48,009 bases of DNA, from positions 1 to 48,009 of the forward strand of contig CANDJC010000022.1 in NCBI GenBank assembly GCA_947384955.1, given 5' to 3'. The notes under the pieces were generated by a model, which ran no database searches, was not told where the DNA came from, and saw only the letters and a list, made by a program, of their open reading frames with translations. Shown here in pieces: positions 1 through 48,009 of this stretch. The DNA comes from an uncultured Eubacterium sp. (GTDB lineage Bacteria > Bacillota > Clostridia > Lachnospirales > Lachnospiraceae). The position numbers and the translations under genes were made by a program. How positions within the stretch are numbered: position 1 is the first letter of the stretch; each line of letters starts with the position of its first letter.

Positions 1-160
1 TAAATGCAGAATGCTTAGGGATTCTTAACATTCTGGAGCAGCCGCAGGAAGACCGGGCAAATCCCCTTTCCCGGCGTCCGCGCAGCCATCACACTTCCTC
101 CTCCGGCATCCGCGCAGCCATCACACTTCCCCCGGTATCCGCAAAACCATCACAGCCCCA
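1..160 (-). repeat. Family-1 palindromic element, right half, with triplicated tail
   Basis: Positions 7-38 match the conserved inner stem of the family-1 elements (GCAGAATGCTTAGGG then TTCTTAACATTCTGGA), in the same orientation as the copies at 27503 and 34453. The matching left half would lie before the window start. The tail motif CCGGCGTCCGCGCAGCC is present about three times, starting at 71, 103 and 132, each followed by ATCACA. Other copies carry this tail once. It lies just downstream of the lipoprotein gene that ends at 166. Confidence 0.75.
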
Positions 161-165
161 CAAAA

Positions 166-1415
166 CTACCTCTTAAAATCAAATGTTTTTATCAGTGTAC
201 CTGCTTTGTCAATCCCCCGTCCAAGCACAACGACACATCTGCCGGACTTATCCAGAATCAAAATCTGAGGAATCCGCTGGAAATAAGTGCTGTTACTGTT
301 TTTAACCGTTTCCGTATGGATTTTTTTCCCCGATGCCGTATCATAAATGCTGATTTTCACACTGGATTTTTTCAAAACAGCAGTCGCCACGTATTTTCCA
401 TGATCTGAACAGAAAACGCCGTCTTTTCCTTCGCTGCGGCTTGCGAAGGAGGGCGTTTTTTCTGTATTGGATGCGGTGTCAAGCATCAGCAAGGTTCCGT
501 TATTTTTGTCGAAGCTCTGGGGCATAATCAGTAAATCCCCGCCCTTTTGTACTTCAGCGGTATCTGCCTGATAGCCCGCTTTTTTTGTGATGGTGAGTTT
601 CGCTTTGTCTGTGGATACCGTGCCATAGACAAAAAACCGATTCCGCCATTGGATGCGTCTACAGCTGTGCCCGCATAAACGAACGAGCTGTCTCCCGTAC
701 TGGCAAGGCTGTCTATGGTTACAATCTGCATATTATCCGCTCTGCCATTTTGGGAATAGTTCAGAATTGTACGGATCTTTTTGGAAGAAATATCATACAG
801 ATACAGTCCCTGCAGTCCGCCAAAAACAGCCTTTTTTCCGTCCTGTGAAATAGCCGTCGCTGCCGTTTGGAAAACCAGATCATCCTTTACTAATCCTTGA
901 AAGGAAATCGTATTCTTAACAGCAAAGTTCTTATCCAGTATGTATCCTTTGATACTGCCGCCATTTTCCCGGCCCGCAATGAAATAGCCGTCCGAGTATG
1001 TCTGCACACACAGTTCCTCCATGGAAATATCCGCGCTTGCGATATTTTTGCCTTTCTTCATATCGTAAAGATAAAGCTTATCCGATGAGACAATAATACG
1101 GCTGCCGCCGCCATAATAGCAGCCGCTGACCTTTCCAGAAAAAGATGAATTTTTAACTGCGGCAGCTTTCACAATATTCCTGTTCGTAACGCTGTTCTGC
1201 AGAGGAATTACATAAGAACTGGCGCCGGTTTCCATTCCTGTATTTTCTGGTGAAGCATCTGTTTCGGATTGTTCTGTTTTGAGCTGTTCCGGTTCAAATT
1301 GCTCCATATTTATGGCAGTTCCTTGCAAAGAGCTGTCCATAATCTCCTGAATGTTCCCACAGGCTGACAGATTCAGGGTAAAAGCAAGTGTGATGCATAT
1401 AAATTTCTTTTTCAT
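166..1415 (-). pseudogene. Frameshifted lipoprotein with propeller-like repeats
   Basis: The protein begins with a lipoprotein signal peptide (MKKKFICITLAF then lipobox LSAC, Cys19), so it should be anchored outside the membrane. The body has repeated strand-rich segments of the kind seen in beta-propellers, such as KLYLYDMKKGKNIASA and GLYLYDISSKKI. The frame breaks at a run of six T on the coding strand (plus-strand A6 at 631-636). One more T restores a continuous protein of about 416 residues that runs on through VYGTVSTDKAKL to the stop at 166. It follows the histidine kinase gene and has its own promoter with a repeat shared with the regulator gene, so it is probably a target or accessory sensor of that system. 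The break could be a real mutation, a base-calling error, or -1 slippage on T TTT TTG. No precise family is recognised. Confidence 0.75.
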
Positions 1416-1457
1416 TTTCTCTAGTCCTCCTTGAATTATTTAACAGATTCGGTATTC

Positions 1458-1489
1458 ATTATAAAAACCAAAAGTCAAAATAAAGTCAA
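1458..1489 (-). promoter_or_regulatory. Promoter with OmpR-type direct repeat, lipoprotein gene
   Basis: On the minus strand two TTGACT boxes (plus-strand AGTCAA at 1473-1478 and 1484-1489) lie 11 bp apart, followed after 9 bp by TATAAT (1458-1463). An 11-bp direct repeat over the -35 region is typical for OmpR-family activators. The promoter of the response regulator gene at 3481-3512 has the same geometry. Confidence 0.7.
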
Positions 1490-1509
1490 AGTACCAGAAA
1501 AAATAAAAA

Positions 1510-2796
1510 TCAGCCTGTTTTGCGGACAGCAAGCCTGACTGTTACACAGGCTCCGTCTGGAGTATTGTTTGAAAGCTCTAAGCTTCCGCCGTGTTTCTGG
1601 CAGAGGATGCGGCTCGTAGCCAGGCCCATTCCCATATGCTCTCCCGTCTGATCCTCCGAATAAAAAATGGTGTCCTTTTTACGGAGCATTGCCTTTGGAA
1701 AGCCTCTGCCGTCGTCGGATATGGCCACTGTAAGCATGCCATCGGCAAGGGAGCAGCAAAAGCTTACCCTGCCTGCAGCGTATCGGACGGCATTGGAAAA
1801 GATATTCTCAGCAATACGGTAAAATATCTGCTCATCTAATTGCACCCGGCATTCGGGTACGGCAAAATGGCATGCAGTCTCCAGGCTGTGCTGCTGCGCA
1901 AGCATTGAAAGGCTTTCCACAGCCCTTTTCAAAAAATCCGGCAGCCAGACAGCAGAATACTTTATATCCGTTTCTTCAATGGCATTCAGGTCGCGGATAT
2001 AATCGGTATAACGCTCAAGCCGTTTTGCGGTAACAGCCAGATTCGACAATGTGTGCCGCAGTTCTTCGTCACTCAGGTTTCCATCTGCAAAGCACTGCTG
2101 CATATATTCCACATATCCTTCGGCAATCGCGATGGGATTTCGAAGGTCGTGCGCCACGGATGCCTGCAAAATCCTGCGCTGCTCAAGCATGTTCCACAGC
2201 TGCCGGTTATTATCATAAAGCGCCTGGCGCATTTCTTCAAAAGCTGCGCAGAGTCTGCCCAGCTCATCATTGCTGTTATATTCAACCGAAAAATCAAGGT
2301 CCTGCCCTATAATATGCTTTGCCGCATCGGCAAGAACCTGAATGGGCAGCGACAGCTTTTTCCTGTAAAACCACCATGCACACAGCCCAATGCCTGCCAT
2401 CGAATAGAGAAACGGAAGCCCGGCCATGGAAATGCCTGCCGCCCGGTACAAGAGCTGCTGTTTTGGACGGAGTGACCAGAAACCGGCTTCCGCTCTCTCG
2501 ATTGTGAATTCTGTATCCTCCAGGCTCCCTTTTTCGTACTCCCCGTCAGGGACAAGCATACAAAGCTCAGAGGGACTGTCCAGGGTAAATCTCTGCTCTC
2601 CCTGTAATACGCTCCCGTCCGGCAGAACCGTCCGGGTATGCAGCCAGACCTCTCTGGAATCGGGAAGTATCGCTCTTTGTATGCGCCGGCATCCATAAAT
2701 CGTCAGAACAGATACCGTGAAAACAAGAATCATCATAACGGCTGCCGCCCGGATAAAAGCTCTTTTCATCGACATCTGTCTCTTCATTTTTTCCAT
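1510..2796 (-). CDS. Sensor histidine kinase (OmpR-partner type)
   Basis: This is a 428-residue membrane sensor kinase. Transmembrane segments lie at about 13-34 and 123-144, with an extracytoplasmic sensor of about 85 residues between them. A HAMP-like linker follows (about 145-198), then a phosphoacceptor box ASVAHDLRNP with His216, and an ATPase domain with N box NIFSNAVRYA, DDGRGF and GMGLATS. It should phosphorylate the response regulator encoded just upstream. Its start overlaps the end of that gene by 13 bases, or by ATGA if the second Met (2787) is used; neither start has a clear ribosome site, which suggests translational coupling. The signal sensed is unknown. Confidence 0.9.
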   Translation of the reverse strand: MEKMKRQMSMKRAFIRAAAVMMILVFTVSVLTIYGCRRIQRAILPDSREVWLHTRTVLPDGSVLQGEQRFTLDSPSELCMLVPDGEYEKGSLEDTEFTIERAEAGFWSLRPKQQLLYRAAGISMAGLPFLYSMAGIGLCAWWFYRKKLSLPIQVLADAAKHIIGQDLDFSVEYNSNDELGRLCAAFEEMRQALYDNNRQLWNMLEQRRILQASVAHDLRNPIAIAEGYVEYMQQCFADGNLSDEELRHTLSNLAVTAKRLERYTDYIRDLNAIEETDIKYSAVWLPDFLKRAVESLSMLAQQHSLETACHFAVPECRVQLDEQIFYRIAENIFSNAVRYAAGRVSFCCSLADGMLTVAISDDGRGFPKAMLRKKDTIFYSEDQTGEHMGMGLATSRILCQKHGGSLELSNNTPDGACVTVRLAVRKTG

Positions 2797-3457
2797 CTGT
2801 AGCCCATCCCCCAGACTGTTTCGATATATTCCCTGCCTGTCGCTTCCGTCAGTTTATTTCTGATTTTTCGGATATGCTCTTTAATGACATTACTGTCTCC
2901 TTCGGCATCAAGCCCCCAGACGGCTTCATAAATCCGTTCTCTGTCGAATACCTGACCGGCGTTTCTCATCAAAAACTCCACAATATCAAATTCACGGTTT
3001 GATAAGCGAAACGGCTTTTCCCCATAATAAATCGTGCGTTCTGCAAGATTTACAATCAGTCCCTGGGAAACTGCGATTCTGGGCGTGCACCGGGTCCTCT
3101 CATCCCTGCGCAGATGGGCCGCCACCCTTGCGGTCAGCTCTGTAAGCTGAACGGCTTGGTTATGTAGTCATCACCGCCGGACTGCAGCCCGTTTACCTTG
3201 TCCTGCTCGGTAATCCGGGCCGTCAGAAACAAAATCGGGCAGATAACATTGCTTCGGATAATTCTGCACAGCTCCAGTCCATCCGTTTCCGGCATATTAA
3301 TATCGAGCAGAATCAAATCCGGATAGATATTCAGCATGGATACTGCCTGCTGCGCATTTTCCGCCGCAAAGGTTATGTATCCGCACTTTTGTAAGTGGCT
3401 GGACAATAATTCTGTCAGCATTTTTTCATCATCAACAATGAGTATTTTATATGCCAT
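2784..3457 (-). pseudogene. Frameshifted OmpR-family response regulator
   Basis: The first part (3457 down to about 3140) is a receiver domain with the acidic pair VDDEK, the phosphoacceptor in LLDINMPETDG, and the Lys in TKPFS. The second part (to 2784) is a winged-helix DNA-binding domain with RLSNREFDIVEFL and the C-terminal YIETVWGMGYRW. The two parts are in different frames. Adding one G near 3140 (CAG AGC TGA to CAG GAG CTG A) restores the expected LQELTARVAAHLRR linker, giving about 224 residues. The gene heads the operon with the kinase. As read, the protein stops after the receiver and could not bind DNA. It is either a recent mutation or a base-calling error; intact operators at its own promoter and at the lipoprotein promoter favour a system that was working recently. 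Confidence 0.85.
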
Positions 3458-3480
3458 GGTAAAACCTCCTGTCAGAATCT

Positions 3481-3512
3481 ATCATAAAAGCCAAAAGTCA
3501 AAAAGCGGTCAA
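3481..3512 (-). promoter_or_regulatory. Promoter with OmpR-type direct repeat, regulator-kinase operon
   Basis: Minus-strand TTGACC and TTGACT boxes (plus-strand GGTCAA 3507-3512 and AGTCAA 3496-3501) are spaced 11 bp apart and followed after 9 bp by TATGAT (3481-3486). This suggests autoregulation. A ribosome site AGGAGG lies between it and the ATG at 3457. Confidence 0.7.
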
Positions 3513-3666
3513 TTCCTGCTTTTCTCCTTCGTCTTGCCTGGCATTTTTTATATTATACGGCTGAAAATATACTGCATCATATCACAGCCTGCCGTTTTGT
3601 AAAAGTGGAATTCCCTGCAGCCGTTTCGAAAAAATTTCAACTATCGGCCGCGGCCGGCAGAACATT

Positions 3667-5235
3667 TTATTCCGCCTCTTCAATTTTGCACTGATGCTCC
3701 TTATTTATGGAATCATAGTTTATTCCCGCTATAAAAATACGGCCCGCGCCTTCCTGTTTTAGTTTCTGGCAGTATTCTCTTTCCCGAATCTGGCGGATAG
3801 CAGCCTCGGGGGTACTGTCGGCTTTTAATTCAATTACAATGCCGGGCAGATTTTTTCTTCTAGGATAAAATAAAAAGTCAGCAAATCCTTTTCCGCTTTT
3901 TTCCTCACGCACTATGCGGTACTGGTTTCTGGCTGACAGATAGGCAAGCGTTACGACACAGGCCAGGCTGTTTTCATCATTATATTTTAGAATCGGAATT
4001 TCGCTGTTATGAATATTGTGAAGGGACGCTGCAACAACATCCGCGTTCCGATGCAGTGTCGCATCCAGTATTTCCTCAGAATTTCTGACAAGCTCTGCCA
4101 CATATCCAAAGCTGTTATCTTCCAGGGCGTTTTCAAACTCCGTCATCAGTTCCTTATCCGGAATGTGCAGCTCTCCTTCATAATAAGACAGCAGCCCGCA
4201 TGTAATCATTGCCGCATAGATTTCCTTCCTGTTCGACGGGGCATTCTGCCCTGCTGCATAGCCTTTTTTTATTTCAGCTCTGACTGGCAGGCCGCTGACC
4301 ATTCTGACCACATCATCCCTGACTTCTCCGATATTATATTTTAAGAAAAATAATACTTCATCCATTTTTCCTGTGGCGGTCCAGTAATCCTGGCATTTTC
4401 CGTTGATAAGCGCCAGTACCACAGAACGCGGATTGTATACTTTGGAGCCGGAATTTGTGAAATATCCATTGTACCATTCTGCCAGTTCATCCGCTGTGAG
4501 CTTTTCCTGCCTCTTACAAAGATTTAACACCTCTTTTTCCGTAAATCCAAAATACTCTTCAAATAAAGAATCCTGAAGCATCGTATATTCATCGAACATA
4601 TTCAGCGCCGAACCTGTGCTGTATTTTTTTATCGGAAGCACGCCTGTCATATAAACCAGTGCCGCATAGGGCTGGTCTTTTAGCAAATCCCTTAAAAATT
4701 CTAAGAAATCATTCTGATTTTCCTCATACAGATTATGGCTGAAAATATAGTCCCATTCATCTATGAAAAAAATAAATTCATCTCCGCATGCCGCAAGCAT
4801 ATCCGGGATTCTGCGAAATTTCTTTTGCTTTAACTGCGGGTATGCTTCTAAGATGTCATTTTTTAAGTTTTCTTTTATCAGCGACAGATAATCCTGATAC
4901 GCACTGCCATTTTCCGGGAGGCTGCTCAGGCTGATATTCAGAATATGATACCTGTTTAAATGTTCTATATAATGTCTGCTGCGGCTGATTTCCAGGCTGT
5001 CAAACAGAGCTTTTGTATCGTATGCCCGGCCATAGTATGCTCCAAGCATGTTTAAAGCTGAGGTCTTTCCAAAGCGGCGGGGCTTTGTGATGCATAAAAA
5101 CCGGTTCTTTGTATGAATGCGTTCGTTTATTTTTTCTATCATAGCAGATTTATCTATAAAATATTTATCATGATAAAGCATGTTAAAGTCTCTGTATGCT
5201 GTGTCTGTATTCAGATATGCTGCCATTTTTTTCAC
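3667..5235 (-). CDS. AAA-ATPase-like protein with C-terminal PD-(D/E)XK domain
   Basis: This 522-residue protein matches the family that joins an AAA-ATPase-like domain (Pfam type AAA-ATPase_like) to a PD-(D/E)XK nuclease-like domain. The N-terminal half has a Walker A variant KPRRFGKTS (Lys57) and Walker B FIFFIDEWDYIF. The C-terminal half has FADFLFYPRR followed by GIVIELKAD, which gives the Asp and Glu-x-Lys of a nuclease core. The family is widespread and often multicopy in Clostridia and Bacteroidetes; its role is not firmly known, and mobile-element or defence functions have been suggested. Length and motifs look intact. The gene stands alone, with a repeat element upstream. Confidence 0.85.
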   Translation of the reverse strand: MKKMAAYLNTDTAYRDFNMLYHDKYFIDKSAMIEKINERIHTKNRFLCITKPRRFGKTSALNMLGAYYGRAYDTKALFDSLEISRSRHYIEHLNRYHILNISLSSLPENGSAYQDYLSLIKENLKNDILEAYPQLKQKKFRRIPDMLAACGDEFIFFIDEWDYIFSHNLYEENQNDFLEFLRDLLKDQPYAALVYMTGVLPIKKYSTGSALNMFDEYTMLQDSLFEEYFGFTEKEVLNLCKRQEKLTADELAEWYNGYFTNSGSKVYNPRSVVLALINGKCQDYWTATGKMDEVLFFLKYNIGEVRDDVVRMVSGLPVRAEIKKGYAAGQNAPSNRKEIYAAMITCGLLSYYEGELHIPDKELMTEFENALEDNSFGYVAELVRNSEEILDATLHRNADVVAASLHNIHNSEIPILKYNDENSLACVVTLAYLSARNQYRIVREEKSGKGFADFLFYPRRKNLPGIVIELKADSTPEAAIRQIREREYCQKLKQEGAGRIFIAGINYDSINKEHQCKIEEAE

Positions 5236-5417
5236 CGCCTTTCGCCTTTCCTAAATCTGGCTGAGTATGATGCATCAGCTGTACGATGTTTTGCATTTCC
5301 TGATATATATTCATTATATAAAAAATATTATGCCTTATCAAGAAGATGGAAGCTATATTTTGGTTCTTTCTATCAGATGCGGCGAAGCGGAACTGGTAAG
5401 GGGTGTTCTGGCTGCAC

Positions 5418-5690
5418 GGACGCCGGGTGACGGGAAGATGCCCTGGATTCCTGTGACGGCTCCGGAACGTTAAGAATCCCTAAGCATTCTGCATTTACGC
5501 TGTGGTACCGGACGGCGCTGCACCTGGTTCGCCCTGGCCTGCAGCCAGCAGCTAAAGGTGCCGCTTCGGCTTCGCCGCCTGGTTATCGGGCAGAATGCTA
5601 AGGGATTCTAAACGTTCCTCCAATGTTACAGGAATCCAGGGCATCTTCCCGCCACCCGGCTGGGTTTCATAAGATTTACATGAGAAAATG
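5418..5690 (+). repeat. Family-1 palindromic element
   Basis: The outer arms 5423-5457 and 5625-5659 are complementary at 33 of 35 positions, with one of the two exceptions a G-T pair. Inside lies a second stem (GAATCCCTAAGCATTCTGC near 5473 with GCAGAATGCTAAGGGATTC near 5590), and then a core holding CAGCTAAAGGTGCCGCTTCG and CGGCTTCGCCGCCTGGTT. A flank with TTTACATG (about 5675) is shared with other copies. It lies between convergently placed minus-strand genes and contains no credible gene. Confidence 0.9.
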
Positions 5691-5740
5691 CGTATACTGT
5701 TTACTATCTGCTATTCGAAAATTAACTGAATCGGTTACTC

Positions 5741-6037
5741 CTATCTCATTTTGTCTAAATTTCTGAAAATTTGAAAACCCGCAATAAGTCCAGCCTTAAA
5801 ATATGCATCTTTACATGCCATAAAAAACCCAGACAATGCAACGCACACATCCTCATTGTCCCTGCATGACATCTGAAATACTTTCTCCAGACTGTCAAAA
5901 ATTTCTTCAAAAGCAGAATCACATTCTTTTTGATACAAATCTTTTTCATTACTGTCTGGTATAACATCTTCATTAAGAAAATATGCAGCCAGACTATCCA
6001 GACTGGCACGTTTTAATATTTTATCATATCCATTCAA
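5741..6037 (-). CDS. Small protein divergent from an XRE regulator
   Basis: This is a 98-residue acidic, helix-rich protein. The reading frame starts at a TTG codon with GAGGGGG a suitable distance upstream; an overlapping ATG frame is a shadow. Motifs such as SAFEEIFDSLEKVF and AYFKAGLIAGFQIF resemble small uncharacterised clostridial proteins found beside phage-type or XRE regulators, but no family is recognised with confidence. It is transcribed away from the XRE gene at 6211 across a 173-base AT-rich gap that must hold both promoters. The pair could be a regulator with its target, a remnant of a prophage, or a toxin-antitoxin-like pair; nothing in the sequence decides. Confidence 0.55.
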   Translation of the reverse strand: MNGYDKILKRASLDSLAAYFLNEDVIPDSNEKDLYQKECDSAFEEIFDSLEKVFQMSCRDNEDVCVALSGFFMACKDAYFKAGLIAGFQIFRNLDKMR

Positions 6038-6210
6038 GTCTTTTTCCCCCTCTTTATTCTTTTTTTCTTTTATTATAATTCCTCTTTCTTATTTTTTCAA
6101 CTAAATAAAATGTATTTAAAACCATTAGTTGTGTATTTTTTTGTAAAGTATAACAAAAATATGAATTAAGAGGTTTTTGATAAACCACGAAAAAAAGGAG
6201 ATATGATTTT

Positions 6211-6516
6211 ATGGCTTCATTTGCGCAAAACCTCAAAAATCTCAGAATCAGCCGTCATCTCACACAAAAAGAGCTTGCACAGCGTTTATCACTGACCTCT
6301 TCTGTCATATCTGCATATGAAAATAATATCCGCATGCCTTCCTATGATGTACTGTTCCAGCTGGCATCTGTCTTTCACTGCAGCTGTGATTATCTTCTCG
6401 GCTATGCGGATGACGAGAAAGCTCTGCCCTCAAAATATATCGACGTATCCGATTTAACTGACAGACAGATTCAGGCACTGCTCTATCTTGCCGATACCTT
6501 CCGAAATCCTTCTTAA
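6211..6516 (+). CDS. XRE-family helix-turn-helix regulator
   Basis: This is a 101-residue DNA-binding protein. Residues about 5-62 form a Cro/CI-type HTH: LKNLRISRHLTQKELAQRL, then SSVISAYENNIRMPSYDVL, then LASVFHCSCDYLLG. The C-terminal 35 residues (DVSDLTDRQIQALLYLADTF) form a short helix, as in many clostridial one-domain regulators. The ribosome site AAAAGGAG is well placed before the ATG. It is divergent from the 98-residue gene and next to the trypsin/STAND operon, so it might control either. No membrane or sensor domain is present. Confidence 0.85.
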   Translation: MASFAQNLKNLRISRHLTQKELAQRLSLTSSVISAYENNIRMPSYDVLFQLASVFHCSCDYLLGYADDEKALPSKYIDVSDLTDRQIQALLYLADTFRNPS

Positions 6517-6520
6517 AGCA

Positions 6521-6544
6521 CCAAAAAGTGCCTGGCATTTTTGG
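6521..6544 (+). terminator. Possible terminator after the XRE gene
   Basis: CCAAAAAGTGCC and GGCATTTTTGG form a hairpin with one unpaired base, immediately after the stop codon at 6516. The T-rich arm is short, so termination strength is uncertain. Confidence 0.4.
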
Positions 6545-6960
6545 ACAAACGCTGATTCTGCTCTTATTGAAGCCTGGAATTGTACTTATCGCATATCTGC
6601 ACTAAATCTGGTGGCAATTCTTTGGAAAGCTTTGAGCTTTAGAAAAAATTTCTCCACCAGATGGCGTTCCTTATAAAGCCCCGTCACAGAGACACTGAAA
6701 TTTAGCACCTTTTCTGGAAGGAATGGCCGGCTCGCCGCCGCGGTCATAGATATAATCAATGAACTTACTGCTGTCATACCCACGGTCAGCCAGAACGCTG
6801 CTTTCCTTTATATTTAAGTGTTCAATGTATTCCAAACGCTTTTTTGATGCAGTCATATGTCCAGCCGTCATTACAGGGTTTCTGATCCAGCTTCAGTAAT
6901 ATCTGTATTTCTGTCTGGATGTGGTACAAGGCAATTGTTCAGGTACCTAAACTATTATAA
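6545..6960 (-). mobile_element. Decayed IS5-family transposase fragment
   Basis: Two frames on the minus strand carry pieces of a DDE transposase of the IS5 group. One (about 6871-6671) has KESSVLADRGYDSSKFIDYI and RGGEPAIPSRKGAKFQ; the other (about 6700-6586) has LYKERHLVEKFFLKLKAFQ and RIATRF, which contains the catalytic Glu region. The pieces are joined only if bases are added near 6685, and the end (DKYNSRLQ) is in yet another frame, so the element is inactive. The N-terminal part with the first catalytic Asp is missing. No clear terminal inverted repeats were found. It marks past insertion at the edge of the accessory island. Confidence 0.8.
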
Positions 6961-6978
6961 TGCTTAGAACTAAACTAT

Positions 6979-9900
6979 CTAATATTCAGCTAAGATGCTG
7001 GCATTGATATATTCAATATTGTTAACAGAAGCCGCAAACCACCTGTCATATCCATCCAGCAAAACATATTTATCTTTGATGATCACAATTCCCACAGGTT
7101 TGGATAAAATACCCTGGCTGTAAAAATAATCTAAAATTTCATTTACTTCCATTTGTGAAGGCTGATGTGATACATAACCTTTCGGAATCATAATACTGTC
7201 TGTTTTCAAATAAACGGATTTCTTTTGGTTATTTTTTACTTTTAAAACCGTCAAAAGGTTATTACATATTTCGTCGCCAGAATCATAATCCTCTTCTATT
7301 TTCTGTACAAATGTTCTTTCAATACGGTTTAATTTTTCAATTACCAATGTACGGTTATCCTGTATCGCATCCTGAAGTATCCTCATATAATATTTAAATA
7401 TGGAAAATTCATCACTATACTGATCATATAATATCTCTGCCTCTTCAATGATGCCGCCAAGCATGCTGCCCGCCGTCAGTTTTGATAAAACAGACAGCAG
7501 TCTGCATAGCTGAATAGCGAAATCAATGCTATGAAATAACAGGAATGCATTTCTGGTTTTTATCACAAGCATGCTTACCCTGTAAATATTCTTGTGATAA
7601 TATAGACAATGCTGTATTTGACGTTTCAGATTATCCAGTTTTACTTTAGCAATCATATTTTTATTGACATGATCCAAAATTTTTTTCAAATATCCGTTAA
7701 ACTCGGTATCAGAAAAATAATCTGCTATTTTTTCAACTTCAAAATAGTTTTCCAGGTTTTCATTTTCTGAAATAGAATGGCTCACTTCAGATAATGAATG
7801 ACAATATTCCAATGCTAAATCCAGAGTACCGTAAAGATGATAGATCTTCTTCTGCTTATTAATATATTGTGAAAAATTATGTGTCTCAATCGAATCTTTC
7901 ACGAACACTGTCAGCGTTTTTTGGAACAGGAACAGGACTTTCATACCAACATGTTTGATTTCGAGATTAATGAACTGGTCATATAATTCACCATGGCTGA
8001 TTATTTTTTTTATACTTGCATAATACAATAACTGTGCATAGTATAGAGCAATACGGTCATTTTTTTGATACCTGTATTTCAGTTCTTGCAAACGGTAGTA
8101 ATATTCCTGTTTAGGCTTCACCCAAAAAAGCTTTAAAATAGTCTCTGCATAGTTTTCTGCCAAAATATTCATATTTTGCTTCGCAGTATTTTGTTCTATT
8201 ATCTCAAACTGTTCATATAATTCATTACAATCGATGACTCTTTTTATTACGGCGCTGCATAATAACATGGTATAACTGGCAGCAATCTTACTGACTGTGC
8301 TGTGTTCCTTATAAAGGTTCTGAAGATATATATAATATTTTTTGTCAGAGGTTTGCAAAAAAAGCCTTAAAATCGTTTCGGCATATATACCAATAAATAT
8401 ATTGATTTTTTTCTCAGCCTGCATATTCTCAAAATAGGCTATCGTTTGATCATTCGCAGATAATTGTATGATTCTTTCTGCAAAAAAATCAAATATAATG
8501 CGACAATGCAGCTCGTGAAATTTTGTAAGCTTTTCGATTGCGAAAGCAAGATCAAATTTTCTGCTGCTTATGAATTTAACATATTGTCTTTGTATATAGC
8601 TGCTTCTTAGATGATAAACAATTACAGACTCCAAATACTCTTCCATATCAATATCTAATTCTAAATCTTTTGTTTGATATAATATATCTGTAAGGATTAT
8701 AGTTTCTTTCTGAGATTTGAATTCCTTCATGTTTTTTAGAAGAAATGATCTTAACAAAAGAATGCTTTGATCTGAAAAACGATGATATTTTACGAGCTCA
8801 GAGATGGATTCAAGCACAGAGATTCTGTATGAATCGCTGATATTATCCAAAAACGGGTCTGAAAGTCTTAGTATATTTTCCAAGACATGATAAGTATCAT
8901 CTGCAATTAAGTTTGGATGCTTTGATAATGTAATTAATCCGATTAGATAATACTCTAAAAATATATTGGTATCCATATGTTTTTCAAATAAATCTTTTAA
9001 TTCGCTTACAATGAAACTGCATTGTTTGTAGTCCAGTCTGTTTGAAAGCCATATTAATTTCTGTGCTCTTTCAATCTCTGCATTCATATCCGCCTTCAAG
9101 GAAGGTTTTGTTTTATGAATTTCTCCTTCATCAGGATGGCTCTCATCTGTTTTTGCCGGATTTTTAACGGAAGCTTCAATTATCAGGTTTATATAATGAC
9201 TGGAATTAGTAATATCAGCACGGCTCAGCCAGGCTAAAGCATCTTCAATAGGCAAAATATGTTTCCTGAATTGATCGGTAATAAACTCTCCATAAACTTG
9301 ATGCACGAATTTACTGTCACATAATAGTAATAGTTCAGATAATATTTTATTCACATTATCCAGAGTGGTTTTTAAATGACACAGACATTGCGTATACACA
9401 GCAATAAATTCTTCATTCTCGAAGAATTTAGGGAAAACGGTTCTTAATTCTTCATAAAATTCCCATGAAATGCAGCTATTATAGCAAAGAATCTGTCTGC
9501 ACAAATCGATTAGCTCAGATGTGACTTCACCAATATAATCAGGAGTCGTTTTCAGGCTGCATAAACACTGCATATTTACAAAGATAAACTCACTATTTTT
9601 ATAATTTTTTTTACAGATCATTTTGAGTTCCTTATAGAGAGCCCACGAAGCATAAATATCAATTTCCTTAGAACATAGAATTTTTATTGCCCTGGCATAG
9701 CACAGGCCAATTTCCATATTATGGGTGAAGCTGCTTGTTTCATACAGCTTCTTTAAGTTATAAAACTCTTTTTTAGCAGCAAAATAGGATTTCCTTTCTA
9801 TAACACTGACTAACGAATAAGCATATTCGACTGCAATTTCAAGTGAACTGCAATATTCATTATACAGATTTTTTAATTCTGATAACAGCCTCTTTGTTTT

Positions 9901-11880
9901 TTTCAAATTGAACTCGTCCATCATGCTAGACAGTCCATATGCATATACAATTGCATTTTCTTCATTTTTATTTTGCATATACAATAAGCCAAGACGTTTT
10001 AAGCTTCTTGCAGAATTGATACGATTATCCCTTATAATCCGTTCATATAAAAAATCTGTAAAATAAAAGAATTGCTCACCCGACATAGTGCTAGTATCAG
10101 CATTGACTAAAAACGATCGGATACTGGAATCGTTTTCATAAAAATAATCATCCAGCAGCCTGTTATAAAAACTATATGCTTTTTGAGGAAATATGAGAGA
10201 CTTTTGAACGATTATTTTAATTATATCGCTATTTATATAGTTGCTAAATATATAATATTCTCCTAAAAGATCCGGTTTTAAACCTTCAAAATAAAGATTC
10301 CCCTCATTATCCTCGATCAAAAAACCTGTCTGTTGAAAGAGTTTTATAATATCTTTACGGTGATATTTCATTGCTTCCTGGAATACAGTGAGCTCCTCCA
10401 GACAGATAACTTTTATATCATCTGGATATTTCAGTCCATCTATGATTGTTGAATAAATTAGTACATTTAGATAAGCATTTACAAGCAAGTCATCATCAAT
10501 AACATTTTTCAAAATGACTTTTATACGATGTAATTCTCTAGCCAAAACGCTTTCTAAAATAAAAGTTTTATTCCACTTCGATAAATCTCTGTTCTCTATC
10601 CAGGCGTCAATAAGAAAAATTAAATATAAAGGTCTGTTTAATCCTGGATCTAATATACCTAATTGTTTTATAATAGTTTGAACCGTGGAACTGTCAATCG
10701 AAGCATTTACATTATAATGATAATAACTTTGTGCAATAGATATCAGCTCCTCTTCCATCAGCGATGACAGTACCAGAAATGGCGGATCTAACTGCATATT
10801 CGGATTATAGCACAGATTTAACAATGCATCATATTCACAATTTCTTTCATTGATACGTTCCACCCATTTTGATGTCTTGTAGCTTTTACCATATCTCTCC
10901 AGCAAAAGTACCCTGACTTTATAATCAAATTGATTATTTGATAAGATACAGATCCACTTTCCAATATCACGAATATTTTGCTGTACATAATCCAATACAA
11001 TTAATGTATTTTTTTTAATAGCTGTGGTTCTTGACATCAGTGAATCATAGTCATAGGTACTTAACATGACAGCATCCCAGACATTTTCATTTAAACTTTT
11101 CGCAAACTCGTATGCTAATCTGCTTTTTCCGATACCGCCTGCACCAGTTACCGCCCACCACCGGAACTCATGTTCGCTGGAACAAAATTTGAATATCTGA
11201 TTCATCTGTTCTTTTCTTCCAAAAAAGTCAATCGTTTCGGAACGGTAATGAAATGGATTCATGATCAGCTTTTTGGATTTATTTAGCAAGCTTTGTCTGT
11301 CATTGTTAATATACCTGCCAAAAAGACTGCGAAAAATACCGTCTTCTGCTTCGAGAAAATAAGATACAGGAATCACATTAAAATTCGTTAGTTTGCTGTC
11401 TATATGTATTCTTGCTACCAGCCCCAATAACGCATCGCCGACAAATACAGGGGCTCCTGAAAAGCCCCTCGTAACTTCTTCGTTACTTGCCACCGTTACA
11501 TAATCACCGCGATAGCAGTAATCATCTGATATGTCAATAAAATTAAAAGAGATTACTTTTCCGCTGACATGCCTTCCGTGTGGATAAATTTGAAATTTAG
11601 CTCCTTGCGGAAATCCTAGTATTTCTACAGGATCATTCAGCCTGGGTTTTACCATATCCGGTTTGTATTTTTCCTGAGTATTCACAGCTAAGACAGCAAT
11701 ATCAATACATTTTTCCCTGCCTGTGTACTGTATCTTAACAGGATACATATCATCGCTGGCAAAATAATTTGTTTCACTGCTTAAAATATGATCTGCCGTA
11801 ATGATATATTTATCAAGCAGTAATCCTGAACCTAAAAGTTTATGATCTGTATTAAATATCCGAACTGCATTTTTAACCAT
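6979..11880 (-). CDS. Trypsin-like protease / STAND NTPase / helical-repeat protein with C-terminal ParB-like domain
   Basis: This 1633-residue protein has four parts. Residues 1-180 form a trypsin-like serine protease with a complete triad: His31 in ITADHIL, Asp60 in CIDIAVL, and Ser141 in RGFSGAPVF. Residues about 205-480 form a STAND-type P-loop ATPase: Walker A TGAGGIGKSR (Lys252), Walker B TLIVLDYVQ (Asp297), and LLLERYG with Arg329. Residues about 480-1540 are helical repeats of TPR type, suited to target recognition. Residues 1564-1633 resemble a ParB/sulfiredoxin fold: PSQMEVNEILDYF, ILSKPVGIVII, then LLDGYDRWFAA. The start abuts the stop of the Trypco1-like gene. Known STAND systems (for example Avs) use an N-terminal effector, a central switch and a C-terminal sensor; by analogy, target binding would release proteolysis. 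A role in anti-phage conflict is inferred. Codon use is AT-rich compared with flanking genes. Confidence 0.8.
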   Translation of the reverse strand: MVKNAVRIFNTDHKLLGSGLLLDKYIITADHILSSETNYFASDDMYPVKIQYTGREKCIDIAVLAVNTQEKYKPDMVKPRLNDPVEILGFPQGAKFQIYPHGRHVSGKVISFNFIDISDDYCYRGDYVTVASNEEVTRGFSGAPVFVGDALLGLVARIHIDSKLTNFNVIPVSYFLEAEDGIFRSLFGRYINNDRQSLLNKSKKLIMNPFHYRSETIDFFGRKEQMNQIFKFCSSEHEFRWWAVTGAGGIGKSRLAYEFAKSLNENVWDAVMLSTYDYDSLMSRTTAIKKNTLIVLDYVQQNIRDIGKWICILSNNQFDYKVRVLLLERYGKSYKTSKWVERINERNCEYDALLNLCYNPNMQLDPPFLVLSSLMEEELISIAQSYYHYNVNASIDSSTVQTIIKQLGILDPGLNRPLYLIFLIDAWIENRDLSKWNKTFILESVLARELHRIKVILKNVIDDDLLVNAYLNVLIYSTIIDGLKYPDDIKVICLEELTVFQEAMKYHRKDIIKLFQQTGFLIEDNEGNLYFEGLKPDLLGEYYIFSNYINSDIIKIIVQKSLIFPQKAYSFYNRLLDDYFYENDSSIRSFLVNADTSTMSGEQFFYFTDFLYERIIRDNRINSARSLKRLGLLYMQNKNEENAIVYAYGLSSMMDEFNLKKTKRLLSELKNLYNEYCSSLEIAVEYAYSLVSVIERKSYFAAKKEFYNLKKLYETSSFTHNMEIGLCYARAIKILCSKEIDIYASWALYKELKMICKKNYKNSEFIFVNMQCLCSLKTTPDYIGEVTSELIDLCRQILCYNSCISWEFYEELRTVFPKFFENEEFIAVYTQCLCHLKTTLDNVNKILSELLLLCDSKFVHQVYGEFITDQFRKHILPIEDALAWLSRADITNSSHYINLIIEASVKNPAKTDESHPDEGEIHKTKPSLKADMNAEIERAQKLIWLSNRLDYKQCSFIVSELKDLFEKHMDTNIFLEYYLIGLITLSKHPNLIADDTYHVLENILRLSDPFLDNISDSYRISVLESISELVKYHRFSDQSILLLRSFLLKNMKEFKSQKETIILTDILYQTKDLELDIDMEEYLESVIVYHLRSSYIQRQYVKFISSRKFDLAFAIEKLTKFHELHCRIIFDFFAERIIQLSANDQTIAYFENMQAEKKINIFIGIYAETILRLFLQTSDKKYYIYLQNLYKEHSTVSKIAASYTMLLCSAVIKRVIDCNELYEQFEIIEQNTAKQNMNILAENYAETILKLFWVKPKQEYYYRLQELKYRYQKNDRIALYYAQLLYYASIKKIISHGELYDQFINLEIKHVGMKVLFLFQKTLTVFVKDSIETHNFSQYINKQKKIYHLYGTLDLALEYCHSLSEVSHSISENENLENYFEVEKIADYFSDTEFNGYLKKILDHVNKNMIAKVKLDNLKRQIQHCLYYHKNIYRVSMLVIKTRNAFLLFHSIDFAIQLCRLLSVLSKLTAGSMLGGIIEEAEILYDQYSDEFSIFKYYMRILQDAIQDNRTLVIEKLNRIERTFVQKIEEDYDSGDEICNNLLTVLKVKNNQKKSVYLKTDSIMIPKGYVSHQPSQMEVNEILDYFYSQGILSKPVGIVIIKDKYVLLDGYDRWFAASVNNIEYINASILAEY

Positions 11881-12207
11881 TTATTCCTCACCCTTAAAAG
11901 TAACCGTTACAGATAAATTTACTTCTGATGTTGAACTGGCTATGATCAGATTTCCTTCTGCACTCAGAGCTGTTCCTACAGTAATACTTACTTCGCCTAT
12001 GCTGGTGCTGTTTAATTCCTGTCTGATCTTATCGGCGGTTGTATTTAAAAAAGACACAATTGTTCGAATAGAACTGTCAAATGCTTTTTGACCAACTTCA
12101 AGCACGGTATCTATCCCTCCTAAGCCGCCGTCGTAATCATTGTTTTGCTTTAACTCAACTTCAACAAATTGGTTTTCGCCATATTCTAATCTGATTGTTT
12201 TACCCAT
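11881..12207 (-). CDS. Trypsin-co-occurring domain (Trypco1-like) small protein
   Basis: This 108-residue protein resembles the trypsin-co-occurring domain family (CU044_2847/Trypco1 type): an N-terminal beta-rich part (TIRLEYGENQFVEVEL), then a helix with VGQKAFDSSIRTIVSFLN, then strands ending SEVNLSVTVTFKGEE with GEVSITVGTALSAEGNLIIA. Such proteins occur next to trypsin-like/NTPase conflict proteins and are thought to be partners, inhibitors or substrates of the protease. The start at 12207 is preferred over 12216, because AAAGGA lies 8 bases before the second ATG and directly abuts the first. Its stop codon is followed at once by the start of the protease gene, so the two are co-translated. 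Confidence 0.7.
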   Translation of the reverse strand: MGKTIRLEYGENQFVEVELKQNNDYDGGLGGIDTVLEVGQKAFDSSIRTIVSFLNTTADKIRQELNSTSIGEVSITVGTALSAEGNLIIASSTSEVNLSVTVTFKGEE

Positions 12208-12234
12208 ATAAAACATCCTTTCGCATTTTTTTAA

Positions 12235-12263
12235 ATTATACCATAGATGCAGTCTGTTTTAAA
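12235..12263 (-). promoter_or_regulatory. Promoter of the Trypco1-protease operon
   Basis: Minus strand TTTAAA (12258-12263), 17-bp spacer, then TATAAT (12235-12240), 28 bases before the preferred start codon. No operator symmetry was noticed. Confidence 0.6.
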
Positions 12264-12474
12264 CTACTATTTTACAGTCAGATCATAATAAGTTGCAATT
12301 CTGATAAAAAGAGACCAGAACAGGCAAGGTTCCTCGTGTAAAGTTTGGGGACACAAGAATGTCATTTTCATTCTCCTTTCAGATCCTGTTTTCTGCGTAT
12401 CCGTTTCAGGGTTTTCTCTCGCTTTTTGATTCTTCCGCAGCTGCATCTGCCACAAGATTTAACTGCATTCATAA
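12264..12474. other. Intergenic stretch without a recognised gene
   Basis: Between the protease operon promoter and the nifJ terminator no credible coding region, repeat or structured element was recognised. Short open frames here lack ribosome sites and recognisable motifs. Confidence 0.5.
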
Positions 12475-12507
12475 AAAAACTGCTGCATTTATCATGCAGC
12501 AGTTTTT
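12475..12507 (-). terminator. Terminator of nifJ
   Basis: A perfect 14-bp inverted repeat (AAAAACTGCTGCAT and ATGCAGCAGTTTTT, loop 5) is followed on the minus strand by further T, ten bases after the nifJ stop. This is a classical intrinsic terminator. Confidence 0.92.
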
Positions 12508-12516
12508 CAGCAAATC

Positions 12517-15500
12517 TTATTTATAAAGCTCTACTAATCTTTCTAAATGTGTATAACGTTCTTTTGCAGCTTCCTCAGAATCTTTGAACAGCTTCTGTGC
12601 TCTCTCCGGGAAGGACCTTGCAAGACGGCTGTAACGTGTCTCGTTGTTCAGGAAATCCTGATAGCTTCCATCGCCTGGCTTAGAAGACAGGGTAAATGGA
12701 TTCTTTCCTTCTGCCTTTAATGCAGGATTGAAGGAGAACAGGTTCCAGTATCCGGCAGCAACTGCCTTCTTCATTTCATCCTGGCAGTGGTTCATGCCGC
12801 CTTTTACTCCGTGTAATTCACAAGGAGCATAGCCGATAATCAGAGACGGGCCGTTGTATGCTTCTGCTTCAGCAAGAACTTTTACTGCATGTGCCATGTT
12901 TGCGCCAAGTGCAATCTGTGCTACGTATACATAGCCGTAGCTCATAGCGATTTCTGCAAGGCTCTTCTTGCTGACATCTTTGCCGGCAGCTGCGAACTGG
13001 CATACTTCACCGATATTCGAAGCCTTCGATGCCTGGCCGCCTGTATTGGAATACATTTCTGTATCGAATACCATAACGTTTACATTCTCGCCGGAAGCAA
13101 GTACATGGTCTAATCCGCCGAAGCCGATATCATATGCCCATCCGTCACCGCCGAAAATCCATACAGATTTCTTTGCGAGATAATCTTTCTTATCCACTGC
13201 TGCAGCAGCATCCGGACATCCGGCAGCAGCAGCTTTTTCTAATTCTGCCACTAATGCTTCTGTTGCAGGTGTGTTTGCTTTTGTATCGTCTTTTGTTTCC
13301 ATAAATTTCGCAAATGCATCTTTTAATGCTGCATCAGCCTTGTCAGACTCTGCACATTTCTTAGCGCTTGCGATTGCCTGGTCACGGAGTACCTGCTGGC
13401 CAATCTGCATGCCTAAGCCGTGTTCTGCATTGTCTTCAAATAAGGAGTTTGCCCATGCCGGACCTTTCTTGGAATCCTTATGTACGGTATATGGTGATGT
13501 AGCTGCAGGACCGCCCCAGATAGAAGAGCATCCTGTTGCATTGGAAATATACATATGCTCGCCAAACAGCTGTGTAATCAGACGTGCATAAGATGTTTCT
13601 GCACAGCCTGCACAGGAGCCTGAGAACTCAAGCAGCGGCTGGTTGAACTGAGAGCCTTTTACGGTATTGTCAGCCGGCATGCCAGGTTTCTTGCCTACAT
13701 TTGCTACGAGGTAATCGAATACCGGCTGTTCGTCAGCCTGAGATTCCTGCGGAACCATTTCGATAGCGCCTACCGGACATACGGTAATACATTCGCCGCA
13801 TCCCATACAGTCTAACGGAGATACGCTCATTGTATACTTGTATTCGCCAGCCTTTGGTTTTGTATCAGCAAGCTTGATATTTGCAGGAGCTGCCTTTGCT
13901 TCGTCATCGCTTAACATAAACGGACGGATGGTAGCATGCGAGCATACAAATGCACACTGGTTACACTGAATACATTTTTCTGCATTCCATGTAGGAACCG
14001 TTACAGCAGTACCGCGTTTTTCATAAGCGGAAGCGCCGTGTTCGAACTGTCCGTCCGGATTGCCCATAAATGCGGATACCGGAAGACTGTCGCCATCCAT
14101 TAAGGAAATCGGCTCCATTAATTCTTTTACCATCTTCACCGTTTCCGGACGTCCTGTTAACTCAGCCGGAGCCGGGTCAGCTGCCGGATTTGACCAGGAA
14201 GCAGGAATTTCTACTTTATGTACAGCATCTACGCCGGCATCGATTGCTTTGTAGTTCATTTCTACAACAGCGTCGCCTTTCTTGCCGTAAGATTTCTTAG
14301 CTGCCTGTTTCATAAAGTCAACTGCATCGTTAATCGGCATTACATTTGCCAGTTTAAAGAATGCAGACTGTAAAATCGTATTGGTGCGCTTGCCCATACC
14401 GATTTCAATTGCTTTGTCAATAGCGTTGATTGTGTATAACTGAATATTGTTGTCAGCAATGTATTTCTTTGCTTCTGCATTTAAATGGTGCTCTAATTCT
14501 TCATCGGACCACTGGCAGTTAATCATAAATACGCCGCCCGGTTTCACATCCTGCACCATCTTAAAGCCTTTGTTTACATAAGCAGGGTTGTGGCATGCCA
14601 CGAAATCTGCCTGGTTGATATAGTAAGGGCTTCTGATTGGCTTGTCGCCGAAACGCAGATGCGAAATGGTAACACCGCCTGTTTTCTTCGAGTCATACTG
14701 GAAGTATGCCTGGATAAATTTGTCTGTATGGTCGCCGATAATCTTTGTAGAGTTCTTATTTGCGCCAACCGTGCCGTCGCCGCCAAGACCCCAGAACTTG
14801 CATTCTACCGTGCCTTCAGCTGCTGTAATCGGAGCCGGTTTTACTTCCGGAAGGCTTAAGTTTGTCACATCATCCACAATACCGATTGTGAAACGAGGCT
14901 TCGGAGCGTCTTTTTCTAATTCTTTGTATACAGCGAATACAGAAGATGGCGGTGTATCTTTGGAACCTAAGCCGTAACGGCCGCCTGTTAATACAATCGT
15001 GTCTAAGCCTGCTTCGCGAAGCGTAGCTGCTACGTCTAAGTATAACGGGTCGCCTAATGAGCCAGGCTCTTTTGTTCTGTCAAGAACAGCTACTTTTTTC
15101 ACTGTCTTAGGAAGCACTTTTGTAAATGCATCCGAAACCCATGGACGGTATAAACGTACTTTTACAAGACCTACTTTTTCACCCTTTGCCGTTAAATAAT
15201 CAATGACTTCTTCTGCCACGTCATTGATAGAGCCCATTGCTACGATAACACGCTCTGCATCCGGCGCGCCGTAGTAATTGAACAGGTCATAATCTGTGCC
15301 AAGCTTTTCGTTAATCTTAGCCATATATTTCGATACAACTGCCGGCAGCTCGTCATAAGCGGTGTTGCATGCTTCACGATGCTGGAAGAATACGTCTCCG
15401 TTTTCATGAGAACCGCGCATAGCCGGATGTTCCGGATTTAACGCATGATCACGGAATGCCTTTACAGCGTCCATATTGCACATTTCTTTTAAATCTGCGT

Positions 15501-16062
15501 AATCCCATGTTTCAATTTTCTGAATTTCATGAGATGTACGGAATCCGTCGAAGAAGTTTAAGAACGGAACTTTGCCTTCAATTGTCGCTAAATGCGCAAC
15601 CGGGCTTAAGTCCATAACTTCCTGCGGGTTTGTCTCACATAACATTGCAAAACCAGTCTGACGGCATGCATAAACGTCGCTATGATCGCCGAAAATGTTC
15701 AAAGACTGTGTTGATACGGTACGTGCAGATACATCAAATACGCATGGAAGCTGTTCGCCAGCAATTTTGTACATATTCGGAATCATAAGCAAAAGACCCT
15801 GGGATGCCGTAAAGGTCGTTGTCAGAGCTCCGGCAGCAAGAGAACCGTGCACTGCACCTGCAGCGCCTGCTTCTGATTCCATTTCTACTACCTTAACCTG
15901 ATTTCCGAAAATGTTGTCCTGTCCTGCTGCAGACCACTGGTCTACGGTGTCTGCCATTGGGCTGGATGGGGTGATCGGGTAAATAGCTGCAACTTCTGTA
16001 TACGCATACGCTACATGAGCTGCTGCGGTATTACCGTCCATAGATTTTTTTGCTCTAGGCAT
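12517..16062 (-). CDS. nifJ: Pyruvate:ferredoxin (flavodoxin) oxidoreductase
   Basis: This 1181-residue single-chain enzyme oxidises pyruvate with CoA to acetyl-CoA and CO2, and passes electrons to ferredoxin or flavodoxin. It is central to anaerobic energy metabolism in clostridia. The pyrimidine-binding domain begins with TEVAAIYPITPSSPMAD. A gamma-type domain has KFWGLGGDGTVGANKN. Two 4Fe-4S motifs are seen: CIQCNQCAFVC and CMGCGECITVCP. The TPP domain has FSGSCAGCAETSYARL and WIFGGDGWAYDIG. Length is normal for the family and no break was seen. The ribosome site AGGAGGATATC precedes the ATG. The gene stands alone with its own promoter and terminator. Confidence 0.97.
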   Translation of the reverse strand: MPRAKKSMDGNTAAAHVAYAYTEVAAIYPITPSSPMADTVDQWSAAGQDNIFGNQVKVVEMESEAGAAGAVHGSLAAGALTTTFTASQGLLLMIPNMYKIAGEQLPCVFDVSARTVSTQSLNIFGDHSDVYACRQTGFAMLCETNPQEVMDLSPVAHLATIEGKVPFLNFFDGFRTSHEIQKIETWDYADLKEMCNMDAVKAFRDHALNPEHPAMRGSHENGDVFFQHREACNTAYDELPAVVSKYMAKINEKLGTDYDLFNYYGAPDAERVIVAMGSINDVAEEVIDYLTAKGEKVGLVKVRLYRPWVSDAFTKVLPKTVKKVAVLDRTKEPGSLGDPLYLDVAATLREAGLDTIVLTGGRYGLGSKDTPPSSVFAVYKELEKDAPKPRFTIGIVDDVTNLSLPEVKPAPITAAEGTVECKFWGLGGDGTVGANKNSTKIIGDHTDKFIQAYFQYDSKKTGGVTISHLRFGDKPIRSPYYINQADFVACHNPAYVNKGFKMVQDVKPGGVFMINCQWSDEELEHHLNAEAKKYIADNNIQLYTINAIDKAIEIGMGKRTNTILQSAFFKLANVMPINDAVDFMKQAAKKSYGKKGDAVVEMNYKAIDAGVDAVHKVEIPASWSNPAADPAPAELTGRPETVKMVKELMEPISLMDGDSLPVSAFMGNPDGQFEHGASAYEKRGTAVTVPTWNAEKCIQCNQCAFVCSHATIRPFMLSDDEAKAAPANIKLADTKPKAGEYKYTMSVSPLDCMGCGECITVCPVGAIEMVPQESQADEQPVFDYLVANVGKKPGMPADNTVKGSQFNQPLLEFSGSCAGCAETSYARLITQLFGEHMYISNATGCSSIWGGPAATSPYTVHKDSKKGPAWANSLFEDNAEHGLGMQIGQQVLRDQAIASAKKCAESDKADAALKDAFAKFMETKDDTKANTPATEALVAELEKAAAAGCPDAAAAVDKKDYLAKKSVWIFGGDGWAYDIGFGGLDHVLASGENVNVMVFDTEMYSNTGGQASKASNIGEVCQFAAAGKDVSKKSLAEIAMSYGYVYVAQIALGANMAHAVKVLAEAEAYNGPSLIIGYAPCELHGVKGGMNHCQDEMKKAVAAGYWNLFSFNPALKAEGKNPFTLSSKPGDGSYQDFLNNETRYSRLARSFPERAQKLFKDSEEAAKERYTHLERLVELYK

Positions 16063-16111
16063 TATTGATATCCTCCTTCTTTCTTTCGTCGCATAACGAC
16101 TTTATGAAACA

Positions 16112-16140
16112 ATTTTATCATTTAATTTGTCGATTGTAAA
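16112..16140 (-). promoter_or_regulatory. Promoter of nifJ
   Basis: Minus strand TTTACA (16135-16140), 17-bp spacer, TAAAAT (16112-16117), about 50 bases before the start codon. Confidence 0.65.
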
Positions 16141-16316
16141 GATTGTTAGTTGTACAAATCGGAGTGCAATCTGCTAAAATTTGGAGAAATTTACGGTCAG
16201 ACTGCACAAAAATGATTTGAAACTGCTTGTACAGCTGTGGATATGATATATTATGCGGCAGGATGTACAGGTATGACATTTTTTTGTGATGTCCCGGAAA
16301 TCCCCTCTCTTTTTTC

Positions 16317-16344
16317 TTGAAATTATACCCATTTTATGTATAAT
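16317..16344 (+). promoter_or_regulatory. Promoter of the ABC-F gene
   Basis: TTGAAA (16317-16322), 16-bp spacer, TATAAT (16339-16344), about 50 bases before the ATG at 16397. It is divergent from the nifJ promoter. Confidence 0.7.
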
Positions 16345-16396
16345 AGTAAAAGCGGCTGACAATCAGTAAGGATTAAAATAAGAATGAGGTTAAACT

Positions 16397-18037
16397 ATGA
16401 TAAGTGCAAATAATGTCACACTAAGGGTCGGCAAAAAGGCCCTGTTTGAGGATGTCAATATCAAATTTACCGAAGGAAACTGCTATGGCCTGATTGGCGC
16501 AAACGGAGCCGGGAAGTCTACGTTTCTAAAGATTTTATCCGGCGAGCTCGAGCCGACAAACGGAAGTGTCGCGCTCACAAGCGGACAGCGCCTTTCCTTT
16601 TTAAAGCAGGACCACTTCCAGTATGATGAATTCAGTGTCTTAGATACCGTCATTATGGGCAATCAGAGGCTTTATGACATTATGAAGGAAAAAGACGCGA
16701 TTTATGCAAAAGAAGATTTTACAGATGAAGACGGCATCCGTGCAAGCGAACTGGAAGCGGAATTCGCCGAAATGGACGGCTGGAATGCGGAAGCCGATGC
16801 CGCTTCTTTGTTAAACGGGCTTGGAATCCCGACGGAGGAACACAGCGCTGTGATGAAAACGCTGCAGGGTTCCCAGAAGGTGAAGATTCTGCTGGCCCAG
16901 GCTTTATTCGGCAATCCGGATATCCTTTTATTAGACGAGCCGACAAACCACCTGGATTTGGATGCGATTGCGTGGCTGGAGGAATTTCTGATTAACTTTG
17001 AAAATACCGTCATTGTCGTATCCCATGACCGCTATTTTCTAAACAAGGTCTGCACGCATACGGCGGATATTGACTACGGCAAAATCCAGCTCTATGCCGG
17101 CAACTATGATTTCTGGTACGAATCCAGCCAGCTTTTGATTAAGCAGATGAAGGAAGCCAATAAAAAGAAAGAAGAAAAAATCAAAGAATTACAGGAATTT
17201 ATTTCCCGCTTTTCTGCCAATGCCTCCAAGTCCAAACAGGCTACTTCCAGAAAACGCGCGCTGGAAAAAATCCAGCTGGATGAAATCAAGCCTTCCAGCC
17301 GGAAATATCCGTACATCGATTTCCGCCCGGAGCGCGAGATTGGCAACGAAGTGCTGACCGTTGATAATATCAGCAAAACGATTGACGGCGAAAAAGTATT
17401 AGACCATGTTTCTTTTGTAATGGGACATGACGATAAAATTGCTTTTGTCGGAAGCAATGAACTGGCAAAAACGACGCTGTTTCAGATACTTGCCGGTGAA
17501 ATGGAACCGGATGAAGGCAATTATAAATGGGGCGTTACGACCAGCCAGTCTTATTTCCCGAAAGATAATACGGCCATTTTTGATACAGACCTTTCGATTA
17601 CCGAATGGCTGACCCAGTTTTCAGAAATCAAGGACGCTACTTACGTCAGAGGCTTTTTAGGCCGCATGCTGTTTGCCGGAGAAGACGGGGTTAAGAAAAT
17701 GAAAGTCTTATCGGGAGGGGAAAAAGTGCGCGTGCTGCTCTCCCGCATGATGATTGAAAATTCCAATGTGCTGATTTTTGACGAGCCGACAGACCACCTG
17801 GATATGGAAGCCATTACCGCTTTAAACAACGGCATGATAAAATTTCCGGGTACGATTCTGTTTTCCTGCCGTGACCACCAGGTCGTGCAGACGACGGCAA
17901 ACCGGATTATCGAATTTATGCCGGACGGCTCGATTGTGGATAAAGTCACGACCTATGACGAATATCTCGAAAGTGATGAAATGGCAAGAAAACGCCAGGT
18001 ATATTCAATGTCTGAAAGCGATGCGGCTGATAACTAA
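16397..18037 (+). CDS. ABC-F family ATPase (YkpA/YbiT-like)
   Basis: This 546-residue soluble protein has two ABC domains and no membrane segments, as in ABC-F translation factors that act on the ribosome. Domain 1 has Walker A GANGAGKST (34-42), a signature LQGSQ (156-160) and Walker B LLLDEPTNHLD. A charged linker (about 243-300) fits the P-site tRNA-interaction motif. Domain 2 has a degenerate Walker A, GSNELAKTT (352-360), a canonical signature LSGGE (438-442) and Walker B FDEPTDHLD. The two degenerate motifs fall in the same composite ATP site, so one site is probably regulatory. Length and linker suggest the YkpA/YbiT branch rather than a known antibiotic-resistance branch. It has its own promoter and a terminator. 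Confidence 0.9.
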   Translation: MISANNVTLRVGKKALFEDVNIKFTEGNCYGLIGANGAGKSTFLKILSGELEPTNGSVALTSGQRLSFLKQDHFQYDEFSVLDTVIMGNQRLYDIMKEKDAIYAKEDFTDEDGIRASELEAEFAEMDGWNAEADAASLLNGLGIPTEEHSAVMKTLQGSQKVKILLAQALFGNPDILLLDEPTNHLDLDAIAWLEEFLINFENTVIVVSHDRYFLNKVCTHTADIDYGKIQLYAGNYDFWYESSQLLIKQMKEANKKKEEKIKELQEFISRFSANASKSKQATSRKRALEKIQLDEIKPSSRKYPYIDFRPEREIGNEVLTVDNISKTIDGEKVLDHVSFVMGHDDKIAFVGSNELAKTTLFQILAGEMEPDEGNYKWGVTTSQSYFPKDNTAIFDTDLSITEWLTQFSEIKDATYVRGFLGRMLFAGEDGVKKMKVLSGGEKVRVLLSRMMIENSNVLIFDEPTDHLDMEAITALNNGMIKFPGTILFSCRDHQVVQTTANRIIEFMPDGSIVDKVTTYDEYLESDEMARKRQVYSMSESDAADN

Positions 18038-18057
18038 ACCCGCGCGACAGACTGAAA

Positions 18058-18097
18058 AACGCCCGCACTGCGGCCGGCTGCCGGTTCAGCGGGCGTT
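18058..18097. terminator. Bidirectional terminator between ABC-F and the hydrolase gene
   Basis: AACGCCCGC (18058-18066) pairs with GCGGGCGTT (18089-18097). A-rich sequence lies on the left and T-rich on the right, so it can serve both converging genes. Confidence 0.7.
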
Positions 18098-18120
18098 CTT
18101 CATTTTCTAAGCCTGCGGCT

Positions 18121-20244
18121 TTAGTATTTTATAAATACCGCAGAATGCGGCAGCAGAAGGGATTCACTGACCTGGTACTGATACAGCTTCATGCCCCGGG
18201 CACTTACCTCATAAGGATAGGAAGTATGATTGATAATAATTTCCCCGTTTTGAAAATATGCCTTCTCAATCATCTTCTCCTGTTTTGTTTCTATTCCTGC
18301 TTCAGCCTTAAGCAAATCTGCCAGAATATTTTCCTTCATCAATTCCAGAGGATACAGTTCATTATTTTTTTGTTCTTTCGGAACATGCGGCACAGTCTTT
18401 GCACAATAAGCGGCTCCATAGCTGAAACCGAATGCATACATGCATCCTTTTCCTGTCTGATACCGTGTAATGCAGGGCGCTTTGTCCCCCAGATACCAGG
18501 CAGTGCAGGTTCCGCCAAAACAGACCGAAGATTCAGGATGTTCAGGATAGGAAACATATCGTCCGCTCTTTACCATAAACGCCTCCTGATAAAATACCGC
18601 ATCCGGACAGTGTCCGCACGCTTCGATGCCGAAGCTGTTTTCCACAAGCGCACAGTAAGGCCCGGTCAGCAGTATCCCGCCGCCTTCGCACCATTCCCGC
18701 AGCGCTGCCTCAAATTCAGGCTCCGGATTCATCTCATAGCAGTCATTATCTGGAACGATAAGTACCCTGTAATCTGAAAAATGCCCCCTGCAAAGACTCC
18801 TGCTGTCTGTGACATCTGCTTCCAGTCCCAGGTCCCGGCATGCCCGGTACCACCCCAGAAGATCAAGCCTTCTTTCTTTATTTCCTTCGGTGCGCATATT
18901 CTCATACGCTGCCATTGCAGATGGAAACAGAATCGCGATATCCGCCTGCTTTTTCTTCCCAAGCTGCGCAAGCACACGTTTCAGCCATGCATTGGCCCGG
19001 CTTAAGGACTCATGAAAATGCTCCTCCATGCGGTGCAGCACCCCTCCGTCGTCCAGTCCGCACATGCCGTAAGACGTATAGCCGGACGCACCGGACGCTG
19101 CTATCGAGGCCGCCACCTCACACGGCGTAAGCACCGTATAAATATCATGATACAAAAAACGCCCCCAGAAAATCCCGCCGATAAATTCGCGCCCCCGGTT
19201 CATACTGCGCATCATGCTGTGATGACAGGATGTCACATACGCATCCGCATCGCCATCCGGCGTTACCGGCACCGAGATAAAGTGTGCACAGTCTGTATAC
19301 TCCGCAAGGCGGTAAATATCGATTCCCCTCGCAGCCGTATCCCAGAGGTCTGCAAGGCCCACGCCTGCCAGCATTGCTCCGTCCGGATTTAAGAAATAAC
19401 CCCACTGCGCCATATCCGGACAAAGATAAAGGGATTCATCCGTCTGATGCAGGCGCTTTTCCATATCTTCAAAATAAAGACACAGCTCTTCACACTGCCA
19501 CTTCCTGTTATCCATCAGCATCCGTGCCTTCGGAGATTTTTCCTGTACATCCTCCTGAGAAAAGGATGCACTGTCCGGATATCTGCACGCAAACCAGTAA
19601 TCTTCCTTTTCTAAATCATAAAAGCTTTTTTTCTGTGTGCCGTAAGACTCGTTGAAAAGCCGGATGCTGCCTTTGTATTCCCGAAAAAGCCAGTCGCGGT
19701 AACGCCTTTTTCCTTCCTCATCAAAGCTTGGAGCGGCAATCGGATCCCACATGCTGCAAACCGGCCGGCGCTCCTTCCCATCCAGCAGGACGGTCACATA
19801 ATTCTTCCCGTATGCTTTCATAATCCCGGCTGCATGCTCCTGCATAGCATCACGCGCTCTGTCGGACCAGTAACGGTACCATTTTCCGTCATTTCCATAC
19901 TGGTCTGTAACAGAATCGCCGTAAACCGGCGGACTGAAACGGATATTCGGATAAAGATTATCTCCGTTTAAATAAAGCGCCAGAAATTCATGAGACATCC
20001 CCTGCTCACAGAGTTCCTGCTGCATATATTCCTGCATGGAAACATACTGGCTTGCTTCTTTTCCTTCCAGACGCTCTCTGAAATCCTCCCAGTCCTTCGT
20101 GTCCAGCATCACACTGTTAAAACCGTTTTTTTTCAGAAACCAGATGCACTCTATTACAAAATCCTTATCATCATATGCCGGACGGTAAAAATTACCGAAC
20201 CAGATATTAATATAAGGCTCTCCTGTTTTTTTATCAGTCATCAT
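18121..20244 (-). CDS. GH42-like glycoside hydrolase
   Basis: This 707-residue protein has an N-terminal TIM-barrel-like region (FVIECIWFLKKNGFNSVMLD near residue 30) and segments typical of GH42 beta-galactosidase relatives (WDPIAAPSFDEEGKRRYRDW and IRLFNESYGT). Residues about 420-590 look like the beta-galactosidase trimerisation (glutamine-amidotransferase-like) domain: DIAILFPSAMAAYENM, VLIVPDNDCYEM and WCEGGGILLTGPY. No signal peptide is present, so it acts in the cytoplasm. It is the last gene of the minus-strand glycan cluster, 32 bases after the amidase gene. The substrate is not clear; the adjacent GH88 gene points to uronic-acid oligosaccharides. No strong ribosome site is seen close to its ATG. 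Confidence 0.65.
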   Translation of the reverse strand: MMTDKKTGEPYINIWFGNFYRPAYDDKDFVIECIWFLKKNGFNSVMLDTKDWEDFRERLEGKEASQYVSMQEYMQQELCEQGMSHEFLALYLNGDNLYPNIRFSPPVYGDSVTDQYGNDGKWYRYWSDRARDAMQEHAAGIMKAYGKNYVTVLLDGKERRPVCSMWDPIAAPSFDEEGKRRYRDWLFREYKGSIRLFNESYGTQKKSFYDLEKEDYWFACRYPDSASFSQEDVQEKSPKARMLMDNRKWQCEELCLYFEDMEKRLHQTDESLYLCPDMAQWGYFLNPDGAMLAGVGLADLWDTAARGIDIYRLAEYTDCAHFISVPVTPDGDADAYVTSCHHSMMRSMNRGREFIGGIFWGRFLYHDIYTVLTPCEVAASIAASGASGYTSYGMCGLDDGGVLHRMEEHFHESLSRANAWLKRVLAQLGKKKQADIAILFPSAMAAYENMRTEGNKERRLDLLGWYRACRDLGLEADVTDSRSLCRGHFSDYRVLIVPDNDCYEMNPEPEFEAALREWCEGGGILLTGPYCALVENSFGIEACGHCPDAVFYQEAFMVKSGRYVSYPEHPESSVCFGGTCTAWYLGDKAPCITRYQTGKGCMYAFGFSYGAAYCAKTVPHVPKEQKNNELYPLELMKENILADLLKAEAGIETKQEKMIEKAYFQNGEIIINHTSYPYEVSARGMKLYQYQVSESLLLPHSAVFIKY

Positions 20245-20276
20245 TATTTTATACTCTGCCAGCAGCAGTCCTTTCT

Positions 20277-21128
20277 TTATATTAAGTATTCATTGATTGC
20301 ATCAGATAAGATTCGATAGGTCACCGGCCTGCGCTCTTCTAAACGGAATTTTCTGTAAGGCCTGCATTCCGTAATATCCGCCTCGCAGAAAAATACCCCT
20401 CCCCTGTGCCTGTCCGCCGATAAGAGAACTGTGCCGTCAGGGCCTGATACCTCACTCGGACTGCGGATTCCCTCAATATCCGCCCCATAAGGGACAGCCA
20501 TTGCCGCTGCCGTATACACCCCGTTTTCATAAGAGCGCGCATGGCCGTATACTGCCTCCCATCCCCAGGTCGGGCACACAATCAGGTCCGCCCCCATAAG
20601 GCTCAGGCTGCGGGCACATTCCGGAAACTGCATATCCCAGCAGATGCAGACGCCGATGCGCCCAAAAGGCGTATCAAACACCCGATAGCTGTCTCCTGCA
20701 CAAAGGTATTCTTTTTCTGCCCCTGCCAGATGCACCTTATCATAGATTCCCTGAAGTTTTCCGTAAGCGTCCCATACAAAGGCGCTGTTTCGAAGCTTCC
20801 CCTGCGCATCTATGCGGTATAATCCGGCAATTACCAGACAGTTCCCGGCAGCAGCAATGCGGCTGAAGCTATCAGCCGTATCATCCAGGCTGTATGATAT
20901 CAGCTCTTTGTAATCTCCCGGTACCTGCTGCGGAGGGCCCGCATAATTCACAGCCTCCGTCGTCAGCACAAGGTCCGCGCCTCCGCGTACAGCCTCTTGC
21001 ATCATCTGCAGATTCTGCTCTACCATTTCCTGCTGCTTTTTTCTGCATTCATCCGGTTCCCGCCGCTTTGCTGTATTTTCGAAATCATACAGTTCGTTCT
21101 GCCTGCTTTGCAGCAATGCTATTTTCAT
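20277..21128 (-). CDS. Carbon-nitrogen hydrolase (nitrilase superfamily)
   Basis: This 283-residue cytoplasmic enzyme carries the nitrilase-superfamily triad: Glu58 (LVLTTEAV), Lys131 (YDKVHL) and Cys163 (ICWDMQFPE). These enzymes hydrolyse or condense C-N bonds of amides, carbamoyl compounds or nitriles. The ribosome site AAGGAG is well placed before the ATG, right after the upstream pseudogene. Its place between a glycosidase and a uronide-related pseudogene is unusual and suggests an amide linked to the sugar substrate, but the substrate cannot be told from the sequence. Confidence 0.88.
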   Translation of the reverse strand: MKIALLQSRQNELYDFENTAKRREPDECRKKQQEMVEQNLQMMQEAVRGGADLVLTTEAVNYAGPPQQVPGDYKELISYSLDDTADSFSRIAAAGNCLVIAGLYRIDAQGKLRNSAFVWDAYGKLQGIYDKVHLAGAEKEYLCAGDSYRVFDTPFGRIGVCICWDMQFPECARSLSLMGADLIVCPTWGWEAVYGHARSYENGVYTAAAMAVPYGADIEGIRSPSEVSGPDGTVLLSADRHRGGVFFCEADITECRPYRKFRLEERRPVTYRILSDAINEYLI

Positions 21129-21139
21129 GCGTCTTCTCC

Positions 21140-22283
21140 TTACATTCCATCCTTACATCCAGTCCGTGTATCCTCGCTTCTTAAAACAGCGCCGTCTTTC
21201 TCTTCGGTAATACAGACTGACGGATGCTGCGTATCCTTCAGTCCCTGCACCGATATGCTTACCTGTCTGCCGTCACGCAGCCCGGCATGCATCTCGTCTT
21301 CCCCGGATGCCTTAACCCATGCAAGCATATGCTCCTGTTCCACCGGCTCTAGCAGCGTAATAAACGATGTTTCGCGCCCCGTGCTTCCAATACCACACAC
21401 TTTCGCTGCCCGCTTTCATCGCCGACCGGATAACCCCAAAAAACGGTCTTTTCCATCGGCACATAAATCTCTCCTTCAAACGGAACCTGCCTGACTTTTA
21501 TACAGCTTCAGGCAGTCCTTCCTTTCGATATCCAGCTCTATGTTCTCCCTGCCCAGTATCCACGCGCCAAACCTGCCGCCTGCCAGCTCTGTCCGGCCGT
21601 CTGTCACCCGGTTTTGCCTCAAAAGACATCGTATAGCCTGCTCCCCCGCGTACCGGAAACGTACTGTGCGTATTCCATACTGCATGTTCCGAAGGTCCCT
21701 TGTTTTGCAGAAACAGCATCGCTTCACTGCCTGTATCCATCTGGTAAACAGTCTGGCCGTCATCGCCTGTCAGCTTCAGCCCTTTCACCCAGATATGCCC
21801 AAGCCCTTTTGCTTCATTCTCCTCAGACGGCAGTTCCAGGCAGATTCGGGCGCACACCGCTTCATCCGGCGCATAAAAATCTGCACCATTTCCGGTACTG
21901 CTCCATAAATCAAATTCTTTCGACAGCGCCGCATAATCATCCGGCTTAAAATTCATCTCATACCAGCGCTGCACCTGTTCCACAGACACCTGGTCTGCCA
22001 GACGTTTTATCTCCTGATACTGCCTGTTAGAAAAACCGCCAAACGGCTGCTGCCCGCTAAACAGCTTCTCTCCCCCGCCAGCAGTCTTCACCCTGGCCAG
22101 GTTTGCATCCTCCTGCGGCTTTTTCAGGCTCTGATACCATTCCAGCGCATCCTGTGCATGCAAAACCATATCCCGCAAAGCCATCCTGTCCCTTTCGCCA
22201 GCATATCCGTCCCCGCTTTCAAGCAGCCGGCATGCCTGGGCCGTAAGACGCTTAAGCTCCTGTCTTTCCTTATCTGTGTCCAC
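21140..22283 (-). pseudogene. Frameshifted glycan-associated protein
   Basis: The reading frame begins at 22283 (MDTDKERQELKRL) and is open for 261 codons, but true-looking sequence moves between frames three times. Near 21606-21612 one extra base moves the frame to RVTDGRTELAGGRFGAWILG; near 21497-21505 it moves to IKVRQVPFEGEIYVPME; near 21370-21400 it moves to TGRETSFITLLEPVEQEHM, ending at 21140. Rejoined it would be about 380 residues. The C-terminal half is strand-rich, with pieces such as HSTFPVRGGAGYTMSFEAK, reminiscent of the beta-sandwich regions of polysaccharide lyases or carbohydrate-binding proteins, but the family is not identified. It sits in a cluster with hydrolases, so loss of a glycan-processing step is plausible. 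Several breaks make base-calling error less likely than for the other frameshifts here. Confidence 0.7.
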
Positions 22284-22379
22284 TTTTTAGTTCCTCCTGT
22301 GCTTTTTGTGTATTATATAAATCCGCTCCAAAAAGCACAATGCCCTTTCATGTTCAGGGCTGACCTATTCTGCTCCCTT

Positions 22380-23171
22380 TTATTTGCTATGGGCAGTACG
22401 GTACTGTGTCGGCGTCACGCCGGTAAACTTTTTAAACTGCCGCATAAAATGCACTTCACTCTCATAACCGCAGAATTCCGCCAGGGAAGCAATGCACATC
22501 TCTGTAGTTGTCAGATACCGCCTGGCAAGCTGAAGCCTTGCCTTTATCAGGTCCTGCTGACAGGAACAGCCAAAAAAGCTTTTATATAAATGCTGAAAAT
22601 AAGAGACGCTAAGATGCATGGAATCCGCCATCTGCTGCAGTACCCGCTTATCAGCCGGCGCGTTATATATCTGTGTGCGCAGCTTTGAAAATTCCAGATA
22701 GTAGCGGCTGTGCACAGAATCCATATGCGGATGCGCTATATCCTCTGCAAGCGTGCGTAAAAAAATACACATAAAATGGTCCAGCAGTTCCTCTTTATGC
22801 TCTGAATCTCCAAAACAGATACCGGCCATCAGTCTTGCATATTCCGTAAGACAGTGAAAATCCCCTGGATAAACCGCCGTTCCATACGGCAGCTTCAGCA
22901 TGCGCAGATAAGCAGTGCTATTTTCGCCTTCCGGCTGAAAATGAATCCAGTCATCATTATACCCCGGCAAATCACAGCCATAATGGACCGGTATTCCCGG
23001 CGGAAACAAAAGAACTGTATTCGGAATCACCTTCTGCTTTTCCCCGTTCCAGAAAAACCATGCATCTGTTTTTACAAGCAGCAGCAGATAATTCGAAAGG
23101 CCATGCGAGTGAAAAATATTACACGGCTTTCTATGGTGAGAATCGTGTCCGCAGATAAATACACGCAGCAT
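22380..23171 (-). CDS. AraC-family transcriptional regulator
   Basis: This 263-residue regulator has an N-terminal cupin-type sensing domain (about 1-150; SHGLSNYLLLLVKTDAWFF and VLLFPPGIPVHYG) and a C-terminal pair of helix-turn-helix motifs (about 165-260; LHLSVSYFQHLYK-like region, IASLAEFCGYESEVHFMRQF, KKFTGVTPTQYR). It begins the minus-strand glycan cluster and is divergent from the GH88 gene, so it probably activates both when the oligosaccharide is present. The ribosome site AAAGGAG is well placed before the ATG. Confidence 0.9.
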   Translation of the reverse strand: MLRVFICGHDSHHRKPCNIFHSHGLSNYLLLLVKTDAWFFWNGEKQKVIPNTVLLFPPGIPVHYGCDLPGYNDDWIHFQPEGENSTAYLRMLKLPYGTAVYPGDFHCLTEYARLMAGICFGDSEHKEELLDHFMCIFLRTLAEDIAHPHMDSVHSRYYLEFSKLRTQIYNAPADKRVLQQMADSMHLSVSYFQHLYKSFFGCSCQQDLIKARLQLARRYLTTTEMCIASLAEFCGYESEVHFMRQFKKFTGVTPTQYRTAHSK

Positions 23172-23244
23172 ATCCGGCTCCTTTCTGATACAGACAAAAG
23201 TTTTAATTTTAGCAGAATATATCAGCTGAAAATATTATAAGATA

Positions 23245-23273
23245 TTGCTGCTTCCGTGTCAAATAACTATAAT
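23245..23273 (+). promoter_or_regulatory. Possible promoter of the GH88 gene
   Basis: TTGCTG (23245-23250), 17-bp spacer, TATAAT (23268-23273). The weak -35 fits activation by the divergent AraC-type regulator. Confidence 0.5.
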
Positions 23274-23355
23274 GCTAAGCAGCAGATAAGACAGATATCA
23301 TAAATATTGCAGCTGCAGTACCATCACACTGCACAGACAGAAAGGATATTTCATA

Positions 23356-24504
23356 ATGGACAAATACGAAACCTGGGCGCAGGAAACTGTGAAAAAAATA
23401 AGAGAAAAAATGGACTGGGTCAGTGAGAAAAACAAAGACCGGATACCTTATACTGCCGATGCATCCGGCAGCTATGACGATCGCAGTGCTGCAGGCGCCT
23501 GGAACACCGACGACGGCATTAACTGGTGGACAAACGGCTTTTGGGGAGGCATTCACTGGCTCTTATATCAGGATACCGGACTGGAAAAATACAAAGCCGT
23601 GGCACGCAGCTGTGAAAAAAAGCTGGAAGCATGCTTTTCCCGGTTTTACGGCCTTCATCACGACATCGGCTTTATGTATCTTCCGACAGCCGCAGCCAGC
23701 TATCGGATTACCGGATGCCAGTCTTCCAGGAAAACAGCGCTGCATGCCGCAAATCTTTTAGCCGGACGGTTCAATCCGGCCGGAAACTATATCCGCGCCT
23801 GGAACGATACCCCTGATGAAAACCGCAGCGGCTTTACTATTATTGACAGCATGTTAAATATTTCCCTGCTTTACTGGGCATCTTACGAAACCGGCGACCC
23901 GCGTTTTTGCCAGACTGCCATACGCCATGCCGATACCATACAAAAATTCTTTATCCGCCCGGACGGCTCCGCATGTCATATCGGCATATTTGACCCGGAT
24001 ACCGGTGCATTTATAAAAAGCCTTGCCGGACAGGGCTATGCAGAAGGCTCCTCCTGGAGCCGCGGACAAAGCTGGGCAGTATACGGATTCACAAACAGCT
24101 ACCGTCATACCAAAAATCCGTCATACCTTCAGACCGCTAAACGCTGCGCGCACTACTGCATATCGCATATCCCTGAAAACGGGCTGATTCCATGCGATTA
24201 CTGCCAGCCAGAAGAATCCGCATGGGAAGATTCATGCGCCGCATGCATCCTTGCCTGCGGACTCATTGAGCTTGCCCGCTTTGTGCCAGAAGAAGAAAAA
24301 GAACAGCTTATGCAGACTGCACTTCGGATTTTAACAGCCATAGACGATATGCGGGCTGACTGGTCGAAAAACTGCGATGCGATTGTACAAAACTGTACCG
24401 GTGCCTGGCATGATAAGGTTCATCATATTACCATGGTATATGCAGATTACTTCTTTATGGAAGCTGTCTATAAGCTGCTGCATACAGGTATCCTGATATG
24501 GTAA
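23356..24504 (+). CDS. GH88 unsaturated glucuronyl hydrolase
   Basis: This 382-residue enzyme matches GH88 family hydrolases, which remove the 4,5-unsaturated uronic acid left by polysaccharide lyases on glycosaminoglycan fragments. The two conserved Asp residues are visible: Asp103 in LHHDIGFMYLPT and Asp164 in TIIDSMLNISLLYWAS. Aromatic substrate-site motifs WWTNGFWGG (57-65) and SSWSRGQSWAVYGF follow the family pattern. No signal peptide is seen, so it acts in the cytoplasm on imported oligosaccharides. The ribosome site AGAAAGGA precedes the ATG. It is divergent from the AraC regulator and next to a GH42-like hydrolase, so the locus probably handles hyaluronan-, chondroitin- or heparin-type fragments. 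No lyase or transporter gene lies in the window. Confidence 0.92.
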   Translation: MDKYETWAQETVKKIREKMDWVSEKNKDRIPYTADASGSYDDRSAAGAWNTDDGINWWTNGFWGGIHWLLYQDTGLEKYKAVARSCEKKLEACFSRFYGLHHDIGFMYLPTAAASYRITGCQSSRKTALHAANLLAGRFNPAGNYIRAWNDTPDENRSGFTIIDSMLNISLLYWASYETGDPRFCQTAIRHADTIQKFFIRPDGSACHIGIFDPDTGAFIKSLAGQGYAEGSSWSRGQSWAVYGFTNSYRHTKNPSYLQTAKRCAHYCISHIPENGLIPCDYCQPEESAWEDSCAACILACGLIELARFVPEEEKEQLMQTALRILTAIDDMRADWSKNCDAIVQNCTGAWHDKVHHITMVYADYFFMEAVYKLLHTGILIW

Positions 24505-24570
24505 TTTTTACAGTTATGTCTGATATAACCCGCCTGTACCCAGGTCACGGCTGCAGCAGATAATCTCTGC

Positions 24571-26454
24571 TTACTCCGTTTTCAGTGCACGCATGGAATT
24601 TAAAATTGCAATCACGGACACGCCTACATCCGCAAACACTGCTTCCCACATGTTTGCCGCCCCGAGTGCTCCCAGAATCAGTACCAGCGCCTTTACGCCA
24701 AGCGCAAATACAATGTTCTGCTTTACAATCCGCATGGTCTTTCTGGAAATGCGCACAATGGCTGCTATTTTTCGGATATCGTCGTCCATCAGCACAATAT
24801 CGGCCGCCTCAATCGCAGCATCCGAGCCCATGCTTCCCATGGCAATTCCGATATCTGCCCTTGTAAGCACCGGGGCGTCATTGATGCCGTCTCCGGCAAA
24901 CGCAAGACGCTCTCTGGGATTTTGTTCCTTCAGCAGTGCTTCCACACAGGCCACTTTATCCGCAGGCAGAAGCTGTGCGTGCACTTCGTCAATTCCAAGC
25001 TCGCGCGCTGTAAATTCCGCCGCGATGCGCCCATCGCCTGTAAGCATGACGCTCTTTTTCACCCCGGTCCGCTTCATATCCGCCAGCGCATCCTTCGCCC
25101 CGTCCTTAATCACATCCGAAATCACCACCGAGCCAAGAAATCTTCCGCCTCTGGAAACATAGATAACGGTACCGGCATGGTTACACGGCTTATATGCCGC
25201 CTGTTCTTTTACCATCAGTTTTTCATTTCCAAGAAGCACCAGGCTGTCATCCACCCGGACGCGGATGCCGTGCCCTGCGATTTCTTCTGCTTCCGATACA
25301 CGGTTCAAATCCAAAGATTTCCCATAAGCTTCGCAAAAGGCCTCCTTTACGGATGCCGCAATCGGATGGTCAGAATAGCTTTCTCCAAGCGCCGTTACTT
25401 CTAACAGCTCCTCTTTGCTGGTGTTTTCTTCCGGCAGAATTTCCGTCACCTTAAATTCCCCTTTGGTCAGCGTTCCCGTTTTGTCAAAAACGATTGTCGT
25501 CATCTCAGACACCGCCTCCAGATAATTGCTGCCCTTTACAAGCACACCGATTTTTGATGCCGCGCCGATGCCTCCAAAAAATCCCAGCGGCACAGAAATA
25601 ACCAGTGCGCACGGACAGGAAATGACAAGGAAAATACAGGCTCTCTGAATCCATTCCGCCCATCCGCCTCCGAGAACCAGCGGAGGAAGAAACGCTAAAA
25701 TCACAGCGCCGATAGTCACAGCCGGCGTATAATACTTCGCAAAGCGGGTAATAAAATTCTCTGTCTTCGCTTTCTGGCTGGAAGCATTTTCTACCAGCTC
25801 CAAAATTTTTGAAACAGTCGAGTCCTCAAATTCTTTCGTCACCCGTACCTTCAAAGTACCGCTCCCGTTTACACAGCCGCTTATGATCTCGTCTCCTGCA
25901 GCCGTTTTGCGCGGCACACTCTCTCCGGTCAGCGCTTTCGTATCCACAAAAGACTCCCCTTCCGTCACAATTCCGTCTAACGGAACGCGCTCACCAGGCT
26001 TTATCACAATGATAGTTCCTATTTCCACATCATCCGGGTCCGTCTGCACAAGCTGCCCGTCCTGTTCGATATTTGCATATTCCGGGCAGATATCCATCAT
26101 ATCCGCAATCGACTGGCGGGATTTGCCCACCGCATAGCTTTGAAACAGCTCCCCTACCTGATAAAACAGCATCACGGCAACCGCTTCCGCATATTCCCGT
26201 ACCCCGAACGCCCCAAACGTGGCAAGCATCATCAGAAAATTTTCATCAAAAACCTGGCCGTGGCTGATATTGCGGAATGCCTTGTAAATAATGTCATAAC
26301 CCGCCGTCAGATACGGAATCACAAATAACGCAGACATAACCGGAACCGGCATCTGCTCAGACATCCCTGTCTGTTCCATCATAAGCAGCGCTGCAAACAT
26401 AACAAATGCCGCCAGAATGCGAAAAAGCATCGTTTTTTGTTTCTTCGTCATCAT
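24571..26454 (-). CDS. P1B-type zinc/cadmium-exporting ATPase
   Basis: This 627-residue membrane pump exports heavy-metal cations using ATP. It has the actuator motif LTGES (175-179), the metal-site motif SCPCALV (Cys280, Cys282), phosphorylation site FDKTGTLT (Asp324) and the hinge AFAGDGINDAPVL. The last two membrane helices hold a Lys (LGVKALVLILG) and an Asp (FADVGVSVI), as in the P1B-2 group that moves Zn2+, Cd2+ and Pb2+. It lacks the usual N-terminal metal-binding domain, which is supplied by the separate gene just upstream (22 bases away). It is the last gene of the arsR-HMA-ATPase operon and resembles CadA/ZntA. Confidence 0.93.
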   Translation of the reverse strand: MMTKKQKTMLFRILAAFVMFAALLMMEQTGMSEQMPVPVMSALFVIPYLTAGYDIIYKAFRNISHGQVFDENFLMMLATFGAFGVREYAEAVAVMLFYQVGELFQSYAVGKSRQSIADMMDICPEYANIEQDGQLVQTDPDDVEIGTIIVIKPGERVPLDGIVTEGESFVDTKALTGESVPRKTAAGDEIISGCVNGSGTLKVRVTKEFEDSTVSKILELVENASSQKAKTENFITRFAKYYTPAVTIGAVILAFLPPLVLGGGWAEWIQRACIFLVISCPCALVISVPLGFFGGIGAASKIGVLVKGSNYLEAVSEMTTIVFDKTGTLTKGEFKVTEILPEENTSKEELLEVTALGESYSDHPIAASVKEAFCEAYGKSLDLNRVSEAEEIAGHGIRVRVDDSLVLLGNEKLMVKEQAAYKPCNHAGTVIYVSRGGRFLGSVVISDVIKDGAKDALADMKRTGVKKSVMLTGDGRIAAEFTARELGIDEVHAQLLPADKVACVEALLKEQNPRERLAFAGDGINDAPVLTRADIGIAMGSMGSDAAIEAADIVLMDDDIRKIAAIVRISRKTMRIVKQNIVFALGVKALVLILGALGAANMWEAVFADVGVSVIAILNSMRALKTE

Positions 26455-26477
26455 TACACTCCTGTCTGGCCTTTTGC

Positions 26478-26696
26478 TTACATCAGAATCTTACAGTCCG
26501 GCTCCACTTTTGCACATACACTGACCACCTGTTTCATAATCTCATCAAACCGGCCCTCGTCAGCATCTATCGTCATTTTCTGCATCATAAAACTCACCGA
26601 TGCATCATGAACTCCCGGCAGTTTTTTAATGGCATCCTCCATTTTTGCAGCACAGTTTGCACAGTCTAAATCCTGTAATTTAAATTTCTTTTTCAT
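26478..26696 (-). CDS. Heavy-metal-associated (HMA) domain protein
   Basis: This 72-residue protein is a single ferredoxin-like metal-binding domain. Its motif LDCANCAAKME holds the two metal-binding Cys (12 and 15); the rest (VHDASVSFMMQKMTIDAD) follows the usual fold. It probably passes metal to the adjacent ATPase, being the part that many CadA proteins carry at their N-terminus. It lies between the ArsR-type regulator and the pump, on the same strand. Confidence 0.9.
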   Translation of the reverse strand: MKKKFKLQDLDCANCAAKMEDAIKKLPGVHDASVSFMMQKMTIDADEGRFDEIMKQVVSVCAKVEPDCKILM

Positions 26697-26827
26697 AACA
26701 ACACCTATTCCTTCCTTTTATCTTCTTTTACCTTTTTATCTTTTTTCTACAGCTCTTTTCCGAAGCTTTCCTTAATTAAAACCGATTCCTTATCTGTGAA
26801 AATTCAGCCTTCGCCAGAACATTCCTC

Positions 26828-27187
26828 TTATTCTTCTATATGCTCCCGGCCCTGGCCGATAATGGTTCTTACATGGCTGTCTGCCAGAGAATAGAAAACC
26901 GATTTTCCTTCCCTTCTGCTTTTCACAAGTTTGGAATTTTTTAAAATCTTCAGCTGATGCGAAATGGCAGACTGCGTCATATGCAAAGCCTCTGCCAGGT
27001 CACAGACACATACTTCCGCTTCAAACAGCACAAATAAAATCCGTATTCTGGTAGAATCTCCAAATACTTTAAAAAGCTCCGCCAAATCATACAGCTCTTC
27101 CTCCGGCGGCATCTGCGCACTGACCGTTTTTAACAGCTCTTCATGTATTTCTGTTGTTTCACAGCATTCCAGCTCTTTCTCAGACAA
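26828..27187 (-). CDS. ArsR/SmtB-family metal-responsive repressor (CadC-like)
   Basis: This 119-residue winged-helix repressor should leave its operator when bound to Zn or Cd. The DNA-binding part is DLAEALHMTQSAISHQLKIL and LVKSRREGKSVFYSL. The alpha-5 zinc site is complete: Asp-x-His, ten residues, His, two residues, Glu in DSHVRTIIGQGREHIEE. Cysteines of the CadC alpha-3N type are also present (EVCVCDLA, and CC near the N-terminus). The start is taken as TTG at 27187, since AAAGGAGG lies just before it; the frame is open up to 27226, but that ATG has no ribosome site and the extension is not family-like. It leads the metal export operon. Confidence 0.9.
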   Translation of the reverse strand: MSEKELECCETTEIHEELLKTVSAQMPPEEELYDLAELFKVFGDSTRIRILFVLFEAEVCVCDLAEALHMTQSAISHQLKILKNSKLVKSRREGKSVFYSLADSHVRTIIGQGREHIEE

Positions 27188-27240
27188 AATCCATCCTCCT
27201 TTCCGGCACGGAGCATGTGCCTGCATTATTTTCTACATTC

Positions 27241-27297
27241 TTTCATATGAGCAATCGTTCATATGAATAGGATACTCCGATTTTGGGGAAATGTCAA
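27241..27297 (-). promoter_or_regulatory. Promoter and operator of the metal export operon
   Basis: Minus strand TTGACA (27292-27297), 17-bp spacer, TATCCT (27269-27274). Directly downstream are two TTCATATGA-type palindromes (27242-27250 and 27258-27267), typical of ArsR/CadC operators, placed so that repressor would cover the transcription start. Confidence 0.85.
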
Positions 27298-27370
27298 GGT
27301 TTTTTTAGATTTTATGCGATTGATTTTATGTAATCTGATTAGATAGGGAATGCAGGGAAAGGAACTGTGG

Positions 27371-27452
27371 ATACACGGACGCCGGAAGAGGGGATTTGAC
27401 CGGCCAAATTCCCTCTCCCGGCTGGTTACTGGCAAATGTTACATGAAATGTT
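27371..27452 (+). repeat. Compact hairpin related to the outer arms of family 1
   Basis: GCCGGAAGAGGGGATTTG (27381-27398) pairs with CAAATTCCCTCTCCCGGC (27405-27422) at 16 of 18 positions. The left flank (GGATACACGGACGCCGG) and the right flank (GGCTGGTT then TGTTACATGAAATG) match full elements, but the whole inner core is missing. Confidence 0.7.
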
Positions 27453-27502
27453 TCAGGTATATCATATTTCGAATGTATAATTGATAAACATAAACCTTCT
27501 CA

Positions 27503-27757
27503 AAACCAGCCGGGCGGAGGGGAGATGCTCTGGTTTCCAGCGACATTGGAGGAATGTTTAGAAGCCCTTAGTATTCTGCACAATAACCAGGCGGCGAAGC
27601 CGAAGCGGCACCTTTAGCTTATGGCTGTAAGCCAGGGCGAACCAGGTGCCGCGACCGTCCGGGGCCACAGCGTAAACGCAGAATGCTTAGGGCTTCTTAA
27701 CATTCTGGAGTCGGAGCCGGAAACCAGAGCATCTCCCCTCCGTCCGGCGTCCGCGAA
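27503..27757 (-). repeat. Family-1 palindromic element
   Basis: The outer arms 27510-27538 and 27719-27747 are complementary at 28 of 29 positions. The core, with CAGGCGGCGAAGCCGAAGCG and CGAACCAGGTGCCGCGACCG, is in the opposite orientation to the copy at 5418. It is intergenic, downstream of the gene ending at 27796. Confidence 0.9.
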
Positions 27758-27795
27758 GCCACTCCCCCTTAACCCTCCTCTTCAGTCATCACATT

Positions 27796-28269
27796 TCAGC
27801 AAAACACAATCACTCTTCGCGGCGTCGTCTGCGGCGGTATACTCCTTGTCGTAACCGAATAAAAAACCATCAGATACTGATTCCCCGGCCTGCATTCAAA
27901 GCGCTGCCCATTCGCCGTCTGCACCACTGTAGAATCCGCAATATTCAGCTGCAAAGACCGGTCCGCCGCCAGAAGGTTCCTGTCAAAAAACTGAAACATC
28001 ACCTGCTCATTTCTGCCCGTCACTGCAGCCATCTGAGCACGGTACTGCGGCGGAAATATCAGCGGCACCGGAAGACTGCCGTCATAAAACGCCGTCACAC
28101 GCATCCCCGTGCGCAGCTGTACGCTGTCAGCAACAAATGTCCCGGAATCCACAAAAAAATTTACAATTCCGTTCTCCGTGCGCACTGCTATCATCTGGCT
28201 GCAGCAGTCACCGCCCCGTGAAATATTCATAATAGTACCCGTAACAGGAATTAACAATTCAAATGGCAT
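27796..28269 (-). CDS. Uncharacterised strand-rich protein
   Basis: This 157-residue protein is not recognised. It has no signal peptide or membrane segment and is rich in predicted strands (MPFELLIPVTGTIMNI, GIVNFFVDSGTFV, MRVTAFYDGSLPVP), which suggests a small beta-barrel or OB-like domain. The C-terminal part has ENC-free, Arg-rich TPRRVIVFC. The ribosome site AAGGAA precedes the ATG. It is 44 bases downstream of the solute-binding protein gene on the same strand, so may be the last gene of that operon, or independent. Confidence 0.65.
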   Translation of the reverse strand: MPFELLIPVTGTIMNISRGGDCCSQMIAVRTENGIVNFFVDSGTFVADSVQLRTGMRVTAFYDGSLPVPLIFPPQYRAQMAAVTGRNEQVMFQFFDRNLLAADRSLQLNIADSTVVQTANGQRFECRPGNQYLMVFYSVTTRSIPPQTTPRRVIVFC

Positions 28270-28313
28270 AAAAAATTCCTTTTCTTTTAAAATATGCCCG
28301 GTAACGAAAATGG

Positions 28314-29636
28314 TTATCTGCTATCGGCAGATTCTATTTCCTTCTTTAAATCCGCATTGGCCTGCTGCGCAAATTCATGCACGGCTGCGGGTATATTTTC
28401 CCCGTTTCCCGCCTTTTGCAGCATCTTCCACCAGCCCTTGCGGGCTTCGTCCCAGCCAGGCGTTACCTGGTAATAATCGCCCATATACTGCATAAACATG
28501 CTGTACTCAGTCATTAAATCATCGTTTTCATAAATATGCTTCAGCTCCCGTACCGGCCAGTAGAAAGATGTCAGTACAGCCCTTTTGTATTTGTCATCGT
28601 TCTGCGTCATATAACGGATAAATGTTTTCGCTGCCTCTGCCCGCTTTTCATCGCCGTTATCAAAAATGCCAAATCCCCAGATTCCGCCCTGAAGGCTCGG
28701 TCTGCCGTCAGCAGACGGAAATGCCATTGGAAAAATTTCAAAATCCAGCTCCGGATGACTGACCGTCTGGGTAATCTCAATCGAAGCATTCCAGCAAAAA
28801 GTCATTGCCAGTTCCCCGCTGCAAAAGCTGGCGATTTCATCCGCAGCAGTCATATCCGGTTCAAATGTAATGCCCTTTAGCTTTTTTAGCAGCACAAGCG
28901 CCTTTATATTTTCCTCACTGTCAGCAGTATAAACGCTGTGCGCCTCATCCGTAAAAGTCCCTCCATAAAGGTTATTCACCAGTGCCCGCGTCCCCTGGTC
29001 TCCGCTCTGGCCGCAGCAGTAAACAGCGCCTGCCTGCTCATGTCCGTAAGCCTTAAGTGCATTGACAGCTTTGATAAAATCCTTCGTCGTCCATGTATGC
29101 GTCTCCTCGTCAATATATTTAAGCGCTCCGGCTTTTTTAAACAGGTCATAATTAACCGCCATGCAGTGGGCCGTCATGCAGACAGGATATTCATAATACG
29201 CCCCGTTCGTGTGCTGGCAGGCTTTTCTTATATTTTCATAAATTTCTCCGGCCGCATCCGACTCCCAAAGGTCGGATAAATCTGCTAAAAGCCCTTCATT
29301 TCCCCAGCCTGCCACAAGCCGCTCCGGCCCTTCAAACACAAGGTCCGGGGCTTTGCCCTGCGAAACGGCTTCCTGTATTTTCTTATCTCCGCTGTTATAA
29401 TCTACGCATTCCACTGTTACATGAATTTCCGGATGTTCTTTGTGAAAACCGGCAATCAGACTGGAAACGGCTGTCGGATTGCCCCAGTTGCCGACCGGGA
29501 ATGTCCAAAACGACAGTTCCGTTTCACTGCCTGCTTCTGCTTTGGGCTGAATCTGCTCTGTCACGGTATCCCTGCTGCAGGCAGACAGACAGGCCGCTGT
29601 AAACAATGCCGCGCACATGAATATTAATTTTTTCAA
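28314..29636 (-). CDS. Extracellular solute-binding lipoprotein (family 1, sugar type)
   Basis: This 440-residue protein has a lipoprotein signal (LIFMCAALFTAACLSAC, lipobox Cys20) and the fold of family-1 sugar-binding proteins: ELSFWTFPVGNWGNPTA, VSSLIAGFHKEHPEIHVTVE, GKAPDLVFEGPE, MTFCWNASIEIT and GGIWGFGIF. The start codon is TTG, with GGGAGG seven bases upstream. No permease or ATPase genes lie nearby. It follows the hybrid histidine kinase gene by 62 bases, so it may present a ligand to the kinase sensor domain rather than feed a transporter, or use permeases encoded elsewhere. Confidence 0.88.
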   Translation of the reverse strand: MKKLIFMCAALFTAACLSACSRDTVTEQIQPKAEAGSETELSFWTFPVGNWGNPTAVSSLIAGFHKEHPEIHVTVECVDYNSGDKKIQEAVSQGKAPDLVFEGPERLVAGWGNEGLLADLSDLWESDAAGEIYENIRKACQHTNGAYYEYPVCMTAHCMAVNYDLFKKAGALKYIDEETHTWTTKDFIKAVNALKAYGHEQAGAVYCCGQSGDQGTRALVNNLYGGTFTDEAHSVYTADSEENIKALVLLKKLKGITFEPDMTAADEIASFCSGELAMTFCWNASIEITQTVSHPELDFEIFPMAFPSADGRPSLQGGIWGFGIFDNGDEKRAEAAKTFIRYMTQNDDKYKRAVLTSFYWPVRELKHIYENDDLMTEYSMFMQYMGDYYQVTPGWDEARKGWWKMLQKAGNGENIPAAVHEFAQQANADLKKEIESADSR

Positions 29637-29698
29637 AACTGAAACCTCCCAGAATTAATGATTGTAATCTGTACTAAATGCTCCTTATCTTTCAGCGG

Positions 29699-32236
29699 TC
29701 AGGCACGCAGATACTGATTCATCAGCGCCATCAGCTCCATTATATCATACGGCTTTGCAGCATGTGCGTTCATCCCGCATTCCAGGCATTTTTCAATATC
29801 ATCCTCAAAAGCGTCTGCACTGACCGCAATAATCGGAATCTTTGCGGCATCGCCCCTTGCAAGGCCCCGGATTGCAGCCGCCGCTTCATACCCTGTCATA
29901 ACAGGCATTCTAAGATCCATTAATATAATATCGTACCAGCCTTCTTTGGACTGCTCAAACTTTTCCAGGCAGATTTTGCCGTTTTCTGCATGGTCCGGCT
30001 CCATGCCAAGTTCGGAAAGCATTGCCTGTCCAATCTCCCAGTTGAGCTCATTATCCTCTGCAAACAGCACACGCAGGCCGGTAAAGTCTGTAAAAGCATC
30101 TTCAGCTTCTTCTGCCTCCTGCGGCTTTTCTTCCATAAACGGACGCAGGCCGTAGTAAAGCCCCGAACGAAACAGCGGCTTTGCAGCAAAACCGTTCACT
30201 CCGGCTTTCCCGGCTCTTTCTTCCAGTTCATCCCATTCCCCGTCCGACAAAAGAATCAGTGTGATTTTTTCGCCAAAACGGCTGCGCAGTTTTTCTGCCT
30301 CCTGTATGCCGTCCTTTCCCGCAATATCCCAGTCAAGCAGAACGGTAATCCGTTCCCCTCTGCCGCAGTTTTCTTCCAGATATCTGCATGCATGTTCCGT
30401 ATCTTTTACACATTCCGGCTGCAGGCCAATCGATGTCAGCATGCTCTCAGCCGCCTTAAGACACAGCTCGTCGTCGTCGGCTACTAAAACTTTCCCTCCC
30501 GGCAGCGACAGCTCCTGCTCCTTTCGTACTTTTTCCATGTCAATCGTAATAAAGAAATCACTGCCTGCGCCCTGCTCGCTTTCTACTCGGATGCTGCCGC
30601 CCATAGCGTCTACAATATACTTCGTAATCGTCATGCCCATGCCCGCTCCTTCGCTCTTTTGCACACGGGCATTATCTTCCCTGGAAAATGCCTCAAAAAT
30701 CTTTTCCTGGTATTCTCTGGTCATTCCGATTCCGTTATCTTTGATATGCAGGCAGGAACGGATATAGGCATCCCCCTTCGGCGACGGCTCTTCGGAAAGA
30801 AAGACCTGTATCCTTCCGTTTTTAGGCGTAAATTTCACACAGTTGCCGATAATATTTAATAAAATCTGGCTCAGGCGCACTCTGTCCGTACACACGTTTT
30901 CATACTGGATATCTTTAACATAAATATCAAAACACTGCTCTTTTTCCTGGACCTGCGGCTGAATTACAGTCATAACATTCTGCATCACCTCACGCAGAGA
31001 AAGCGGTTCCATATTCAGGGTAAAACCGCCGTTTTCAATCTTGGCCATATCCAGCATGTCATTAATCAGCCCGAGCAGATGACGGCTCGATACACTGATG
31101 CGCTTTAAACACATCCGTATGCGCACCGCATCATGCAGGCTGTTCATCGCAACAGACGCCATGCCCATAATGCCGTTCATCGGCGTGCGGATATCATGGC
31201 TCATATTGGATAAAAACTCACTTTTGGCCCTGCTTGCGCTTTCTGCAGCATGCCGTTCCCTCTCCGCAGACTGGTATGCTTTGTTAAGCTCGCGCACCTG
31301 TCTTCTGGTCTGCATGTAATAAACCGCAAAAACAAGCAGCAGCACACCCAGTATCAGAACACACCCGGCCACCGAGCAGAATGTCCATCTGTCCGCTAAC
31401 TGCTCAATTGTCTGGTCAAGCGTGGAGTAAGGCATCTGCAGCACCAGATACCACTCAGAGGCAGGAAGCGCGGTACAATAAAGATTCCACCTCTTTCCCC
31501 CTGATTCCGTCTCGCCGGAATAATCTCTGCCGTTTTCCATGGATTCTCTGAGTGTTTCGGTATACTGACTGTCCCAGCTTTCCTGGTCAAAATAATTACC
31601 GCCTCCCACATCTTCGTTTTGCATAATAAATGTACCGTCTTTGCGGATTATAGAAAAATCCACCATGCTGCTGTCAATGCTGGCGGATAACAGTTCGCTT
31701 AAATAGCTGGCCGGCAGTCCCGCCACAAGCGCGGCGCTCTTTTTCCCTTCCCCGGTTTCATAAGCCGCCGGGACTCCCATCAGCACCACCCGTTCTCCGT
31801 GTTCATCACGTCCGGCGCTGACACTGTCCCTTCCGCCCATTACCGAACGGTGCAGCGCCTGCGGTACTTCCGGTGCTACTTTTGAGCCGTATATCATCTC
31901 AAAATCCCCGTCGTCTGTATAAAACGCCAGATATTCAAATCCCCTGGAACGCGCATAATATGCCAGCTCCAGACGCAGAGCGGATTCTTTTCTGCTGTGT
32001 GACGGAGATACTGCGTCCACCAGCGCTCCTACCTGTGACAGACGCATCTCAATCGCGGTTCCAAAATGCGCAGCAGTCTGCCTGCTCATTCCTGACATAT
32101 AGATAACACCGATTTTCTTTATTGCATCCGCTCCCATCCGGTTCATCCACATTGTCTGGACATTAAACACAATCATACAGAAAATGGATGCCAGAATAAA
32201 ACTGGCTGCCAGAAAATGTGTCGTTTTACGCCTCAT
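29699..32236 (-). CDS. Hybrid sensor histidine kinase with two receiver domains
   Basis: This 845-residue membrane protein has a first membrane helix (about 8-27), a large extracytoplasmic dCache-like sensor (to about 283) and a second helix (about 286-308). A kinase core follows, with [15 protein letters not shown] (His347) and ATPase motifs [17 protein letters not shown] and GAGMGMTI. Two receiver domains close the protein: VLVADDDE with phosphoacceptor in [12 protein letters not shown], and VLFAEDNE with [13 protein letters not shown]. No DNA-binding domain is present, so output goes through protein contacts or a separate regulator. The start at 32236 is chosen because AGGAGGG is seven bases upstream; an in-frame TTG lies at 32242. 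It heads the operon with the solute-binding protein. Confidence 0.92.
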
Positions 32237-32323
32237 AACCAATCCCTCCTGATAAATTCCATATACTGCATTTCATCAGAACGAACTTCTGCTTTCCTTC
32301 CTGCCCATTCTGCTGCTGTATCT

Positions 32324-32352
32324 ATTATAAAATATAAAGTTTCTGTTTTCAA
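32324..32352 (-). promoter_or_regulatory. Promoter of the hybrid kinase operon
   Basis: Minus strand TTGAAA (32347-32352), 17-bp spacer, TATAAT (32324-32329), about 88 bases before the start codon. Confidence 0.75.
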
Positions 32353-32602
32353 TATGAAGAAGCGAATCGCTGTAAAAATCTGGTGATGTTCAGATGATGA
32401 TGTTTAAAGTCAGCTCCGCCCTCCCCGCAGCATCCAGGATACAATAACCAATTTCCGAAAAGAAAACAAGCCCGTTCCTTCACAATTGCGCCCCGTTTTT
32501 TCTCATGCTGATTTCCTGAGATAAAACAAACGTTTCGGCTTTTATCCAGGTGCACTCTGTAGTATACTATTAAAATAATACAAACAAAAGGAGGGAAGCC
32601 TT
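32353..32602. other. Intergenic region without recognised gene
   Basis: This stretch separates the kinase promoter from the small gene at 32603. It ends with TAGTATACTATTAAAATAAT, a likely -10 region for that gene, and AAAGGAGGGAAG as its ribosome site. No repeat element or structured RNA was recognised. Confidence 0.45.
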
Positions 32603-32833
32603 ATGGGTCTAAAATCAGCATTAGCAAGAATCACGGATACAAGAGATATCTATGTTTTTTTATCTCACTGCAGCGCAGATGATTTTTCAGAAGAAGAATT
32701 AGACGATGCATTAGAAAGATACGGATATGAACCCCGCAGATATTTGAATAAAATTGACAAGCTGCAGGCGCTTATCAATCATTTCAGACCGCAGCCGAAA
32801 AAGAAAAAGTCCCGCAGCTATCTGTTCGAATAA
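32603..32833 (+). CDS. Small uncharacterised protein
   Basis: This 76-residue protein has a strong ribosome site (AAAGGAGGG) before its ATG. It starts MGLKSALARITDTRDIYVFL, has an acidic middle (ADDFSEEELDDALERYGYE) and a basic end (RPQPKKKKSRSYLFE). No known family is recognised. Helix prediction by eye suggests two or three helices and a disordered basic tail. It is flanked by an oppositely oriented isomerase gene and has a terminator-like hairpin after it. Confidence 0.7.
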   Translation: MGLKSALARITDTRDIYVFLSHCSADDFSEEELDDALERYGYEPRRYLNKIDKLQALINHFRPQPKKKKSRSYLFE

Positions 32834-32869
32834 ACATAGGTGTCTGTATGCGCTCTTTTTGCGGACTCA

Positions 32870-32901
32870 GCAGTCTGTCCATGCTTTCTCAGACAGACTG
32901 C
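32870..32901. terminator. Hairpin between converging genes
   Basis: GCAGTCTGTC (32870-32879) pairs with GACAGACTGC (32892-32901), a perfect 10-bp stem with a 12-base loop. It lies between the small gene and the isomerase gene and could end transcription of either, although long T runs are weak. Confidence 0.55.
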
Positions 32902-32916
32902 GAAAGTCCTTTGGCA

Positions 32917-33795
32917 TTACTGGCACCATGGTGAAGGCACAAATTCTCCTCCCCTGCACCACTTCAAATAGCTGAGCGCATGCAGCTGGCCTGTCATTTC
33001 CCATTCTCCGCAGTAAACCGGGTCATGGTATCCTTCGATGCAGATATCATCCTCATAGCCGCTCATGCGCAGAATCGAAATAATTTCCCTCCAGTCTGTA
33101 TTACCAAAACCCGGCATTCTGTACACTGCATACGGAACAGCTCCGAAAACCCCGTTCCTTTTTACGCTTTCCCAGTCTATAGAAGCATCTTTGCCGTGGA
33201 CATGCACGATTTTTTTGCTCCATTGTTTTAACTGGGACACCGGTTCCATCAGCTGCATCATCGCATGTGCCGGCTCCCATTCCAGTCCGAAATTCTCATT
33301 TTTTACTTCTTCAAACATTGCCTCCCAGGCTTTCGGGTGAAATCCGATATTGCAGGATGCCCGTTCCCACGTGCCGCCCATCGGGCAGTTTTCTATTCCA
33401 AGCCGGATTCCTTTTTCCTCTGCCATCTGTGCCAGCTCTCTGAACACCATGCCAAATTCCCGAAAGGATTCTTCAACGGGCTTTCCTTCCAGCGCCCCTG
33501 CAAATGTACTTACGTGGGAAGCGCCAAACTGCTCTGCTTTCTTTATTACAAGCTTTAGTGCCTCCCTGTGCTCCGGATTCTGCAGCGGATTGCAGTAAAA
33601 TCCGATTGTGCTTATCTGTGCCCCGCTGTTTTTCAGCATATCCGCTGTTCTGACTGCCAGCCTGTCCAAATCCGCGCCTTCCAGCGACATATGATAATTA
33701 ATGGAAAAGGATTCAAATCCTTTGTCCTTTAACTGCTCAATCCATGTTTCTGCCTGCGGACCTGGAACGCAGGTACCGATTTTAATCTGTTTCAT
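32917..33795 (-). CDS. Sugar phosphate isomerase/epimerase (TIM-barrel AP-endonuclease-2-like)
   Basis: This 292-residue protein belongs to the xylose-isomerase-like TIM-barrel group that includes sugar epimerases and IolE/IolI-type enzymes. Metal-site residues are visible: Glu in GIRLGIENCPMGGTW, Glu and His in LEWEPAHAMMQL, His-x-His in VHVHGKDASIDW, and Glu in DDICIEGYHDPVY. The start is taken at 33795 (MKQIKIGTCVPG) because AAGGAAAGG lies upstream; the frame is open to 33984, but the extension has no family character and no ribosome site. The substrate is not clear. It stands alone. Confidence 0.88.
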   Translation of the reverse strand: MKQIKIGTCVPGPQAETWIEQLKDKGFESFSINYHMSLEGADLDRLAVRTADMLKNSGAQISTIGFYCNPLQNPEHREALKLVIKKAEQFGASHVSTFAGALEGKPVEESFREFGMVFRELAQMAEEKGIRLGIENCPMGGTWERASCNIGFHPKAWEAMFEEVKNENFGLEWEPAHAMMQLMEPVSQLKQWSKKIVHVHGKDASIDWESVKRNGVFGAVPYAVYRMPGFGNTDWREIISILRMSGYEDDICIEGYHDPVYCGEWEMTGQLHALSYLKWCRGGEFVPSPWCQ

Positions 33796-34001
33796 ACTGA
33801 TTCTATCCTTTCCTTGTGTGTATGATGCTCTCTGCTTTTCATGATGTACAAAAAAGACATCCATAAAAAGATGCCTTTGGGAAACTGGTTTAGGGTGCTG
33901 CGTATTTCTTTCATTATACTTATACGTTATCTGGGCGTCAATACTCTTTTTTACTTTTTGCGTGTGTGTGAAAGGGGCGGGCAAAGGGAATCTGTGGATA
34001 C

Positions 34002-34278
34002 CCGGACGCCGGGAGAGGGGAGTGGCACGGGCTTCCAGCGGCGGCTCCAGAATGTTAAGAATCCCTAGGCATTCTGCATCCAGACTGTGGCCCCGGACGG
34101 TCGCGGCACCTAGTTCGCCCTGGCCTTCTGCCAGCAGCTAAAGGTGCCGCTTCGGCTTCGCCGCCTGGTTCTTGAGCAGAATGCCAAGGGATTCTAAACA
34201 TTCTTCCAATGCCGCTGGAAGCCCGTGCCACTCCCCTCTCCCGGCTGGTTTTTGAGGTAAGTTTACATGGCATGTTCT
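34002..34278 (+). repeat. Family-1 palindromic element, perfect outer stem
   Basis: Arms 34009-34042 and 34211-34244 are perfectly complementary over 34 bp. The second stem (AATCCCTAGGCATTCTGC and GCAGAATGCCAAGGGATT) and the core (GCGGCACCTAG with CTAAAGGTGCCGC) follow. The right flank has TTTACATGGCATGTTCTG. Confidence 0.92.
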
Positions 34279-34351
34279 GCATTCTGCGTATTTTTTTTCC
34301 AGGGTCAGGCTGCTGTCAGGTATGTGTACATAATTCTACGCCTGTCTGAAA

Positions 34352-34410
34352 TGCCGCGACACTCCCCTCTCCCAGCCGGTTTTTGAGATATGTTACATGA
34401 CATGTTCTGA
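34352..34410 (+). repeat. Right-arm remnant of a family-1 element
   Basis: CACTCCCCTCTCCCAGCCGG then TGTTACATGACATGTTCTG repeats the right arm and flank of the element that ends at 34278. It has no left arm or core. Confidence 0.7.
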
Positions 34411-34452
34411 ACACAGTGTATACTTTTCCAGGATTTACGTAAAGCTTACCAA

Positions 34453-34715
34453 AACCAGCCGGATGACGGGGAGATGACCTGGCTTCCTGTGACATTGGAA
34501 GAATGTTTAGAATCCCTTAGTATTCTGCTCAATAACCAGGCGGCGAAGCCGAAGCGGCACCTTTAGCTGCTGGCTGCAGGCCAGGGCGAACTAGGTGCCG
34601 CGACCGTCCGGGGCCACAGCCTGAATGCAGAATACTTAGGGATTCTTAACATTCTGGAACCGGAACTGGAAGCCAGGTCATCTCCCCGTCATCCGGCGTC
34701 CGCGAAGCCACTCAT
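34453..34715 (-). repeat. Family-1 palindromic element, perfect outer stem
   Basis: Arms 34459-34487 and 34668-34696 are perfectly complementary over 29 bp. The core orientation is opposite to that of the neighbouring copy at 34002, so the two form an inverted pair. Arm sequences of the two copies differ at many positions. Confidence 0.92.
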
Positions 34716-34784
34716 CCCCCAATCCGTACCGCTCAGCATCCCATTCCTCGTACAGACTTTCGTCAAAATATCCTGTATAATAAA

Positions 34785-36593
34785 TCACGTAAAATTATCT
34801 TCTTCTATATATTCTCTTTCATACAATCCTCTCCCGGCATTATAATAATACTGCAGCTCCTCTGTTTTTCCGATAACATTATTATACTGATGCCCTGTCA
34901 CCGGCATACGCTCTGCACTGTTATCATGTTCGAATACGATGGAAAATTCTTCAAATCTATCTTCTATCACCTCCTCGTCACAGAGTCTTTCCACTGTCCC
35001 GTCCTCCCGGAGCGTAAGCAGTAAAAATCCCATGCTGCTTGAAGAAAACGGCATTCCAATCGAAAAATCAGGGCATCCGTCTGCATTGTAATCTGCCTGT
35101 TTCAGTTCGAATTCACCCGGAAAATTAAACTGTCCGCCGGATATTCCGGCATCCGGCCACAGACTGCTTAAACCAGCCTGAAATAATAGATTCCCGTCTG
35201 CATCGGATGTACGTATTTCATACCTGCCTTCATAATTTGTACGATAAGTATAAATACTTGGAAGGCAGTCTCTGGAATTTTCATCATAATATCTTCCCTT
35301 TGTCATCCAAAGCTCTGCTGTCATGGCGGAACCGTCTGCCATTTTCATTTTCGCAGATGCCATTTTCTTATTTTCTATTTTAGTCTGTGTCTCTGTCTCT
35401 ATCTGTATTTCCTCTGCGGATTCCTGCGCTTTTCTTTCTTTCTGGTTTTCGCCCGTCTGTGTAACAGATTTGGTATCAGGAATACTTTTTCCTGCTTCCT
35501 TTTTAGAATTTTCCGCTCCTGCCTGGATTTCTTCCTTTGGATTCAGCAGAAGGCCTGCCAGAAATACGGCGGCCAGTGCCGATAAAGCGACGCGCATCCA
35601 CAGCTTTTTCTTTTTGTATCTTAATACATTTGCAATCCGCTGTCTGACTCCGCCCTTTTCACAAAAAAGCGGGCCTGCCAGTGTAACTTTTCTGCCGCTT
35701 GCCATGGATAGCAGCGCCGCGGAGTATTCCTTTTTTGAACCGGTTCCGATTTTTCTGATTACGCTTTCATCACAGGACATCTCCATATCCCGGCACATCA
35801 GTGCAAAGGAAAGCCACGCCGGCGGACTGAACCAGTGGATACAGCAGATTAAAAATGCCGCCTGTTTTATCAGATAATCTCTGCGCCTGATATGCGTCTT
35901 TTCATGCTCGAGCACAAGTTTTTTCTCCCGTTCGTCCAGTCCTTTCGGAAGATAAATTTTCGGCTGAAACAGGCCGGATACAAACGGTGTGTGGATACCT
36001 TCTTTTTCATAAACCCCTTCTTCGAGCATAACCGCTCCCCACAGACGGCGGCTCAGGCGTATATACGACAGTACGCTGCATATAAGAAGCAGAATCAGAA
36101 CGGCTGCCCATGCCGCTGCTGCCAGAAACAGAAAAACCTGCACCGGACTTACACTGTCCTGCGGCTCGGACAGGCTGCTGTTTATGCTGTTTGGGTCCTT
36201 TCCTATCCCATTTTGAACTTCTGTTCCATTCCCAGATTTTATTCCATTCCAGGATTCTATGCCATTCCAGGATTCTATTCCGTTCCAAGCCTTTGTTCCT
36301 TTCATATATTCCAGATTTCCAGGGTTTCTGCCTTTCCCCTGTATCAGGTCCTGCATTCCGATATTTCGCGGCACCATATGCGTGCTGACTTTTATAAGAC
36401 TCAGGGAACTCTCCACGGAAACCGGACAGAGCAGTCTGAAAAATACAGCAAGCCACAGTACATAGGAATAGATTTTCGGCTGCCTTTTTAAAAACATGCG
36501 TAACAAAATCACTGCAGCAGCACAAAAGCTGGCTGTAATGCTCATATTTAACAGCCCGATAAAAATCTGCCGTATCAGTATCAAAATATCCAT
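34785..36593 (-). CDS. BlaR1-type M56 membrane peptidase with unusual sensor domain
   Basis: This 602-residue protein is a BlaR1/MecR1-type signalling peptidase. Membrane helices lie at about 5-33, 42-60, 151-176, 246-265 and 332-350. The M56 zinc motif is VLEHEKTHIRRRDY (His230, Glu231, His234). In its partner role it would inactivate the BlaI repressor. The extracytoplasmic domain (about 351-602) lacks the penicillin-binding motifs of true BlaR1; it has a low-complexity linker and a calcium-type loop ADYNADGCPDFSIG (500-513), as in FG-GAP/VCBS-like repeats. A six-residue repeat (WNGIES-like) lies at 102-131. The start at 36593 is chosen because AAGGAAGGAG precedes it; the frame is open to 36635. 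It lies 34 bases after blaI. Confidence 0.85.
   Translation of the reverse strand: MDILILIRQIFIGLLNMSITASFCAAAVILLRMFLKRQPKIYSYVLWLAVFFRLLCPVSVESSLSLIKVSTHMVPRNIGMQDLIQGKGRNPGNLEYMKGTKAWNGIESWNGIESWNGIKSGNGTEVQNGIGKDPNSINSSLSEPQDSVSPVQVFLFLAAAAWAAVLILLLICSVLSYIRLSRRLWGAVMLEEGVYEKEGIHTPFVSGLFQPKIYLPKGLDEREKKLVLEHEKTHIRRRDYLIKQAAFLICCIHWFSPPAWLSFALMCRDMEMSCDESVIRKIGTGSKKEYSAALLSMASGRKVTLAGPLFCEKGGVRQRIANVLRYKKKKLWMRVALSALAAVFLAGLLLNPKEEIQAGAENSKKEAGKSIPDTKSVTQTGENQKERKAQESAEEIQIETETQTKIENKKMASAKMKMADGSAMTAELWMTKGRYYDENSRDCLPSIYTYRTNYEGRYEIRTSDADGNLLFQAGLSSLWPDAGISGGQFNFPGEFELKQADYNADGCPDFSIGMPFSSSSMGFLLLTLREDGTVERLCDEEVIEDRFEEFSIVFEHDNSAERMPVTGHQYNNVIGKTEELQYYYNAGRGLYEREYIEEDNFT
36203..36290 (-). 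repeat. 18-bp coding tandem repeat in the blaR1-like gene
   Basis: On the coding strand GGAATAGAATCCTGGAAT and variants recur about four to five times, giving WNGIE, WNGIE, WNGIK, GNGTE and QNGIG in the loop between the second and third membrane helices. The period is exactly six residues. The outer copies are more diverged. Confidence 0.85.
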
Positions 36594-36627
36594 TCTCGCT
36601 CCTTCCTTAATACGCCGGCGCCCTGCC

Positions 36628-36996
36628 CTATTCATCTTCCCGATAGCTCTCTATCAGAGATTTTATTTCCTCGGCCTGACTGCTGCTTAACCGGCTTTTT
36701 CCGATAAAAGCGGTCAGAAACTTCGGAAGCGAGCCGCCAAATGCCTCGTCCACAAACTGCCTGCTCTTTCCCGCGTAAAACTCCTCCCGGCTGATTCGTG
36801 CGGATACAACCGCTTTCACGTTCTGGAAAATGCCTCTGTCACATAATTTCTTTAGCACCGTAAACGTCGTAGACTTTTTCCAGTTCAGTTTTTCCTCACA
36901 TAACCTGACCAGCTGCATAGATGCAACCGGCTCGTGCTCCCAGATAATATCTGCAAATTTCGCTTCCGTTTCGGCAAGCTTATAATTGTGTATCAT
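36628..36996 (-). CDS. BlaI/MecI-family repressor
   Basis: This 122-residue winged-helix repressor begins MIHNYKLAETEAKFADIIWE, with the typical KSTTFTVLKKLCDRGIF recognition region and a C-terminal dimerisation part (FVDEAFGGSLPKFLTAFI). It should bind the inverted repeat upstream and repress its own operon until cut through the BlaR1-like partner. The ribosome site AAAGGAG is well placed before the ATG. No beta-lactamase gene is linked; the target may be unlinked or not antibiotic-related. Confidence 0.92.
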   Translation of the reverse strand: MIHNYKLAETEAKFADIIWEHEPVASMQLVRLCEEKLNWKKSTTFTVLKKLCDRGIFQNVKAVVSARISREEFYAGKSRQFVDEAFGGSLPKFLTAFIGKSRLSSSQAEEIKSLIESYREDE

Positions 36997-37050
36997 AGAC
37001 TGCTCCTTTCTGTTCTGTCTGAGTCCATTTCATTTCACAGCTGCAAAATC

Positions 37051-37110
37051 AGGTCTATATATGATAAACCTCCTAATTGGAAGTCTATCATATATAGACC
37101 TGAATGTCAA
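37051..37110 (-). promoter_or_regulatory. Promoter and operator of the blaI-blaR1 operon
   Basis: AGGTCTATATATGATA (37051-37066) and TATCATATATAGACCT (37086-37101) form a perfect 16-bp inverted repeat with a 19-bp spacer. Minus-strand TTGACA (37105-37110) and TAGACT 17 bp on place one arm between -35 and -10. BlaI-type repressors bind paired dyads of this kind. Confidence 0.8.
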
Positions 37111-37111
37111 G

Positions 37112-37140
37112 AAAAAAGGCCTGCCAGCTAAGCATGCCTT
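37112..37140 (-). terminator. Terminator of the rloA-rloB pair
   Basis: On the minus strand AAGGCATGC and GCAGGCCTT form a 9-bp stem with one mismatch, followed by a run of T. It begins 14 bases after the rloB-like stop and abuts the blaI promoter. Confidence 0.75.
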
Positions 37141-37154
37141 CTTTATTCACTGAT

Positions 37155-37799
37155 TCATTTCACCTTACTCCTTATTTCCTCCACCAGCTGGTAAACTGTC
37201 GTACATGGACACATCTGAGATGGCAGTGTTTTTCCCTCTCTCACACACTGCTCATACTTCTGCTTTGCTATCTGAAGAGCTTTTTCCTCATTTCCTGTCC
37301 GGGAAATTTTTTCATACAGCCCCGCATCTGATTTAGAGTATCTCTGACCGGTTTTTCTTTGAAAAATCTTTTCAAACTCACCACAGCACAGCCAGGACTC
37401 TATAATGGCTGGCATTGTTCCATAATAAGAATACATCCATATTTCAAAACATGGATTTGACCAGCCTGTATTTATACCCAGTTTTTCCGCTTCCATTATA
37501 ATTTTATCAAAATCTTTCACCTCATCTCTGTCGAACACAATCCACGGCATACGGTACTGTGCATCATATGCGGTCATTTCCAGGCATTTATCAATCATTG
37601 CTCTTGTTTTCGTTTCCACTACTTTAATTACCAGCTTATTTTGTACTGCTTTTGGAAGTTCTCTATGCAGTCCTTGAAAATAACATCTTTCTGTCGCCGC
37701 CGTATCTGTAACCAGCAAATAATAACCCAGTTCAGGAATCTTTAACGGCTGCCGCTGTTCTCTGGTCTTTCGATTGCCAGTCCTGTCTTTTCTTGCCAT
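37155..37799 (-). CDS. RloB-like protein (AbiLii type)
   Basis: This 214-residue protein has the RloB family pattern: a basic start (MARKDRTGNRKTREQRQP), YYLLVTDTAATERCYFQGL, then MPWIVFDRDEVKDF, and the diagnostic SNPCFEIWMYSYY. RloB proteins are thought to have a Toprim-like nuclease fold and act with an AAA ATPase in phage defence (AbiL). The usual first motif is (C/T)EGxxTExxYF; here the Glu-Gly is replaced by Asp-Thr (TDTAATE), so the catalytic site may be altered. It begins 6 bases after the ATPase gene, with AAGGAGGG inside the end of that gene. Confidence 0.85.
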   Translation of the reverse strand: MARKDRTGNRKTREQRQPLKIPELGYYLLVTDTAATERCYFQGLHRELPKAVQNKLVIKVVETKTRAMIDKCLEMTAYDAQYRMPWIVFDRDEVKDFDKIIMEAEKLGINTGWSNPCFEIWMYSYYGTMPAIIESWLCCGEFEKIFQRKTGQRYSKSDAGLYEKISRTGNEEKALQIAKQKYEQCVREGKTLPSQMCPCTTVYQLVEEIRSKVK

Positions 37800-37805
37800 A
37801 TACGA

Positions 37806-39068
37806 TTATCCCTCCTTAAAGATATCCATACTCCTTAATTCCGGAATCGCACCATATTTACCAGTCAGATAATTTTTCTCATAGCTCTCATCTTTTCGGA
37901 TTCTGGCGCCAGAATCATCTATGAAATCTGCCAGAGAATACAATTGGGAAATTCCCTGTGCGTCTTTTTGCGTAAACCACACTTCATCTCTCCTGAGAAG
38001 CTGATTAGACAGCTGCCATGTATCATGTGTTGTGAAAATTAACTGTGCATGATTTGTGTTAATTTCCGGGTTTAAAAAAGTAAGCAGAAAATTCCGTACC
38101 AGCAGCGGATGCAGACGGGCATTTAATTCGTCAATAAAAAATACACTCCCCTTCTGAAGGACATTCTGTAATTCTGGATACAGTGCAAACATTTTCAATG
38201 TTCCCGCGGATTCCATTCCCAAAGGAATCGCTGCAAATTCATCTGAATCTATTTTTTTGTGCAATGCACTGATTTTATATGTTTCTTCTTTCGATTCTGC
38301 GTCATGAGGAACCTTTTCTATCTCAAAATCCTTAATGTGTTCATCAAAAGAAGCAAAATATTCTATCACTTTCTTCTGCACCCTGCCATCATCTGCAAAA
38401 TTTTTCGGCAGGCGGCGTGACAGAAAGAAATTGGTAAACGGATCACCAAAGTCTGCAGACTCATTTGCCAGAAACCAGTCCCTGATATCTTTACACTGAT
38501 TCACTTTCAATTTCGCGCCAAGCGAAACAATTAAAACCTGCTTCTCCAATGCCGCCTGTATATTTTCCCTGCTGCTCTTTGGCAAGCCAGACAAATCCAG
38601 CGTATTTTCTTCAGCGGAACGATAAAAAACAGACTGAAACTTACGTGCTGTCTTAGCCTTGGAATTCAGCCATTCTTCCGTTACCCCATATTTATCCACA
38701 CAAAAACCATAATTATATGTTTTTTCTGTTTTATCCCCCGGAATTGTAAAATATATTTCAAAAGAGGACTCTGCATCACTGGAAACGTTATCAAACAAAA
38801 ACGGAACAGGTTTGTATTTTTCGAATTTTTCTTCTTCGTCTCCATATTTGAAAGATTCAATTACATAATCTGCCATATATCCAAATGCGTTATATATATT
38901 CGATTTTCCACTGGCATTTGCACCATATATGGCCGCCATGGGTAAAATCTTTTCATTTCCTTCTGAAACTACCCGCTCAGAAAACTCTGTCATCTTTGCC
39001 GCCGATAAGTCCAGAATTACTTCATCGCGAAATGATTTGTAGTTTTTAAAGCTAAACTGAATCAGCAT
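37806..39068 (-). CDS. RloA-like AAA ATPase (AbiLi type)
   Basis: This 420-residue protein is an SMC/OLD-like AAA ATPase. It starts with FSFKNYKSFRDEVILDLSA, has Walker A YGANASGKSN (49-57), a signature region LGMESAGTLKMF, Walker B GSVFFIDELNARLHP and the D-loop/His region IFTTHDTWQL. With RloB it forms a pair like AbiLi/AbiLii or RloA/RloB; related pairs (PARIS, OLD, Gabija) sense phage components and switch on a nuclease. Its own promoter lies upstream. The gene is intact. Confidence 0.88.
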   Translation of the reverse strand: MLIQFSFKNYKSFRDEVILDLSAAKMTEFSERVVSEGNEKILPMAAIYGANASGKSNIYNAFGYMADYVIESFKYGDEEEKFEKYKPVPFLFDNVSSDAESSFEIYFTIPGDKTEKTYNYGFCVDKYGVTEEWLNSKAKTARKFQSVFYRSAEENTLDLSGLPKSSRENIQAALEKQVLIVSLGAKLKVNQCKDIRDWFLANESADFGDPFTNFFLSRRLPKNFADDGRVQKKVIEYFASFDEHIKDFEIEKVPHDAESKEETYKISALHKKIDSDEFAAIPLGMESAGTLKMFALYPELQNVLQKGSVFFIDELNARLHPLLVRNFLLTFLNPEINTNHAQLIFTTHDTWQLSNQLLRRDEVWFTQKDAQGISQLYSLADFIDDSGARIRKDESYEKNYLTGKYGAIPELRSMDIFKEG

Positions 39069-39098
39069 GACTGCACCTCACATTTTTCATTACTGACT

Positions 39099-39126
39099 AT
39101 TATACCTCTTTTTTAACAATCAACAA
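39099..39126 (-). promoter_or_regulatory. Promoter of the rloA-rloB pair
   Basis: Minus strand TTGTTG (39121-39126), 16-bp spacer, TATAAT (39099-39104), about 30 bases before the ATG. Confidence 0.6.
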
Positions 39127-39195
39127 GATGCAAATTCGATTTTTTCTCACTTACATGTATTTTATCCTGCGAGCCACAGTTCGAAGTGCATATAA

Positions 39196-39275
39196 GCAGA
39201 CTGCTCAGGGCTTCTTACCATTCTGAAGCGGCCGCCGAAAGACCGGGCAAATCCCCTCTTCCGGCGGCCGCTAAT
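39196..39275 (-). repeat. Truncated family-1 element with a new outer stem
   Basis: GCAGACTGCTCAGGGCTTCTTACCATTCTGAA (in two parts, 39196-39227) matches the right half of the inner stem. Then GCGGCCGCCG (39228-39237) pairs perfectly with CGGCGGCCGC (39262-39271) around GACCGGGCAAATCCCCTCTT, which is shared with the copy at position 1. It begins nine bases after the uxaA stop and could act as a terminator. Confidence 0.7.
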
Positions 39276-39283
39276 CCATATTC

Positions 39284-40762
39284 CTAAAGCACCACGCCAT
39301 CCTTAAAAATCGAAATCCCGCGGTACCCCCGCCGTTCCGAGCAAGTTTTCTCCCCGCCCGCAACGCGCAGCACCAGCTCAAACAGCCGCTTTGCCGTATC
39401 CTCTAACGGCTCCCCGTCCGCTGCGGGGCCGGCGTCAAAGTCTATCCACCCTTTTTTCTTTTGTGCGAGCTGGCTGTTCGTCGCAATCTTTACCGTAGGA
39501 GCCGGCGCGCCGAACGGCGTGCCCCTTCCGGTTGTAAACAGAATCATATGCGCTCCCGCCGCCGTCATCGCTGTCGCAGACACCAGGTCATTTCCCGGGC
39601 CGTACAGCATGTTCAGCCCTCTGGTCACAACCGGGTCCGCATAGCCGATTACATCCGCAATCGGAGCCGTGCCGCCTTTCTGCACGCATCCGCAGGATTT
39701 ATCCTCCAGCGTCGTAATGCCGCCCTGGCGGTTTCCCGGACTCGGATTATCGTATACCACTTCATGATGGCTGATAAAGTAATTCTTAAAGCCGTTAATC
39801 ATATCCACAGCTTTCTTAAAAACCTCTTCATTCACGCAGCGGTTCATTAAAAAGCCCTCCGCCCCGAACATTTCCGGCACTTCTGTCAGCACTGTCGAGC
39901 CTCCTCTTGCGGTCAGCATATCGCTGAAGCGCCCGACAGCCGGATTTGCGGTTATTCCGGACAGCCCGTCCGAACCGCCGCACTTCATGCCGATAACCAG
40001 CTCGCTGACTAAAACCGGTTCCCTGTGAAACCGGGAAGCATACGCCGCGCACTCTGCCAGCAGTTCTTTTGCCCGTGCCAGCTCGTCTTCTTCTTCCTGG
40101 CAGATTAAAAATTTCACGCGGTCATGGTCATAATCTCCGAGCTCTTCCAAAAACTGCTCATGCGTCAGATTCTCGCACCCAAGCCCGACGACAAGCACCG
40201 CCGCCGCATTCGGATGACGGACAAGCGCCGCTAACAGCTTTCTTGTCTGCGCATGGTCTTCCCCGGTCTGGCTGCAGCCAAACGGATGCGGAAATGCATA
40301 CAGCCCGTCAATCGTGCCGTTTACCAGGTTCTGGTTTTCTTTTACAATTTCCCCTGCTACATCATTGACGCATCCGACGGTCGGAATGACCCAGATTTCA
40401 TTGCGGATTGCCGCGCGGCCGTCCTTTCTTCGAAATCCCTGGAAATATTCGGGCTGTTCTGCCTTCGGGTACTGAATGTCCGGCTCATAGCGGTACGTCA
40501 TTTCCCCTTCCAGATTCGTTGCCATATTGTGCGTATGCATCCATGTGCCGGGCGCCGCGTCCTGAGTGGCATGTCCGATTGGAAATCCGTACTTGATTAC
40601 GTTTTCCCCTTTCGCAATCGGCTTTAAGGCAATTTTATGCCCCTGTGGGATATCCTGCACTGCCTGTATCATATATCCGCCGGCTTTTACAGTCTCGCCT
40701 TTAGCAACCGGGTGAAGCGCAACCGCTACATTGTCTGTTTCCGTAATCTGAATTGTTTTCAT
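39284..40762 (-). CDS. uxaA: Altronate dehydratase
   Basis: This 492-residue enzyme dehydrates D-altronate to 2-keto-3-deoxy-D-gluconate in hexuronate breakdown. The N-terminal SAF domain (1-95; VAVALHPVAKGETVKAGG and MHTHNMATNLEG) and the large catalytic domain (GFRRKDGRAAIRNEIWVIPT, GCSQTGEDHAQT, GMKCGGSDGLSGITANPAVG, FTTGRGTPFGAPAPTVKIATN) are complete, so N and C domains are fused as in the classical enzyme. It begins 5 bases after uxaB and probably depends on translational coupling. Confidence 0.95.
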   Translation of the reverse strand: MKTIQITETDNVAVALHPVAKGETVKAGGYMIQAVQDIPQGHKIALKPIAKGENVIKYGFPIGHATQDAAPGTWMHTHNMATNLEGEMTYRYEPDIQYPKAEQPEYFQGFRRKDGRAAIRNEIWVIPTVGCVNDVAGEIVKENQNLVNGTIDGLYAFPHPFGCSQTGEDHAQTRKLLAALVRHPNAAAVLVVGLGCENLTHEQFLEELGDYDHDRVKFLICQEEEDELARAKELLAECAAYASRFHREPVLVSELVIGMKCGGSDGLSGITANPAVGRFSDMLTARGGSTVLTEVPEMFGAEGFLMNRCVNEEVFKKAVDMINGFKNYFISHHEVVYDNPSPGNRQGGITTLEDKSCGCVQKGGTAPIADVIGYADPVVTRGLNMLYGPGNDLVSATAMTAAGAHMILFTTGRGTPFGAPAPTVKIATNSQLAQKKKGWIDFDAGPAADGEPLEDTAKRLFELVLRVAGGEKTCSERRGYRGISIFKDGVVL

Positions 40763-40767
40763 AGTCT

Positions 40768-42267
40768 TTACAGACAGCCTGCAAACGCCGCCTTTGCCCC
40801 TTTCGTCCGAATCATGCTGAGTGCTTCTACCACTGCTTCTTCAAATCCCGCAATTTCAGTCAGATTCTGCTCCCACATCTGCGTATTGCTCATTACGGCA
40901 TGTACAAGCGCTTCCCCGCTGTCGTTTTTATGCGCTTCGTAAAATTCCAGGACAAAACGGTCGTCGCTTACCGTATATTCATTGCCCAGAGGACGCCTGC
41001 ATACCAGTCCTTCCTCCGTCAGCTTTTGAATATCGCTGCTGTAAAAGGCAATGTATGCCGCAAATGACATCGTAAGACAGACCGGAAGCGTGCCCTTTTC
41101 TTTTACATATTCCAGGAAAGACGGCAGATTGCGCGCTTTCCATTTGGATGTGGAATTCAAAGAAATGCTCATCAGCTCATGGTCTACAAACGGATTGTTA
41201 AAGCGGTCCTGGACAGCTGCCGCAAACTGGTTCAGGTCGTCTTTGTTTAACGGAAGCGTCGGAATGACTTCTTCATTCAGCATCTTATTCATAAATCCGC
41301 GGATGACATCATCATGCATACAGTCGCGGACAATATTTTCTCCGGCCAGATAAGCCCCCAGCACAAATCCGGTATGCGCCCCGTTTAAAATCCGCACCTT
41401 TCTCTTTTTATAAGGACTCATATCCGGCGTCACAAAAACCTTGTCCAGAAGTCCTGCTTTTTTAAACGGCAGAATGTCATTCAGCTTCTCATCTCCTTCT
41501 ATCACCCATACGCCGAATACCTCTCCGACATCTAAAATCGCATCCTCATATCCGTGCTGTTCGGCAAGCCTTGCCGTTTCCGCCTCATCGCGGATACGCC
41601 CCGGCACAATGCGGTCTACCAAAGAGCCGCAGAACGTACACGCCTCACTGACATAACTTCGAAAACCGTCTTCTAACCCCCACTGGTCTGTGTACTGGTT
41701 CACGCACTTTAGCAGTTCCTTTCCGTTATTGTCAATCAGCTCGCATGCAAGAACTATAACGCCCGGTTTTCCTGCCTGGTAACGGCGGTACAGCACCTGG
41801 GTCAGCTTTGCCGGAAAGCTCGACGGCGGGCAGTCATCCTTCTGGCAGGATGCGTCGTAGGCAATCCCCGCTTCCGTTGTATTCGAAACGATAATCTCCA
41901 GCTCGTCGCTGGCCGCAATTTCCATCACCGCCTCATAATCCTCTTTTACATAAGGATTCAGACAGCGGCTGACACTCGAAATCACACGTCTTTCGTCCAC
42001 CTTTTCCCCTTTTTCGCTCCCGCGCAGATACAGTGTGTACAGCCCTTCCTGCTCATTAATCATATCCGCAAGCCCCGGCTTAATCGGCTGCACCAGCGCA
42101 CATTTTCCGTTCCAGCCCGCTTTCTCATTTGCCAGGTCAAACCAGTAGTCCGCAAACGCACGCAGAAAATTCCCCTCTCCAAACTGCAGCACTTTTTCCG
42201 GCGCGTCTTTTAAAATATACCCGCTGTATCCGGTTTTTTCCAATACTTCATAATTCAATTTATCCAT
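40768..42267 (-). CDS. uxaB: Tagaturonate reductase (altronate oxidoreductase)
   Basis: This 499-residue NAD-dependent mannitol-dehydrogenase-family enzyme interconverts D-tagaturonate and D-altronate. Motifs include VLQFGEGNFLRAFADYW (N-terminal dinucleotide fold), IVSNTTEAGI, VIVLACELIDNNG, and the catalytic-region KKRKVRILNGAHTGF. The length and the start fit UxaB rather than UxuB (fructuronate reductase). It forms a two-gene transcription unit with uxaA and has its own promoter 187 bases upstream. Confidence 0.92.
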   Translation of the reverse strand: MDKLNYEVLEKTGYSGYILKDAPEKVLQFGEGNFLRAFADYWFDLANEKAGWNGKCALVQPIKPGLADMINEQEGLYTLYLRGSEKGEKVDERRVISSVSRCLNPYVKEDYEAVMEIAASDELEIIVSNTTEAGIAYDASCQKDDCPPSSFPAKLTQVLYRRYQAGKPGVIVLACELIDNNGKELLKCVNQYTDQWGLEDGFRSYVSEACTFCGSLVDRIVPGRIRDEAETARLAEQHGYEDAILDVGEVFGVWVIEGDEKLNDILPFKKAGLLDKVFVTPDMSPYKKRKVRILNGAHTGFVLGAYLAGENIVRDCMHDDVIRGFMNKMLNEEVIPTLPLNKDDLNQFAAAVQDRFNNPFVDHELMSISLNSTSKWKARNLPSFLEYVKEKGTLPVCLTMSFAAYIAFYSSDIQKLTEEGLVCRRPLGNEYTVSDDRFVLEFYEAHKNDSGEALVHAVMSNTQMWEQNLTEIAGFEEAVVEALSMIRTKGAKAAFAGCL

Positions 42268-42453
42268 TCCCTGCTAATCCATCCTTTCCTGTTTTTTTAT
42301 ATTCCAGCCTCTGTTCCAGGCAGATATTTCTGATTTTGATTCCGTTATCCTGCATCATTCATCCGGCAATCCCGCAAAAACATATGTTATTTCCAATGCC
42401 TGTTTATCATGATTGAAAGAAACCGTATTCTGCCAGTGCATTTTTATGGTACT

Positions 42454-42482
42454 ATCATATCATTCCTTCTATGTCATTTCAA
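42454..42482 (-). promoter_or_regulatory. Promoter of uxaBA
   Basis: Minus strand TTGAAA (42477-42482), 17-bp spacer, TATGAT (42454-42459). It lies in the 346-base gap between dctM and uxaB, which holds no other gene. Confidence 0.6.
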
Positions 42483-42557
42483 TGAAATCATCTATCCGGC
42501 CGCTGCTCCATCCTGCCGAAACTGTTCTGGCAGCTTTCTTAAAAGCGATACGAAACA

Positions 42558-42595
42558 GAATCTGCGCCCGGTAAAGCAGCACCAGCCGCAGATTC
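42558..42595 (-). terminator. Possible terminator after dctM
   Basis: GAATCTGCG (42558-42566) and CGCAGATTC (42587-42595) form a perfect 9-bp stem with a 20-base loop, 18 bases after the dctM stop. The following T run is short, so part of transcription may continue into uxaBA. Confidence 0.45.
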
Positions 42596-42613
42596 GATTT
42601 TTCCGTTCCCGGC

Positions 42614-43912
42614 TTAATAAAACAGTCCTACCAGCGCTGTTGTACAAAACGGAACATACGTCAGCAGAAGCAGAACCACTGCCAGCAGAATATAATACGG
42701 CACAGCCTCTTTGATAAAGCTCTTTGTCTTACATCCTGTAATTCCGCAGGTCACAAACATCAGCGTACCCATCGGAGGTGAAAACGCGCCAATCGCATTG
42801 TTAAAAATATAAACCATCGCAAACTGAATTTCATCGATGCCATAGCTCGCCGCAATCGGCGCAAGAAGCGGCACCAGAATAATCATCGATGCATTTCCTT
42901 CAATAAACATCCCCACTATAATTATAATAAGGAAGATATTCACTACTATCAGAAACACATATTTGCTGTGAATCGCTGTCATCATCCATTCTGTCAGCTG
43001 CTGCGGAATCCTCTCCTTGGTCAGTATCCAGGAAAAAACAGCCGCCGCAGACACAATCAGCATAATCGAAGCCGTCGTAGTAACCGTTTCCTTTAAAGCA
43101 ACGGTCATATCCTTTAACTTCAGCTCTCTGTAAATAAGACCGAGTATGACCGCATAAATAATGGCAACCGCTCCCGCCTCAGTAGCTGTAAATACCCCGA
43201 GACGAATGCCGCCGATAATAATAATCGGAAGGCACAGCGGAAGAATCGCAGGCTTTGCGGCTTTTCCAAACTCTTTCGGAGAAATCTTTTCCGTCCGCAT
43301 CGGCACATAGCCGCGCTTTTTGGAAATAAACGCTGTTAAAAGCATCATGGAGATACAAAGAATCGCCCCTACGCCGATACCGGAAATAAACAGCTTGCCA
43401 ATCGAAACATTCGCGATGCACCCGTAAAGAATCATTGCGATACCCGGCGGAATTAACGGCGTAATCATAGAGGATGCCGCTGTAACCACAGTGGAAAACG
43501 ACTTGGAAAATCCTGCTTTTTCCATTTCAGGAACCATCATTTTTGCTTCCATGGCTGCGTCCGCAATATTCGAGCCGGAAAGTCCGCCCATCAGTGTAGA
43601 AAGGAGGATATTTACCTGTGCCAGCCCGCCCGTCATGCGCCCGGTCAGTACCGAACAGAAATCCATAATCCTGGAAGTCACGCCCGTATAATTCATAACA
43701 ATGCCCGCACAGACAAAAAACGGAATTGCCAGAAGCGAGATGCTTTCTACTCCGGTAATCGCCTGCTGCGCAAAAATAATCGGATTTGCACCTGGATTCA
43801 GCACAAAATAAAACGCGGATGCCCCTAAGACCGCAATAAAGACCGGTACCTTCAAAAACAAAAGTACCAAAAGAGCAACAGCACAAATCGCAATAATCGC
43901 TGAACTAGACAT
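42614..43912 (-). CDS. dctM: TRAP transporter large permease (DctM)
   Basis: This 432-residue membrane protein, with about a dozen hydrophobic segments, is the ion-coupled channel subunit of a TRAP transporter. It has family motifs such as VPVFIAVLGASAFYF, IPFFVCAGIVMNYTGV, LMGGLSGSNIADAAME, ITPLIPPGIAMILYG and GAFSPPMGTLMFVTCGIT. Its start overlaps the stop of the small-permease gene (TAATG), as usual for coupled TRAP subunits. Confidence 0.95.
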   Translation of the reverse strand: MSSSAIIAICAVALLVLLFLKVPVFIAVLGASAFYFVLNPGANPIIFAQQAITGVESISLLAIPFFVCAGIVMNYTGVTSRIMDFCSVLTGRMTGGLAQVNILLSTLMGGLSGSNIADAAMEAKMMVPEMEKAGFSKSFSTVVTAASSMITPLIPPGIAMILYGCIANVSIGKLFISGIGVGAILCISMMLLTAFISKKRGYVPMRTEKISPKEFGKAAKPAILPLCLPIIIIGGIRLGVFTATEAGAVAIIYAVILGLIYRELKLKDMTVALKETVTTTASIMLIVSAAAVFSWILTKERIPQQLTEWMMTAIHSKYVFLIVVNIFLIIIIVGMFIEGNASMIILVPLLAPIAASYGIDEIQFAMVYIFNNAIGAFSPPMGTLMFVTCGITGCKTKSFIKEAVPYYILLAVVLLLLTYVPFCTTALVGLFY

Positions 43913-44397
43913 TAATCCTCTCCCCCTTTCTTATCAAAATACTTGCTGTAAAAATAGCTGACAATCATTAATATGTAAGACACCGGAGCAATCCCGTACT
44001 GCAGCGTCATTGGAATTTTCAGCATGCTCGATGCCCTTCCGTTCTTTACAAACATCTGTATAAATCCAAAGCTGTTGTAAAGCAGATATGCAATCACAAG
44101 AAATACAATGATATCAATCACATAACTGATGATTTTCTGCACAGCCTGCGGAAACATTTCTACAATCATCTCAATCGCTACATGACTGCCCGTACGAAAC
44201 GCCGCCCCTCCTGCCGCAAATACAATCCATACCATGCAAAACAGCTGTACCTCCTCTAACCAGGTAAACGGCTGACCGATAATATAACGCATCACCACTC
44301 CGGCAAATGTCAGTGCAATCAGCACAATCAGTGCAATGCCGGCGACTATAATATCCAGATTCCCTGCTATACTTTTCAGCGTGCTTTTTTCTTTCAT
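43912..44397 (-). CDS. dctQ: TRAP transporter small permease (DctQ)
   Basis: This 161-residue protein has four hydrophobic segments (about 15-35, 48-68, 88-110 and 128-150) and the family motif FTWLEEVQLFCMVWIVFAAGG followed by AFRTGSHVAIEMI. It forms the membrane complex with DctM. A 117-base gap separates it from dctP and contains a hairpin. Confidence 0.93.
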   Translation of the reverse strand: MKEKSTLKSIAGNLDIIVAGIALIVLIALTFAGVVMRYIIGQPFTWLEEVQLFCMVWIVFAAGGAAFRTGSHVAIEMIVEMFPQAVQKIISYVIDIIVFLVIAYLLYNSFGFIQMFVKNGRASSMLKIPMTLQYGIAPVSYILMIVSYFYSKYFDKKGGED

Positions 44398-44430
44398 CTG
44401 AATTCTCCCCTTTCAGCATATTTCTGCCGT

Positions 44431-44496
44431 AAAACAGCTGCCGCAGCCAGGCAGCAAAAGTCCTGTATCCGTACCGCTTTCTGCGCCAGCTGTTTT
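44431..44496 (-). terminator. Hairpin between dctP and dctQ
   Basis: AAAACAGCTG (44431-44440) pairs with CAGCTGTTTT (44487-44496). A leaky terminator or mRNA-end stabiliser here would give more binding protein than permease, a usual arrangement in transporter operons. Confidence 0.5.
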
Positions 44497-44514
44497 TATG
44501 TCCGGACGGAAATC

Positions 44515-45621
44515 TTATTCTGCGCCCATTGCTGCTCTTACCGTATCATAAAGATTATCAGACCATCCAAAATCAGCGCCTTTTTCATAAAATGCCTGAG
44601 CCTTGTCACGGAATCCCTGCATCACTTCTTCAGACGGCTCCACAACCGTAACGCCTTCATCCTTCATCTTCTGCAGATACTCTTCGTTCGACTGGTCTAC
44701 CAGGTCATTATTGATAAGCCCTGCTTCTTCCCCTGTAGAAACCAGAAGCTCCTGCTGCTCTGCGGACAGACTGTTAAACAGGTCGGCACTCATAACCCAT
44801 GTCGTGAAATTTAATACATGCGCGTCTAAAATCAGGTTCGATGCTACTTCATGCAGCTTTCTTCCATATAATGTCGCTAACGGATTCTCCGCGCCGTCAA
44901 TCGTCCCCTGCTGAAGCGCGGTATATACATCGCCAAGGTCCATGCCTGTAGAAGTAGCGCCAAGGACATCAAATCCGACGGACTGAATCTGATTGCCCGG
45001 TACACGAATCTTTAACCCGGAAAGGTCTTCCACCTTTTCTACCGGTTTGGTTGTCAGCGTATGCCGTTCGCCGTATTTCCAGTTTGAAGTCACAATCTTT
45101 AACCCCTTGCCCTCTAACTGTGAGCACATATCCTGATACCAGTCGCTTTCAATCAGCGTCCAGCACTGGTCCCAGTCATCAAATAAAAACGGCCCGAACA
45201 CAATCCCAAAATCCGGCACACCGTAATCCGCATAAAAAGCGCCGTCCGCAAGCGTAATATACGGCTCGCCGAGCGTCATGCCGTCAATCAGCTCATTCTT
45301 GCTGCCCAGCTGGCTGTCCGGATACAGTTCCAGCTGCAGGCTGCCGTCCCCTTTTTCCTCCACAAGCGATTTCCATTTCTCAAGCGCCTGCCCAATCGGC
45401 TCCGAAATCGAATTTTCAAAACCAATCTGAAGCGTCACCGCATCTGCCGAAGCCCCGCCGGAAGACGGCTCTTTTTCTCCTTCGGAAGCATCCCCTTTTT
45501 CTCCCGAATCCGATGCAGCGCCGCTGTCACCGGAACTGCCTGTGCCGTTTTCTGACCCGCATGCTGTCAAAGACACTGCCATAACCCCTGCCAATACCAT
45601 TGCTAATAATTTCTTTTTCAT
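44515..45621 (-). CDS. dctP: TRAP transporter substrate-binding lipoprotein (DctP family)
   Basis: This 368-residue protein has a lipoprotein signal (MVLAGVMAVSLTAC, Cys21), an acidic Ser/Gly linker, and the DctP fold: LQIGFENSISEPIGQALEKW, SQLGSKNELIDGMTLG, LKIRVPGNQIQSVGFDVLGA and TALQQGTIDGAENPLATLYG. The conserved Arg (KIRVP) that holds the carboxylate of the ligand is present. With the neighbouring uxaBA and dehydrogenase genes, the ligand is probably an aldonate or hexuronate. GAAAGGAG precedes the ATG. Confidence 0.94.
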   Translation of the reverse strand: MKKKLLAMVLAGVMAVSLTACGSENGTGSSGDSGAASDSGEKGDASEGEKEPSSGGASADAVTLQIGFENSISEPIGQALEKWKSLVEEKGDGSLQLELYPDSQLGSKNELIDGMTLGEPYITLADGAFYADYGVPDFGIVFGPFLFDDWDQCWTLIESDWYQDMCSQLEGKGLKIVTSNWKYGERHTLTTKPVEKVEDLSGLKIRVPGNQIQSVGFDVLGATSTGMDLGDVYTALQQGTIDGAENPLATLYGRKLHEVASNLILDAHVLNFTTWVMSADLFNSLSAEQQELLVSTGEEAGLINNDLVDQSNEEYLQKMKDEGVTVVEPSEEVMQGFRDKAQAFYEKGADFGWSDNLYDTVRAAMGAE

Positions 45622-45710
45622 GTTTTTCTCCTTTCAATGCTCCATCTTATTTAATCAGAAGTTTATCCTGGATTTCATCCCATTTTTATCCAGCCCTTTA
45701 CCAGAATTTA

Positions 45711-46772
45711 TCAGATATCTGTAAAATCGATTCCCACTTTCAGCATGCTGCCGCCTTTCGTGCTGAAATCCTCAAATGCCTGCGCCGCATCATGAAAATT
45801 GTACACATTTGTTACAATCTTTTCCAAATCAATCGTTCCTTCTTTCACAAGGTCAATCAGCTCCAGGAAATCTTTCTTTAATGCATTCCTGCTGCCGTAC
45901 ACATTCAGTTCCTTTTTCTGAATCATCGTAAAATTAAAATCCAGATTCTGCTTGCCGACCCCGATTAACACCACTCTGCCTCCAAATGCCGCACAGTCAA
46001 TGCAGGACTGGAACGTAGACGGAAGCCCGACAGCTTCGATACACACATCAAATCCATTCCCCATCTGTGTGCCGTTTACATCCTCACACCCGGTAATTTC
46101 CTTTACCGCTGCATCCAGGCTTTCTGCTCCTTCGTTAAAAACCGTACCCGCAAACCCAAACATTTCCTGGCTGCGCAGCAGCTTTTCTTTCGCCGCCGGA
46201 ATATCACATAAATAAACCTCTCCGCCCAAAGCCTTCGCCGCATTTGCCGCCAGCACTCCAATCGTGCCGCCTCCAATCACCAGCACCTTGTCCCCCGGCT
46301 TTACTCCTGCCCGCTGAACTCCGTGATAGCTGATGCAGAACGGTTCAATGGCTGCAAGCGCTTTTGCAGATAATCCTTTTCCATCATAAATCCGCTCTAC
46401 CGGCATCGTTATGTACTCACAAAACGCCCCGTCTCTCTGACATCCCATCGTCTGGTTATCCATGCATGCATTCAGAATCCCTCTCCTGCAGCTGTAGCAG
46501 TGGCCGCAGTTAAAATACGGATTGCAGGTAACTGTCATGCCAGGTTTCAGTCCCCGTTCATTTTCGTCAATCTCCACAATCTCAGCCGCAAACTCATGTC
46601 CCGGAATACGCGGATAATCAAAGTATGCGAATGTCCCCCTGTACGAACCAAGGTCACTGCCGCATATGCCCCCGTACAGAACCTTCAGCAGAGCCTCCCC
46701 CTCTTTGCGCACTGGCATTTCCACATCACGGATTGACACTTTTCCAGGCTCATCAATGTAAATTGCTTTCAT
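45711..46772 (-). CDS. Zinc-dependent alcohol dehydrogenase (aldonate dehydrogenase-like)
   Basis: This 353-residue medium-chain dehydrogenase has catalytic-zinc residues in GGICGSD and PGHEFA, a structural-zinc loop NCGHCYSCRRGILNAC, and the NAD-binding VLVIGGGTIGVLAAN. It heads the cluster with TRAP and uxaBA genes. In E. coli an enzyme of this family (LgoD/YjjN) oxidises L-galactonate to D-tagaturonate, which is the substrate of UxaB; a related activity on L-gulonate gives fructuronate. The tagaturonate route fits this operon best, but the exact substrate is inferred from context. The ribosome site GGAGGAGG is strong. Confidence 0.85.
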   Translation of the reverse strand: MKAIYIDEPGKVSIRDVEMPVRKEGEALLKVLYGGICGSDLGSYRGTFAYFDYPRIPGHEFAAEIVEIDENERGLKPGMTVTCNPYFNCGHCYSCRRGILNACMDNQTMGCQRDGAFCEYITMPVERIYDGKGLSAKALAAIEPFCISYHGVQRAGVKPGDKVLVIGGGTIGVLAANAAKALGGEVYLCDIPAAKEKLLRSQEMFGFAGTVFNEGAESLDAAVKEITGCEDVNGTQMGNGFDVCIEAVGLPSTFQSCIDCAAFGGRVVLIGVGKQNLDFNFTMIQKKELNVYGSRNALKKDFLELIDLVKEGTIDLEKIVTNVYNFHDAAQAFEDFSTKGGSMLKVGIDFTDI

Positions 46773-46790
46773 TTTTAACCTCCTCCTTCT

Positions 46791-46874
46791 TTGTATACGT
46801 TGTTATATTTTATAATGTATACACTGTTGTATACATCTTGATTGGATAATAAACCATGCTGGATGATTTGTCAA
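46791..46874 (-). promoter_or_regulatory. Promoter and triple GTATAC operator of the dehydrogenase-TRAP operon
   Basis: Minus strand TTGACA (46869-46874), 17-bp spacer, TATTAT (46846-46851). Downstream lie three GTATAC palindromes at 46793-46798, 46817-46822 and 46829-46834; the latter two are full TGTATACA, centres 12 bp apart. GTATAC-centred sites are typical of GntR/FCD regulators such as UxuR/ExuR. No such regulator gene is in the window. Confidence 0.75.
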
Positions 46875-46980
46875 TTATTTTTCTGTTTTTTTCTATTTTT
46901 CTGGCATAATTCACAATTATGATAAGGTCATTTTGTGGATTATGCCTTGGGTTTGAGGATTTTTGGATAAAATGCTGGGT

Positions 46981-47340
46981 TTATACAGATGACTGCTTTC
47001 TGAGGATTCGGGGGGGGGAAGTGATGGGCTTCTCCAGACGCCGGAGGGCGGAGACAGCTGCTTTCTGATGTTCCGCTTACGAAAAGCAGGAATTTCTAAA
47101 CTTTCTGCGGCAAGGCTTGTGACAGCGGACGGACCGGCGCCTGATGCCCTGGCGTTTTTGGGGGTTCTTAGCAGTGGCATCAGGCAGGCGCCTTTTGGGG
47201 ACTTCAAAGTTATTTCATGTGGAAGGCAGTGTGTCCCCAAATCCTGGTTACTGAGCAGAAAGTTAAGAACTTCCAGCTTTTCTCCAGAGTCACATCAGAA
47301 AGCAGCTGTCTCCGCCCTCCGGCTGGTTTTGGCTAAATAA
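46981..47340 (+). repeat. Family-2 palindromic element
   Basis: Outer arms 47041-47070 and 47293-47322 are perfectly complementary over 30 bp. A second stem joins AAAAGCAGGAATTTCT (about 47082) with AAGTTAAGAACTTCCAGC (about 47260). The core holds GGCGCCTGATGCC, GGCATCAGGCAGGCGCC, and TTTTGGGGAC with GTCCCCAAA. A run of nine G lies just before it (47010-47018). Confidence 0.9.
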
Positions 47341-47484
47341 CAGTTTTTTGAATCTGGCTGAAGGTTATTTATTTATTTTAAAGCTGCTGGCTGGATTTCA
47401 TGCATGTGCCTTGCTGTATAGCTGATATGAGAATAAAAGTAACAGCTGTAATCAGATAAATTATGCATACCAGATATGGATGTA

Positions 47485-47657
47485 TCACTCATTTACTCTT
47501 AATCTCAGCGCAGCATAATTTTTACAAGTATCATGTCATGGATTTACAGCATTTATTCTTAATCGCAAAACATAGCATCATTTCGCACTCACGTCACAGC
47601 GTACAGCATTTATTTTTCTCAATTGCAAAATATAGCATAATCTCACACTTACGTCAC
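47485..47657 (+). repeat. Three degenerate direct repeats of about 57 bp
   Basis: TACAGCATTTATTCTTAATC ... CACGTCAC (47545-47597) is repeated with changes at 47602-47657 (TACAGCATTTATTTTTCTCA ... TACGTCAC), and more weakly at 47485-47540. The region is AT-rich and lies between the two family-2 elements. No gene or ribosome site is seen. Confidence 0.6.
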
Positions 47658-47733
47658 TGTCAATACGCATCATAACCGCTCCAGCCAAAATTCTGTAAAC
47701 GTAAATTCAGCCAAAATCAGCTGGATGGAGAAA

Positions 47734-48009
47734 TTTTTTCCTTCGGATGTGCATCTGGAAAAAAGCTGGAAGTTCTTAGTTTTCTGCTCAATACCCAGGA
47801 TTTGGGGACACACCGTCTTCCACATGAAATAACCCTGAAGTCCCCAAAAGGCGCCTGCCTGATGCCACTGCATAGAGCCCCCAAAAACGCCAGGGCAGAG
47901 CCCACCCCGCTTTATCGGGTGTCAGGCGCCGGTCCGTCCGCTGCCACAACCCCCGCCGCAGAAAACTTAGAACTTCCTGCTTTTTGGAAGCCGCACATCC
48001 GAAGGAAAA
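47734..48009 (-). repeat. Family-2 palindromic element, cut by the window end
   Basis: TTTTCCTTCGGATGTGC (47736-47752) pairs perfectly with GCACATCCGAAGGAAAA (47993-48009), and the stem probably continues beyond the window. The core is that of the 47041 copy in reverse orientation (CAGGATTTGGGGACACAC and GGCGCCGGTCCGTCCGCTGC), with about 25 extra bases around 47895-47920. Confidence 0.88.

Follow-up and report, generated by a model that had tools for sequence, protein, structure and literature searches.

An uncultured Eubacterium sp. (Lachnospiraceae; contig CANDJC010000022.1) carries a two-gene, minus-strand operon, with both frames intact, that encodes a Trypco1-family protein and a large protein joining a trypsin-like domain, a STAND NTPase and a helical arm to a C-terminal domain of ParB/sulfiredoxin (ParB/Srx) fold. 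We read this operon as an NLR-like (STAND) conflict system, most likely directed against phages or other invading elements, at a probability of roughly 0.6, with the large protein most likely acting as a phage-triggered suicide alarm. The two genes, the aligned catalytic triad, the NTPase fold with its intact P-loop and the ParB/Srx fold are observed, as are the pairing of trypco genes with trypsin-STANDs elsewhere and the varied N-terminal effectors on this NTPase clade. The defence function is suggested by analogy, from the swapping of the effector with SIR2 and TIR domains. Protease-armed STANDs with Trypco partners were known already, as a prediction; the ParB/Srx tip was not seen in the relatives examined. 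Table 1 lists the features within the window, by which we mean the whole 48,009-nt stretch of DNA analysed.

Table 1. Features of the operon and its upstream flank (window positions)
Feature	Position	Strand	Remark
Trypco1-family protein, 108 aa	11884..12207 plus stop to 11881	(-)	PF19493, NF041216
1633-aa trypsin-STAND-helical-ParB/Srx protein	6979..11880	(-)	single intact open frame
Trypsin-like peptidase domain, residues 1-189; H31, D60, S141	11314..11880	(-)	alignments, profiles
STAND NTPase, ~residues 205-640; P-loop 246-253, D297	9961..11268	(-)	nucleotide-binding, helical, winged-helix parts
Helical, probably repeat-bearing arm, ~residues 641-1554	7219..9960	(-)	middle inferred
ParB/sulfiredoxin-fold domain, residues 1555-1633, motif LLDGYDRW	6982..7218	(-)	
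Promoter-like site of operon, TTTAAA-17-TATAAT, extended TG	12235..12263	(-)	consensus match only
Terminator-like hairpin + T-run after nifJ	12473..12504	(-)	by eye; absent from the terminator scan's 3 sites
nifJ, POR domains	12517-16062	(-)	upstream of operon

Both open reading frames lie where the sequence-only reading had put them, and the TAA of the 108-aa gene abuts the ATG of the 1633-aa gene with zero gap. An SD-like AAAGGA stands 8 nt upstream of the ATG at 12207 and favours the 108-aa start over a 111-aa ORF. Consensus matches of this type number 45 in the region against 28.4 expected, and the promoter-like site is one of them. The hairpin after nifJ would separate that gene from the operon, and Rfam gave no match anywhere in the window.

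Sequence comparison supports residues 1-189 as a trypsin-like peptidase domain with an intact triad. Trypsin_2 (PF13365) matched the large protein at E 1.8e-4 with 22.7 bits, below its cut-off of 27.6, and the three proposed catalytic residues were invariant in an alignment with four actinobacterial or cyanobacterial trypsin domains, as well as against a clostridial trypsin domain (L156, 33% identity) that itself passes the PF13365 cut-off at 30.6 bits. They stand in His-Asp-Ser order, and the GxSG around S141 reads GFSGAP. Single-sequence hhalign of this part against nine trypsin domains gave 50% (E 1.6e-4), compared with at most 0.13% for seven other windows and at most 0.74% for 40 shuffles. 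The AlphaFold model of the part is strand-rich and of low confidence (pLDDT 24-52), so the trypsin assignment rests on sequence. Searched alone against plasmids, the domain found no match at E 0.01.

The small protein belongs to Trypco1, as had been proposed, with 44.1 bits to PF19493 (E 3.3e-11, cut-off 24.6) and 39.1 bits to NCBIfam NF041216 (cut-off 23), and it adjoins a trypsin-like domain. PMC7159879 defines Trypco1 and Trypco2 as trypsin partners, in conflict systems that are predicted. The 108-aa protein aligns end to end with a Trypco1 of a Nostoc plasmid (35% identity), where the following gene encodes a trypsin-TIR-AAA_35 protein. Annotated trypco2 genes lay directly upstream of a trypsin-STAND gene in all three plasmid loci fetched (of four hits in total), and trypco2-like ORFs, recognised by eye, did so in 5/5 Streptomyces chromosomal loci. 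A second clostridial case came from the search of 373 order genomes with the large protein: genome G1093, of another family, holds an operon (L161) whose Trypco1 gene, at 22.9 bits (E 1.3e-4), narrowly misses the cut-off and also aligned with ours. The next ORF is trypsin-like, has the triad and is 33% identical to our protein over the trypsin part. It runs into a STAND-like start and then the contig end, up to which the operon could be read; its neighbours, named by eye, are ribosomal-protein and obg-type genes. The Trypco1-trypsin cassette is thus not a single accident. Another ORF of G1093 (L163), found in a search of that one genome, has a linker stretch in common with it and leads on into an AAA_16/NB-ARC-like P-loop, and the cassette may ride on more than one switch. 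A further Trypco1 match, in G415 (22.2 bits, below cut-off), fell in what by eye is a phage tape-measure-like ORF and was set aside.

Of the two folds whose absence the sequence-only reading had named as refuting it, trypsin and P-loop, structure prediction yielded the P-loop domain: in contrast to the trypsin part, the model is confident from residue 211 on (AlphaFold pLDDT mostly 86-96). Among the matches listed, the NTPase model fits NLRC4, Apaf-1 and NRC2 over 272-328 aa, with ClpA/ClpC and RFC chains scoring about alike over some 200 aa. A P-loop, a Walker B and a C-terminal winged-helix-type part, the marks of a STAND protein, are all present. The P-loop residues G246, G248, G249, G251, K252 and S253 and the Walker-B D297, among which K252 and D297 had been named before, are invariant over 34 aligned rows, over which the P536-D537/E541 signature is also kept. 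Against nSTAND_NTPase5 (PF25199) the large protein scored 13.9 bits, below the cut-off of 34, and is therefore only kin of that family; among its relatives L009 passed with 36.4 bits and L003 remained under with 31.4. Pfam gave no nSTAND3 match in the 1633-aa protein.

Relatives were collected by scanning genome_contigs (84,980 species) with the clostridial NTPase alignment and a single P-loop pattern, which gave 46 loci, 42 of them with a readable ORF. Judged by eye, 14 of these 42 have a SIR2-like N-terminus, trypsin N-termini occur in five Streptomyces loci only, and others are transmembrane or unassigned. All five SIR2-like relatives that were scanned match ThsA models, four match LmuA and two Avs5; L003 and L005, which by eye are identical to L016 and L037, exceed the cut-off of PF13289 (SIR2_2), and L036 matches ThsB TIR-like models. 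SIR2 and TIR effectors at the same position in clostridial NTPase relatives were counted for an immune role. L036, a TIR-STAND of 1678 aa, seems by eye to end in BspA-like leucine-rich repeats. Some SIR2-STAND relatives are seemingly split over two ORFs (L090/L091 in the congener G695, L155 in G1172 of another family), and the genome studied here holds a second STAND of the NTPase clade (L002, G000:C50), 858 aa long, with a short Gly-containing N-terminus and no trypsin. Among viral contigs, the NTPase alignment found two loci: L124 lies close to the end of its contig, and in L125 the match spans 58 residues of a 1365-aa ORF that starts with an HTH-like part.

NTPase trees place the large protein with the clostridial rows (support 98/97 with 29 rows, 94/93 with 38 rows) and apart from eight actinobacterial trypsin-STANDs; its position directly beside the SIR2 rows has support of only 83-85/68. 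Forcing it to group with the actinobacterial sequences lowers the likelihood by 12.2 log units (AU p 0.030). Import of the whole operon from actinobacteria is accordingly rejected, moderately, by trees that have long branches, drop nine rows in the 29-row version and draw on a search pattern that favoured clostridial sequences. The alignment A3 and the trees hold 33 of the 46 loci; the other 13 comprise four without a readable ORF, one fragmented, one near copy, one with N and six distant or short. With moderate strength, the trees suggest that a clostridial chassis acquired the trypsin effector, rather than the effector arriving with an actinobacterial switch.

The effector-switch-sensor order proposed from the sequence alone was supported, but the sequence-only reading had overlooked the ParB/Srx-fold domain at the C-terminus. 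Its estimate of about 1000 residues of helical repeats held in part: residues 586-640 were modelled as helix with confidence and 1400-1550 with low confidence, and a TPR-like profile made from repeats in the relatives found one fair unit at 641-685. Residues ~641-1554 are probably a helical arm bearing repeats, its middle being inferred. Beyond it, residues 1555-1633 form a separate domain with the fold of the ParB/sulfiredoxin superfamily, and profile-profile comparison with ParB gave 88-92%. Single-sequence hmmscan listed no match to ParB_N (PF02195) at E up to 10. Sequence searches of the PDB returned nothing for the full 1633-aa protein and, for the tip, matches of E 0.2 or worse to 1vk1 and to free serine kinase but also to chemokines, so that these sequence matches alone prove nothing. 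The tip carries the motif DGYDR and lacks cysteine, which excludes sulfiredoxin chemistry.

When the ParB/Srx module was searched by hmmsearch in 54 loci (the 46 NTPase relatives and eight others, within the stretch of DNA available for each), nothing was listed at E up to 1, and a match to the tip in its own genome (G000:C227, E 0.49) was read as chance. A search with a module pattern returned 22 loci, of which 14 went into A7; L129, L135, L143 and L145 were read as chance, and L126 and L128 (ParB-like but divergent) and the copies L138 and L144 were left out. The pattern was built from the window's own motif, so likeness in the motif is partly by construction, that in the rest of the module and in the fold not. 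ParB/Srx-like modules with I-x-I-P...DGY-x-x-Y-x-x-AK (L127-L147, L148, L150, L110, L112) occur in numerous small proteins of phages, plasmids and clostridia, and also form the end of one protein from a Priestia plasmid and of one phage protein whose annotation is DnaJ-like chaperone. In two of these proteins scanned against Pfam, the module part had no match except one weak DUF2661 below cut-off. The module profile also weakly matches the C-terminal ends of two RHS/polymorphic-toxin-like ORFs (L153 and L154; E 1.4e-4 and 1.8e-5), with the motif NGHHRW.

By analogy with NLRs and Avs5, the C-terminal half would be the sensor, the STAND the switch and the trypsin the effector. At rest, the NTPase and helical arm would keep the protein closed. 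A component of the invader could then bind the C-terminal half, at the arm, the tip or both, and nucleotide exchange at the P-loop would lead to oligomerisation, as in STAND proteins, bringing the N-terminal trypsin-like domains together and activating them. These might cut cell or invader proteins, or first Trypco1, and thereby stop growth or phage replication. Trypco1, encoded first in the operon, may be an obligate partner of the protease, whether as adaptor, stabiliser of a pro-form or first substrate. The tip could be a nucleotide or DNA reader, a decoy of the phage- and plasmid-type module, or a second effector. We put forward, at low probability, a more specific version, a four-part bacterial NLR: its sensor end would have taken up a phage/plasmid-type ParB/Srx module, to serve as an integrated decoy or to read CTP/ATP or DNA, and phage or plasmid factors meeting that module would trigger a Trypco1-dependent trypsin effector, the clostridial Trypco1-trypsin cassette swapping for SIR2 on the same STAND chassis.

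That the tip is instead the true effector, a nuclease or NTP-consuming enzyme released by the trypsin once the STAND switch fires, is unlikely. The matches to RHS/polymorphic-toxin-like C-termini fit it, as do ParB-fold toxins with a DGHHR motif (PMC3482391), single-strand DNA nicking cited for ParB/Srx members (PMC12839542) and the effector release by proteolysis proposed for ternary conflict systems (PMC7159879). The tip, however, has DGYDR instead of DGHHR and no cysteine, and the Priestia plasmid and DnaJ-like phage proteins with related modules suggest a binding rather than a toxic role.

The rarity in clostridia that had been supposed was borne out: Trypco1 was over cut-off in 1/299 family, 1/391 class and 1/398 phylum genomes, overlapping samples in which the genome was always this one. 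The large protein had any match in 4/299 family, 2/13 genus and 6/373 order genomes, this genome included each time, with up to two candidates scored per genome in the family and order searches; in these searches, matches in the trypsin part were confined to this genome and G1093, and the full 1633-aa protein to 1/13 genus genomes. No whole-protein match was found in phages, and no viral contig was confirmed for the 1633-aa protein, the module alignment A4 or the Trypco1 pair. The two genes have GC contents of 32.8 and 37.9%, compared with 46.3% for nifJ and 47.9% for 18121-46772. nifJ is present in 13/13 genus genomes, and in all ten congener loci fetched (of 12 congeners) similarity ends at the end of nifJ (12471-12517); the sequence past it differs from the window and partly among the congeners. 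Low GC, sparse distribution and this break agree with the horizontal gain suggested earlier, and the simplest reading of the operon is an accessory unit, acquired horizontally, at a site that varies. Contamination of the assembly (4.67%) was considered as a source and rejected: the nifJ of this contig shares 83-88% identity with that of the 12 congeners, so the contig, as far as its nifJ flank was compared, fits the genus.

STAND proteins also include transcription regulators, and many are regulators. Were the large protein a STAND signalling regulator outside immunity, such as one controlling a stress or envelope pathway by proteolysis, the sensor kinase and the response-regulator-like ORFs at 1510-3457, on the far side, would fit, but the presence in 1/13 genus genomes, the AT-rich composition, the variable place beside nifJ and the relatives with SIR2/TIR effectors make this improbable. 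An addiction unit, with Trypco1 keeping the protease in check and the STAND parts serving as no more than a scaffold, would explain the small upstream partner gene without a gap, as in many toxin-antitoxin pairs, and the foreign base composition, but a P-loop, Walker B and P536-D537/E541 kept over 34 rows argue for a working switch and the size of the large protein is unusual for such pairs, so that we consider it very improbable.

Several known systems resemble the conflict system proposed here in part. Kaur et al. 2020 (PMC7159879) describe Trypco1/2 next to VMAP proteins that carry trypsin, in MoxR-vWA ternary systems found mostly in multicellular bacteria, and propose that the peptidase domains deploy effectors by proteolytic processing. 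As in those systems, a Trypco gene here directly adjoins a gene in which a conflict-system protein is fused to a trypsin-like domain; unlike them, ours is a two-gene unit with a ParB/Srx tip in a clostridial host, with neither MoxR nor vWA among the 13 proteins scanned at 169-24501. The Streptomyces and Kitasatospora pairs (L008, L009, L011, L048, L050, L052-L054), of which L009 carries TPRs, share the order of a small Trypco gene followed by a trypsin-STAND, but their partner is Trypco2 (three annotated, five by eye), their NTPase belongs to another clade and no ParB/Srx module was found in their loci. Clostridial SIR2-STAND-TPR proteins (for example L015, L016, L021 and L041) are the closest NTPase relatives and likewise have the effector-STAND-repeat layout, as does Avs5, but with SIR2 in place of trypsin and no ParB/Srx module found in their loci. 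Avs5 was shown experimentally to be an anti-jumbo-phage STAND of PF13289-STAND-repeat layout with nSTAND3, whose activation needs the C-terminal repeats (PMC12931631); its SIR2 N-terminus and nSTAND3 set it apart from our protein. The tip shares its fold and a DG-x-x-R region with ParB, Noc, sulfiredoxin, free serine kinase, SbnI and Tox-ParB, and differs in standing at the C-terminus of a STAND protein, without cysteine and with no DNA-binding domain after it. Searches of the open-access literature (among it PMC7159879, PMC10907252, PMC8195603, PMC12931631, PMC3482391 and PMC12839542) brought up no trypsin-STAND-ParB protein, no tested Trypco1 system and no phage test of a Trypco1 trypsin-STAND. 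PADLOC has no model that matches the 108-aa or the 1633-aa protein, or the Streptomyces trypsin-STAND L048.

The compact two-gene form, with intact triad and P-loop, could be moved into a laboratory strain, which would make testable both the role of Trypco1 and the idea that bacteria use proteases as NLR-type effectors against phages. For an NLR-like protein, the ParB/Srx tip would be an input of a new kind, or a second output.

The window is not a clear defence island. The 13 scanned proteins include nifJ, an ABC-transporter-type ATPase, a sensor kinase and an AAA-ATPase_like/PDDEXK_9 gene. Among 118 of the 125 proteins neighbouring the relatives, a survey that excluded those over 700 aa beforehand and had no control set, type I methyltransferase models match at least three and specificity-subunit models at least three. 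Downstream of the operon, the XRE gene named by the sequence-only reading is present at 6211-6516 (HTH_3), and 6520-6990 contains, at ~6750-6830 (-), what we take by eye, judging from a motif, to be possible remains of a DDE-type transposase. The gene at 3667-5235 (GC 41.6%) encodes the AAA-ATPase_like protein with its C-terminal PDDEXK_9 nuclease domain and is possibly another accessory conflict gene. An imperfect inverted repeat lies at 5422-5660, with 71-nt arms that are 86% complementary and 97 nt apart. Four stretches (6-79, 5461-5533, 34004-34119 and 34585-34660) match the same part of the congener locus L115 and are thus probably copies of a repeated element of the genus.
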